Below, piece by piece: positions 1-44,995 of a DNA stretch of 44,995 bases. Positions within the stretch are counted from its first letter, which is position 1; each line of letters opens with the position of its first letter. A program made the translations under genes and the position numbers. Source of the DNA: a virus; the IMG/VR virus record IMGVR_UViG_3300033182_000902, positions 1 to 44,995 of that record; one strand, given 5' to 3'. Under the pieces are notes generated by a model. It was given only the letters and a program-made list of their open reading frames with translations, was not told the origin of the DNA and did not search any database.

Positions 1-510
1 ATATAAAGTCCCATCTTTTGAAACCCCAACTACAACTGCTTGATAAGGGTTATCAGCATTTTCCAATGCTTTTACAGCTTTATCTTTTGATGATAGAAGT
101 GTATATGTAGCATCTGCTTTTGGAACAGGTATTGACCAATCCATACCATATGGATCACGTTTATATAATGCTTTTAATTGTTTATCAGTCACACCAAGAG
201 ATGACAGTGATGATGATTCGTTTAGAATTTCATATCCATCAATCAGATCAATGTCTTCCTTTGCCATCTGGAAAGGAGCATTCTTCATGATGTTTTGAAG
301 ACCCGACACCTGATCTGGTGTGAAAGATTTGTTCTCCTCGTAGTAAGAAACCAATCCCTCACCAAAACTCCTTGTCTTCTCATCCTTACCATTTGATGCC
401 AATGCCTTGGCTGCTTTCAGAACTTCGGCATCTTCCATCTTTGCTTCATTCATCTCTCCGAGTGTTTTAGCGATTGATTGATATTCTTTATAGTGGTTAT
501 AATCGTACAT
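1..510 (-). CDS. Hypothetical protein, C-terminus cut by window edge
   Basis: The frame stays open from an ATG at 510 to base 1, giving 170 residues without a stop, so the end of the protein lies outside the window. A GGAG ribosome site at 520-517 supports this start. The visible part begins MYDYNHYKEYQSIAKTLGEM and is hydrophilic and probably helical, with no motif I recognise. It is the last gene in transcription order after a run of conserved T4-like marine phage genes, so a virion or head-related role is possible, but this is inference from position only. Confidence 0.75.
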   Translation of the reverse strand, partial: MYDYNHYKEYQSIAKTLGEMNEAKMEDAEVLKAAKALASNGKDEKTRSFGEGLVSYYEENKSFTPDQVSGLQNIMKNAPFQMAKEDIDLIDGYEILNESSSLSSLGVTDKQLKALYKRDPYGMDWSIPVPKADATYTLLSSKDKAVKALENADNPYQAVVVGVSKDGTLY

Positions 511-522
511 TGGTATCTCCTA

Positions 523-861
523 TTACTGTACCAGCGAAAGTAAAGCCTTACCCATTGTCAGGGCATCTGTAACTCGTTGTTTTGCCGCTTCAACCTCTTC
601 AACAACATTGATGTCACCACCAATATCAAGTTCTTCCATGCAGTACTGTACCAGTTCCATTACTTCCCCTTCGTCAAGGTCTTGGAGTTCTGGTAACACC
701 TCGTCAATGTTGTCAATGGCCTCAGCCAGATAACTAAGGGGTTCCAAAAAGTTTTTCGCATCCCAGATGTCCATGTCACCATCAGACAGACTCTCTTTTA
801 CCGCCTCAACAACACTAAACACGAATCTCAACAGTTCCTTTGTCTCTTTGATCCCTGCCAT
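523..861 (-). CDS. Conserved-looking hypothetical protein, 112 aa
   Basis: A small acidic, helix-rich protein beginning MAGIKETKELLRFVF. An upstream in-frame ATG exists at 876, but the ATG at 861 is chosen because AAGGAG lies five bases before it. The upstream gene stops at 863, one base away, so the two genes are probably translationally coupled. Repeated leucines and acidic residues (LPELQDLDEGEVMELV) suggest a helical bundle. No catalytic motif is visible and I do not recognise the family. Its neighbours are structural-module genes. Confidence 0.8.
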   Translation of the reverse strand: MAGIKETKELLRFVFSVVEAVKESLSDGDMDIWDAKNFLEPLSYLAEAIDNIDEVLPELQDLDEGEVMELVQYCMEELDIGGDINVVEEVEAAKQRVTDALTMGKALLSLVQ

Positions 862-862
862 T

Positions 863-1696
863 TTAGCTCCTTCCATATCTTAGATAAATCATTGGTCCAT
901 TGTCACCGTTCTGAATGACAATAGGTCTTTTGGGGTATTTCAACCCGTATTGTCTGATCGCCTCACCTACTGGGCTTGTACCAACGTACTTTTCATAACG
1001 ATGGTACTGTCTCTTTCCCATTCTACACCGATAGAAGGTATCTGAGTCCACAATGAAGACATCCTTACCTGCAAACTTCTCAACACGGACTTCCTCGCCC
1101 ATGTACTCTTTTCGTTTCTTCTTGGCCTTCTTCTCGTCCTCTTTCTTCTTCTTGTAAGTCAATACCACATCAGGGTCTTTGACTCCCAGACCAGACACTG
1201 CAGCCACACTTACAGTTGGTGTGTCTTCCTCAAGCTCATTCTGTTCATGTAGGAGTTCCTTGAAGGTCATTCTTCTGACTCTTCCCAACTCCTCTTTCAG
1301 TAACTGTGCATCAGTCTCCCAATCACTCTGTAGAAATTCCATCAGAGTCCGTTCAAGGTAGTCGTCATCATTCCAGATCTGGGGATTGTGTTGTTCTTTG
1401 AGTAGGTACAATGCAGCTGCATAGTTGAGCAGGATTGATCTACCGAGGATTGGCACTTTTTCCAGTAGACCTCTGATCTTGAAGACCAGACGGTGTAACA
1501 TGGTATAAGCTGCTTTCTCGTCAACCGTTGTCAGTTCACTAGACTTTTTGAGAGCTTTACCTTTCTCGTCTATGATACCGAGTTTGTATGCTGAGGTAGA
1601 CTTGAAGTCCATCGTCAGTAGTCGCAGGAACCGAAACACGAAGTAAAGGTCTGCCCCTCTTGAGGCCTGTTTTACTAAATTACTGAGTGATGGCAT
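863..1696 (-). CDS. Conserved hypothetical protein of the structural module, 277 aa
   Basis: The first half is helical and hydrophobic (residues about 20-110). It is followed by a lysine-rich segment around residue 180 (KKKKEDEKKAKKKRKEY) and a basic C-terminal domain with many tyrosines. Proteins of this kind are, to my recollection, found in T4-like marine phages next to structural genes, but I cannot name a function. It sits two bases after a 134-residue conserved gene and one base before a 112-residue one, so the three form a unit. The lysine-rich linker could contact nucleic acid, which is inference. Confidence 0.82.
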   Translation of the reverse strand: MPSLSNLVKQASRGADLYFVFRFLRLLTMDFKSTSAYKLGIIDEKGKALKKSSELTTVDEKAAYTMLHRLVFKIRGLLEKVPILGRSILLNYAAALYLLKEQHNPQIWNDDDYLERTLMEFLQSDWETDAQLLKEELGRVRRMTFKELLHEQNELEEDTPTVSVAAVSGLGVKDPDVVLTYKKKKEDEKKAKKKRKEYMGEEVRVEKFAGKDVFIVDSDTFYRCRMGKRQYHRYEKYVGTSPVGEAIRQYGLKYPKRPIVIQNGDNGPMIYLRYGRS

Positions 1697-1698
1697 GG

Positions 1699-2103
1699 TT
1701 ACTCTTTATCAAACTCTCTAAGTTTATCTATTACTGCTTGGTCCATTCCGATGTCTGTAGTTCGTATGGATTGCCCATTCACTGACTCTATTCTGTCCTC
1801 TGGCATATACGAGAGGTAGACTAGAAAAGTCTTGAGTATCGGCCAGAGTTCTTCTTCCATCTTCTGAAAAAGAATTCTGGTCGCCACTCTCGGAGGAAAG
1901 ACATTGTAGAACACGATTAGATGGTTCAGTACAAGTCTTTCCTTGAGATTGCCCTCAGTAATGTATTGGTTGAGGAGTCTCTTGATGTATCTGATCTTTC
2001 TCAGGTCATCATTGAACTCCTCAACGTCTACACAGTGAGGATTATCATAATATTTCATTGCATAGAGAAGAAAGTTCCTCTCGTTCAAATCATCAAAGGT
2101 CAT
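1699..2103 (-). CDS. Conserved hypothetical protein, DUF7207-like, 134 aa
   Basis: The protein begins MTFDDLNERNFLLYAMKYYD and looks like a small protein conserved in T4-like marine phages. My match to the DUF7207 group is from memory and uncertain. It is a single helical domain rich in aromatic residues without an obvious active site. An AGGATGA ribosome site lies next to the ATG at 2103. The upstream fibre-like gene stops seven bases before this start. Function is unknown. Its constant place beside virion genes suggests a role in particle assembly, which is inference. Confidence 0.82.
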   Translation of the reverse strand: MTFDDLNERNFLLYAMKYYDNPHCVDVEEFNDDLRKIRYIKRLLNQYITEGNLKERLVLNHLIVFYNVFPPRVATRILFQKMEEELWPILKTFLVYLSYMPEDRIESVNGQSIRTTDIGMDQAVIDKLREFDKE

Positions 2104-2109
2104 TCATCC

Positions 2110-3846
2110 TTATGCAACACTAACCAAAGCAGATCCATTAGGTTGAAATGCTTCTGCTAACCAAACCTCAGCAGTACCAGATGCTCCAGCAGAAATGAGA
2201 GTTAGTCTGATTTTAGTTCCTAATGGAGCTGCGTTACCAATCGTCATTACATCCCCACTTACAGTGGCAGACGTTGCACCTCCAAGATTCAAATACATAT
2301 GAATAGTGTCAGCACCATCATTACCTGCTGTAGTAAAGGTAATTGTTGTACCTGCACCATTTGCTTCAAACAGGACAAACTCATAAAAAATTCCTTCATA
2401 TCCTGTTGAACCAGTTGGAAGAGTAAAATCAATATTGTTAGTACCAGCTTTACAGAGGATGATACTACCTGATTGATCAGCAGTCAAAGTAGGAGTCAGA
2501 GCAGCAGAAGTACCATCTACCATAACCACATTTCTCTTGAATCCGAAACCACCAATTCCAGTTGCATATGCTGTAAATCCAGTCTCTTGGGCGGCACCAC
2601 CATCAAAAATTTTGGCAACTACAACATCATCCGCTTGGGTCAATTCAACATCATAACCATCGGTATCAAAATTCAGAGTTGTGTCAGCACCAGAGGAGGT
2701 GAAGGTCACAGTGTTAGAATTCATATCAATTGATGTATCTGCACCTATGTCAAGTCGTCCGTCTGCTGCTGAACCAACAGTCAAAGCAGAGTCTCTGAAC
2801 TGAATGACTGAAGCACCATTCAACAGTAGTCCAGTGTCTGCAACGTGGGTCAGAGTAACATCTTGATCATCACCAAAATTAACCACCGAGGCATCCGCCA
2901 AGAATACATCATTGAATTCAGCACCAGTAGAACCGATGTCTACCGTACCACTTGCTGATGGAAGAATATTACCCGTCATGGTAATAGTACTTCCACCAGT
3001 AATTGCACCAGACACATCCAGAGCACCATTCAGGTCAACAGTGGTTGTATCAATCTGGACCTCAGTACCAGCAACAATATTAAGTAGTCCCGAAGAGGGA
3101 GAAGAGATAGCTTCAGTAAAGGCTCCACCGAAACCGAGTTTGTTGGTACTGTTCAAAGCAAGACCAGACCCGTCCGTGTGAGTCAGAGTAGTGTCTTGAT
3201 CTGAACCAAAATTGAGTACCGAGGAATCTGCAAGATACACATCATTGAATTCAGCAGAAGCAGAACCAATGTCTACCGTACCTGAAGCAGCAGGAAGAAT
3301 GTTTCCTGTCAAGGTAAGAGTACTCAGACCAGTGATACCTGAAGTTACACTTAGAGTACTTGAAACGTCCACAGCACCATTGATATCAATAGTTGATGCA
3401 GTTAGATCAATCTCAGTAGGTGCAGCAACTGCAGTCACACCAGATCCAGCACTACCAATGTATTGGTCATAATTGACCCCATCCTCAAAGTAAATCTTCC
3501 GAGTACTATTTACTAACAGACCTTGGTCTGCATAATGTGTCAGTGAGACATCAGAGTCTGCACCAAAATTCAACACTGCAGCATCTGATTTCAGTGACAG
3601 GTCATCACCTACCACCACAGATTTAGCAACACCAATACCACCATCGGTTTGAATTGAACCCGTGGTGGTAGAGGTTGAATTAGTAGTATCCTCAACAGCA
3701 ATGTTGACAGGAACCGCCCCAAATAGACTATCAATGGTAATCTTTTTGGAAACCGAAGCACTAGTGTCAACTATTGCCAAAATATCAGCAGATGCTACAT
3801 CGGCGGCTGCCAAAACTGTTAGTTCTGAAAACTTTACGTCAGCCAT
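2110..3846 (-). CDS. Repetitive beta-rich virion protein, probably tail fibre or appendage
   Basis: A 578-residue protein low in charge and rich in Ser, Thr, Gly, Val and Asp. Residues 1-50 form a short module (KITIDSLFGAVP) that recurs in the 156-residue protein at 4143-4613. The body holds about three imperfect repeats of roughly 110 residues, each with variants of SGTVDIGS.. AEFNDVFLADAS and NFGDDQDVTLTH. This pattern is common in marine phage fibres and suggests a trimeric beta structure. The C-terminal 170 residues do not repeat and may be the distal domain. No chaperone gene is adjacent. The exact virion part cannot be told from sequence. Confidence 0.8.
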   Translation of the reverse strand: MADVKFSELTVLAAADVASADILAIVDTSASVSKKITIDSLFGAVPVNIAVEDTTNSTSTTTGSIQTDGGIGVAKSVVVGDDLSLKSDAAVLNFGADSDVSLTHYADQGLLVNSTRKIYFEDGVNYDQYIGSAGSGVTAVAAPTEIDLTASTIDINGAVDVSSTLSVTSGITGLSTLTLTGNILPAASGTVDIGSASAEFNDVYLADSSVLNFGSDQDTTLTHTDGSGLALNSTNKLGFGGAFTEAISSPSSGLLNIVAGTEVQIDTTTVDLNGALDVSGAITGGSTITMTGNILPSASGTVDIGSTGAEFNDVFLADASVVNFGDDQDVTLTHVADTGLLLNGASVIQFRDSALTVGSAADGRLDIGADTSIDMNSNTVTFTSSGADTTLNFDTDGYDVELTQADDVVVAKIFDGGAAQETGFTAYATGIGGFGFKRNVVMVDGTSAALTPTLTADQSGSIILCKAGTNNIDFTLPTGSTGYEGIFYEFVLFEANGAGTTITFTTAGNDGADTIHMYLNLGGATSATVSGDVMTIGNAAPLGTKIRLTLISAGASGTAEVWLAEAFQPNGSALVSVA

Positions 3847-3857
3847 TTGTTATTTCC

Positions 3858-4088
3858 TTATTCGTTCTCTTCCTCATCAACTGAATCCTCGGATTCGGGT
3901 TGTTGGGACGGTTGTTCAAATTTATTGATGAAGTAGTCACAAGTTTGTATTGCTCCACCAATAGCTTGAATTTGAGTTTGAACCTGTTGGATAGCCTTTT
4001 GGTATTCGTCTAATCTCTCCAACAGTACTTTACGGTCACTAAGAAGTCGTTCTTTTTCAGTCATCAAATCATTTAGTTCTACGGACAT
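3858..4088 (-). CDS. Small coiled-coil protein, 76 aa
   Basis: Residues 1-50 follow a heptad pattern of leucine, isoleucine and alanine with alternating charges (LNDLMTEKERLLSDRKVLLE), which predicts one long coiled coil. The last 20 residues are acidic and disordered (SEDSVDEEENE). GGAG lies about nine bases before the ATG at 4088. It is placed between two proteins that share an N-terminal attachment-like module, so it may be an assembly helper or a minor structural component. That is inference from position. No known family is recognised. Confidence 0.75.
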   Translation of the reverse strand: MSVELNDLMTEKERLLSDRKVLLERLDEYQKAIQQVQTQIQAIGGAIQTCDYFINKFEQPSQQPESEDSVDEEENE

Positions 4089-4112
4089 AATCTATTCTCC
4101 ATGTTAAAGTGA

Positions 4113-4132
4113 AGGTGGTCAATTGACCACCT
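4113..4132 (-). terminator. Intercistronic palindromic hairpin
   Basis: A perfect 20-base palindrome (AGGTGGTC, AATT, GACCACCT) lies between the 156-residue gene and the coiled-coil gene. On the minus strand it is followed by TTCACTTT, which is only a weak U tract. It may be a leaky terminator or an mRNA-stabilising stem that sets different expression for the two genes. Confidence 0.5.
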
Positions 4133-4142
4133 GAAATCAATA

Positions 4143-4613
4143 TTACGAAATTACAACAGCAGTATCTTTAGTACCAGCTGCATTATCACCTGTAGCAAGA
4201 ACTGCCCAAGCAGATCCAATCCACATCAGAACACAAGATTGACCAGCAGTGCTAAAGGTCAGGGTAGTACCTGCACCATGAGTAGTAGTAAGGTCAACGT
4301 CCACAGTGTTTGAAGCATTAGAAACTACGATCACTTTGATTTGACCTACAGTAGTCACATCAGCAAGAGTGGTTTGAACAGTTGCACTTGTAGCATCAAG
4401 AACTGAAACAGCAGTAGTGGTAGAAAGAGCACCATCAGCAGTAACAGTCTCTGTGCTGTTTAGACCCAAGAAAGTTGGAACCTTGTTGAAAATATTAGCA
4501 ACCGTGATCTTTTGGTTAGAAGGACTTGATGAAGGGTCATCCACAATGTGGAAGAGGTCAGTTGAGGCGAGAGCAGTGTTCTCGGTCAATGCAGTAATTT
4601 TTTTATCGGCCAT
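4143..4613 (-). CDS. Virion structural protein sharing an N-terminal module with the 578-aa fibre protein
   Basis: The 156-residue product starts MADKKITALTENTALASTDL. Its first 47 residues align with residues 1-46 of the product of 2110-3846: both have MAD, a K-I/F-x-x-L-T start, an I-V-D near residue 25, and K-I-T-x-x-x-x-F-x-x-V-P. The remaining 110 residues are Thr/Ser/Val-rich and resemble a compact beta domain. GGAG lies seven bases before the ATG. The gene is preceded by a strongly structured leader and followed by a palindromic hairpin, so it may be expressed as its own unit. A tail or fibre attachment role is inferred. Confidence 0.8.
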   Translation of the reverse strand: MADKKITALTENTALASTDLFHIVDDPSSSPSNQKITVANIFNKVPTFLGLNSTETVTADGALSTTTAVSVLDATSATVQTTLADVTTVGQIKVIVVSNASNTVDVDLTTTHGAGTTLTFSTAGQSCVLMWIGSAWAVLATGDNAAGTKDTAVVIS

Positions 4614-4632
4614 TTGATATCTCCTATGGCTT

Positions 4633-4700
4633 TGGGACGGGACTCGTCACCGTTAGGGAAAATACGCTGGGACTTCGTTACACGAAAGGAACCGTCCCAG
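4633..4700 (-). promoter_or_regulatory. Structured 5' leader with two mutually exclusive stems
   Basis: On the minus-strand RNA, segment 4700-4694 (CTGGGAC) pairs perfectly over seven bases with 4673-4667 (GTCCCAG), enclosing a smaller TTCGT/ACGAA stem at 4674-4686. The same upstream segment, read as 4699-4692 (TGGGACGG), can instead pair over eight bases with 4640-4633 (CCGTCCCA), just before the ribosome site of the gene starting at 4613. The two pairings cannot coexist. This geometry is seen in regulatory leaders, but no ligand or regulator is indicated. Confidence 0.5.
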
Positions 4701-4707
4701 ACGCAAC

Positions 4708-4728
4708 AAAAAAGGTGTTTTACACCTT
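4708..4728 (-). terminator. Intrinsic terminator after the 53-aa gene
   Basis: On the minus strand AAGGTGT pairs with ACACCTT around an AAA loop, and a run of Ts follows (six in all, counting the last two stem bases). It lies 12 bases beyond the stop codon of the small gene at 4740-4901 and ahead of the structured leader. Confidence 0.75.
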
Positions 4729-4739
4729 AGTATATATTG

Positions 4740-4901
4740 TCAGAATAATCTAGCAGTTCCCCGTTTCACAGTAGGTTGTGCAACAGGAGTAGATTTAGGT
4801 GGTGTAGGTTCAGCCACAGGAGCCGATTCTACCACCACTTCTTCAGTAGTTTCTACCTGAGTCTCAACTGGAGCTTGGGTAGTTGTTTTCTTTTTAGCCA
4901 T
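4740..4901 (-). CDS. Small Pro/Thr/Val-rich protein, 53 aa
   Basis: An ATG at 4901 with AAGGAA six bases upstream opens a 53-residue frame ending in TGA at 4740. The product starts MAKKKTTTQAPVETQ, is low-complexity and unstructured with alternating Glu/Val and Pro stretches, and ends with a basic VKRGTARLF tail. Such small tailed proteins sit among virion genes in T4-like marine phages, though I cannot name one. It follows the 238-residue structural gene after 11 bases and is closed by an intrinsic terminator. The good ribosome site, tight spacing and terminator argue that it is real. Confidence 0.7.
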   Translation of the reverse strand: MAKKKTTTQAPVETQVETTEEVVVESAPVAEPTPPKSTPVAQPTVKRGTARLF

Positions 4902-4912
4902 TGATTTCCTTA

Positions 4913-5629
4913 TCAGCTATCAGGTGTTACGGTGTCTTCAGTATCACCCGTAATTGAGGATGCAGCAACAAGTGTTTCCCACTTCACAGTACCAGCCTTT
5001 TGACCAGATCCGAATTGAGCCTTTGCCCAACCGTTGTGAGTAATACCACCTGCAAGAACAGGGACCAGTGTAGCACCAGTTCCACCACTTACAGCAACAC
5101 TAGGTACTGAAGTGTATCCATCTCCTGCGCCTGTAACAGTCACTGAAGTGATCACACCCGTTCCATTGTTTGCGAACGTAGCAGTGGCTTGAGAGGTTCC
5201 ACCTCCACCTGTAACAGTGATGGTATCTGTAGCACTGTTATAACCTGTTCCACCATCTTGAATAGCAATATGAATCACTTTGTCAGTAACTCCAATCTCA
5301 CTATTGGAGATACCGAAAACGCTCAGTGAGGAAATGGTGTGACCAGTTCCATCATCCTGAGTGATTTTCAGGTGTCTTGGGTAGGTAATTACTGTTGCAG
5401 TAGCATCAGTACCATCTGTTGAACCTTCATAATTACGGTCAACAGTCAAATTATCGTCATCGGTAATAGTGGTCACTCTGTAAAGTAATCCATCAGCACC
5501 TTCAATGACATCCCCTACTTTTACTTCAGACGTAAATGCACCAGAAGAAGCACTTACGGCATTTGATGCGTTGGTCCAAGTCAACGTACCCGTCAACGTT
5601 GAACCGTCATTCATTCCCCATAGAGACAT
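4913..5629 (-). CDS. Virion structural protein with Gly-rich beta repeats, 238 aa
   Basis: It begins MSLWGMNDGS, a start I associate with conserved structural proteins of marine T4-like phages. Residues 120-200 carry repeats of the form G-x-G-Y-x-S-x-P-x-V (GTGYNSATDTITVTGG, GDGYTSVPSVAVSGG), typical of beta-rich phage particle proteins. AAGGAG lies seven bases before the ATG. A head decoration or neck-associated role is possible but unproven. The gene is next to the large acidic protein upstream and the 53-residue gene downstream. Confidence 0.8.
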   Translation of the reverse strand: MSLWGMNDGSTLTGTLTWTNASNAVSASSGAFTSEVKVGDVIEGADGLLYRVTTITDDDNLTVDRNYEGSTDGTDATATVITYPRHLKITQDDGTGHTISSLSVFGISNSEIGVTDKVIHIAIQDGGTGYNSATDTITVTGGGGTSQATATFANNGTGVITSVTVTGAGDGYTSVPSVAVSGGTGATLVPVLAGGITHNGWAKAQFGSGQKAGTVKWETLVAASSITGDTEDTVTPDS

Positions 5630-5660
5630 TTTTGTTCTCCTTTTAAAAATTGATTATAGG

Positions 5661-5668
5661 TATTTAGG
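5661..5668 (-). promoter_or_regulatory. Weak candidate late promoter box CCTAAATA
   Basis: The minus strand reads CCTAAATA, six of eight bases of the T4 late consensus TATAAATA, about 32 bases before the start of the structural gene at 5629. It is not conclusive alone. Confidence 0.3.
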
Positions 5669-5670
5669 TC

Positions 5671-7407
5671 TTACCCTTGATAAAACTTCCTTGCAAATCT
5701 CACTCCAAGGGATTCTGTCACAGGTGTTACAGACTCCACAATACCATAATCATCAAGTACATCCATGAGATCACTCTCGGACATACCTTTTTTCTTTGCT
5801 TGTTCCTTGATTTTAGTCATCCAGATTTTCTTAGATGACTTGTCCATGTCACTCCACTTGGACTCTACCTTCCGAGCTTCATCGTCAATCCACTCTTCAT
5901 TGATATTTTCTTCACCGAGGTCAACACTCTCAATGTACATATTCAATTCATACCTCTCATTATCCAAATTTGCTACTTGAACATGTAAGTTTTGCTTCTT
6001 GTCAGTACCCAAAATGTACTTGTTAGTTTTACCACTTGAAGGTTTTTTCGGTCCAGTAGCAACTTTGTTATCAATCTCGTCAGGGTCAACGGTATATCCT
6101 CTTTTCTTTGCCACATCGTATGCGTGTTGCATGGCACCAGAAAAAGTCTTGTGATAGAGTTGATAATCAGTCTTCTCTTGGATCTCAACTTCTTCAGTCG
6201 GACCATATCCTTTGGGTGTAACATCTCTAATTATAGATTTGAATTTTGATTTTGGTTGAACTTTATTGGGAACAAATTTACCATTAATCCATTTACCTTC
6301 AACTTTATCACCGTCTTTATCAAAATGTTTTTGAAGATGTGGAGGCAATGCTTCATCAAGTTCAATTTCCTCTTTTCTCACTGGAAGACCTTCGCGTTTG
6401 GTTGAAGCGAAGTCTTTCAGATCTTTGAGAGACATGGAGTCAGCAAGTTTCTTCACAGCATCGGAAGCATCTTCCATCTCTCCTTTTTTATATGCATATG
6501 CCATTCCCATGAGTTTCTGTTGTTGCTGAGATACTGCCTTTTCTTCAAGTTCTCTTTGTTCTTTGGCATACTTCAACTTAGCAAGTTTTTCTCGGAAAAG
6601 TTTTGTCCGACCGTCAATTTTTTGTTCAACGTTTTCGTCTCTATCGCTTATGGCTTTACTGATCGCCTTCCTTTTGGCCATGAGATACTTATCACTGTCA
6701 TCAGTATCACCATCGTTGTCTACATCATCGTCCTCTTTACCGACAGGATCTAAATTCTTTTTCTCAGTAATGGTTTGCTCGTTGATGTGAACTTGTCTCA
6801 AAGCTTCCATCCAAGTACTTCTTCTGTGTGGATTCAGATGATACCCCTCCATTTTTGGATTTACCTCAACCTTCTCAGTCTTACCTTGTTCAGCTTCAGT
6901 AGTCTCTGGTTCTTCTTCCTCGTCCTCTTCCTCGTCTGCTTTGTCCTTGAGTTTTTGAACTACGAGGTCAGCAATACGGTCAAGTTGTTCTTCCGAGGGT
7001 TCGTCCATTGTATCTTCCTCGTCTTCATCCTCGTCTTCATCCTCATCTTCCTTTTCACTTTTATTCTCATCACCATCCTCATCTTCTTCTTCTTGCATCC
7101 GAGTCTTTACACGAGTGCCAAGGTCTTGTGCTTCTTCGGCAGGTTCATTATCACCTTGCCATCCAGCATCAACCTCATCAAAAAACTTTTTCTTATCCTC
7201 ATCAGAGAGTTCAGCAGGACTTTTGACACCATACTTCTTGAGTTTGGCAGCAAAGAACTTCATGTAGTCTTCTTTGTCCCCCTCTTCTTCAGAAACCTCT
7301 TGACTCTTCAATCTCTTCTTGACTTCCCTCATAATCTTGGCCTGTTCTTTTTTCTGGGCCTTATCTTGAGCGATGATATCAGATATGATATTCAGAACAT
7401 CAGCCAT
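5671..7407 (-). CDS. Large acidic, modular structural or head-assembly protein, 578 aa
   Basis: Residues 100-175 are extremely acidic (runs of Glu and Asp). The rest is charged and helical. Three short signatures often met in marine T4-like structural proteins are present: DPVGKEDDDVDNDGDTDDSD (about residue 220), LPPHLQKHFDKDGD (about 355) and DVTPKGYGP (about 395). The DVDNDGDTDDSD stretch resembles a calcium-binding DxDxDG loop. A helical C-terminal domain follows. AAAGGAG precedes the ATG. Acidic helical proteins of this kind suit a scaffold or prohead core, but no direct homologue of T4 gp22 can be claimed. Confidence 0.8.
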   Translation of the reverse strand: MADVLNIISDIIAQDKAQKKEQAKIMREVKKRLKSQEVSEEEGDKEDYMKFFAAKLKKYGVKSPAELSDEDKKKFFDEVDAGWQGDNEPAEEAQDLGTRVKTRMQEEEDEDGDENKSEKEDEDEDEDEDEEDTMDEPSEEQLDRIADLVVQKLKDKADEEEDEEEEPETTEAEQGKTEKVEVNPKMEGYHLNPHRRSTWMEALRQVHINEQTITEKKNLDPVGKEDDDVDNDGDTDDSDKYLMAKRKAISKAISDRDENVEQKIDGRTKLFREKLAKLKYAKEQRELEEKAVSQQQQKLMGMAYAYKKGEMEDASDAVKKLADSMSLKDLKDFASTKREGLPVRKEEIELDEALPPHLQKHFDKDGDKVEGKWINGKFVPNKVQPKSKFKSIIRDVTPKGYGPTEEVEIQEKTDYQLYHKTFSGAMQHAYDVAKKRGYTVDPDEIDNKVATGPKKPSSGKTNKYILGTDKKQNLHVQVANLDNERYELNMYIESVDLGEENINEEWIDDEARKVESKWSDMDKSSKKIWMTKIKEQAKKKGMSESDLMDVLDDYGIVESVTPVTESLGVRFARKFYQG

Positions 7408-7409
7408 TG

Positions 7410-8660
7410 TTATACTCCTTTGATCATTTTAGTAATACTTGGTTTTAGCAATGACCACTTCTCTTGAATGGTAGTAGGGTCAATTCCCAGTGTCATCGCT
7501 CTTTTTACGATATCCAGTGATTTATCTTCAGCGATATCCAATTCATTGGACATCCATTTGGCAACTTTATACTGCTGGTCTTGAACAGTCTCTTCCATGC
7601 CTGGTGTATCATCTACATATTTCCTGAGAGACTTAGTCAAACCCCATTCCAAAGATTCTCGTATCTCACTTAGATATTTATAAATAAAGGAACTGTCAAG
7701 ATGACTGGCATTTAGGTTCTCGGTAAACTTGACATACTTCTTTGCGAGCCCTTCCATGTGGTAGAGGTCGTTCTCATTGATACTCTTCTGTTTAGACCAT
7801 TCATTCCTTAGTTCCAAGAATTCATTCATCGTCTGTAAGCACTCTTTTAGATAGAACTCTCCACGTTTTGAGAGGGAACCCATTGAGTTGATGATCTCTT
7901 CAAAGAAGTTGTAGGCCTCTGGTGAGGTATGTAGATACTGTGTAGTAAAATTACCAAACGAGAGTTCGTTCTCCTTTGAAAGTTTGGTGATCTCTTTCTG
8001 TTCTTGTAGGTCAAACGATATCTCTTTCCATTTCTTACCTTCTCTGACTATCGCAAGTCTCATACCCTTACGAATCTCGTTGAAGAGTTTCTTCGTATCA
8101 GCATCAGACAGACTCTTTGGAGTGCCCATACGGAATGACTGGAAGTCACCATTTACAGCAGCTGCCCTCATCTTTGATGCTGACATACCCTCAACACCTT
8201 CTGCGTCTGGGTCTCGTTCTCCAGCTGAAACTACGTTGATACTGTCATAGTCATAGAATCCATGTTTTGCCTCAACACCGTTGTACTTGGTAATCAGAGC
8301 TTTGAAGTCATCAACACGATCAGACCCAACTACCATGATCAGATTGGTGTATCCCTTCTTGAACAGTTCCACTGCAACATCAATGGCAGTCCTTGACTTG
8401 GTGTTTGCCATGATTGACTTCTTGTGCTTCGGGAACATCTTCTGGAGGTAAGCCGTTTTAGTACCGTGGTCAAGAGGATTCTTCTTAGGGTCTTGTGACA
8501 TACTGGCATAAATGAAGTAGTCCCCACCCTTGTTCTTTGCAACAGTCTCTACTGCCGTAATCAGCTTTTCGTGCCCGACAGTTGGTGGGTTGAACCGACC
8601 AAAAGTAAACACAACAGTGTCACCCTTCTGCTCGGTCATAAACTTTTTATACGACTTCAT
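7410..8660 (-). CDS. Capsid-tagged nucleotidyltransferase (NMNAT/cytidylyltransferase-like)
   Basis: Residues 1-10 (MKSYKKFMTE) match the capsid targeting pattern with Glu at 10. An HxGH-family nucleotidyltransferase domain follows: FTFGRFNPPTVGH at 18-30, carrying T-x-G-H, and GMSASKMR further on, resembling the ISSTxxR motif. This family moves a nucleotidyl group onto phosphorylated substrates, as in NMN, pantetheine-phosphate or choline-phosphate metabolism. The second half (residues 200-416) is helical and unrecognised. Such enzymes are common in marine T4-like genomes near structural genes. It overlaps the next upstream tagged gene by four bases. The substrate is unknown, and NAD synthesis is only a guess. 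Confidence 0.85.
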   Translation of the reverse strand: MKSYKKFMTEQKGDTVVFTFGRFNPPTVGHEKLITAVETVAKNKGGDYFIYASMSQDPKKNPLDHGTKTAYLQKMFPKHKKSIMANTKSRTAIDVAVELFKKGYTNLIMVVGSDRVDDFKALITKYNGVEAKHGFYDYDSINVVSAGERDPDAEGVEGMSASKMRAAAVNGDFQSFRMGTPKSLSDADTKKLFNEIRKGMRLAIVREGKKWKEISFDLQEQKEITKLSKENELSFGNFTTQYLHTSPEAYNFFEEIINSMGSLSKRGEFYLKECLQTMNEFLELRNEWSKQKSINENDLYHMEGLAKKYVKFTENLNASHLDSSFIYKYLSEIRESLEWGLTKSLRKYVDDTPGMEETVQDQQYKVAKWMSNELDIAEDKSLDIVKRAMTLGIDPTTIQEKWSLLKPSITKMIKGV

Positions 8661-9367
8661 GCCTCTCCTCCATATTTTTTAGACTTGACTTTCTGACCTT
8701 CATACTCACCACCCGTTCGGGCAATTTCACCTTTAGCTTTACAATGAGCCTTACATGAGAACCCTTTGGGGTTGTCACAGTCACAATGACTCATATCCTT
8801 TTCTTCCTTCATCTCTTTAAAATACTGGTCTCTTCTTTCCACCTTACTTTCCGACTTACCTTTATGTTTTTTCCAGAGGTCAGCATCAGCAGTGGTTTGT
8901 GTTTTACCACCAGTAATAAAGCTGTTTACGCGTGCATGTCCCCACTGCTCTGGAGTAGTGCCTGGTCTGTGTCCAGTTCTCCATGCAGCAACACCTCGTT
9001 TGTAGACCTGTTTGAGAATATCAAAAGAGATACCAGATTTCTCAGCCTTCTTTTCAAGAGAAGAGTCAGCCTTTGCCTCAGTGTAGAGTTCTGGGTACAA
9101 TTTCTTCATCTTTTGCGTATACTTAGACGGTTTCGTTTTCGCACTCTTATCGCCTGGGGCTGGTTTGTATGCAGACGGGTCGTTGTCTGATTTAGCTGCC
9201 CCTTTCTCAAAGTGTCTTGCTCTTTTCTCTTTGGTAGACTTAGACATCTCGTCACCCTCAGCATCCTTGGCATAATACTTCTTGGGTTGCGTTCCCTCTC
9301 TGTCCTTGATTTCTGAATCTTGGGGGGATGTTGTCTTCTCTATGAATAGGTCTCGGTATCGTTTCAT
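8657..9367 (-). CDS. Capsid-tagged DUF5824-like protein, 236 aa
   Basis: The N-terminus MKRYRDLFIE keeps Glu at position 10 and a hydrophobic residue at 8. The body has features I recall from DUF5824 proteins of marine phages: MSKSTKEKRARHFEKGAAKS (about 41-60), a Pro/Lys-rich linker and AWRTGHRPGTTPEQWGHARV (about 127-146). Near the C-terminus, CDCDNPKGFSCKAHC gives four closely spaced cysteines plus a histidine, a possible metal site. The protein is strongly basic, fitting a DNA-associated internal head protein. Its start overlaps nothing. Its end overlaps the nucleotidyltransferase by four bases. Confidence 0.8.
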   Translation of the reverse strand: MKRYRDLFIEKTTSPQDSEIKDREGTQPKKYYAKDAEGDEMSKSTKEKRARHFEKGAAKSDNDPSAYKPAPGDKSAKTKPSKYTQKMKKLYPELYTEAKADSSLEKKAEKSGISFDILKQVYKRGVAAWRTGHRPGTTPEQWGHARVNSFITGGKTQTTADADLWKKHKGKSESKVERRDQYFKEMKEEKDMSHCDCDNPKGFSCKAHCKAKGEIARTGGEYEGQKVKSKKYGGEA

Positions 9368-9374
9368 TTTTCCC

Positions 9375-10721
9375 CTAATATAAACCGTCAGATATATCGT
9401 TCATCCAATCTTTTATTTCTCCTCTATCATATTCATCTCCTAGACCATACCAAGTTATACTTTCTGCTTCTCCATTAGGAACATAAAAATTTATCTCTTC
9501 ATTATCAACCATTATCAACTCTGAACCATTTTTATCAAGAATGGAAAATTCAAAATCAAAATATGATGAATCTTTATTGAGGACAGCATTTTGAATATCA
9601 ATAAATCCTTGGTCTGATGGTTGAATTACGGGTTCTTTATCTCCATGAACTTCGGTCAGAAATTTTTGTATAAGTCCTCGTAAAAATATGAAAAGTTTTG
9701 AACTTTCGTGTGCGGCACGTATTGCACCTTTCAAAAACTCATTTTGAGTGATTTCGGCACCTGGCATTTTTTCATTGGGTGATTTTTTATTAAAGTAAAT
9801 AAGTTCTTTCCCTACTTGTCCTTGTTCTTTATAACCTTTATTATAGAATGAACCCACCACTTTATATGCTCTCGGATTGAGTATCACCCCCTGCATCGGT
9901 TCTGACGGATGGATGATTCCCCTACCTGTTCTATCAGTTATGGCATCAACTCCAAGGTCAAGAAAAATCTTTGTCCAGACATTAGATGATTTTGTCGTAT
10001 TTCTTGACAACCGAATGTTAGTAAATCTGTTGGTCATATCACCAAAATTTGCCTTCATGTTAGGGTCTTTCATCATTGCAAAGACTTCATCTTTATACTC
10101 AGGTGTAGGTGCATCTGATGTGAAAAAATTACTGCCACTTGGTCTGAATCTTTGAATAGCAAAGAAGGTGTAGCGAGTCATGTTCCACCAGATACCGCCA
10201 GGACTCTTATCTCTGGCATCTTTTTGTGCAAGTTCTAATACTGCTTTGGCATATTCCCATCCAAAAGCTTCAGACATTTTTACTCCACTCTTTACATTTT
10301 TGATGATCATCTTTGCCAGTTTCATATAGTCACGATCATAATCCTTGCTGGATACTTTTGAGACATCAACAAAATTACTTCCTGATTTTGCCTGAAGTAG
10401 TGATACCATAGGCTCATCACCAGCAAATGGAACATCTAATTTTTGAGAGTTCTTATTGGCGTACAATTTCCATGCTTCTTTCAACGGATACACATAGACA
10501 CCGTTCGGTGTGTTGTATGTTGACCTCGGGTTGATTCCTACCTTGAATCCAGAGATATTTCTACCAGTGACCCCAGAGAAAGACTTACCCACATCAGCAG
10601 TATAAGTGATAAACATATCATCGCTGTCTTTGTATGGTTCCAGTGCCTTGTAAATAGAAATTTTGGGGTTGAGTTCTGGATTTCTTCTGGCTTCTTCTAG
10701 ATATTGTTTGAACGATTTCAT
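9375..10721 (-). CDS. Capsid-tagged internal protein, unknown function, 448 aa
   Basis: It starts MKSFKQYLEE followed by Ala, matching a T4 internal-protein targeting sequence with cleavage after Glu10. Residues 35-110 read as a beta-rich domain with KVGINPRSTYNTPNGVYVYP and PFAGDEPMV. A later part has DLGVDAITDRTGRGIIHPSEP, about residue 255. The C-terminal third is acidic. I do not recognise a named family. The pattern of short beta strands with conserved S-T-Y and G-V-Y is reminiscent of ADP-ribosyltransferase-like folds, but no R-S-E or H-Y-E triad can be assigned. It overlaps the upstream tagged gene by four bases (ATGA). Confidence 0.78.
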   Translation of the reverse strand: MKSFKQYLEEARRNPELNPKISIYKALEPYKDSDDMFITYTADVGKSFSGVTGRNISGFKVGINPRSTYNTPNGVYVYPLKEAWKLYANKNSQKLDVPFAGDEPMVSLLQAKSGSNFVDVSKVSSKDYDRDYMKLAKMIIKNVKSGVKMSEAFGWEYAKAVLELAQKDARDKSPGGIWWNMTRYTFFAIQRFRPSGSNFFTSDAPTPEYKDEVFAMMKDPNMKANFGDMTNRFTNIRLSRNTTKSSNVWTKIFLDLGVDAITDRTGRGIIHPSEPMQGVILNPRAYKVVGSFYNKGYKEQGQVGKELIYFNKKSPNEKMPGAEITQNEFLKGAIRAAHESSKLFIFLRGLIQKFLTEVHGDKEPVIQPSDQGFIDIQNAVLNKDSSYFDFEFSILDKNGSELIMVDNEEINFYVPNGEAESITWYGLGDEYDRGEIKDWMNDISDGLY

Positions 10722-11668
10722 TTATTATTCCTTGTAAGATTAGAGAGTTCATCCGCAACAACTCTACTGACATCCAGTTTTGTGGTTTCTATTACAGGTA
10801 TTTTGGTAGCTTTCGCTTGGTCTAATGTGGCAAAACCACCAGCTTCATTTGTGGTAACAATCAACTTGACAATCTTGAAGTTGGACAAAATAATCTCGTC
10901 ATAGTTTGCCCCTGAAAGAATCTGTGTTCGCTGAGACCCCGCCTGTTCCTTGACCCATTCCAGTAAAACATCATGAAGAATTTTCTTGTGTTTTTTCATG
11001 ATTGGAACAATACCCTCATAGAATGCCCGAATCATACGACTCTTGGCCATATTATCGTTGGTATTAATCCAATAGAGAACCACTTGTTTGAGATCACTCT
11101 GTTTATAAACACCTGCATCCACTGAAAACTCAAAATCTCCTTCAACAAACTCTTGAATGTCCTTGTTGGATTTCATCTCATTCTGGAAGATTTTATCCTT
11201 CAGGTCTTCAACTTGCTCTTCAAACCTCGTCAGATCCCCGCCAAGTCTTTTAGCTCTGAGCCACAAAAAACTGCCGTATCCAACATCAATGAATCTTGTT
11301 CCCTTCTTATCCACCACTGACATGAGATCAGTCGGTCCCCCTGTCATAGCATAACCTTTGAGGATTGCCACAATCCCTGCTCCTCCCCAGACACCCCCAG
11401 AGGTCAAGGAGCCAAATCCACTCTCTACGGTGAATGCTGAGATTTGTTTTCCTCGTTTGTTTTGAATCTTGATCAGGTTCTGAAGATTATTGACGCCAAG
11501 GACATGGGCTGCATACATGGGAACAGTTCCAATAGTTTTTTCTATCATACTCTGTTGCAATGGAATCATGCAACCCTCTCGCTCACGAACCTCTTTATAG
11601 AACAACTGGTAGAATGTTCCCTGAGTCCATTTGACTTCTTCTGATAAGTATTGTTTAAAAGATTTCAT
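10718..11668 (-). CDS. Capsid-tagged internal protein, paralogue of the 322-aa gene at 14081-15049
   Basis: MKSFKQYLSE forms the predicted targeting peptide. The body begins VKWTQGTFYQLFYKE and shares with the product of 14081-15049 the block MYAAHVLGxxN..L..IQNK, then K.ISAFT, GxWGGxGxVAI and LVDKKGTR or VVDKKGTR. A helical second half follows, ending in a short alpha/beta segment (NFKIVKLIVTTNE). No family is recognised. The H-V-L and I-S-A-F positions match H-I-T and I-S-A-F of the three neighbouring paralogues, so all five may share one fold. It starts one base before the stop of the adjacent gene at 11669. Confidence 0.78.
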   Translation of the reverse strand: MKSFKQYLSEEVKWTQGTFYQLFYKEVREREGCMIPLQQSMIEKTIGTVPMYAAHVLGVNNLQNLIKIQNKRGKQISAFTVESGFGSLTSGGVWGGAGIVAILKGYAMTGGPTDLMSVVDKKGTRFIDVGYGSFLWLRAKRLGGDLTRFEEQVEDLKDKIFQNEMKSNKDIQEFVEGDFEFSVDAGVYKQSDLKQVVLYWINTNDNMAKSRMIRAFYEGIVPIMKKHKKILHDVLLEWVKEQAGSQRTQILSGANYDEIILSNFKIVKLIVTTNEAGGFATLDQAKATKIPVIETTKLDVSRVVADELSNLTRNNK

Positions 11669-12475
11669 TTAATATAACCTTAAATCTGGATCTGATGATA
11701 CTTTTTGAACAATCTCTTCTTTGGAAATAAATTCACGAGGAATTTTATTTTTGACCGCAATTTGTATTGCTCTTTTAGGGTCAAAACTACCATCATTTAT
11801 AATATATGCCTTGATTATCTTGGGATAATCTATTACGACCTCATTGTACGAATCTGTGCTTTTTAAATCATCAGTAAACAAAGCACGAATCTCCTCGGCA
11901 TGTTTTGTTACATAGTTTTCGGTAGAATCCAAGTAAGTTTTGATGAACTTCTGCTTTTCCTTGCCATCCATGTCTTCGGGTTTTTTCAGAATGGTCATCA
12001 TTTTCAGTCTGGTGCCCAGAAAAGTTTTCAGGTTATTGAAAGTCTTTTTATTTTCTGGTCCAAGTTCCATGTAAATGTTGTCCCATACTCTATCTGCAAG
12101 CATAACTGTTCTGTACCCACTATCAGTTCTTGCTGTGAATGCATCAAACCCAAACTCAATCCCCTCCTTGCCTTTCAATTTTAAAAGCACTTGACCATCG
12201 GTTTCAACACCAGACAATAATGAGCCAAGTATATACCTAGTAGACACTCTATTGAATGCTGAGATTGAGTTTTTTTTACCTTGTCTCGTGACAAGACTTT
12301 CAAAACCAGATGTGCTGGTAATATGAAATGCTGTAGTCTCAGTTGAATCTGGAAAAATACGATTCCACATTGTACTTCGTACAACGAATGGAATTCTTTC
12401 CCAGTGTTTTAGAATTGAATCTGAGAACTTATGTACTGATTGCGCTTCGGCAATAAATTGATTGAATGTTTTCAT
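11669..12475 (-). CDS. Capsid-tagged internal protein, paralogue A of a tandem triplet
   Basis: The first ten residues are MKTFNQFIAE and are followed by Ala, giving the same FIAE|A cut site as T4 internal proteins. The 268-residue body has TAFHITSTSGFESLV, QGKKNSISAF, QVLLKLKGKEGIEFGFDA and TDSGYRTV, then a helical half with PEDMDGKEKQKFIK, and ends DPDLRLY. Paralogue B next to it is roughly 70 to 80 percent identical by eye. The conserved His, Ser-Ala-Phe and Tyr-Arg could form a catalytic pocket, and an ADP-ribosyltransferase-like fold is one possibility, unproven. Overlap with paralogue B is four bases. Confidence 0.8.
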   Translation of the reverse strand: MKTFNQFIAEAQSVHKFSDSILKHWERIPFVVRSTMWNRIFPDSTETTAFHITSTSGFESLVTRQGKKNSISAFNRVSTRYILGSLLSGVETDGQVLLKLKGKEGIEFGFDAFTARTDSGYRTVMLADRVWDNIYMELGPENKKTFNNLKTFLGTRLKMMTILKKPEDMDGKEKQKFIKTYLDSTENYVTKHAEEIRALFTDDLKSTDSYNEVVIDYPKIIKAYIINDGSFDPKRAIQIAVKNKIPREFISKEEIVQKVSSDPDLRLY

Positions 12476-13278
12476 TTTATCCTTAAATCTGTGTCCGATG
12501 ATACTTTTTGAACAATTTCTTCTGGGGAAATAAATTCGTGGGGAATTTTATTATCCACTGCGATTTGAGTTGCCCTTTTTGGGTCAAAGTAACCATCGTC
12601 TATGATGTATGTCTTGACGATCTGTGGATATTCCATCACGACCTCATTATACGAATATTTGTCTTTCAAGTCATCAGTAAACAAAGCACGAATAGCATCG
12701 GCATTTTGTTTTACAAATGATTCTGTGGCATCCAAATAGTCCTTGATGAACTTTTGCTTTTCTTTACCATCCATATCTTCTGGTTTTTTCAAGATGGTCA
12801 TCATTTTCAACTGGTTACCCAGAAAAGTTTTCAGGGCCTTGAAAGTCTTTTTATTTTTTGGTCCAAGTTGCCTGTAAATGTTGTACCAAATTTCATCTGC
12901 AAGCATAACTGTTCTGTACCCACTGTCAGTTCTTGCAGTGTAAGCATCAAACCCAAACTCAACTGCATGTTTACCTTTCAATTTTAAAAGCACTTCACCA
13001 TGAGTTTCAATACCACTCAATAATGTTTTAAGCACGTGTTTGGTAGACACTCTATTGAAGGTAGAGACTGAATTCTTTTTACCTTGTCTTTTCACAAGGT
13101 TTTCAAATCCAAATGTGCTGGTAATATGAAATGCTGTAGTTTCTACTGAATCTGGAAAAATACGATTCCACATTGTGCTTCTAATGACGAATGGAAGTCT
13201 TTCCCAGTGTTTTAGTATTGTATCCGAGAATTTCTGGACTTCCTGTTCTTCAGTGATGAATTGGTTGAAAGTTTTCAT
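12472..13278 (-). CDS. Capsid-tagged internal protein, paralogue B of a tandem triplet
   Basis: MKTFNQFITE precedes Glu. The body repeats every landmark of paralogue A: FRIWNR-like segment MWNRIFPDS, TAFHITSTFGFENLV, QGKKNSVSTF, TDSGYRTVMLADE and PEDMDGKEKQKFIK, and ends DTDLRIK. Same length as A (268 residues), so the pair arose by a recent duplication. The stop overlaps the start of A by four bases. Differences concentrate in surface-like positions of the C-terminal half, as expected for diversifying copies. Function unknown; delivery into the host with the genome is inferred from the tag. Confidence 0.8.
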   Translation of the reverse strand: MKTFNQFITEEQEVQKFSDTILKHWERLPFVIRSTMWNRIFPDSVETTAFHITSTFGFENLVKRQGKKNSVSTFNRVSTKHVLKTLLSGIETHGEVLLKLKGKHAVEFGFDAYTARTDSGYRTVMLADEIWYNIYRQLGPKNKKTFKALKTFLGNQLKMMTILKKPEDMDGKEKQKFIKDYLDATESFVKQNADAIRALFTDDLKDKYSYNEVVMEYPQIVKTYIIDDGYFDPKRATQIAVDNKIPHEFISPEEIVQKVSSDTDLRIK

Positions 13279-14084
13279 TTTATCCTTAAATCTGGATCTC
13301 TTTTCAGAAGATTAATTAAGTCGTTTTCATGTATTAGTTGGTAAGGAATGTTATTCTTTTTCGCTAAATTGGCGGCCCCTTCCCAGTCATAATTCGCAAA
13401 ACTATCATTCATAATATATGCCTTGACAATCTTAGCATACTCTAACACAATCTCATTGTAAGTGTTGTATTCCATTTCGTTTGAAAACATAGCACGAATG
13501 GCATCAGCATTTCGTTTTACAAATGATTCTGTGGCATCCAAATAATCTTTGATGAACTTTTGCTTTTCTCTACCATCCATGTCTTCAGGATTTTTGACTC
13601 TAACCATTCTCATGAGCGTGGTGTTTAGATGTGTCCTCAAGAGGTTAAATGTCTTTTGATTTTCTGGTGAGAGCATATACCTAAAATCATCCCACTCATC
13701 ATCATTCAATAACACTGTTCTATACCCACTATCAGTCCTTGCAGTGTAAGCATCAAATCCAAACTCACCCGCAGATTTACCTTTCAACTTGAGTAAAACT
13801 TGTCCTTCAGTCTCTATGCCCTGCAACATTTGCCATAAATCACCACCATTATAAATCTTATTGAATGTTGAAATTGCATTTTTTCTTCCCTGTCTCTTTG
13901 CAAGATTTTCAAACCCAGCCTTATCAGTGATATGGAATGCAATTGTTTCTGTGCCGTCGGGCATAATTCTATCCCAAATATTGCTCCTAAGAACAAAAGG
14001 GAGTTTTTTCCAACGATATAGTATCGTATCCGAGAACTTTTGAACTGCCTGTGCTTCGGTAATGTATTGAATGAAAGTTTTCAT
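13275..14084 (-). CDS. Capsid-tagged internal protein, paralogue C of a tandem triplet
   Basis: MKTFIQYITE is followed by Ala. This 269-residue copy is more distant, around half identical to A and B by eye, but keeps AFHITDKAGFENLAKRQG, NAISTF, QVLLKLKGKSAGEFGFDAYT, TDSGYRTV and PEDMDGREKQKFIKDYLDAT. Conservation is strongest in the N-terminal 130 residues and in the MDGxEKQKF helix, which therefore probably hold the functional site. It is the first of the three in transcription order and overlaps the 322-residue tagged gene by four bases. Confidence 0.8.
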   Translation of the reverse strand: MKTFIQYITEAQAVQKFSDTILYRWKKLPFVLRSNIWDRIMPDGTETIAFHITDKAGFENLAKRQGRKNAISTFNKIYNGGDLWQMLQGIETEGQVLLKLKGKSAGEFGFDAYTARTDSGYRTVLLNDDEWDDFRYMLSPENQKTFNLLRTHLNTTLMRMVRVKNPEDMDGREKQKFIKDYLDATESFVKRNADAIRAMFSNEMEYNTYNEIVLEYAKIVKAYIMNDSFANYDWEGAANLAKKNNIPYQLIHENDLINLLKRDPDLRIK

Positions 14085-15049
14085 TGCTTTCCTAGTTTAG
14101 CTAATTCGGTTGAGATGTCGAATTTGATTCCATTGAAGGTAGTTTCCACGACAGGCAATCTAAATTTCTCTTTGAGTCTTTCTGCTACAAGTTTTCCATC
14201 AAGACCCCCAGGCAATTCTTTATCTGTAATCACGAGGAATTTCACCACTTTGAAATTCGACATTATGATTTCGTCATATGCTGATGGAGTCGAGCTTTTA
14301 TTTCCAAGAGACATCTGTTGAGCGTACTGTGCCAAGATGAAATGCATTGCTTCTTTGTATTTCATCACGATAGGCTCAAACCCATCATAAAATGCTTTGA
14401 TCATTCTGTATTTTGCTTTAGCATCATACTCGTCTATCCAGAACAACCCATCAAGATATGACCTGACAACCCCTTCGCCTTCGACATACGTTTTCAAAGC
14501 AGGATTGGTTTTCAGTTCATTCCTGAAAATTTTCTCTTTCAACTCGTAGATTTTATCAGCAAGAGTATTGAGGTCTCTTTTGAATTTATCAAAATCGCCA
14601 GCAGCATTTTTGACTCGTCTTTTAGCAAGGAGAGCAATGGTGCCACCTTCGGGGCTAATGTTGACGTATCTTGTTCCTTTTTTATCAACCAGAGACATAA
14701 TGTCTTGTTCGCCTCCAGCCAGAGCATTTCCTTTGATTATAGCAACAACACCAGAACCACCCCAAATGCCACTCGTTGAAATGCCTCCCACAGAATCAGT
14801 TTCGGACGTGAAAGCAGAAATAGCCTTTGATTTCTTATTTTGTATACTCATCAGCCTATCAACATTCTCATATCCAAGAACGTGTGCGGCATACATCTCA
14901 ACGGAGCCAACAGTTCGTTTGATCAACGCAGAGGAAAGAGGAATGAAGACATCGCCTTCATTTTCTTGTTGTTCTTTGATGAATATATTGAAAAATGAAC
15001 CTTCTGTCCATTTAGCTGCTTCATCGAGGTATTGCTTAAATGTTTTCAT
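14081..15049 (-). CDS. Capsid-tagged internal protein, paralogue of 10718-11668, 322 aa
   Basis: An upstream ATG at 15073 exists, but the ATG at 15049 is chosen because it starts exactly with the tag MKTFKQYLDE and overlaps the previous stop as ATGA. The body has KWTEGSFFNIF, MYAAHVLGYENVDRLMSIQN, KAISAFTSET, SGIWGGSGVVAI and LVDKKGTRYVN, all shared with the 316-residue product of 10718-11668. A helical region (residues 150-260) follows, then a short alpha/beta C-terminus. No family is recognised. These two genes flank the tandem triplet, so the block looks like a nested expansion of one ancestral internal protein. Confidence 0.78.
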   Translation of the reverse strand: MKTFKQYLDEAAKWTEGSFFNIFIKEQQENEGDVFIPLSSALIKRTVGSVEMYAAHVLGYENVDRLMSIQNKKSKAISAFTSETDSVGGISTSGIWGGSGVVAIIKGNALAGGEQDIMSLVDKKGTRYVNISPEGGTIALLAKRRVKNAAGDFDKFKRDLNTLADKIYELKEKIFRNELKTNPALKTYVEGEGVVRSYLDGLFWIDEYDAKAKYRMIKAFYDGFEPIVMKYKEAMHFILAQYAQQMSLGNKSSTPSAYDEIIMSNFKVVKFLVITDKELPGGLDGKLVAERLKEKFRLPVVETTFNGIKFDISTELAKLGKQ

Positions 15050-15366
15050 TTTTTTACATTCCCCGACCACCAAACATTTTTCAATTGTTTCAGCTTATCT
15101 GGGTGCATTTCCATATCATCAGAGTATTTCATACCCTGTACAACATCATCATGCCCATTATTTTTGAACTCAAGCACCAACCCATTAGCAAATGCAACTC
15201 GGTCAACGCCTATATGAACTAATGGATGCTGAACACTAAGAATATCATCAAGTGCTTTTGCTAACGACACAGAATCAATTTGCTTGTGTGCTTCCATATA
15301 ATCAAACAATTGTACTGGTCTTTTGAACACGATTGCTTCTGTTATGTATTGACTGAATGTTTTCAT
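15046..15366 (-). CDS. Small capsid-tagged internal protein, 106 aa
   Basis: MKTFSQYITE followed by Ala forms the predicted targeting and cleavage sequence. After cleavage a mature protein of about 96 residues would remain, the size class of T4 IPI. The mature part is unrecognised and contains DYMEAHKQIDSVSLAKALDD and a C-terminal WWSGNVKK. Start and stop are both in four-base overlaps with tagged neighbours, so translation is coupled along the operon. Confidence 0.75.
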   Translation of the reverse strand: MKTFSQYITEAIVFKRPVQLFDYMEAHKQIDSVSLAKALDDILSVQHPLVHIGVDRVAFANGLVLEFKNNGHDDVVQGMKYSDDMEMHPDKLKQLKNVWWSGNVKK

Positions 15367-15794
15367 TTCTTTTCCAAAGTAAAATATGTTGCAGTAGGTT
15401 TTTCATCAATGGAATAATCATACCCCGATGGTGTTTGTGTTTTAACCAACGTTGCATAAAGTCTGGAGCGAGATTTTCCTTCTACTTTATCGGCACTGAA
15501 ATACATTTTTTCGGGGTTTTTCTTTTTTATAAAGTCTTTTATCACTGCCATCACTGTCGCTAAAATACTAGAAACCTCTTTACCACCCTCACCAGTTAAT
15601 ATTATATCTCCGTTTTCATCTGCAAAAAGAACTTCCCACCTATTTGTTGACTGATAATACATCATGAAGACATCATATTTTTTGTTATCATTGGTGTAAA
15701 ATTCATACTGCCATTCGTAAGGATTATGCTTTACCATTTTAAATGGATAGGGTCTATCAAATAGTTCTGCTATGTACTGATTGAAAGTTTTCAT
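15363..15794 (-). CDS. Capsid-tagged internal protein, 143 aa
   Basis: The frame opens at 15821, but the ATG at 15794 is preferred because it gives the tag MKTFNQYIAE directly and lies 11 bases after the stop of the J-domain gene. Upstream AGAGAG is only a weak ribosome site. The remainder looks like a small alpha/beta domain with WQYEFYTNDNKKYDVFMMYY, an ILTGEGGKE turn and KSRSRLYATLV. It ends ATYFTLEKK. Function unknown. The tag peptide IAE is the same as in T4 internal proteins. Confidence 0.75.
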   Translation of the reverse strand: MKTFNQYIAELFDRPYPFKMVKHNPYEWQYEFYTNDNKKYDVFMMYYQSTNRWEVLFADENGDIILTGEGGKEVSSILATVMAVIKDFIKKKNPEKMYFSADKVEGKSRSRLYATLVKTQTPSGYDYSIDEKPTATYFTLEKK

Positions 15795-15805
15795 TTCGCT
15801 CTCTA

Positions 15806-16897
15806 TTATGAGTTCAACCACTCTTTGGTGAGGGCAGCATATTTTTCAATTATAGCATTGGCTTTAGTAATCCAGTCTCGTTGATTTCTTGCCGATTTGA
15901 TTGCCTCTCCCAGTTCCAAGAACATGTCCATTGTGATTTGATTTTCATAGAATGTAGAAATATTACTTGGTCTTTCCCCAGAGATGTAATGAATATTATA
16001 ACCCGCTTTTTTGAACAGAGTCATTCGCCCCATTTGAAGATTTTTTCTCTCTTCTTTCGGCCCACTGTAGTTGCCCAAGAACCAAGTATCGCGTTCAATT
16101 GACCCGCCCAGTTTTGTGGTCCATGTTCTTTTAAAATCTGCTGGTTTGAGGGGTTTGTCTGCTTTTCCTGATGTAGAACCTGTCGCAAACATTTTTTTCA
16201 TCTTCGTGTCAGGAAGTAGCTCTGAGGGGTTTGTGAGGATGGTATGATTTTTGCCCGACTGCCAATCTCTTTGCTTGAATTTCTGGTTTCTTCCGTTGTG
16301 ATATGCTTCCATCCAAAGAGACAGTGGATAAGCAAATTCTGTAGAACCCGTTCCAAGAGTATCTTTACTTTGTTCATCCATCCAAACTGTCATCCAATCA
16401 GTAGAAAATTTCAATTTGACAATAGTTTCTTGTGCCTTGTCTTGAATGACGACATTCATTGAAATTCTATGACCAGAGAGAGATTTCGTCATTCTCTGCA
16501 AATCTGGGGTTTCAATAATCACCTCGAATTTTTTACCAGAGAACTTTTCAAAGTGGTTCTTATAAGCATCAGTATCAAAGTTGTCTCTCATCTGCTTGTA
16601 AATGCGTGGAATGTTGATATCTTTCCATGCTTGATAGGCTTTCTTATCAAAGTTTGAGACTGGACCTGAGCCCATGCTTGTACTCGTGCCTGTTCCTACT
16701 CTCTTTTTTAGCATGTCGTTTGCAGCATTGACTTTCTTCATCATCTCTTCTGAACCACCACGGTCAGGATGATTGGCAATTGCTGCTTTCTTGTAGGCTG
16801 CTTTGAGTTCATCAGCACTGAATCCTGCTGAAAGACCAAGTGCGGATAATGCATCTTGGTAAGACATCTCCAACAGAAATTCTTTGAAACTATACAT
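15806..16897 (-). CDS. Capsid-tagged J-domain (DnaJ-like) protein, 363 aa
   Basis: MYSFKEFLLE at 1-10 fits the tag pattern. Residues 12-65 are a J domain: SYQDALSALGL, the helix ELKAAYKKAAIANHPDRGGS with the HPD motif at 43-45, and MMKKVNAANDML. J domains stimulate the ATPase of Hsp70 (DnaK). The other 300 residues are unrelated to DnaJ, lacking the Gly/Phe-rich and zinc regions, and include RRKDTWFLGNYSGPKEERK-like basic segments. A T4-type internal protein with a J domain would bring a co-chaperone activity into the host at infection; this is inference. It overlaps the upstream cupin-like gene by eight bases. Confidence 0.82.
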   Translation of the reverse strand: MYSFKEFLLEMSYQDALSALGLSAGFSADELKAAYKKAAIANHPDRGGSEEMMKKVNAANDMLKKRVGTGTSTSMGSGPVSNFDKKAYQAWKDINIPRIYKQMRDNFDTDAYKNHFEKFSGKKFEVIIETPDLQRMTKSLSGHRISMNVVIQDKAQETIVKLKFSTDWMTVWMDEQSKDTLGTGSTEFAYPLSLWMEAYHNGRNQKFKQRDWQSGKNHTILTNPSELLPDTKMKKMFATGSTSGKADKPLKPADFKRTWTTKLGGSIERDTWFLGNYSGPKEERKNLQMGRMTLFKKAGYNIHYISGERPSNISTFYENQITMDMFLELGEAIKSARNQRDWITKANAIIEKYAALTKEWLNS

Positions 16898-17159
16898 CTT
16901 CTTCTATCCTCAATTGAAGGGTTGCATCACCTTTGATGAGTCGGTGATATGTATTTTTCGGCACATCAAATTCCATGCCTGGTTTCAGATCAAAGGGCAT
17001 CTCGTTGTCAAACTGAAACTGCCACTTCGGACCATAGACCACCTGCACTTTTCTGTCTTTACGGTCTCTGTGCCAGACCAACTCTTCTTGAGTCACTTCT
17101 GGACCAAATGTTCGTATTCTGTAAGTACTGTAATGCTCTTCTCTGTATGGGACACTCAT
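16890..17159 (-). CDS. Small cupin-like conserved protein, 89 aa
   Basis: The ATG at 17159 (MSVPYREEHYSTYRIRTFG) is preferred over the one at 17174 because TAGGA lies just before it and the upstream gene stops at 17165. Residues 30-80 show a cupin-like arrangement: WHRDRKDRKV, then WQFQFDNEMP, DLKPGMEFDVPKNTYHRLIKG and a final strand LQLRIEE. The two His positions could bind metal. Proteins like this recur in T4-like marine phages next to DUF5872 genes, to my recollection. It has no capsid tag although both neighbours belong to the tagged operon, so its role may be in assembly rather than delivery. Confidence 0.78.
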   Translation of the reverse strand: MSVPYREEHYSTYRIRTFGPEVTQEELVWHRDRKDRKVQVVYGPKWQFQFDNEMPFDLKPGMEFDVPKNTYHRLIKGDATLQLRIEEDV

Positions 17160-17164
17160 ATATC

Positions 17165-17707
17165 CTACCACCATGCAGAAGGGTTGTCAACCTGTAATCC
17201 TAGTTCTTTTGCATATCGTGGAAGACGACAGGCCCAATAGGCGGCACTGGTCTTGTCGTTCTGTTGGTCACACTTATGACGAGCGGCGAAAGACTTTCTT
17301 GCAGCAGGATCATTGATCTTGACTTTGAGTCCTGTGGTGTCACCCCAAGTAACCTTTTTGACTGAGTCACCGTCTTTGACATAGACATAGTACTTCTTCG
17401 GACCACCTCTCTTTGGCTTATTCAATTCAACGTCTTCTTTTTCCATCAGTGGTAAATCCAGTGGAACCTCCTCACCCTCAAACAGGGCAAACTCACCGAT
17501 ATCAGTATGCAGGAATTCTTCTTCACCCTCAGAGACAGGAGTGTACTCCCCTTCTTCGTACAGAGCTCTGACAGTCTTGAAGAGTCTAAAAAAGTTCTCT
17601 GAGTAGAGTCTGAATATAGATTGACTCACGGGGATTTGGTTCTGTACATGATAGTCCAAGGCCTCTTTGATGACTTGTGTATCATGATGGTCTCTAAATG
17701 ATCTCAT
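17165..17707 (-). CDS. DUF5872-like structural-region protein, 180 aa
   Basis: The C-terminal 75 residues carry KKYYVYVKDGDSVKKVTWGD, INDPAARKSFAARHKCDQQN and AAYWACRLPRYAKELGL, which I recognise as the conserved domain of DUF5872 proteins in marine phages. The two cysteines and a histidine (RHKCDQQN...YWACRL) may bind metal. The N-terminus MRSFRDHHDT resembles the tag but lacks Glu10; a possible gp21-type site IKE|A occurs at 13-16. The middle is acidic. It starts in a four-base overlap with the gene at 17704-18876. Confidence 0.8.
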   Translation of the reverse strand: MRSFRDHHDTQVIKEALDYHVQNQIPVSQSIFRLYSENFFRLFKTVRALYEEGEYTPVSEGEEEFLHTDIGEFALFEGEEVPLDLPLMEKEDVELNKPKRGGPKKYYVYVKDGDSVKKVTWGDTTGLKVKINDPAARKSFAARHKCDQQNDKTSAAYWACRLPRYAKELGLQVDNPSAWW

Positions 17708-18876
17708 TTTGTCCAGTTCTTGGTAGCATTGAAGTTAGCCCTTGAGAACTCAAGACGGTCAACCAACTTGACAGCCTTACCAATTTTATCCACAGCCACA
17801 AATCCTTCGGGTTGAGTGACTCTGTATCCGTTCTCTGTCCGAATGAATGTGTCCATCACACCTTTTGCTTTCTCCAGTTTCCGAATGACCATCTCCTTTG
17901 CATCAACCAACAGGTTTTGAATGTCAAAGATGTTTTTGAGTTGGGCGAAGTTTGTATTGAGGTAGTCAAGCATATCGTCCATGGCCTGTTGTTTTACGGC
18001 CTTGGTCTGTTCTCGCTTTACCTTGTCAATGTCTTTCTGCATTCGTTCAGCGACATAGTTGATCAGTCCTTTGGTGTGAAGAGTTGTGTTGGTAATCTTT
18101 TCACCAGTTCTCACCTTGGTATTGTTGTAGGTCTTGATCACTATGTTGTAGTCTGGGTTCTGAGCAATCATGTTGAGGACGTTTGAATCAACTTTATGGA
18201 AAAGTTTTCCCACCTGCGAGAGTACTGCAGTGATGTCCTGTGTCTCTTTAGCATTGAAGTTGATTGTACCAGAAGTGTCTTTGTAGTCGGCGTCTGTATA
18301 GTAAACATCCGAGGTCTTGGAGAGTTTTGAGAGGTTCACACTGAATGATGCTCTCATGTCTTCCATTTTTGCTCCAGAATAAGTAGTGTGAAAGACGATA
18401 CCAATCTTGGATGCAAGGATAGTAGAAGCATTCTCTACTGGGACAGCATAGACGATGGTGTTCGGCTGGAAGATGATGTACTCTTTACCATCAATGTTCT
18501 TCCTCTCAAGATCTTCTGACGTGTACAGCATATCACCCTGAAGTACTCCGTCAATGTTGAGTTTGGAGAGTTCTTTGAGTGCGACCTTGAGTTTTGCATT
18601 TAGGCCAGGGTTTGGATGGTTCTGGTCTATGTCTTCTGGAGTGTAATTCAGTTTAGCATTCTTTGCAAATACACCCTTGGTCCCGACAAAGAATCTACCG
18701 TTCTCTGGATTAGTCCCGCAAAACACTGCTGGAGCTCCATCCCATTTGACGGTCACATTCACACTAGACTTTGAATTGCCAGCTAACATATCTCTGAGAG
18801 AGCGCAGGAAGTTGATTACTCCCCGTGTACCCTCTACACCGTTGTTGAGTACCTCATCTTCAAGGTGTTCAGTCAT
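17704..18876 (-). CDS. KxDG-motif protein, DUF6267-like, possible nucleotidyltransferase/ligase
   Basis: Residues 43-52 read VKWDGAPAVF, which fits motif I (KxDG) of covalent nucleotidyltransferases such as RNA and DNA ligases, with Lys44 as the candidate nucleophile. Downstream IDGVLQGDMLYT, EYIIFQPNTIVYAVP and IGIVFHTTY could be motifs III to IV, and NIVIKTYNN a later Lys motif. Assignment to DUF6267 is from memory. Relatives, as I recall them, carry an N-terminal tag fused to the body. Here the tag is on a separate 31-codon ORF ending at the ATGA where this gene starts. The catalytic role is unproven. Confidence 0.72.
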   Translation of the reverse strand: MTEHLEDEVLNNGVEGTRGVINFLRSLRDMLAGNSKSSVNVTVKWDGAPAVFCGTNPENGRFFVGTKGVFAKNAKLNYTPEDIDQNHPNPGLNAKLKVALKELSKLNIDGVLQGDMLYTSEDLERKNIDGKEYIIFQPNTIVYAVPVENASTILASKIGIVFHTTYSGAKMEDMRASFSVNLSKLSKTSDVYYTDADYKDTSGTINFNAKETQDITAVLSQVGKLFHKVDSNVLNMIAQNPDYNIVIKTYNNTKVRTGEKITNTTLHTKGLINYVAERMQKDIDKVKREQTKAVKQQAMDDMLDYLNTNFAQLKNIFDIQNLLVDAKEMVIRKLEKAKGVMDTFIRTENGYRVTQPEGFVAVDKIGKAVKLVDRLEFSRANFNATKNWTK

Positions 18877-18968
18877 TCAAGGTGTAGGTTTTTACCTTCC
18901 TTTGCTTCAAGCAAAGAAAGACCCACACCTTGATATGACTCCTTTATAAATTGTTTAAAAGTTAGCAT
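18873..18968 (-). CDS. 31-aa tag peptide ORF, probably the detached N-terminus of the next gene
   Basis: An ATG at 18968 with AGGA upstream encodes MLTFKQFIKE, a capsid tag with Glu10, then 21 residues ending KNLHLE. Its TGA overlaps the ATG of the KxDG gene (ATGA). Removing the five bases CTTGA before that ATG would join the frames as NLHMTEHLEDEV, without a stop. Either a small insertion has split a formerly tagged protein, or the ORF is a natural translational leader, or the assembly has an error. Confidence 0.6.
   Translation of the reverse strand: MLTFKQFIKESYQGVGLSLLEAKEGKNLHLE
18879..18931 (-). repeat. Nested inverted repeat at the tag/body junction
   Basis: Outer arms 18879-18889 and 18921-18931 pair over ten of eleven bases. 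An inner perfect stem of seven bases (CTTTGCT/AGCAAAG) lies at 18900-18916. On the minus-strand RNA the structure ends two bases before the ATG of the KxDG gene, so it could affect initiation or ribosome frame there. Confidence 0.6.
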
Positions 18969-18971
18969 TGG

Positions 18972-20780
18972 TTATCCTTGATACTTTCTGGAAAATTCTT
19001 CGTAGTTTATAATTTTATATCCTTCAAATGTATAAGCAAGAACTCCCCCTGCTTTATTAGTTCCCATTCTGTTTTCACTATACTCCAGTTCACCATTTTC
19101 ATCAAGACCCATACAAAAATGACTGTATAGAGCATAGTATTTACCACCCTGAGAACTACAACTGATTCCAATGAGTGGTAACTTACTACTAGTGAGAGTT
19201 TGCATTTTTTTATCAATGAACTGACTACCAGACCCTAAGTATTCGTATGGAGTTTTTGTACCAGATAACCCATATACTTTAAACACTGGCATGTTTGTTG
19301 AACCAAAAAACATCTCTTTTTGAAGTTCAACTATCTCTCTAGCTAAAGATGATACATTGGACATATTCTTGGTAGAAAAAATATTTTCCAAGGAAACAAT
19401 AGATATCCAGTTTGCAAAGAGTTTTACTTTTTCATCTAACGTTTCATTACCACTAACTCTAAGCCCAATATCTCCTACGAATGCTATATGAGAATTTTTA
19501 CTTGAGGTAGTCTTTATTTTTTTCAGTCTAGAGTCTATAGTATTCGTAATTTTTTTCAATTCTTCTGGAGATAAATTGTCAAGAATTGGAACCACATTAC
19601 GTTTTGCCTCAATCAAAAAATCTTCTCTCAGAGATTTTTTGATTCCAGCTTCTCTAAACAAATTCTGAAGGTCATTTTCTGGACTTTGATTCATTCTATT
19701 GACTAAAGAATTTTTCAAGAAGGTATTAAAGGAAAATAGTTTAGAGACCAGTTTATTGAAGACTGTTTTGATACTGTCAAATACTTTAACTCCAATGTTT
19801 TTGGCCTTACCCAATGCATCGCTAAACCACCCTTCTGCTAAAGCAACATTCAACATATCATCAAATTCACTCAAACCATATCTGTCCTTGATACCTTTGT
19901 ATATTTTTCCAAGTTGAGCGCCACCTAGTTTCTTTTTGAGAGACACATTGACAAACCGAATACCTCCTGGCAACTCACATATTCCAGTTTTTTCATCAAA
20001 CGAAACTTTTTCAACTCTAAGTTTAGCTATCACCTCCTCTGCTGATTTATTAGAAAAAATAGCATCAGGCGTAGGTAATTTTGAACCTAACTTGTCAATT
20101 TGAGGGTTTTCTCTTTCTGCTTGATAGAACTGGTCAATCTTGTTATGAATAATGTATTTGAAATCGGACGGTAAAGTTTTTTTGAATAGCGAAACTCCTC
20201 CGGCTAACCTCAAAATTTCTACTAAATCCGAAAGATTTACAGACTCTTTATCTCGTATGGCTTTCAGAATGATTGCTCTACCTTCTTCATTGAAGTCTGC
20301 ATTAGATGTCAAGATGGATTCTATCTTACTCAAGATTTTACCATCCTCACTTATTGGAGTGTTCTTATTCAGAATTTTTTCATATTCAATCTCCGCATCA
20401 AAAAATAACCCTAAACAAGCAGCAACCTCTAAAGTATTCTCACCCCAAGGTATGCCGCCTTTCATACTTTTTTTGTTGAAATATTTTGATATGTTGGATC
20501 TTGAACCAATCACTTTATATACTTGACCATCTAGCTCTAGGAATACGGAAACCTGTTCTGTACCCAGTGATACTAATTTAGCATCATCAGTCTCTAAGGT
20601 TTTTGTGAGAACGGAATCTTTAGTTACAGGTAATCCGGCCCTTACTAAAGACTCTAAATTTGATGATGCCGAAGAAGGAGAAAGTATTGTACCTACTGGA
20701 TATTTGTCATCATAGACACTCATCTCATTCAGAATTTCTGATACGACTTCTTCAAAAACAAATCTCTTGAACCGTTTCAT
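18972..20780 (-). CDS. Large capsid-tagged internal protein, first gene of the late operon, 602 aa
   Basis: MKRFKRFVFE at 1-10 fits the tag. The protein is long, mostly helical, with a segment VSVFLELDGQVYKVIGSRSN (about 75), a block PGGIRFVNVSLKKKLGGAQLG (about 265) that I associate with marine phage virion proteins, and a C-terminal 180 residues with IGLRVSGNET and a tyrosine-rich end. No enzyme motif is recognised. Its size is close to T4 Alt (about 680 residues), another injected head protein, but no Alt-type R-S-E motif was found. An exact TATAAATA box lies 36 bases upstream, making it the leader gene of the operon. Confidence 0.78.
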   Translation of the reverse strand: MKRFKRFVFEEVVSEILNEMSVYDDKYPVGTILSPSSASSNLESLVRAGLPVTKDSVLTKTLETDDAKLVSLGTEQVSVFLELDGQVYKVIGSRSNISKYFNKKSMKGGIPWGENTLEVAACLGLFFDAEIEYEKILNKNTPISEDGKILSKIESILTSNADFNEEGRAIILKAIRDKESVNLSDLVEILRLAGGVSLFKKTLPSDFKYIIHNKIDQFYQAERENPQIDKLGSKLPTPDAIFSNKSAEEVIAKLRVEKVSFDEKTGICELPGGIRFVNVSLKKKLGGAQLGKIYKGIKDRYGLSEFDDMLNVALAEGWFSDALGKAKNIGVKVFDSIKTVFNKLVSKLFSFNTFLKNSLVNRMNQSPENDLQNLFREAGIKKSLREDFLIEAKRNVVPILDNLSPEELKKITNTIDSRLKKIKTTSSKNSHIAFVGDIGLRVSGNETLDEKVKLFANWISIVSLENIFSTKNMSNVSSLAREIVELQKEMFFGSTNMPVFKVYGLSGTKTPYEYLGSGSQFIDKKMQTLTSSKLPLIGISCSSQGGKYYALYSHFCMGLDENGELEYSENRMGTNKAGGVLAYTFEGYKIINYEEFSRKYQG

Positions 20781-20815
20781 TTACTACCTCATGTGTTAAG
20801 TTATACTGTTCCAAT

Positions 20816-20823
20816 TATTTATA
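20816..20823 (-). promoter_or_regulatory. Late promoter box TATAAATA
   Basis: The minus strand reads TATAAATA, an exact match to the T4 late promoter consensus recognised by gp55 sigma, placed in the only intergenic gap (20781-20824) between the ClpS/hypothetical genes and the tagged operon. It implies late expression of all genes down to about 7.4 kb. Confidence 0.65.
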
Positions 20824-20824
20824 A

Positions 20825-21139
20825 TTATGAGACATTGGGGGGTGGTTCATCATCAGAGGGGACAGTAATAGAATCAATGTATTCTTTACGAGTAATCTCT
20901 TTCCAGCCGACACAGGAATTCTCATCCAGTGGGAGTGTATAAACTTGACCTGATTGGTCTTGAAGGATGTACATAGGGTGTCGGTCAAAGTAAACCGACT
21001 TGTCTGTGATACCCAAAACTTGAATGTTCAATTCAAATTCTGGGTAGGTGTAGAAGTGATCAACATGGAAGGCAAGAAGAGGTGGGGTCTGTTTTTTCTC
21101 TCTATACTGATCTAAGTCTATGACATTATTCTGGCTCAC
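20825..21139 (-). CDS. Hypothetical protein, 104 aa, GTG start
   Basis: The frame starts with GTG at 21139, inside the last codons of clpS, with AGG about ten bases upstream; no in-frame ATG fits better. The product is a small beta-rich domain (FHVDHFYTYPEFELNIQVLG, then YILQDQSGQVYTLPLDE) with an acidic, proline-rich tail. No family is recognised. It ends the gp43-to-clpS transcription unit just before the late promoter. Confidence 0.72.
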   Translation of the reverse strand: MSQNNVIDLDQYREKKQTPPLLAFHVDHFYTYPEFELNIQVLGITDKSVYFDRHPMYILQDQSGQVYTLPLDENSCVGWKEITRKEYIDSITVPSDDEPPPNVS

Positions 21140-21440
21140 CTGTTACCTGTAGTGGAAAGTCATGTTTCTTGGCGATGTCACTCACCTGATATATCTTCTG
21201 TTCTGCTATCTGATAGTCATACACTCCGGCAATACCCTTACCCTTTTCGTGTACGTCTATCATAATCATATTAGCTTCTTCTTCGGACTTATTGAAAATA
21301 GACATCAACGACCACACCACGAAATCCATCGGAGTGTAATCATCGTTGTGGTAAACCACTTTGTATCGTCTTGGTGGCATTGGTTTTCTTGACTCACTTC
21401 GGTCAATTATACCAATTCCACCTCGTTCATTTTCACTCAT
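21126..21440 (-). CDS. clpS: ClpS-like Clp protease adaptor
   Basis: The 104 residues match ClpS throughout: YKVVYHNDDYTPMDFVVWSL with the substrate-pocket Asn-Asp-Asp, then FNKSEEEANMIMIDVHEKGKGIAGVY and a final QVSDIAKKHDFPLQV. ClpS delivers N-degron proteins to ClpAP. A phage copy could redirect host proteolysis towards or away from certain substrates. It overlaps the 2OG oxygenase gene by four bases, so the two are co-translated. Length and conserved core suggest it is functional. Confidence 0.92.
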   Translation of the reverse strand: MSENERGGIGIIDRSESRKPMPPRRYKVVYHNDDYTPMDFVVWSLMSIFNKSEEEANMIMIDVHEKGKGIAGVYDYQIAEQKIYQVSDIAKKHDFPLQVTGEPE

Positions 21441-22231
21441 GCAGTTTCGTTGACGATTTCAATCTTTGGAGAATTCTGCTGTTGCATTCTTTGCATCATC
21501 TGTTGTTGCTGTACCATCTGTTGATACTGTTGTTCATTCATGAAGTCAGCATTGAATGAGACACTACGCCGTGCAAAGTTGTCATTGGTCTGATATGGAT
21601 AAACTGTATGTTGCAGATGAGCTGGAAACAAGAAGAAATCACCAACCTCTGGTTTGATCTTCATTAGACCTCTTGTTAAACGAGTAGAGGGTTGTGCTTG
21701 ACCAATGAACATGATACATCCATCATCGTCTCTTTCTGGTTTGGTTGAGGGTAAGAATTCTGGCATCTTCAAATACATCACAGTAGACATACTGCACTCA
21801 GTGTGAATATGAATAGGATTGTATTCACCTGGCTGTTGTTCAACCACCCAACAACTTTTCATCATGGTATAGAACTTTTCCTTGGTTGGATTGTATGATG
21901 TACCCATCTGTTTCATACAGTGTTCCACATAGTGACCTACCGCATCCATGAAAAACTGATATACACCGATCTCTTGCATCTTCTCATGGGGAACTAGAGG
22001 TTCATCTTTGATTTGACCAGCAAGGTTATCACCCCAGTTTTTCCGAGATTCGTCTTCAAGAATGTCGTCAGTCAATTCAATCATTCGTTTGAGGACTTCA
22101 TTCGGGAGTTTCATTTTCATCAAAACATCTGCCCAAGGTTGAATAGCCTCAACCTTGATATCTCCATAATCAATTTTCGTACCCGATTTTCTTGCCTCTT
22201 TATCTACTTTACGTCTTTCTGTTCTATTCAT
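21437..22231 (-). CDS. 2OG-Fe(II) oxygenase-like protein, 264 aa
   Basis: The longer frame to 22315 is rejected: the ATG at 22231 (MNRTERRKVDKEARKSG) has CGGGG seven bases upstream and overlaps the gp41 stop by eight bases. The core is a double-stranded beta helix with PIHIHTECSMSTVMYL (metal ligands), GDFFLFPAHLQHTVYPY (third ligand His) and FARRSVSFN (Arg for 2-oxoglutarate). It resembles the 2OG-FeII_Oxy_5 group common in marine phages. The C-terminus is a Gln/Met-rich low-complexity tail. The substrate is unknown; position among replication genes does not decide it. Confidence 0.82.
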   Translation of the reverse strand: MNRTERRKVDKEARKSGTKIDYGDIKVEAIQPWADVLMKMKLPNEVLKRMIELTDDILEDESRKNWGDNLAGQIKDEPLVPHEKMQEIGVYQFFMDAVGHYVEHCMKQMGTSYNPTKEKFYTMMKSCWVVEQQPGEYNPIHIHTECSMSTVMYLKMPEFLPSTKPERDDDGCIMFIGQAQPSTRLTRGLMKIKPEVGDFFLFPAHLQHTVYPYQTNDNFARRSVSFNADFMNEQQYQQMVQQQQMMQRMQQQNSPKIEIVNETA

Positions 22232-23621
22232 AATCAAACCCCGAAAAGTCTTTTTTTCTAAATCTACCACCCGTTGACACATCAAAAAGTGGTGTGTCAT
22301 CATCATCCTGACCACTATCTATTAGATTCTGTTCAGATTCATCTACGTCAAACAGTTTCATCTTGGAACGGTCTATACCAATCACAAATTTTTTGTTTGA
22401 GGTTGGGTCGTTGTATCTGTTCTTGAGTTGTTTGACCATAATCTGGTTAAGTGATTCCAACTTCTCAGTAGAAATGATCGCAAACATGAAGTCAGCAGTA
22501 GCGGGAAGACCGAAAGACTCACTTGTATCCTCCAAGCCCACATCGGTATTTGAAAAGCCAGATCGTGTAGTTTGGGTGGCGCTAACCACTGGAACTTTGT
22601 ACTCAACGGCCATTCCTCTCAACTCTTCAGCAATGGATTTGATAAAAGTGTATGAGTTCACATTGGAACCTGCACGAATACGAGATGAAGTACAGATATT
22701 TAGATAATCAATGAATACTATATCTGGAACGAAAGACCTTTTCAAGTTCAACTCATTCATCAATGCACGGAAGTGGTTCACATTGGCACTAGCCGTGGGG
22801 TACTCTTTGATAATCAACCTACCCTTGGTGGTCTTCCTGAGATTCTCAATCTTCTTATCATATGTAGGTCTAGGTAACTGGTGTAGGTTTTCTACCGAGA
22901 TATCCAATAGGTTTGCATCAATCCTCTCCGCGATACGTTCTTCTGCCATTTCCAAGGTGATGTAGAGCACATTCAGGTTCTGAGATAGACATGATGCAGC
23001 TACATGACACATGAATAGACTTTTGCCGACACCAGTACCTGCAAGACAGATATTGAGTGTCTTCTGTGGTAACCCACCTTTAGTGATACGATTGAAGTAA
23101 TCAAGGTCAAATGCAATCTTCTCTTCCACCCTATGATAGAAGTCATATCGCTCGTCACTGTCATCAAGATAGTCGTGTCCGATATGAGGATCAAAACTAA
23201 CCGACAACGCATCACTCAGAATCTCTGGAATAGCTCCCTTGTCCTTCTTGGAATTCTTGTTGTCCAGAATACCAATGGACTCAACCACTGCATTATAGAT
23301 AGCCTTGTCTTGACAGAACTTCTCCGTAGTCTCAAGCAACCAATTTAGATCAGTGTACTCGCTATCAGTCTGAGTGACCTCGTCCAGCAACAGTGTGACT
23401 TCCTTGAACTCTTCTTCTCTCAGTGGTGACTCTGATATCTCAATACCCAATGCCTCTTTTGAAGGGAGGGTATTGTACTTGTTTATGAAATCGGCAATCA
23501 GCCCATAGACGGTTTTGTCTGGATGTTCGGAAAAATACTCATCTTTCAGGAATGGTAGAGTCTTCCTTGCGTACTCTTCATTGTAAATCAGGTTCTTCAG
23601 TATAGTTGATTCAATTCTCAT
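22224..23621 (-). CDS. gp41: Replicative DNA helicase, T4 gp41-like (DnaB family)
   Basis: The ATG at 23621 ([17 protein letters not shown]) is chosen; it overlaps the previous stop by 11 bases. The 465-residue length is close to T4 gp41 (475). Walker A is AGTGVGKS at 194-201, Walker B lies in DIVFIDYLNIC (about 300), and ATQTTRSG, EDTSESFGLP and KQLKNRYNDP follow as in DnaB motifs. It is the hexameric 5'-3' helicase of the replisome and would act with gp61 primase, which is not in this window. The C-terminus is acidic, rich in Asp. Confidence 0.93.
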   Translation of the reverse strand: MRIESTILKNLIYNEEYARKTLPFLKDEYFSEHPDKTVYGLIADFINKYNTLPSKEALGIEISESPLREEEFKEVTLLLDEVTQTDSEYTDLNWLLETTEKFCQDKAIYNAVVESIGILDNKNSKKDKGAIPEILSDALSVSFDPHIGHDYLDDSDERYDFYHRVEEKIAFDLDYFNRITKGGLPQKTLNICLAGTGVGKSLFMCHVAASCLSQNLNVLYITLEMAEERIAERIDANLLDISVENLHQLPRPTYDKKIENLRKTTKGRLIIKEYPTASANVNHFRALMNELNLKRSFVPDIVFIDYLNICTSSRIRAGSNVNSYTFIKSIAEELRGMAVEYKVPVVSATQTTRSGFSNTDVGLEDTSESFGLPATADFMFAIISTEKLESLNQIMVKQLKNRYNDPTSNKKFVIGIDRSKMKLFDVDESEQNLIDSGQDDDDTPLFDVSTGGRFRKKDFSGFDYE

Positions 23622-23934
23622 TCTGTGAGGCTTCCCATATGAGTTCAAGCAGAACTTCACCGATTATTCGTTCAAAAATTTCACCCTCTTCTTGTGTGAT
23701 GTCTCGTTCACCGATATCACTAGGAGACATGACGATATCGTAGCTATAACTACATTTCACAGATTCTACATCAGCAGTCTCTGGATCATCAATAATTTTG
23801 AAGTCAACGTACTTATAGATGGTGTGTGAGAATGGTCCCTGTAAAACTTGAATACAAAAACCATCATCAGTCTCATCAACTGGATTCGGAACAACCCGAA
23901 ACCATTCATTCCTCAGAAACTTCTTCGGTTGCAT
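23611..23934 (-). CDS. Hypothetical protein between uvsX and gp41, about 107 aa
   Basis: The frame extends to 24042 inside uvsX, but the ATG at 23934 ([20 protein letters not shown]) is the most likely start; no clear ribosome site is seen, so the start is uncertain. The product has [20 protein letters not shown] and [11 protein letters not shown], a small acidic domain that, as I recall, accompanies uvsX in marine T4-like phages. It overlaps uvsX by 29 bases and gp41 by 11, so expression must be coupled. In T4 gene 40 lies at this location, but I see no similarity I can claim. Confidence 0.65.
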
Positions 23935-24964
23935 CACTGGTGCTAAGTTCGGCATCAGTTCCCTTTCCATATGAGAATTCCAAATCGGCCACCTTATCAA
24001 TGGCATCCATAATATCCTGTGTAAAGTACTTCTCTGGATCATTCATGATCTGTTTACCAAACAGTTTGGACCCATCAGGAAGTTCGTAACGAGTTGATAC
24101 TTTCTTGATAATATCATACTTCTCAGCAAGTTCCAACAGGCCATAGTAACGGTTTAGGCCTTCATCATACGTAAGAAGTACGTCAACCATCTTGTTCTCT
24201 TTGGTCAGCCGTGACTTGAAGTTCTTGCAATGAATGATGTTACCAATTACATCTGTACCAACCTTCTCTTTTCGTTTGGACAGAAAAATGATGTTGGATG
24301 CCGCATACTGCAAGCCAGAGCCCCCTCCCATTACGTCTTGCGGGAACATTGTACCGACCTGTTTGTACGTGTGGTTAGTCACCAATAGTGGAATACCCGC
24401 CTTGGCCAGTTTGAGAGTAAGAACACGAAAAGCACCCTTTACGATACGGGCCTTAGTCATGTCAACCTTGTCTGCTCCATCGGAAGTATCACCTACTTCT
24501 TTGGCAGTAGACAACATACCAAGAGAATCCAAACACAACATGAGTGGAGCACCTTTACTCTCAATATGTTTGTCAACTACTCGTGTTGCCTGTTGAGCAA
24601 ACTCTTGAATGGTGGAAACTGGTAACTGGACAAATCGTTTGGTGTCAATATCTCGGTCCTCAATCATTGAAGAGGTGAGGGCAGATTCGGATTCAAAATA
24701 GAGTACACCCCCAGTTGGATTGTCATTCAAAAACTGTTTGACCAATCCAAGAATGAAGAAAGTTTTACCCGTGGCACTTTCACCTGCAAAGGCAGTGATC
24801 TTGTTTGATGGTAGACCCTTGTAGATACTACCAGAGAGGAGTGCATTTAGAATATAAGACCCCGTGTCAATATATTCTTCAACCTGACCTAGCATTCCGT
24901 CAGCTACCTTTGAGGCATACTGATTACCAGTAACACTGATCAGTTCATCAAAATAGTCACCCAT
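23906..24964 (-). CDS. uvsX: UvsX RecA-like recombinase
   Basis: The 352 residues carry Walker A GESATGKT at 61-68, the LCLDSLGML Walker B region (about 143), and [12 protein letters not shown] followed by [14 protein letters not shown], all characteristic of T4 UvsX. It catalyses strand exchange and recombination-dependent replication. The C-terminal 30 residues are acidic, as in the T4 protein, where the acidic tail modulates activity. AAGGAA precedes the ATG, and a consensus sigma70-type promoter lies 36-64 bases upstream. Confidence 0.95.
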
Positions 24965-24999
24965 GTGTTCCTTTCGTGTGGGAGTTAGTACTAATGAAT

Positions 25000-25028
25000 A
25001 GTATAACAGTGAGGTATGTATTTGTCAA
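25000..25028 (-). promoter_or_regulatory. Sigma70-like promoter for uvsX
   Basis: On the minus strand TTGACA (25028-25023), 17 bases, then TATACT (25005-25000). The -35 overlaps the last codons of gp43, and the start of uvsX is 36 bases beyond the -10. Confidence 0.75.
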
Positions 25029-27490
25029 CTGAAGAAGTCCATAAGATCAGGTTTTCTTTCATGTTTCCAACCGATAACATCTAAAATACCTTTGAGAGGT
25101 TCAAGAAATGATTTCTCAAACTGGAGCTCATGATTGACATACTGATCAAGATCAAACTCTCTTGGTAGAGTAGATAACATAGCAATGACATTACCCCCAG
25201 TAGGATTTGGTTCAGTCAAGTAAACATACTTGATCTTTTCACCCTCCTGAATGTAAGGATACTTCTTGGCCATCTTTTTGTTCTTCAACAGTTTGTTGTA
25301 GATCAATGACCCTCTTACATGAATAGGAGTAGCCTTTTTGTAGATGGTGGTGGAGTCATAGTACTTGGCCAGACCCTTGACTGAACGAGGGAATGCAACA
25401 TCTTCTACTTCAAGCTCCTTGAACTGTAGACGAAACTCTTCAATGAAGTCTAACACATCTTCCTCAGTACCATTCACGATCAGTTTGAATGCAGCAGAAA
25501 GAGCCTTACGACAAGGTTCTGGAGTAGAACTCTTGACAGCTTCAATACCCATGATCTTCAATTTGGGTTCATCATATTGCACACCCTCTGAGTTATGAAC
25601 ATTCAGAATGTAGTGTTTCTTGGCGACCCAAATTCCAACATCAGCCAAGACCTCTCTCTTCATGACCATCTTTTGTTCAAATGCATTGACATAGTTAGCC
25701 AACTCATTGTAACAGGTATCAATCACCTCTTGAATTTTACCGTCACAGACAGTATCCATGAACTTGATTACCTTGTCCGTTGGTGCATCTTCTAACCCTG
25801 ATCTTTTGACCAGTTCATCCAGGCAGACATAGAGCGAATCAGTATCTGAAGCAATAACATAGTCTTTGTCGGCAGTGTCAAGAATCTTGTTGAGATACTT
25901 ATTCACTGCTCGTTCTGCCCACCGAATGACCAACTGTCCAGAAAGAGTAATAGCACTGGCATTATCAACTTCAAAGAACCGAAACCATTCATTACCCAAA
26001 GCACCATAAGCAGAGTTCAGAGCAATTTTCAAGTTCAACTGGAGGTTGTGATACTGGGCCAGTTTATTGACAGAGGCATTCTTGCCCTTCTTCTGCTCCT
26101 CAATCATCAGTTTTTTGTACTTGACTCGGTCATTGTACATCTGTTGCATCAAGGCAGGAAGGAATCCCTGTTTCTCTCTGGTATAGATAGCACCATTCGG
26201 TGCCATCGTCTGGTTATTCTCCTTTAGGAAATCAGTATCCAATTCTTTGTCCAATAGAAGATCAACCATTCCCGCTTGGTTTTTCTTACCCACCAGAGTT
26301 TCTGGACTTATATTGAATTCCATGATCAAATGCGGGTAGAGAGAATTCAAGTCAAAACTGGCCACCCATTTGTGTCTACCTATTTGTGGAACCTTGACGT
26401 ATGCACCCTCATAGGTTTCGGTTTTAGCAACATGAGATTTTGGTGGTATTACTATTTTCTGATCTCTCAGATGGTTGTAGATGATCATGTCCCACATCTT
26501 CACTGGAGAGAAAACATCGTTGTAGTTTATCTTAGCCATGTAGGCCAATGAGATGATCATCTCAAGAAGTTTCATCTTCTCTTCCAGACGTTCAATCAAG
26601 AGTACGTCTTGAATGTTGTAGTCCACAAACTTCTGGAAATTGGTCTTGTAGAGTTCGTGAAGATTGGCTACTTCAGAGTAGTCCAATTTCTTTTCACCCA
26701 ACTCAACATATGCAATGTGGTTCAGAGAATACGATTCCCGATTCACATAGGTGAACTTTTTATAGGCATCCATGTAGTCTATGGATGATACTCCATTCAG
26801 TTCGTAGACCTGTTGTTTTCGGCCACCCATAAGACTAACCTCACTGTCACGTATAAACCCCCAAGGAGAGAGTTTACTCACAACCTTATCTCCAAGGAGA
26901 CGAGTGATGCGATTAACCAGATACGGAATATCAAAAAATCGTGTATTCCATCCTGTGACAATGTCTGGATAGTCTGCAGACCAATCTAAGACAAACCGAT
27001 TCAGCATATCTTCTTCGTTTAGACAACGAATCAGTTTGACATCATCTGGAGCATCATAGTCTTGATAGGCATAAACCTTCATCTGACCACCGATCTTCAT
27101 AGCAATGGTCAATACAGACTCAGAGGTGTTCCTTACATCAGGAAACCCAAACTCTGAACTTGTCTCAATATCAATGTATGCAATTTTGATTTTGGATAGA
27201 TCATAGTCAACCATGCCTGGATAGTTCTCTGAGATGTAGGCATACTGGAAGGTCTCAATACCAAAAATCTTACCGGCATAACTCCTCATTGCTTCACGAG
27301 TTTCCTTCATGGAACCCCACTGCACTGGAGAGACATTTTTGCCGTCTAGAGTCTTCCAATCGGTTGATCTATTTGATTGAACATATAAGGTGGGCTCGTA
27401 AGGAACCTTTGTCTTGAAAGATTCCCCGCGTTCATTGACCCCACGGAGTCCAATATAGTTTCCGTAGGGTTGTACATTTGTATAGAACAT
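25025..27490 (-). CDS. gp43: Family B DNA polymerase, T4 gp43-like
   Basis: An 821-residue polymerase with both activities. The 3'-5' exonuclease is marked by AYIDIET at 104-110 (Asp107, Glu109), IVTGWNTRFFDIPYL and YNIQDVLLIERL. The polymerase is marked by SFDLNSLYPHL (motif A, about 376), LKIALNSAYGALGN (motif B, about 490) and ASDTDSLYV (motif C, about 546). The C-terminus PDLMDFFS matches a sliding-clamp binding peptide, which would dock on gp45. T4 gp43 is 898 residues. The gene has its own sigma70-type promoter. Unlike in T4, regA does not adjoin it: 2.5 kb of Hsp20, lysis and tagged genes intervene. Confidence 0.96.
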   Translation of the reverse strand: MFYTNVQPYGNYIGLRGVNERGESFKTKVPYEPTLYVQSNRSTDWKTLDGKNVSPVQWGSMKETREAMRSYAGKIFGIETFQYAYISENYPGMVDYDLSKIKIAYIDIETSSEFGFPDVRNTSESVLTIAMKIGGQMKVYAYQDYDAPDDVKLIRCLNEEDMLNRFVLDWSADYPDIVTGWNTRFFDIPYLVNRITRLLGDKVVSKLSPWGFIRDSEVSLMGGRKQQVYELNGVSSIDYMDAYKKFTYVNRESYSLNHIAYVELGEKKLDYSEVANLHELYKTNFQKFVDYNIQDVLLIERLEEKMKLLEMIISLAYMAKINYNDVFSPVKMWDMIIYNHLRDQKIVIPPKSHVAKTETYEGAYVKVPQIGRHKWVASFDLNSLYPHLIMEFNISPETLVGKKNQAGMVDLLLDKELDTDFLKENNQTMAPNGAIYTREKQGFLPALMQQMYNDRVKYKKLMIEEQKKGKNASVNKLAQYHNLQLNLKIALNSAYGALGNEWFRFFEVDNASAITLSGQLVIRWAERAVNKYLNKILDTADKDYVIASDTDSLYVCLDELVKRSGLEDAPTDKVIKFMDTVCDGKIQEVIDTCYNELANYVNAFEQKMVMKREVLADVGIWVAKKHYILNVHNSEGVQYDEPKLKIMGIEAVKSSTPEPCRKALSAAFKLIVNGTEEDVLDFIEEFRLQFKELEVEDVAFPRSVKGLAKYYDSTTIYKKATPIHVRGSLIYNKLLKNKKMAKKYPYIQEGEKIKYVYLTEPNPTGGNVIAMLSTLPREFDLDQYVNHELQFEKSFLEPLKGILDVIGWKHERKPDLMDFFS

Positions 27491-27522
27491 AGTGTCCTCA
27501 TTAGAGTTACCATTCAGTTATA

Positions 27523-27551
27523 ATTGTAACATCCTTAGAGAAATATGTCAA
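27523..27551 (-). promoter_or_regulatory. Sigma70-like promoter for gp43
   Basis: Minus strand TTGACA (27551-27546), 17 bases, TACAAT (27528-27523), ending 33 bases before the gp43 ATG. It fills the gap between the endolysin stop and gp43. Confidence 0.75.
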
Positions 27552-27553
27552 CA

Positions 27554-28024
27554 CTATGCTTTAGGTTTCCAAGGCAGGTACTTACCCTTAGTCTTTGAAT
27601 TGATGATGAGTGCTTGCTGACGATTGTCACCTTCTTTTTTATAGGAACAGTGAACCCATCCCGAGTTCGGATCACCTTCTGGGTCGTGAAACTCAAGGAT
27701 CATTTGATCGTACTCAAGGTTCTCATAGATCCACGTCGCCAGTTCCAAGTTAGACAACCCATAGATTTCAAAGTCGGCTGCTTCTCCTTTGGTGTGTTGA
27801 GACTTGGCAGATGAACCAACTGCTTCACACAATTCAACCGAGCGAAACCCAGAATTGATGTTCACAGACTTTCCAAAGTGGTCTCGCACTGGTTGAAGAA
27901 TGTGACAACAGAGCACTGTCAGGTTCACAATCTCTTCTATTTTTGGAGTGTTGTCTATACCTTTTCGTATAGCAGTATCAGAGAAGGTCATTTCCTTCAG
28001 CGAAAAATTCTTTTCAAGTTTCAA
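27554..28024 (-). CDS. Endolysin-like M15 peptidase (zinc D-Ala-D-Ala peptidase), TTG start
   Basis: Peptidase M15 motifs are present: INSGFRSVELCEAVGSSAKS, then QHTKGEAADFE with zinc ligands His77 and Asp84, and GWVHCSY with His125. Such enzymes cut peptide cross-links in peptidoglycan and act as endolysins. An ATG-type start at 28120 would overlap the upstream gene by 80 bases; instead TTG at 28024 has a perfect AAGGAG six bases upstream, just after the previous stop (28041), and gives the family-like N-terminus KLEKNFSLKEMTFSDTA. No signal peptide is seen, so export would need a holin, which I cannot identify with certainty here. Confidence 0.85.
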   Translation of the reverse strand: MKLEKNFSLKEMTFSDTAIRKGIDNTPKIEEIVNLTVLCCHILQPVRDHFGKSVNINSGFRSVELCEAVGSSAKSQHTKGEAADFEIYGLSNLELATWIYENLEYDQMILEFHDPEGDPNSGWVHCSYKKEGDNRQQALIINSKTKGKYLPWKPKA

Positions 28025-28040
28025 AAAATGCTCCTTGTAA

Positions 28041-28670
28041 TTATAGTTTGATGTTCCACCAGTCCATCTTTGCCAAAGTGACTGGACCCCTGAGTTCTGT
28101 AGGATACTTGCAAACTCCATATTCTTCTATAATATCTTCTTCCGCAAAACTATCAGTACCAAAACTAAAAGGACGACTTCCTGTTCTTGACATAAATGTT
28201 GCCTCTTTTCCTGTTAATTTTCCAAGAGGAATTTCTTGATGATATTTGATCTGATTATTTGGACAACGATTTGTCCCTATCAAAAAAGTATTATTTTCTC
28301 CGGCTTTTCCGAACAAAATACTATCTTGTTCAAATTCTTCCCCAAGTTTAAGTAGCGTTTTTTTTAACGTTCCCTTATCCTCTAAATCAACTACAAAAAA
28401 AGTATTTTCTTTTTTAGGTTTTTGGGCAGAAGAAGAACCAAATCCTTCTATGTAGCTTCCTCTTATTTTGGTGACCTTAAAACCGCCCGCCAGCAACTTA
28501 GCCAATAATGATTTATTGCGTTGTAAATTTTCTTTTGTTGTGTACTTAGTTCCATTTCCGCAATCTCTATAGCCTCTAAATGCGGTTAAAAAACCATAAT
28601 CATGTTCTGATATATGTTTTGAAATTCTTGAAATGCCTTTTTCTTGTAGAAATTCTTTATAAGTCTTCAT
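28041..28670 (-). CDS. Capsid-tagged protein with DUF3293-like domain, 209 aa
   Basis: MKTYKEFLQE at 1-10 is very close to the T4 targeting sequence (MKTYQEFIAE). The body has FLTAFRGYRDCGNG, KENLQRNKSLLAKLLAGGF, RGSYIEGFGSS and NTFFVVDLED, then EFEQDSILFGKAG, an arrangement resembling DUF3293 proteins and common in marine T4-like phages. Function is unknown. It lies 7 kb away from the main tagged cluster, directly upstream of the endolysin gene, with a weak late-type box ahead of it. Base composition is more A+T-rich than its neighbours, a hint of separate acquisition. Confidence 0.8.
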   Translation of the reverse strand: MKTYKEFLQEKGISRISKHISEHDYGFLTAFRGYRDCGNGTKYTTKENLQRNKSLLAKLLAGGFKVTKIRGSYIEGFGSSSAQKPKKENTFFVVDLEDKGTLKKTLLKLGEEFEQDSILFGKAGENNTFLIGTNRCPNNQIKYHQEIPLGKLTGKEATFMSRTGSRPFSFGTDSFAEEDIIEEYGVCKYPTELRGPVTLAKMDWWNIKL

Positions 28671-28722
28671 TAGTTTTTTTTCCTTTGAGGAGAGAAAGAT
28701 TATACCTCTTATCCCTGTAAAA

Positions 28723-28815
28723 TTATTCGTTTAGTAATATCTCGTTGTAAGTATTTAGTATTTTGATTCCTTGATTCTCATCTTGTGGTTCAGTCTTCTT
28801 GGTCTGTTTGGACAT
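28723..28815 (-). CDS. Possible 30-aa ORF
   Basis: An ATG at 28815 with AGGG upstream encodes MSKQTKKTEPQDENQGIKIL and ten further residues, ending in TAA at 28723. It overlaps the end of the 97-residue gene in another frame. The only support is the ribosome-site-like sequence and the dense packing of this genome; it may not be translated. Confidence 0.35.
   Translation of the reverse strand: MSKQTKKTEPQDENQGIKILNTYNEILLNE
28752..28759 (-). promoter_or_regulatory. Weak candidate late promoter ACTAAATA
   Basis: The minus strand reads ACTAAATACTT, sharing TAAATACT with the extended T4 late consensus. It sits about 80 bases before the tagged gene at 28670 and the endolysin, both of which should be late. 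Confidence 0.35.
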
Positions 28816-29083
28816 CAAATTTCCCTGTTTCTGGGTTGAAGGTAATCTTGAGATTGAGTTCAAGGTCAGAAGCCTCGTAAGTGCTCTTTTCATCATTGTC
28901 TAAGAATTCTGTCAAAGAGGTTGCTGCTTGAGTTGGGTCTGCTTTGATGATAGCATCAAGAGCACCCTTTGCTTGAGGAGGTAGAACATCATCAATCATT
29001 TTGGACACATGATCTTTTGCCAAATCCTGAGCCTTGTCAGCAACAAGACCAGTGATGACATTCATGAGAAGTAATGGTAACAT
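28790..29083 (-). CDS. Small protein with hydrophobic N-terminus, 97 aa
   Basis: It starts MLPLLLMNVITGLVADKAQD, a short hydrophobic helix followed by an amphipathic segment (AKDHVSKMIDDVLPPQAKGAL). The C-terminal half is acidic with LELNLKITFNPETGKFDV. AAGGAG lies five bases before the ATG at 29083. One possible membrane helix near a lysis gene suggests a membrane or holin-like role, but the hydrophobic stretch is short (about 15 residues) and this stays a guess. Confidence 0.72.
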   Translation of the reverse strand: MLPLLLMNVITGLVADKAQDLAKDHVSKMIDDVLPPQAKGALDAIIKADPTQAATSLTEFLDNDEKSTYEASDLELNLKITFNPETGKFDVQTDQED

Positions 29084-29085
29084 GA

Positions 29086-29319
29086 TTACTCCTTGAATGT
29101 ATAGTTATCGGGATTGTTCAAATATTTTGCATACCTTTCAGTACCCAAAGCAGAAAGAGGCCTCAAACCTTCTTTTTCACAAAAAGATTCTTTTGATAAT
29201 ATTGTAGGTGGTTCTGGTGTTGGTTCTACTGCCTGTGGTGATACTTCCTCAGAACTAAGTTCTTCAGAGACTGTGTCTTCTAAAATTTTAGTGAATTGAG
29301 ATGATTTTTTTCTTGGCAT
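29086..29319 (-). CDS. Hypothetical protein, 77 aa
   Basis: The ATG at 29319 (MPRKKSSQFTKILEDTVSEE) is chosen over 29334 because GGAG lies five bases upstream. A basic N-terminus, an acidic Ser/Pro/Glu-rich disordered middle and a C-terminal REYAKYLNN-like segment (LGTERYAKYLNNPDNYTFKE) are visible. No family is recognised. Its stop is inside the ribosome site of the next gene. Confidence 0.68.
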   Translation of the reverse strand: MPRKKSSQFTKILEDTVSEELSSEEVSPQAVEPTPEPPTILSKESFCEKEGLRPLSALGTERYAKYLNNPDNYTFKE

Positions 29320-29366
29320 AATTACTCCGTACATATGAGGTTTACATTACACCTATATGTATAATA

Positions 29367-29392
29367 CCCCCAACCCCAGATTGGGTTGGGGG
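29367..29392 (-). terminator. GC-rich hairpin after hsp20
   Basis: Ten paired bases (CCCCCAACCC with GGGTTGGGGG) close a six-base loop, eight bases beyond the hsp20 stop. On the minus strand it is followed by TATTATACAT, so the U tract is imperfect. It probably ends the clamp-to-Hsp20 transcript or protects its 3' end. Confidence 0.65.
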
Positions 29393-29400
29393 CAACAGAG

Positions 29401-29865
29401 TTAGGCTGTCAGACGGGGAGACGCACTACCGATTTCAATCAGTCGTGGCTTCTTTTCTTCGGGGATAACTCTTTGAAGGAAAATCAAAAGCAGACCGTTC
29501 TTCATGTCTGCACCATGTACGATTACATCATCCGACAGGGAGAACCTGCGGACAAAGTTCCTCTTGGCAATACCTCGGTGAAGGTATTTGGATGGACCAT
29601 CATCAACACTCTCCGTGGTAGTACTCTTCACCTCAAGAACACCTTCTTTCAATTCAATCTGAAGTTCTTCCTGAGAGAAACCAGCAACAGCCATTTCAAT
29701 GGTGTAGTTTTCATCGTCCTCTTTTACAATATTGTATGGAGGATAACCACTGTCTTTGGTAGTAGCGTGGAGGTCGTTGAAAATTCTATCAAACAGGTTG
29801 TCAAATCCGACTGCTGTCTTATAGAAATTGTCTAGGTCTTTTGTGCGGAATTGCATTGTAGTCAT
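29401..29865 (-). CDS. hsp20: Small heat-shock protein, Hsp20 family
   Basis: The ATG at 29865 (MTTMQFRTKDLDNFYKTAVG) has GGAG five bases upstream; the longer frame to 29976 overlaps another small gene and is rejected. Of 154 residues, the alpha-crystallin domain spans about 40-135: PPYNIVKEDDENYTIEMAVAGF, LKEGVLEVKS, YLHRGIAKRNFVRRFSL and a final NGLLLIFLQRVIPEEKKP, close to the classic hydrophobic groove and IxI-like end. It is an ATP-independent holdase. Hsp20 is a frequent accessory gene of marine T4-like phages and may protect virion proteins during assembly. Confidence 0.92.
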   Translation of the reverse strand: MTTMQFRTKDLDNFYKTAVGFDNLFDRIFNDLHATTKDSGYPPYNIVKEDDENYTIEMAVAGFSQEELQIELKEGVLEVKSTTTESVDDGPSKYLHRGIAKRNFVRRFSLSDDVIVHGADMKNGLLLIFLQRVIPEEKKPRLIEIGSASPRLTA

Positions 29866-29915
29866 TGTGTCTCCTTTAAAAGCGAGATTAGGTTTGAGCC
29901 CCAACCATTGGCGAC

Positions 29916-30092
29916 TCAGTCTTTGAACCCCTCTCCCTGTCTCCAGCGAGAGAGTCTGTGCTTGAACACAGTCCATAATAATTCACGGATGGAGTCTGCA
30001 CCATAATGCCCAACTCCCTTGACAATAAGTTTATACCTTGTTGTCATATCATCCTCATCTATCAACCAATTACCATTATAAAATCGTCCCAT
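29916..30092 (-). CDS. Small basic protein, 58 aa
   Basis: An ATG at 30092 with AGGAG eight bases upstream encodes MGRFYNGNWLIDEDDMTTRY, then YKLIVKGVGHYGADSIRELL and a basic tail, ending in TGA at 29916. It fits the gap between dut and hsp20 exactly (14 bases after the dUTPase stop). The mix of a WLIDEDD turn with a conserved-looking GVGHYGADS suggests a real small domain. Function unknown. Confidence 0.72.
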   Translation of the reverse strand: MGRFYNGNWLIDEDDMTTRYKLIVKGVGHYGADSIRELLWTVFKHRLSRWRQGEGFKD

Positions 30093-30106
30093 CAATGAGA
30101 CTCCTA

Positions 30107-30619
30107 TTACACTCCTGTACTACCAAAACCACCATCTCGGTCAGTCTTGGACTCAGGTGCATTATCAACTTGGACGAGGTCATAAGTCAACCTCTCCACT
30201 AACTCTGCTTGACAAATCCTGTCACCATGTTTGATGGTTTTAGGAGACTGTGAAATGTTGGTCATCATCACAAAGACTGGATCAACATAATCCCAATCAA
30301 TCACACCTTCACAGTTAGTCAAGTAGAGGCCCTCTTTCCATGCAAGGCCTGACCGTGAATGGAGGCGTACTGAATATCCATCTGGAATATCCAGCACAAG
30401 ACCAGTAGGAATGAGTATCCTCTCCATGTTGAAGATTTGGATTGTTCCATTCCTTACTGGTCTTTCAATCTCCCGATCCAAGGTATCCTGCCTTACCTTA
30501 TATTTAGTCACACCTTCAAAACATGCATGGAGATCAAAACATGCAGACCCCTTTGTTGCAAAGTACGGGTCTTTTGCATTCTCATTCAGTTTATGATAAC
30601 CTAATTTCAATTTTGCCAT
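30107..30619 (-). CDS. dut: dUTP diphosphatase
   Basis: All five trimeric dUTPase motifs are seen in order: GSACFDLHA (1), RSGLAWKEGL (2), GVIDWDYVDPV (3, catalytic Asp), DRICQAELV (4) and DRDGGFGSTG (5). The enzyme hydrolyses dUTP to dUMP, keeping uracil out of DNA and supplying dTMP synthesis. A GTG at 30628 overlaps the regA stop, but the ATG at 30619 with AGGAG eight bases upstream is preferred, giving 170 residues. An insertion of about 20 residues between motifs 1 and 2 (DTLDREIERPVRNGT) is longer than in bacterial enzymes. Confidence 0.93.
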   Translation of the reverse strand: MAKLKLGYHKLNENAKDPYFATKGSACFDLHACFEGVTKYKVRQDTLDREIERPVRNGTIQIFNMERILIPTGLVLDIPDGYSVRLHSRSGLAWKEGLYLTNCEGVIDWDYVDPVFVMMTNISQSPKTIKHGDRICQAELVERLTYDLVQVDNAPESKTDRDGGFGSTGV

Positions 30620-30624
30620 TATGA

Positions 30625-31032
30625 TCACTCCTCTGTTCGTTTAGAGCCAATATTATACTTGGTGGTCAAATTCCATTCAGACTTTTCTTTGAAAGCAATG
30701 ATTTTGAGTTGGTTCAATGGGACCACAGGGTCTTGGGACTTTTCAGTCTCAACCAACTTGATTAGTCCCCACTCGGACAACAAATTAGCAATGGTGTTTC
30801 TTCGGGCAACATCATTCTCAGAGAAGTTAGTCGGTTTACCGTCAAGGGCAAACAACTCCTTGAAGTGAACGATATAATACTTACCTTGTTTGTGAAGAAT
30901 GTGACAAGACTGATAGAGTGTCTTGTCTTTACGGGAAGCAACCCCAATCCGAGTAAGGGTTTCACGAACCTTGAGAAAATCATCTGGATTCTCCAAGGTA
31001 CATTCAATCATTGTTTCAATGGATACAGTCAT
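30625..31032 (-). CDS. regA: RegA translational repressor
   Basis: Close to T4 RegA along its whole length: CTLENPDDFLKVRETLTRIG, DKTLYQSCHILHKQGKYYIV, HFKELF and a C-terminal EWNLTTKYNIGS. RegA binds ribosome sites of early mRNAs and represses their translation. The product is 135 residues, with seven more at the N-terminus than T4; GGAG seven bases before the ATG at 31032 supports this longer start, in a four-base overlap with gp62. Confidence 0.95.
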   Translation of the reverse strand: MTVSIETMIECTLENPDDFLKVRETLTRIGVASRKDKTLYQSCHILHKQGKYYIVHFKELFALDGKPTNFSENDVARRNTIANLLSEWGLIKLVETEKSQDPVVPLNQLKIIAFKEKSEWNLTTKYNIGSKRTEE

Positions 31033-31409
31033 TTTTCAACTCCGCCTGGATGTAGTTTTTCTCTAATGATGGCCAGTTGTTCATCACTGAGAATGTCTAG
31101 AGCATCCTTGGCTTTTTCATTACCGAATCCATAATACTCTCTAACTAAATCTAGGTCTTTTAGTTTCTCAGCTTTCAACCATTTGCCATATCTCTTCTTT
31201 TGTCTAACTGTATTTAGTAAATAGTCAAACTGAAGACGAGCATCCAGATAATGTTTCTGATTCATCTCATTGGCTTGGAAAATGGTATCCAGAAAAAACG
31301 AAAGACCACGATTTATGATAAAGGAAGAGTACTTCTTTTCGTCCTGTTCAGTTTGCAGTACATCTTCCTTGGTTTCATTGATTGCTTTGAGTATGTCAAA
31401 CGGACTCAT
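31029..31409 (-). CDS. gp62: Clamp loader small subunit, T4 gp62-like
   Basis: A 126-residue helical protein preceding regA. RQKKRYGKWLKAEKL (about 69-83) matches the KRYGKWxK signature of gp62, and the order gp62-regA is as in T4. T4 gp62 is larger (187), so this is a short form as in other marine relatives. It would join four gp44 subunits to load gp45. Its usual partner gene gp44 is 3.9 kb upstream, separated by the DNA modification cassette. Confidence 0.85.
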   Translation of the reverse strand: MSPFDILKAINETKEDVLQTEQDEKKYSSFIINRGLSFFLDTIFQANEMNQKHYLDARLQFDYLLNTVRQKKRYGKWLKAEKLKDLDLVREYYGFGNEKAKDALDILSDEQLAIIREKLHPGGVEK

Positions 31410-32269
31410 GAGAAGAACTCCGTTAATCCTACTGATTTAATTTCTTTTTCATTATTAAACTCCTTCATTATAACACGATCATGTTCTTTTGTCAAATATT
31501 TCTCAACAAGTTCTTCAGTGATTGTGATATGACCATATTTACCAATTGGCATACTATCTGGCCAATTTTTTGAAATCTCAACTAGTCTAGGATGTTTCAA
31601 TCCCTCTGCAATAGCTTTACAAGAACTTTGGTTCCCTACAAATAATTTAGAACCAGCAATATACTTTGCCACATCTAAAGCATTATCAATCTTAACATAG
31701 TGTGAAAATCCATACCTCTTAATAAACTCATCATATTCTTCTTTTAATCCAATAAATCCACAATCATGATATTTCAGTAAAGTGTAATCAAAATAATCTT
31801 CATTATATCTTGGTGAACGATTGATAATAACATCATGTACATGAACTGGATCTACTTTTAGCCATGCATGATCTTGTGACCATCCTTGTAAATCTCTGTG
31901 CTTGTCTAAATCAAAATGAATACCATCCATGTATTTAACATGCTCAGAATGAAGAGTGACACCAGAGAGTTTTAGAGGAAAATGGTGAGATCTGACTCCT
32001 GCACACATCATGTTCAACTTCACTAGATCTGGACCTAACATCAAACGGTAAAAGGCTTGATAAGATTCAAAGTTGACATCTACATCATCTGGACAATTTT
32101 TACTGTGAAGGACAGCACCAATATATGGTTGTGATTCAAGTAATGGTCTGAGATATTCAGCAGCGTGTTCTCTCTGAATGTGATATTCTTTGACTCCACC
32201 TCTACGATATATGGCAGGAAGACTATAGACTATATCACCAATTTTAGCGTTGTGAAATACTCTTTCCAT
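31406..32269 (-). CDS. GT9/heptosyltransferase-like glycosyltransferase (GT-B fold)
   Basis: GDIVYSLPAIYRRGG at 11-25 is the N-terminal signature of GT9-like enzymes, and VKIDNALDVAKYIAGSKLFVGNQSS with KAIAEGLKHPRLVEIS corresponds to the C-terminal nucleotide-sugar domain. These transfer sugars from nucleotide donors. Its place immediately after the TET-associated glycosyltransferase, and a 26-base overlap with it, suggest a second sugar addition in a DNA modification pathway; a surface-sugar role is the alternative. The gene is A+T-rich compared with the replication genes and overlaps gp62 by four bases. Confidence 0.8.
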   Translation of the reverse strand: MERVFHNAKIGDIVYSLPAIYRRGGVKEYHIQREHAAEYLRPLLESQPYIGAVLHSKNCPDDVDVNFESYQAFYRLMLGPDLVKLNMMCAGVRSHHFPLKLSGVTLHSEHVKYMDGIHFDLDKHRDLQGWSQDHAWLKVDPVHVHDVIINRSPRYNEDYFDYTLLKYHDCGFIGLKEEYDEFIKRYGFSHYVKIDNALDVAKYIAGSKLFVGNQSSCKAIAEGLKHPRLVEISKNWPDSMPIGKYGHITITEELVEKYLTKEHDRVIMKEFNNEKEIKSVGLTEFFS

Positions 32270-33140
32270 GTAAATCCTTATATAATCTTGAATAATTACA
32301 AATGAATTTTATCTCTTCAACATCACCCTGTATTCTCTTATTTTTAAAATCGTTCTTTTTTACTTTGACATATTTAGGCCAACGACTTTGTAATTTTTCA
32401 ATCATTTGATTGTTGAGCTCAATAGTTCTACCTGCTGCATTACAACCTTCATGACTATCATAAGTTAAAGGTTTAGTTGTGACACAAAATTCATTTGAAA
32501 CTCTGTTCCTATGTCCTAATTCTAGGAGTTGCATATTCACCCAAACATCTTCACATGTAGTTAAAGAGGTCCAATCTACTAAATCTCTTGGGAGTTTTTT
32601 ACCATTGTAAAATTGGGTGCCTACAACATTACTATTGTCTGTGAAATAATTTCTAGGAAGAGGTAAAGTGGCCATTCTCAATCCAGCCAAAGTTATCCCC
32701 TCATCAAACCAAGATTTGATTGTAGTGAACATATCATCAAAATCTTTTTCGTTCATGGGATAAAACTTCCACCAACCCAACTGATCCATCTCAGGATTCT
32801 TTTCCAGAAATGTATCTGGTTTTTTCATATTGACAACTTCATCATGCCTAGGATCTCCTTGCACATGAGTCCAAATGTCTCTGAATCTTCTTCTAAATCC
32901 TAGATCATCATCAAAGGTCACATAGTCAATATCACCTGCATGATAAGCAATCCATTCTCTAGTCTCTGCAACATTAGAAACTTGTTTGTCAATGATTGTT
33001 ATCGGTAAATCTCCATGTAACTCTGCTTCCTCTTCTCTGACTACTAATGTGGCGATTTCTTGATATTTCTCTGGAAGATTAAAAAATGTTTTCTGTTTAC
33101 CAACTCTTTTGTAAGTGGGTATGTATATTTTCTCAATCAC
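32244..33140 (-). CDS. TET-associated glycosyltransferase (GT-A fold), GTG start
   Basis: The 298-residue product has IYIPTYKRVGKQKTFFNLPE, ATLVVREEEAELHG and ETREWIAYHAGDIDYVTFDD with a DDD metal site at 77-79. This arrangement fits the TET-associated glycosyltransferase family, which in phages glycosylates 5-hydroxymethylpyrimidines in DNA. Start is GTG at 33140 with GAGGGG seven bases upstream, overlapping the TET stop by eight bases. It directly follows the dioxygenase that would make its acceptor. The sugar cannot be told from sequence. Confidence 0.82.
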   Translation of the reverse strand: MIEKIYIPTYKRVGKQKTFFNLPEKYQEIATLVVREEEAELHGDLPITIIDKQVSNVAETREWIAYHAGDIDYVTFDDDLGFRRRFRDIWTHVQGDPRHDEVVNMKKPDTFLEKNPEMDQLGWWKFYPMNEKDFDDMFTTIKSWFDEGITLAGLRMATLPLPRNYFTDNSNVVGTQFYNGKKLPRDLVDWTSLTTCEDVWVNMQLLELGHRNRVSNEFCVTTKPLTYDSHEGCNAAGRTIELNNQMIEKLQSRWPKYVKVKKNDFKNKRIQGDVEEIKFICNYSRLYKDLHGKSISQR

Positions 33141-34104
33141 TAAAAAACCCCTCTAGAGTGCTTTTATTGGCATGTTTACCAATCGGTTTCTCACTTTTAC
33201 CAAGTTGACCTATTGTTGCAACTCTCCTGTCACAATATGAGACACAAGACAATCTTGTACCCTCACCTTTGATTTCAGTCACACCATGTAAATCACCAGA
33301 ATTTGTTATGAGAACAGAATTATCATCCACGTTAATGGCAACCCTATATCTAGGTAATACAAAGAAAGCACCATTATAATCACCAACTCTGAAAACAGCC
33401 ATAGTAGTTTTACCTCCAAGGTCACCACTATCAATATGAGCAGACATCCTTTTTGTAATTCGTTCATTGTATTTGTTAGGACTGAATGTAGTATATATGC
33501 CGACTCTATGTTCTTCTTTTATGAAACTTTCACAGAATGATTTTTGTCTTTGCCAAGCTTCTGGTTGTCCTTCTCGGAAAGCAATCTCACACCCCTTACC
33601 GATTTCTTTTAGTACATCCCACTTGTCAGGATTATTTTTGGCCCAAACGGACAGACCAATCTTTCCTGTAAATCTTCCCTTTTTGAAACCAGCCATAATA
33701 GAATGGATCTCGTTGGCCTCAGCAATATCAGTCCAAGATCCATCTTTCTTTTTAAGATAGTAAGAGTTTGGAGTCCTGAGCTTGTAATCAACCCCCTCTT
33801 CCATCCCTTTGGCTTTCATCTCATCATGATCTATCGGTCCAGCAGCATTAGCCCTCATGGTAGAGGTTTCGTTTATGTCATTCAAAGTAACGACAAGGTG
33901 ATCTCTATTCTCATAAACATTTGGAATTACTGTGGCAATAGGAACTGGATCAAATGAAGAAGAAGGACTGAAGATGTTCACACCATTCTCATAATCTTTC
34001 GTATGAACAATCAAATCATATGCATCTTCAGTCAACCACTTCCCTTCCCATTCTTCATTTGTTTCTTTAAAATCTAATTCAACTGGGGCTTCTAAATTTT
34101 GCAT
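33133..34104 (-). CDS. TET/JBP-family 5-methylcytosine dioxygenase
   Basis: Residues 221-290 hold the TET/JBP core: His223 and Asp225 in SAHIDSGDLGG, then GAFFVLPRYRVAINVDDNSV, third ligand His273 in SGDLHGVTEI and 2-oxoglutarate-binding Arg284 in TRLSCVSY. The enzyme uses Fe(II), O2 and 2-oxoglutarate to oxidise 5-methylcytosine in DNA to 5-hydroxymethylcytosine. Metavirome-derived phage TETs working with a linked C5 methyltransferase are known. Length (323) and the intact H-x-D...H...R set argue for activity. It overlaps the methyltransferase by 13 bases and the glycosyltransferase by eight. Confidence 0.88.
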   Translation of the reverse strand: MQNLEAPVELDFKETNEEWEGKWLTEDAYDLIVHTKDYENGVNIFSPSSSFDPVPIATVIPNVYENRDHLVVTLNDINETSTMRANAAGPIDHDEMKAKGMEEGVDYKLRTPNSYYLKKKDGSWTDIAEANEIHSIMAGFKKGRFTGKIGLSVWAKNNPDKWDVLKEIGKGCEIAFREGQPEAWQRQKSFCESFIKEEHRVGIYTTFSPNKYNERITKRMSAHIDSGDLGGKTTMAVFRVGDYNGAFFVLPRYRVAINVDDNSVLITNSGDLHGVTEIKGEGTRLSCVSYCDRRVATIGQLGKSEKPIGKHANKSTLEGFFSD

Positions 34105-35243
34105 AATACCTTTTCATAAATTGAGTTAGCATTGTGCATCATGTGATAAGGAGCCACCATCAAACCAATTCTTCGGTACTTGTCATCCAGTTTTTCAGAC
34201 TCATGAAATTTGTAATCATCTGGTAAAGACATAATTCTCAGACACTCTTTGACAGTATATTGCCGATCTTCTTCTGGATGAATCAAACAGGACATACCTG
34301 TAGTCTGTCCTGTTTCTGTCAAAGTATTTGACGGAACCATCCACCCGATTCTACGAGTCTGAAAATATTTGTTATCTGGAACATATTGACCTAGTTCTTG
34401 ATAAGCAGCACCTTGTTTCACTGGCCAAGGATTATTGATATGATCCTTTGGTAACAAATGCATCCACTCATATTTAGGCCTCCTCTTCATGTCTTCTCTC
34501 AAAAACTCAGCGTCTCTCATGTTCTCTTCATCTTCTTGAAGATCTAGTATTGCATCTTTCAATGTAGGAACTGGACGGAGTTGTTCTGGAAAAAGACTTT
34601 GAACTGTCATAAAATTAATTCCAAGTTTGTCTGCAATATCATCTCTGATGCAAAAGAAAAATATTCTTTCCCTCTTTTGTGGAACACCATAATCAGCAGC
34701 ACTCATAACTTTGTGACCGACTGTATACCCAATACTTTCAAACCCTTTGACCATTTCATTGAAATAGTCTCTAGCATGATTCATTGTAAGACCTTTTACA
34801 TTTTCACATACTATGACTTTAGGTTTGAGTATCCCACCCATCTCTATAAAATCAAATGTCAAATCTTCAATGTTGGTCTGAACATGACCATAGACTTTTT
34901 TGGTTTGACCCCATCCAGCTCGTTTCTTACCTGCCATACTGAATGGTGGACATGGTGGAGATCCATCAAGAATATCTAACTCGCCCTCTTGTATTCCTAC
35001 TCGTTTCATCAACTCAGGAACATCAAGAGAACGAATATCTTGACAGATTGTTAGAGCATCTGGAAAGTTCATCTTATAAGTATCAACAGCGATTTTCTGA
35101 AACTCATTCATAGCAAGTAGGTGGCCTCCAGCGAGTTTGTAACCTATTGAAGAACCACCTCCCCCTGCAAATGTAGAAATGTAAGTAAATCTTTTACGTT
35201 CTGCTGAAGCATAAACATCAGCTAGTGTGTATGGCTGATACAT
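34092..35243 (-). CDS. dcm: DNA (cytosine-5) methyltransferase
   Basis: C5 methyltransferase motifs are in order: FAGGGGSSIGYK (I, SAM), DGSPPCPPFSMAG (IV, catalytic Cys98), CENVKG (VI, Glu147), QKRERIFFF (VIII, Q-x-R-x-R) and a C-terminal RRIGWMVPSNTLTETGQ-like target region. Start ATG at 35243 has AGGAGG five bases upstream; the TTG before it is rejected. It methylates cytosine in a sequence context that cannot be read off. No restriction enzyme is nearby, and a TET dioxygenase and glycosyltransferase follow, so its product is probably an intermediate, not an end mark. Reported phage partners act at GpC. Confidence 0.9.
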   Translation of the reverse strand: MYQPYTLADVYASAERKRFTYISTFAGGGGSSIGYKLAGGHLLAMNEFQKIAVDTYKMNFPDALTICQDIRSLDVPELMKRVGIQEGELDILDGSPPCPPFSMAGKKRAGWGQTKKVYGHVQTNIEDLTFDFIEMGGILKPKVIVCENVKGLTMNHARDYFNEMVKGFESIGYTVGHKVMSAADYGVPQKRERIFFFCIRDDIADKLGINFMTVQSLFPEQLRPVPTLKDAILDLQEDEENMRDAEFLREDMKRRPKYEWMHLLPKDHINNPWPVKQGAAYQELGQYVPDNKYFQTRRIGWMVPSNTLTETGQTTGMSCLIHPEEDRQYTVKECLRIMSLPDDYKFHESEKLDDKYRRIGLMVAPYHMMHNANSIYEKVLCKI

Positions 35244-35282
35244 CAAAACCTCCTTTCATACTATTTAGCATTATTTTTTTCA

Positions 35283-36227
35283 TTACCTAAACTCACACTC
35301 AACCATAATTTCAGTCAGACAGGCAACAAGATTGATCTCTTGATCAGCCACAAAGGCTGACTTGTACTGATAGTCGGCAATGATCAAAACTGCTTGAGGA
35401 AGAGATTGGGGTTTCAAATGAGAACTCAGATTATCATACAGTTTACGATACATCCTTCCTGCATCCTGATCAATATTCTGATTAGTCCACTTACGAACTT
35501 CACTGAACTTTTTACCCTTCAAAGCAGAAACCAGTTCTTTTAGATTGATTTCAGAGATGTTGGAAAGAATACCTGAATCAATACAACCAGATGAGGAATA
35601 ACGTTGAACTTCATTGATCACTCTCCGAAAATCTGGAAAGTGTTTCATGATCATCTCAACCAAAACCTTTTGGTCATAATCCACACTCTCTTCAGTCAAG
35701 ATATACTGAAGTCGTTTCATCTGACGTTCTGCAATCTTTGGTTTCTCATTCGCAGGAATAGAGAAGTTGAAGACAGCACAACGAGAATGAATTGGGTCAA
35801 TAATTCTATTCGGATAGTTACACGTGAAAATGAACGAGACGTTGTTGCCAAACTTCTCAATGAATCCCCTCAGTGCAGGTTGTACTGAGTCAGGGTTCAT
35901 ATAATCGCCTTCGTCCATGATAATGGCCTTACGATTACCAGACATAGAAACAGAACTACAAAATTGATTCATTGTAGTTCTAACAGTGTCAATGTTCCTA
36001 CCTTCATCAGAGCCATTGACCATCAAATAATCAGTATTTGTTTCTATACATAATGCTTTAGCAGTAGTAGTTTTACCAGTGCCTGGACTACCTGCAAGAA
36101 TGAGGTTGGGAACCTTCCCTGCGTCAACATACTCAGAGAAGGTTTCCTCAAGGTCGGACGGTAAAATACAGTCCTTCACGGTCTGTGGCCGATACTTCTC
36201 AACCCACAGAAAATCATCACGATTCAT
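35283..36227 (-). CDS. gp44: Clamp loader large subunit, T4 gp44-like AAA+ ATPase
   Basis: WVEKYRPQTVKDCILP at the N-terminus, Walker A GSPGTGKT at 46-53, a Walker B IIMDEGDYM (about 108) and HSRCAVFNF with the SRC arginine finger identify gp44. It forms the gp44/62 complex that opens and loads the gp45 clamp with ATP. The start is set at the ATG at 36227, eight bases after AGGGG; a GTG and ATG further upstream overlap the gp45 stop. It is followed by a 39-base gap and then the modification cassette instead of gp62. Confidence 0.94.
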   Translation of the reverse strand: MNRDDFLWVEKYRPQTVKDCILPSDLEETFSEYVDAGKVPNLILAGSPGTGKTTTAKALCIETNTDYLMVNGSDEGRNIDTVRTTMNQFCSSVSMSGNRKAIIMDEGDYMNPDSVQPALRGFIEKFGNNVSFIFTCNYPNRIIDPIHSRCAVFNFSIPANEKPKIAERQMKRLQYILTEESVDYDQKVLVEMIMKHFPDFRRVINEVQRYSSSGCIDSGILSNISEINLKELVSALKGKKFSEVRKWTNQNIDQDAGRMYRKLYDNLSSHLKPQSLPQAVLIIADYQYKSAFVADQEINLVACLTEIMVECEFR

Positions 36228-36232
36228 TGTCA

Positions 36233-36889
36233 TCACCCCTCGTATTTGGAGTCAGATTCAGTAGCAATAAAATAGGTAAGAGTAGACTCTTTATGAGAAA
36301 ACTTAGAGATACCCTTGGAAGTGATCTCTACATCATAGGAGCCAGGAAAAAGTTTGAGGTTTTCAATCTTGAACACCATCTTGAACCGTTTATCGGTCTC
36401 ACCGATTTCAGTCTTGAAGGTGTCAGAAGAAGAATTGTTTACATCATCAGCTTCAAGATAGATTTTAGATCCATCTCCACTAAAACAAATATGTGGTAGA
36501 CCCAACATGGCAGCCGCCTTGATGGTTTGACTGAAGTCTGCCTTAGACATGGTAGCCTTGACTTCTGCGTCAGGGAAACTCAGTTCTTTCTCTGGAGGAA
36601 CAACGATCATGGCAGGGTCGGCAAACATATAATTCACCTTTCCCCCGATGTTCATCGTATTGTCTCCAATTTCCAGATCGGGCTGGTCAAAGAGCGAGAT
36701 TACACCAAGAAGTTTGTTCAGGTCATAGATTGCAAAGTCTTTAGGGAAAGACTCTGTGATGGTCACAGATGCAAGGATGTTCTTCTGAGGAGAAATAGTT
36801 GTGAGTTTCTGACCAGACTTGAACTGAATGTTTTGATTGATACCTGCAAAGTTTTTCAACAATGCAAGGGTTTGTTCGGATAGTTTCAT
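36233..36889 (-). CDS. gp45: Sliding clamp, T4 gp45-like
   Basis: The 218 residues match gp45 in MKLSEQTLALLKNFAGINQN, KSGQKLTTISPQKNILA, FAIYDLNKLLGVISLF and the C-terminal YFIATESDSKY. The trimeric ring tethers gp43 and in T4 also activates late transcription with gp33 and gp55. A sigma70-like promoter lies 34-61 bases upstream, so this gene heads the clamp operon. GGAG precedes the ATG. Confidence 0.95.
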   Translation of the reverse strand: MKLSEQTLALLKNFAGINQNIQFKSGQKLTTISPQKNILASVTITESFPKDFAIYDLNKLLGVISLFDQPDLEIGDNTMNIGGKVNYMFADPAMIVVPPEKELSFPDAEVKATMSKADFSQTIKAAAMLGLPHICFSGDGSKIYLEADDVNNSSSDTFKTEIGETDKRFKMVFKIENLKLFPGSYDVEITSKGISKFSHKESTLTYFIATESDSKYEG

Positions 36890-36922
36890 AGGATCTCCAT
36901 AACGGTTTCAAACACAAATATT

Positions 36923-36950
36923 ATTATACCACAGATGATGTATCTGTCAA
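36923..36950 (-). promoter_or_regulatory. Sigma70-like promoter for the gp45 operon
   Basis: Minus strand TTGACA (36950-36945), 16 bases, TATAAT (36928-36923), ending 34 bases before gp45. Both boxes are perfect. It should drive gp45, gp44, the cytosine modification cassette, gp62 and regA together. Confidence 0.8.
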
Positions 36951-37909
36951 TCCTTCTTCTCTTTCTTCAACTTACGAGCCAGTTGTCTTCGTTCTGCACG
37001 AGACAATTGTTTACCAGCAGTCTCTTCTGCCATCTTCTCTTCAGCCTCAGTGACTTGATGAGGTCTAGAGGTGGTATCATAACCATGAGCAGCATAGTCA
37101 AGATTAGCAAGAGCACCCATTGTACCATTGAATACATAAGATCCAACATGACCAAGATTCATCCACGGGCACAACCATGTTTTGATGCCAATCTTCCGTG
37201 TGAACTGACAGAACATATAGTCCTCTGAAAGGTATCGGTCAGAACCACTGGACCCTTCACCTGCAAAAGCTTTGGAGTCAATCACTGTATCAAAGAACGA
37301 GTGAATGTACCGTGAACCATCAAAGTGTTCTGAGCGGTTATGGTCTGGTTTATAGGTGAACTGCGGATACGCATCTCGGAACTTCTCAAAAACTTCTCGC
37401 CGAATCATCATAAATCCAGTACCAATCTCAAGCACTTCCACGGGCTCTGTGATTTTGATTTCATTGGTTCCTGCCACAGGATTGAACACAAAGTCACCAG
37501 TGTACTGCTCTAATTCAGTAGGATTATTATCACTCAACCCCGCATCAACGGCATTCCTGACCTTTTCCCAAGCAATAGTTTTCTTGGGATATGGGGCTCC
37601 AATAATCTCTTTATCCAGAGCAGCCAGAGTCAGAACATCATTGGGATTGAAATGAATATCTGAGTCAATGAACATCAGGTGAGTGTATGGACTACGAAGG
37701 AATTCATCTACCAGATAGTTACGTGCACGTGTAATCAGAGATTCATTGAAGAGGTAGAAAAACCGTACATCCATTCCGTACTGAGTTGCAATAGTTGCAA
37801 GGTCAGCAGTAGATTTGGTGTACATTCCACTGCACATTCCACCGTACATTGGAGTTGCCACGAAAATCTTCTTCTTTCGCAACTCCTCAATTTTGATCTC
37901 AATCTCCAT
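36947..37909 (-). CDS. GT-A family glycosyltransferase, 320 aa
   Basis: VATPMYGGMCSGMYTKSTA, FFYLFNESLITRARNYLVDEF and THLMFIDSDIHFNP with the DxD-type metal motif (DSD, about residue 82) identify a GT-A glycosyltransferase of a type common in marine phages. WHETHER it acts on DNA, phage protein or host surface is not shown; the nearby 5hmC pathway makes DNA one candidate. The C-terminal tail (RAERRQLARKLKKEKKD) is strongly basic, which would suit nucleic acid contact. It follows the peroxiredoxin gene after one base and contains the -35 box of the gp45 promoter at its end. Confidence 0.8.
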   Translation of the reverse strand: MEIEIKIEELRKKKIFVATPMYGGMCSGMYTKSTADLATIATQYGMDVRFFYLFNESLITRARNYLVDEFLRSPYTHLMFIDSDIHFNPNDVLTLAALDKEIIGAPYPKKTIAWEKVRNAVDAGLSDNNPTELEQYTGDFVFNPVAGTNEIKITEPVEVLEIGTGFMMIRREVFEKFRDAYPQFTYKPDHNRSEHFDGSRYIHSFFDTVIDSKAFAGEGSSGSDRYLSEDYMFCQFTRKIGIKTWLCPWMNLGHVGSYVFNGTMGALANLDYAAHGYDTTSRPHQVTEAEEKMAEETAGKQLSRAERRQLARKLKKEKKD

Positions 37910-37910
37910 T

Positions 37911-38444
37911 TTATCCTTTTTGGTTTTTCAAATAATTCAACATAGTTTCAGGATCAGATACTCTGTAAGGATCAACGTTAACATTGTCATCAAATCCAGG
38001 CTCTTCAAAAATCTGTTGAATCACTCCGTCTTCAACATACATGGAATACCGCCATGAACGTTCTCCAAACCCGAGATTCTTTTTCTCTACGAGATATCCC
38101 ATCTTGCGAGTGAATTCTCCGTTACCGTCAGGAATGAATGTCAGGTTTTTGACAGACAGATTTACCCACCACTGATGCATTACAAATGCATCGTTGACTG
38201 AGATACAGATCACATCATCCACACCCAACTCCTTGAACTCATTATACACTTCGTCGTAGGTAGGGACTTGATAATTGCTACAGGTCGGGGTAAATGCACC
38301 AGGCAGAGAGAAGGCGACCACTTTCTTTCCTTTGAAGTAGTCGTCTGTAGTCTTGTCTTCCCAGCGATATGGATTTGAACCCTCAATGGATTCATCACGA
38401 ACACGGGTTTTGAAAGTAACTGCGGGAACTTCTAGTTTAGCCAT
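37911..38444 (-). CDS. Peroxiredoxin, Prx5-like
   Basis: [18 protein letters not shown] holds the peroxidatic cysteine (Cys55 in the PxxxT-C type motif), followed by [19 protein letters not shown] and [12 protein letters not shown]. The family reduces H2O2 and alkyl hydroperoxides with thiols. At 177 residues it is full-length. A viral copy would help the cell survive oxidative stress during infection. GGAG lies ahead of the ATG. It follows a strong terminator, so transcription probably depends on readthrough or an unseen promoter. Confidence 0.9.
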
Positions 38445-38466
38445 AATGTTTCTCCATCAAATCAAT

Positions 38467-38507
38467 AAAAAAAAAAAAAGATGAGAGACTCTCTCAAGCC
38501 CCTCATC
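38467..38507 (-). terminator. Strong intrinsic terminator after cobS
   Basis: On the minus strand a 12-pair stem (GATGAG at its base, several G-U pairs) with a GAGA loop is followed by 13 consecutive Ts. It separates the CobS-like gene from the peroxiredoxin gene and is the clearest terminator in the window. Confidence 0.9.
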
Positions 38508-38522
38508 TATTATATAGTCTCC

Positions 38523-39668
38523 TTAGAAAGGAGTAGTATCAATTTCTACCTCTTTCACATCCTGAGTAGGAGCACTGTCGGGTTCTACCTCAGCATCAAC
38601 CTTGGTGTAGAGGTCCAAGAAGCTAGTCTTGGTGTCCTCGTCAAACCGATTGATACACATCTGAATTGCTTTCTTACGATCACCAAAGATGGCGAATGCA
38701 TTGGCGATGTGGACCAACCTACGAGTGGCGACAATCTCATCAATACCACCTTCATAGAAGGTTTTCCGAATAATGTCTGCCCAGTTGACCAATTTCTCAC
38801 CAAAGTCACCTTGTTCAATGCCCAGAGATTGAAACACCTTGCCAAGAATCTTTTTCTCAACTGGAATAGGTGCGTACTCCTGTTCCATAGTGATAGGGAA
38901 TCTCTCAAGGAAGGCCTCGTTGAGAATGTTTGTTCCAATGAATCGGCCATCCTCAGAACCTTTACCTTTAGTGTTGGCCGTAGCCAAGACATTGAACCCA
39001 GAGGCAGGTTTGACAAACCGATTGACTTTCTTCAGAAAGACCCCTTTACCCTCAAGGACAGGCTGGAGACACATGATCTTGGAAGAGGCCAGATCAATCT
39101 CATCCAACAGAAGAACTGCTCCTCGTTCCATTGCCTTGACCACTGGACCGTCCTGCCAGACTGTGTTACCGTCTACCAAAGAATAGTGGCCCAACAGATC
39201 ATCCTCATCTGTCTCCACAGTAATGTTGACTCTGAAGAATTCACGACCTGCCTTCGCACAAGCCTGTTCAATCATCATGGTTTTCCCATTACCAGAAAGA
39301 CCAGTTATGAATGCAGGGTAATACATTCCAGACTTGATAATCTGGAAGACATCCTTGAAATGTCCAAACGGGACATACAGCGGGTCTTTAGTAGGGACCA
39401 AAGACTCATTTGGATTGTAGTACTCGGGAGAAGGAGCAGGAGCTTCAGCCTTTACAGGTTTAGTTACAGCCACAGGGGAATCGCTCTCAGTTGGAAGTTT
39501 ATAGGAACCCCGTTGAACACGATACTCGGGGCGAACGAACCAAGACGGCCAACCAAGGTTTTTGTCTCGTATAAGGGTTACAATATCATTTTTTGTCAGA
39601 ACTGCACCGTTACCGAAATGAGCAGATGCAAGGTCAACGAACTTTTGTTTTGCAGGACTCAAAGCCAT
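38523..39668 (-). CDS. cobS: CobS/MoxR-like AAA+ ATPase
   Basis: Walker A GLSGNGKT at 123-130 and Walker B LLLDEID at 186-192, followed by NVLATANTKGKGSEDGRFIG (sensor 1), mark a MoxR/CobS-type AAA+ ATPase. The N-terminal 90 residues are separate and end in an Ala/Pro linker. CobS forms part of cobaltochelatase in bacteria, but the phage protein stands beside a VWA protein, as MoxR ATPases usually do, and no cobalamin genes are near, so a chaperone-like remodelling role is more likely. It has its own promoter and 5' hairpin and a strong terminator, forming a single-gene unit. Confidence 0.88.
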   Translation of the reverse strand: MALSPAKQKFVDLASAHFGNGAVLTKNDIVTLIRDKNLGWPSWFVRPEYRVQRGSYKLPTESDSPVAVTKPVKAEAPAPSPEYYNPNESLVPTKDPLYVPFGHFKDVFQIIKSGMYYPAFITGLSGNGKTMMIEQACAKAGREFFRVNITVETDEDDLLGHYSLVDGNTVWQDGPVVKAMERGAVLLLDEIDLASSKIMCLQPVLEGKGVFLKKVNRFVKPASGFNVLATANTKGKGSEDGRFIGTNILNEAFLERFPITMEQEYAPIPVEKKILGKVFQSLGIEQGDFGEKLVNWADIIRKTFYEGGIDEIVATRRLVHIANAFAIFGDRKKAIQMCINRFDEDTKTSFLDLYTKVDAEVEPDSAPTQDVKEVEIDTTPF

Positions 39669-39700
39669 CTCAACACCATCGTTTGAGGTTCATCACAAAT

Positions 39701-39723
39701 GGGGAGTGAATCATTTCACCCCC
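39701..39723 (-). promoter_or_regulatory. 5'-leader hairpin of cobS
   Basis: GGGGAGTGAA at 39701-39710 pairs with TTCACCCCC at 39715-39723 with one bulged A and a TCAT loop. It lies just after the expected transcription start of the cobS promoter, so it would cap the mRNA 5' end and could stabilise it. Confidence 0.55.
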
Positions 39724-39738
39724 CGCATCACAACTAAT

Positions 39739-39767
39739 AGTATCCCATGTACTGAAGGAAAAGTCAA
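39739..39767 (-). promoter_or_regulatory. Sigma70-like promoter for cobS
   Basis: Minus strand TTGACT (39767-39762), 17 bases, GATACT (39744-39739). It fills the gap between the VWA gene stop and the cobS start. Confidence 0.65.
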
Positions 39768-39772
39768 CAACT

Positions 39773-42064
39773 TTATGCAACCATCTCAATAAAATTTGAG
39801 AGTAGAACTCGGTTCTGAAGTTTTCCCTTCGTCATCTTGGAGAAGGCCCTCTTCAGCTGTCCCTTGGTTGCATCATCGGAAACTTGCAGAGTCTGTTCTT
39901 TGGTTTCCATGTTGTCGCCACCCTTTATCATGTAGAGGGAAGACCAACCATGGCCGTTTGGAATGACCATGAATCCAGACTGCTTCCAAGACTTCTGAGC
40001 CTTGATCACTTGGTCTGGAGTCTCACAGAAAACAGAATACTCACCAGAAGACACACGGCCACCACGAATGAAAAAGTTCACCACATTGATATCCAGTGAC
40101 TCTCTCAAGTATGTAAGAATCAAACGAGTCATTTCTTTACAGCCATATCTGTCTTCACGCTGATAGGAGTACTGTCTTTTGGTTTTACGATCAGTAATGA
40201 AACACTTCGCCTTTTTCGCAACAAACTTTCCATCTTTGTCAGTCTCCCACTTTATGCCCGATTCAATTCTATGAGTCTCTACATGAATGCCAGGCAGTTC
40301 GTGTTTATTACTAATGTTCCATGCTCTAGAATCAGAAAACCCTTCACCATCAGTCAAGTAAATCAAGTTGACAATATCAACATTGGTACTAGCCTTGAAC
40401 TCAGGCATCAAGGTTCCCATTACAAGGAGTGATTGATTCAAGGGAGTTCCGCCTAATTCCATGTATTCAGGATACGGCACTCTTTGAGAGTAAGAGTAGT
40501 AAAAACGGGAAGACATTGCCATACCCAGAGCAAACATATTCAGAGTTGCCTCATTGAACTCTTTACTCTTCATCTTGGAAGAGAAAACATTCAACAGACT
40601 CACTCTACCGATACACAAGTCACCTCGTTGAATTTTCTTGTGAGTCCAACGGGGCTGATTGTATTTGTCAGTAATGTCTGTTCTAGGATAGTTATCACTG
40701 AACAGATACACCTCAAATGGAATGTTGACTCTCTTACAGAACATCACCAAAATGACCATCTGTTCAATGGTTCCAAGAAGATTAGTCTGCATTGATCCAG
40801 ACCAATCAACAACCATGACCAGACCATGATTCTTGCCATCCTCGGTGACATTCATTTTCTTGAAGATGTTCTCGTTGTACTTGTATGTATGAAGAACATT
40901 TGAGTCAATGATTCCAGTATTAGCAGACCGAGTCCTTGAATGGGCCTCTGCCGCCTTCTTCATTTCAAACTCTTTGACCAGATAGTCAATGACTTTCTTG
41001 TTATTTTTACGGAATTCAATGAAGTACTTTCGGGCAACTTCAATGGGTTCAGATGAATACCTATGATTTTTCCAGAAAGTATCATCAGATTGAACCATTT
41101 CGGTAGTGAACTGCTTATAGTAATCACTGATTCTCTGTTGGAGAACATTGTGGGGAACTATGATGTTATCAAGGTTTGCCTCTGGGAAGTAGGCATAGAA
41201 AACCTCGGTCTCACCAGAGTCTTCAACCAACTCATTCTCTCGGCTACGAAAGTTGTCGTCAGTCATTGAAGACGGCCCTTCTCCACCCTCAGACCCTGAG
41301 CCAGGGCTATCTGAACCCTCTTCAGACTCACCATCTTCTGAATCAGACTCATCTTCGTTACCACTATTCATCTTTTTTTGTTTGGTAGTCTCAGAAGACT
41401 GACCACTACCAGATGAATTCTCATCGTCCTGCTCAACCATCTCCATTGACTCTCCATCATCACCATTCAGTTCATCAAACATATGTTCAGACTGATCAGT
41501 GAAAGATTCTTCTGTCTTAGAGTACTCATACAGGTCTTCTGCCAGTTTGACGACATCAGACCAAGTCAGCGTATTTGCAGTACGATCAACAAAGACCATT
41601 TCCTCTGCAGAGAACTGAATATCATGAATAGATCCACCTTTGAAGTACAGGTTGATCCGATCAATCAAGGGCAGTTCGTTGACATCATATCCATTGATAC
41701 CAAAAAAGTCTTTACGAACCAGTTCAAGATACCCTTGAGAAAAAGAACGGCGACCGCCAGGGTACTTGTCTTTGACTTTACGTTCAATCCGTGCGTCCTC
41801 AATGACGTTGAGGAATGACTTGAACCCAGCACCTTTCTCAGTGACAGACTTGTGCCATCCTTCTTCAGGTGTGTACAAGGCATGACCAACTTCATGGAGA
41901 ACCAAGAGATCGTACAGGTCATTACCCATCTCTTTCCAGATTGGGAGTCTCAGAATACGATTCTTTACGTCAAAAGAGGCAGTCTGATAGTTTCCATGCT
42001 CTACGGTGAGATTTTCTGTAGCCAGGAGTTTGGCCAGATTTGACTTGGAAGATGCTTGTGACAT
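39773..42064 (-). CDS. HExxH peptidase-like and VWA-domain protein (CobT-like), 763 aa
   Basis: Residues 57-61 form HEVGH within VLHEVGHALYTP, the zinc motif of gluzincin-type peptidases. A very acidic, Ser-rich segment (about 205-290) links it to a C-terminal VWA domain starting near 415 with the MIDAS motif DWSGSMQTN and later a TDGEGFSDSR loop. CobT and MoxR-partner proteins have the same acidic linker plus VWA layout. With the adjacent AAA+ ATPase it probably forms a metal- and ATP-dependent complex that remodels or loads a target. Whether the HExxH is proteolytic is untested. It has its own promoter with an inverted repeat. Confidence 0.87.
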   Translation of the reverse strand: MSQASSKSNLAKLLATENLTVEHGNYQTASFDVKNRILRLPIWKEMGNDLYDLLVLHEVGHALYTPEEGWHKSVTEKGAGFKSFLNVIEDARIERKVKDKYPGGRRSFSQGYLELVRKDFFGINGYDVNELPLIDRINLYFKGGSIHDIQFSAEEMVFVDRTANTLTWSDVVKLAEDLYEYSKTEESFTDQSEHMFDELNGDDGESMEMVEQDDENSSGSGQSSETTKQKKMNSGNEDESDSEDGESEEGSDSPGSGSEGGEGPSSMTDDNFRSRENELVEDSGETEVFYAYFPEANLDNIIVPHNVLQQRISDYYKQFTTEMVQSDDTFWKNHRYSSEPIEVARKYFIEFRKNNKKVIDYLVKEFEMKKAAEAHSRTRSANTGIIDSNVLHTYKYNENIFKKMNVTEDGKNHGLVMVVDWSGSMQTNLLGTIEQMVILVMFCKRVNIPFEVYLFSDNYPRTDITDKYNQPRWTHKKIQRGDLCIGRVSLLNVFSSKMKSKEFNEATLNMFALGMAMSSRFYYSYSQRVPYPEYMELGGTPLNQSLLVMGTLMPEFKASTNVDIVNLIYLTDGEGFSDSRAWNISNKHELPGIHVETHRIESGIKWETDKDGKFVAKKAKCFITDRKTKRQYSYQREDRYGCKEMTRLILTYLRESLDINVVNFFIRGGRVSSGEYSVFCETPDQVIKAQKSWKQSGFMVIPNGHGWSSLYMIKGGDNMETKEQTLQVSDDATKGQLKRAFSKMTKGKLQNRVLLSNFIEMVA

Positions 42065-42084
42065 GGTTCCTCTAGGGAAAGGGT

Positions 42085-42130
42085 TTCTCTCTCAACTCAC
42101 ACTACCATAATAAAAGAAATTGAGAGAGAA
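42085..42130. repeat. Inverted repeat flanking the VWA gene promoter -10
   Basis: TTCTCTCTCAA (42085-42095) and TTGAGAGAGAA (42120-42130) are perfect 11-base inverted copies separated by 24 bases containing the -10 box. The right arm abuts the -35. It could be an operator or a leader/promoter structure. Confidence 0.65.
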
Positions 42131-42135
42131 GTCAA
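42107..42135 (-). promoter_or_regulatory. Sigma70-like promoter for the VWA gene
   Basis: Minus strand TTGACT (42135-42130), 17 bases, TATTAT (42112-42107), ending 43 bases before the ATG at 42064. Confidence 0.75.
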
Positions 42136-42164
42136 CAAAAAAGATCACCTGAAATATCAAGGTA

Positions 42165-42416
42165 TTAGAGTTCTACCAGTGATGTCCTCCAATCACCCAG
42201 CTCTTCGGAAAGAATGTGATAGGGGGAACTGGTCTTTGGACTGATCAACAGAACATCACCCTCATTGACATCCCACATATCGCAAGGAACAGGATTCTTG
42301 TTAGTTCCAAAATCAAGGAAAGGACGATTCTCATACGCATAAGTTGCACCATTTGCATCTCGTGCAATGTACTTGTATCGTGAAGGAAGTACAGCTTTTA
42401 CATCAACAATCTTCAT
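42165..42416 (-). CDS. Hypothetical protein, 83 aa
   Basis: The ATG at 42416 (MKIVDVKAVLPSRYKYIARD) is preferred over 42443, which would overlap the neighbour by 41 bases. The product is a small beta-rich domain: KYIARDANGATYAYENRPFL, then MWDVNEGDVLLISPKTSSP. It resembles an OB or SH3-like barrel in pattern, though no family is recognised. It ends the tRNA-side transcription unit before the VWA promoter. Confidence 0.7.
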   Translation of the reverse strand: MKIVDVKAVLPSRYKYIARDANGATYAYENRPFLDFGTNKNPVPCDMWDVNEGDVLLISPKTSSPYHILSEELGDWRTSLVEL

Positions 42417-42687
42417 TATCATTCTCGGGGTATTCATTATCAATATCAGAGATGAACTGATTCATGTAGCCAATCAATTCATCAGTTAGTTCCTCAGACA
42501 AAATTCCATTGAACAGTCTTTGGAGAGTAGAGCGGTCATTCACCAAATCTACAACTTCACTATACATGAATCTATGAAATAAGTCAAGAGACCACCAGCA
42601 AGAAAGTACCTGATCGTCTTTTCCATCTAATCCATTAGATTCTCTATAGGTGTAGAATTCACTATTAGACCATCTTGAGTAGCTCAT
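42403..42687 (-). CDS. Hypothetical protein, 94 aa
   Basis: Starts MSYSRWSNSEFYTYRESNGL with GGAG four bases upstream, and has QVLSCWWSLDLFHRFMYSEV followed by an acidic helical end (ELTDELIGYMNQFISDIDNE). Aromatic-rich N-terminus and acidic C-terminus. Unrecognised. It overlaps the previous gene by four bases and the next by 14. Confidence 0.7.
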   Translation of the reverse strand: MSYSRWSNSEFYTYRESNGLDGKDDQVLSCWWSLDLFHRFMYSEVVDLVNDRSTLQRLFNGILSEELTDELIGYMNQFISDIDNEYPENDNEDC

Positions 42688-42986
42688 CGTTCTCCGATTC
42701 CAGATGCATTCTTCTTACCTGCCTCTTTCCAATCCTCTCGGTTAGGCATATAAGTGTATCCCATCTTATTTGCAATCTGACCTACTTGATTCTGTTTCTT
42801 CTGAATCTCTTCTTGTGCACGAATCTCTCGTTCAGCCATATCACCATCGTAGGTTCGTTTTGGTTTGACCGTATCCCAGTTGTCTCGTTTCATCATTCGT
42901 TCAAGAAACGTGTCAGGAATCATCTCAATATCCCTTCGTGCAGGTGTCATGAGCCTGTGGTCTGTCTGTTTCACTATTGTATCCAT
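42684..42986 (-). CDS. Hypothetical protein, 100 aa
   Basis: Begins MDTIVKQTDHRLMTPARRD. The middle is a charged helix (GDMAEREIRAQEEIQKKQNQ) and the end reads GYTYMPNREDWKEAGKKNAS. No domain is recognised. It is the first protein gene after the tRNAs, 21 bases downstream of the tRNA-Thr CCA end, so it probably rides on the tRNA promoter. Confidence 0.7.
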   Translation of the reverse strand: MDTIVKQTDHRLMTPARRDIEMIPDTFLERMMKRDNWDTVKPKRTYDGDMAEREIRAQEEIQKKQNQVGQIANKMGYTYMPNREDWKEAGKKNASGIGER

Positions 42987-43007
42987 GATATATCTCTAAG
43001 TGAGGAG

Positions 43008-43083
43008 TGGAGCTGCTTATCAGATTTGAACTGATGACCTACACCCTACCAAGGTGTTGCTCTACCAACTGAGCTAAAGCAGC
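43008..43083 (-). tRNA. tRNA-Thr (anticodon GGT)
   Basis: The minus strand folds as a full cloverleaf: acceptor GCTGCTT/AAGCAGC, D arm GCTCAGTTGGTAGAGC, anticodon arm ACACC-TTGGTAG-GGTGT with GGT at 34-36, and T arm ATCAG-TTCAAAT-CTGAT. The 3' CCA is encoded at 43010-43008. It reads ACC and ACU codons. Confidence 0.92.
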
Positions 43084-43090
43084 TAGATTA

Positions 43091-43176
43091 TGGTGCCCCT
43101 GCGTGGAATTGAACCACATGCCGTCCACCCAACTCTTACGGAAAAGCTTAGAAGGCTTCTGTCAGGAAACAGGGGC
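43091..43176 (-). tRNA. tRNA-like gene, probable Arg (anticodon TCT), atypical D arm
   Basis: Acceptor GCCCCTG pairs with CAGGGGC, followed by A and an encoded CCA (43093-43091). The T arm is TGTGG-TTCAATT-CCACG. The best anticodon arm is GAAGC-CTTCTAA-GCTTT, giving TCT (Arg, AGA codons). Only about eight bases remain for the D arm, and 24 bases between anticodon and T arms can form CCGT/ACGG, a long variable arm. It may be a functional odd tRNA or a decayed one. Confidence 0.6.
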
Positions 43177-43212
43177 ATAGTCACTGAGATACTTCTCAAT
43201 CACTTACTATCT

Positions 43213-43241
43213 ATAATAGATGATTTGATTCTTTTTGTCAA
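43213..43241 (-). promoter_or_regulatory. Consensus sigma70-like promoter for the tRNAs
   Basis: Minus strand TTGACA (43241-43236), exactly 17 bases, TATTAT (43218-43213). The first tRNA begins 37 bases after the -10. It is among the best promoters in the window. Confidence 0.82.
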
Positions 43242-43262
43242 GAGAAATTTATTGGGGGATTA

Positions 43263-43397
43263 TTACAAATTAACAGCAACGATATTATACACTATAAACA
43301 TCCACAACACAACCCCTGTGAAGTTCAAAAAGATTGTGGTGAGTTTAGATGGTTTATATCCATTATAATAAGGTTGCTTTTTCAATTTTTCAAACAT
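43263..43397 (-). CDS. Small membrane protein, 44 aa
   Basis: An ATG at 43397, overlapping the stop region of the upstream gene by eight bases, encodes MFEKLKKQPYYNGYKPSKLT and then one hydrophobic stretch (TTIFLNFTGVVLWMFIVYNI) that spans a membrane once, followed by AVNL and TAA. The positive N-terminus predicts an inside N-terminus. GATAGAAG before the ATG is a weak ribosome site. Role unknown; small single-span phage proteins often modify host membranes or act in lysis. Confidence 0.62.
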   Translation of the reverse strand: MFEKLKKQPYYNGYKPSKLTTIFLNFTGVVLWMFIVYNIVAVNL

Positions 43398-43611
43398 CTT
43401 CTATCTCAATCTCATAGTCTAAATTGTGGGTTGTAATCGTATCTGTCTCATGGTCATACGAAATCATTACTTGGTCGGGATGTTCTTGAATCCATTCTTT
43501 AAAATCCGACAGTTTATCAAAATAACCTTTTTCCATCCACTCTGATTCATCCAATTCTAAAGTGTGTGTGTCTTCAACCAGATGTGTCTCTCTGATTGTT
43601 ATTCTGAGCAT
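43390..43611 (-). CDS. Hypothetical protein, 73 aa
   Basis: Starts MLRITIRETHLVEDTHTLEL. It is acidic with a beta-rich first part and a DFKEWIQEHPDQ helix, ending YEIEIEDV. No family is recognised. The ribosome site is poor. It lies downstream of the pstS terminator, so a promoter of its own is expected; GATAAATA at 43679-43672 is a weak late-type candidate but lies before the terminator. Confidence 0.65.
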   Translation of the reverse strand: MLRITIRETHLVEDTHTLELDESEWMEKGYFDKLSDFKEWIQEHPDQVMISYDHETDTITTHNLDYEIEIEDV

Positions 43612-43637
43612 ATAGGTACTCGTACTAAAAAGGAAAG

Positions 43638-43662
43638 AAAAGGGATTCCAGAACGGAATCCC
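43638..43662 (-). terminator. Intrinsic terminator after pstS
   Basis: GGGATTCC and GGAATCCC form an eight-pair stem with a GTTCT loop, followed on the minus strand by TTTTCTTT. It begins 18 bases beyond the pstS stop. Confidence 0.82.
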
Positions 43663-43680
43663 CTAAAAGAAGTATTTATC

Positions 43681-44625
43681 TTATTTTACAGCAAGACGAA
43701 CTTTGGCAAGAGTTTTACTATCAAGAGGAACTAAGCCAGCATCACCAAGATAACCATACTCTCCAACTGCTGCTTCTGAAGTATACTCGTTCATGAACTC
43801 TTGAAAGCCAGGAACGATATTTCTATGTTCGCCTTTGGCATAAACATACAATGGACGACTGATGGGATATTCATAGGATTGAATGGTATCCAAAGAAATG
43901 GTAACTCCTTCAATCACTGCTCCTTGAATTCTATCTTGATTCTGGTCTAGGAAAGAGAATCCGAAAATACCAAATGCTTCTTTATCGGCAACAAGACGAT
44001 TCACAATGAGAGTGTCATTCTCGCCCGCCTCTTCAACAGCACCGTCTTCACGGAACAAAGCACAATGCTTTTTATTTGCTTTCTTGACTGCCTTATCACA
44101 ACCGTCAACCATCACCAACTCATTCCAAGCATCTCGTGTTCCAGAGGTTGGAGGTGGTGCGAGAATGACGATTTTCTGATGAGGAAACTTAGGATTGATT
44201 TCGTCCCAATAAGTTGGTTTTGGACCTTTCTCTGCCATTGCCATCCAAAGTTCATGTCTCGTGACCTCAAACTTTGGACCGTCAACACTGTTAGAGAAAG
44301 CGATTCCATCATTTCCAACTGGAATCTCAATAATGTCTTTGACACCATTTGAAGCACAAAGTTCTACCTCACTTTTCTTGATAGCACGAGAGGCATTGGT
44401 GAAATCTGGATGTTTCACACCAACCCCCGCGCAAAATAATTTCATCCCACCGCCTGTTCCTGTGGATTCAACGATAGGAGTAGGAAATCCTTGATTACCA
44501 AGTTTTTCTGCTACGATTGTAGTGAATGGATAAACCGTTGATGAACCAACGATTGTGATTTTGTCTCTTGCGAATGCTGCGGTAGCGATTAAACTTGCGG
44601 CAGCAATAGTAATAAGTTTTTTCAT
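43681..44625 (-). CDS. pstS: PstS phosphate-binding periplasmic protein
   Basis: A Sec signal peptide (MKKLITIAAASLIATAAFA) precedes a 295-residue substrate-binding protein. Phosphate-site motifs are visible: IVGSSTVYPF, ESTGTGGGMKLF, NASRAIKKSE and PTSGTRDAWNE. PstS captures phosphate for the host Pst ABC transporter. Phage copies are frequent in phosphate-poor seawater and are thought to keep phosphate uptake going during infection. It overlaps a small secreted-protein gene by four bases and ends at an intrinsic terminator. No Pho box could be identified upstream within the window. Confidence 0.94.
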   Translation of the reverse strand: MKKLITIAAASLIATAAFARDKITIVGSSTVYPFTTIVAEKLGNQGFPTPIVESTGTGGGMKLFCAGVGVKHPDFTNASRAIKKSEVELCASNGVKDIIEIPVGNDGIAFSNSVDGPKFEVTRHELWMAMAEKGPKPTYWDEINPKFPHQKIVILAPPPTSGTRDAWNELVMVDGCDKAVKKANKKHCALFREDGAVEEAGENDTLIVNRLVADKEAFGIFGFSFLDQNQDRIQGAVIEGVTISLDTIQSYEYPISRPLYVYAKGEHRNIVPGFQEFMNEYTSEAAVGEYGYLGDAGLVPLDSKTLAKVRLAVK

Positions 44626-44897
44626 TTATCTCCTTTTTTACATTTATTTGCTAATAATTTTAAATTTTGCTTACCTAACCAAGATATTTCATCTTGTTTC
44701 CATTTGGTAAAATAAATATCAAACCATTCTTTTGAACGATTTTGCTGGAACCAATTCAACATACAATTACAAATGGCAACCTCTCTATATTTGCTGCATT
44801 CTGCAATGTAATCTTTGGTTTCAGATTCATTCAGTTTCCAACTACCTTGCGCTGAGGTAGCAATTACACTAGCTAGTAGTAAAAACCAAACTCTCAT
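44622..44897 (-). CDS. Small secreted protein with cysteines, 91 aa
   Basis: The ATG at 44897 (or 44900, one codon earlier) begins a signal peptide, MRVWFLLLASVIATSAQG, with likely cleavage after Ala-Gln-Gly. The mature 73 residues have four cysteines (AECSKY, AICNCML, NKCKK), suiting disulphides in the periplasm, and a basic end. GAGAG precedes. It is translationally coupled to pstS by ATGA, so it may act with phosphate binding in the periplasm. I do not recognise it from any family. The longer frame to 44966 lacks a signal peptide at its start and is rejected. Confidence 0.75.
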   Translation of the reverse strand: MRVWFLLLASVIATSAQGSWKLNESETKDYIAECSKYREVAICNCMLNWFQQNRSKEWFDIYFTKWKQDEISWLGKQNLKLLANKCKKGDK

Positions 44898-44982
44898 CAT
44901 GCTCTCTTTTTTTAATCTTATCCATCCAGTAGCGACCCATCGGATAAGTTTCAATGCCTGGATCATACCAATCTCGTTTCAT
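44869..44982 (-). CDS. 37-aa ORF at the window edge, possibly partial
   Basis: From ATG at 44982 the frame reads MKRDWYDPGIETYPMGRYWM and ends in TAG at 44869, overlapping the signal-peptide gene by 29 bases. The frame is also open from the ATG to the window edge, so this may be the C-terminus of a longer gene. The aromatic-rich sequence and CAGG before the ATG give modest support. Confidence 0.5.
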   Translation of the reverse strand: MKRDWYDPGIETYPMGRYWMDKIKKREHDESLVFTTS

Positions 44983-44995
44983 TACCTGAAACGGC

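Follow-up and report, generated by a model that had tools for sequence, protein, structure and literature searches.

What is the product of the four genes that lie between the two clamp-loader genes of a marine T4-like phage? The window analysed here is a 44,995-base virus record from such a phage, and its minus strand carries the run gp45, gp44, MT, TET, TAGT, GT9L, gp62, regA and dut (Table 1). An earlier note on this DNA had proposed that 31406-35243 holds a cassette of four overlapping genes, flanked by gp44 and gp62, that takes cytosine through 5mC and 5hmC to glycosylated 5hmC. All four reading frames were confirmed with exact coordinates, including the boundary at 35243, and neighbouring genes overlap by 13 nt (MT/TET), 8 nt (TET/TAGT), 26 nt (TAGT/GT9L) and 4 nt (GT9L/gp62). 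Overlaps of 4-26 nt are found at every junction from gp45 to dut with the sole exception of gp44/MT, where a gap of 39 nt separates the gp44 stop from the MT ATG at 35243. This ATG has a Shine-Dalgarno sequence, AAAGGAGG, directly upstream and is most likely the MT start. The genes gp62, regA, gp44 and gp45 were all recognised by Pfam or PHROGs profiles.

Table 1. Genes and predicted promoters in and around the cassette, in window coordinates.
Feature	Position	Strand	Evidence or remark
RegA translational repressor	30625..31032	-	PF01818 1.1e-46
gp62 clamp-loader small subunit	31029..31409	-	PF16790 6.2e-15; phrog_225 1.3e-41
GT9L, predicted GT-B glycosyltransferase, remote GT9 heptosyltransferase relative	31406..32269	-	hhalign; family HMM; TET linkage
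Predicted sigma70 promoter TTGACA-17-TATAAT, extended -10, inside GT9L 3' end, 58 nt upstream of gp62	31467..31495	-	12/12 match
TAGT, TET-associated glycosyltransferase, DDD residues 77-79	32244..33140	-	PF20691 3.5e-8; phrog_842 1.4e-22
TET/JBP 2-oxoglutarate/Fe(II) dioxygenase	33133..34104	-	Tet_JBP 3.7e-8; AF2 pLDDT 88.2; fold matches
MT, DNA cytosine C5-methyltransferase	34092..35243	-	PF00145 1.6e-56; listed ORF reaches TTG 35246
gp44 clamp-loader large subunit	35283..36236	-	phrog_168 1.8e-121
gp45 sliding clamp	36233..36889	-	PF09116 2.3e-12; phrog_223 8e-72
Predicted sigma70 promoter TTGACA-16-TATAAT, extended -10, upstream of gp45	36923..36950	-	12/12 consensus match
Possible extra GT-A-like glycosyltransferase, adjoins gp45	36947..37909	-	PF03452 Anp1 1.4e-4 (below cut-off); phrog_1574 5.7e-67; FIDSDI motif

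The window TET scores 33.2 bits against the Pfam Tet_JBP model, 1.7 bits under the gathering score of 34.9, and the same model matches 30 of 30 aligned TET family members (best 1.9e-16). Three iron-binding residues (H223, D225, H273) and R284, the arginine that binds 2-oxoglutarate, are invariant in 85 of 85 sequences, and the alignment together with an AlphaFold2 model (pTM 0.84) places the HxD motif, the distal histidine and the 2-oxoglutarate-binding arginine in a double-stranded beta helix. When this model was searched against the PDB, the first 24 matches were all TET/JBP-type DNA oxygenases (CMD1, CcTET, NgTET1 and human TET2), and the matches include complexes with 5mC-DNA. MT (METHYLTRANSFERASE) matches the Pfam DNA_methylase family and contains the C5-cytosine methyltransferase motifs I, IV (PC), VI (ENV) and VIII (QxRxR), with the catalytic cysteine within GSPPC and with ENVKG and QKRER also present. 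TAGT matches PF20691 above the cut-off, and its DDD motif is invariant in nine aligned members. Loss of catalytic residues had been named beforehand as the finding that would speak against the scheme; the residues are intact, and the identities of MT, TET and TAGT and the order of their reactions are supported.

The label 'GT9-like' given to the fourth protein holds as a statement of remote homology and not as a direct family assignment. Searches of Pfam, PHROGs, NCBIfam and the PDB returned no direct match to GT9L, and PF01075 (GT9) found no significant match in the window protein or its phage relatives, while two cellular relatives gave E values of 0.36 and 0.12 against that model. Cellular relatives at ~29% identity come from Mucilaginibacter and Fimbriimonadaceae genomes, where they are encoded near GT2-type glycosyltransferases. 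A family HMM, searched against 198 genomes of Mucilaginibacter's phylum, retrieved, besides more relatives, a single genuine GT9 protein (PF01075 5.2e-27); its per-genome E was 1.6e-6, which becomes ~3e-4 once the 198 genomes are allowed for. In hhalign comparisons of the GT9L profile with four E. coli GT9 enzymes, the probability rose from 19% to 81% (P 1.2e-5) with relatives added, and the C-terminal nucleotide-sugar motif was aligned every time. Since the family HMM and the profile-profile comparison both reach GT9, the likeliest reading of the sequence is that GT9L is a GT-B glycosyltransferase with a distant relationship to GT9; by the Pfam test it is not a GT9 member. A PDB fold search with its predicted structure, which has a pLDDT of 49 (12-row alignment; residues 1-70 alone modelled well), returned random Rossmann matches only. 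GT9L shares the N-terminal G-D and C-terminal nucleotide-sugar motifs of the GT9 heptosyltransferases (WaaC, WaaF, WaaQ and WaaU) but differs from them in having no direct PF01075 match, a middle region that cannot be aligned and a DNA-modification context.

That context recurs across viral contigs. An IMG/VR scan yielded 183 TET relatives, 80 of which were fetched, and only eight records of TET relatives were found in the phage collection; MT was on the same locus in 88 of the 92 distinct TET loci gathered. With GT9L as the query we recovered 26 viral contigs, 19 of them also carrying TET, within a few kb. Five of the seven contigs without TET have GT9L at most about 1.3 kb from a contig end. 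The other loci, L034 and L130, have room on the contig and no TET, and in L034 the neighbours of GT9L, a GT4-type glycosyltransferase and an FkbM methyltransferase, would suit a surface-glycan locus. The partners of GT9L vary between TAGT, GT8, a P-loop kinase and unknown ORFs, FkbM methyltransferases recur among them, and TAGT and GT9L are direct neighbours in the window, L003, L007 and L065. This pattern fits a fixed MT-TET core with exchangeable decorating enzymes.

We propose that the four genes form a post-replicative cytosine hypermodification cassette that would be expressed with the replisome. MT would methylate cytosine at C5, probably in GpC, and TET would oxidise 5mC to 5hmC; TAGT, a predicted GT-A-type enzyme, would then put the first sugar on the hydroxymethyl group, and GT9L, predicted to be GT-B-type, would most likely extend or diversify what TAGT has added. 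The resulting modification would keep host nucleases off the phage DNA, and protection from restriction or CRISPR is a plausible predicted function. Taken as a whole, a cassette that makes glycosylated 5hmC in phage DNA is an explanation we regard as likely, and the route through 5hmC to a glycosylated cytosine as highly likely. A second sugar step on DNA is a role we assign to GT9L tentatively, with belief and doubt close to balance. Computation supplies the gene identities, the catalytic residues, the gene order, the recurrent GT9L-TET linkage and the identity break around TAGT-GT9L described below; we infer which glycosyltransferase acts first and which sugars the two enzymes add, and likewise the GpC specificity and the protection.

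Alternatively, TAGT and GT9L could both be first-sugar enzymes, or GT9L could have another acceptor in the same DNA, and no disaccharide would be made. The different partners with which GT9L is found agree with this, as does the example of T4, in which two parallel enzymes act on 5hmC; the side-by-side placement of TAGT and GT9L, for its part, is compatible with action in sequence and in parallel alike. We take this to be a serious possibility, if one that we doubt. It is unlikely that the target of GT9L, and perhaps of TAGT, is a glycan of the host surface or a protein of the virion, with MT and TET left alone on the DNA to make 5hmC. LPS cores are built by GT9 enzymes, cellular GT9L relatives adjoin GT2 or GT4 glycosyltransferases, and marine pelagimyophage glycosyltransferases have been interpreted as enzymes that modify O-chains (PMC7029224), but the linkage of GT9L to TET argues otherwise, as do the overlap of these genes inside a replication operon, outside the tail/host-recognition region, and the very name of the TAGT family, which comes from its association with TET. 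Some marine T4-like phage glycosyltransferases read as LPS modifiers may instead act on DNA, which calls for caution with such readings.

The closest solved relative of MT in a PDB search is 8YF3 (E 8.5e-79, full length). This is the CmoX enzyme of Synechococcus phage S-B43, which carboxymethylates cytosine at C5 in GC motifs and whose Arg350 touches the carboxylate of carboxy-SAM (Cx-SAM) (PMC12783734). When 71 TET-linked MTs were aligned with three CmoX homologues, both groups proved to have the catalytic Cys, Glu47 and Asp69, with Phe48 conserved in every sequence but one, whereas the Arg350 column holds Leu in 71 of 71 TET-linked MTs (Leu362 in the window) and Arg in three of three CmoX homologues. 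Because Leu replaces the residue that reads carboxy-SAM, MT would make plain 5mC, and the alignment favours a SAM-dependent 5mC methyltransferase. We rejected as very improbable a CmoX-type MT that would use carboxy-SAM to make 5-carboxymethylcytosine and leave TET and the transferases to act on another handle, for, although CmoX is the best PDB match and a CmoX homologue of S-CRM01 with a neighbouring methyltransferase-domain gene sits in a similar place between gp62 and regA, the Arg350 position speaks against it, no CmoA or CmoY homologue adjoins MT, and a TET directly downstream suits a methyl substrate. The target site of MT is probably GpC, by analogy with CmoX and with the phage TET clusters in viral metagenomes that Burke et al. 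(PNAS, 2021) reportedly described, with GpC specificity. GpC depletion was considered separately as an imprint of GpC methylation; GpC is lower in TET loci (0.80 against 0.95), but so is CpG (0.49 against 0.71) and the signal is lineage-confounded, so it carries no weight for GpC specificity.

The sugar genes also appear to move. Between the window and the related locus L003, TAGT is 97.5% and GT9L 94.5% identical (~96% for the pair), and at the start of gp62 the identity drops to 72.0% for gp62, 71.1% for regA and 70.5% for dut. Because of this break, TAGT-GT9L looks to have been recently exchanged between related phages. From exactly the gp62 start codon onward, L003 and L004 agree at 99.6% identity for 2.8 kb; they differ before it, with an extra 362-residue ORF at the GT9L/gp62 junction of L004 and a GT9L end that is 92% identical, so that the junction looks like a recombination boundary. 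The identity break may, alternatively, stem from a chimeric L003 assembly. If selection by host nucleases favours DNA coats that change, sugar genes would be expected to pass between related phages in this way. In the fullest form of our proposal, GT9L would found a new DNA glycosyltransferase family from GT9-like surface-glycan enzymes, putting another sugar, perhaps of the heptose type, on 5hmC already glycosylated by TAGT, and TAGT-GT9L would be a recombinational cassette swapped among T4-like phages at the gp62 start, changing the DNA coat lineage by lineage; we consider this possible and would not yet lean on it.

The position inside the clamp-loader unit, which had been thought unusual, proved not to be so, because the gap between gp44 and gp62 elsewhere holds other genes, DNA methylases and MT-TET cassettes. 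These two genes adjoin in many T4 relatives and are often apart in Kyanoviridae-like phages; among cyanophages, the gap contains Dam, a DNA methyltransferase gene, in S-RIM2, PurS and a gene annotated mom in S-SCSM2R, and three ORFs in S-SRM01. Where IMG/VR loci have both genes, the gp44 and gp62 matches are at least 250 nt apart in 15 of 29, with MT-TET inside in five of those 15; besides the window, the IMG/VR contigs with a complete MT-TET cassette between the two genes number five. In the TET tree, whose root is arbitrary, the clamp-loader placement occurs in three deep lineages (the window with L005; L078/L103; L077/L096/L085/L095) and may have been gained three times or be ancestral, as the tree fits either. 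Most other TET cassettes directly follow the gene for DNA polymerase; Melnitz is an example.

The cassette had been placed, with the replisome, under the gp45 promoter. The window contains two perfect sigma70 promoter matches, with ~0.1 expected per shuffled window on both strands, and one of them does lie just upstream of gp45, but the other stands 58 nt before gp62. This second match, inside the 3' end of GT9L, is kept in L003 and L004, and in many relatives a similar perfect match stands ahead of gp43 or MT. These consensus matches suggest that gp62-regA is served by a promoter of its own; gp62 therefore need not rely on read-through of the cassette and would not be simply under the gp45 promoter.

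How does this locus compare with known systems? It shares with T4 glycosylated 5hmC as the expected end state and the same replication gene order; in T4, however, 5hmC is made at the nucleotide level by dCMP hydroxymethylase, whereas the route proposed for the window would run on the polymer through MT and TET. The CmoA-CmoX-CmoY system of S-B43 likewise belongs to Kyanoviridae, includes the closest solved relative of MT and pairs post-replicative C5 modification with later decoration, but its CmoX has Arg350 and uses carboxy-SAM, it has no TET, and it ligates glycine, not sugar (PMC12783734). Melnitz, a cultured OM43 phage (MZ577097; PMC9004378), has adjacent MT (49% identical) and TET (50%) genes, which unlike those of the window follow gp43; neither TAGT nor GT9L was found in its complete genome. 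Its gene 6, annotated hypothetical, adjoins the methylase gene 5 and is a TET by Pfam, and the Melnitz paper treats the methylase only as restriction protection (PMC9004378); the MT-TET pair predicted from these matches is previously unrecognised. With Melnitz grown on OM43 strain H5P1, mass spectrometry could look for 5hmC made at the polymer level in a marine T4-like phage in culture.

The MT-TET-glycosyltransferase pathway itself is known and the core finding is not new: as the earlier note had recognised, such clusters have been described in phages, and those of viral metagenomes are summarised in PMC12730594. Our literature search, which covered a minority of subscription papers, found no paper linking heptosyltransferases, phages, glycosyltransferases and hydroxymethylcytosine. 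What becomes newly visible is a GT9-like protein that recurs as a partner of TET, lacks a Pfam model and is a candidate for a new kind of DNA glycosyltransferase. Like the known phage TET clusters, the window has a C5-MTase adjoining a TET/JBP dioxygenase and a TAGT-type glycosyltransferase; it differs from them in a sugar half that consists of TAGT and this GT9-like family, and in a cassette that lies between gp44 and gp62, with a predicted gp62 promoter.

The TET/JBP dioxygenase gene adjoining the methylase gene of Melnitz (MZ577097) is annotated as a hypothetical protein, and the encoded enzyme carries the complete set of catalytic residues. Melnitz is a cultured marine T4-like phage of OM43, so 5hmC is open to testing there.

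Among the comparison loci (L-numbers), TET is repeatedly accompanied by a P-loop kinase gene, which in two lineages is located between TET and gp62. Kinases acting on 5hmU in DNA exist and, on this model, the TET-adjacent kinase could phosphorylate DNA 5hmC. FkbM-type methyltransferases also recur within or adjoining the cassette and possibly O-methylate the DNA sugar. In L004, an ORF is inserted exactly between GT9L, the predicted remote GT9 relative, and gp62; no relatives of it were found in the phage collection.

Immediately upstream of gp45 in the window lies a GT-A-like gene, a possible additional glycosyltransferase, whose L010 homologue is 52% identical and likewise precedes gp45. Elsewhere, a series of proteins, some of which are paralogues, shares the N-terminus MKxFxQYixEA, four of them without a match in the PHROG search. 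These N-termini resemble the capsid-targeting N-termini of T4, and the proteins could be packaged internal proteins.

Coordinates of features in the window and comparison loci (L002, Melnitz)
Feature	Location	Strand	Remarks
TET/JBP dioxygenase	L002:5208-6194
P-loop kinase	L077:3895-4431; L078; L103; L105; L106; L002:7557-8090		weak PF18751, PF13238 matches
FkbM-type methyltransferase	L005:1222-1851; L031:4579-5087; L034:7246-7920
ORF, 362 residues	L004:183-1271
GT-A-like protein	window 36947-37909	-	DSD motif; phrog_1574, weak Anp1
MKxFxQYixEA proteins	window 9375-15366	-
tRNA-Thr(GGT)	window 43008-43083	-
PstS-like phosphate-binding protein	window 43681-44625	-	phrog_5385, weak
CmoX-type cassette genes (S-CRM01, S-B43)	L115:3500-6122; L116:3309-5146

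In S-CRM01, a homologue of the cytosine carboxymethyltransferase CmoX and a neighbouring methyltransferase-domain gene are placed between gp62 and regA, so the clamp loader also hosts a second type of cytosine-modifying cassette. In Synechococcus phage S-B43, by contrast, the CmoA-CmoY-CmoX genes are sited elsewhere.
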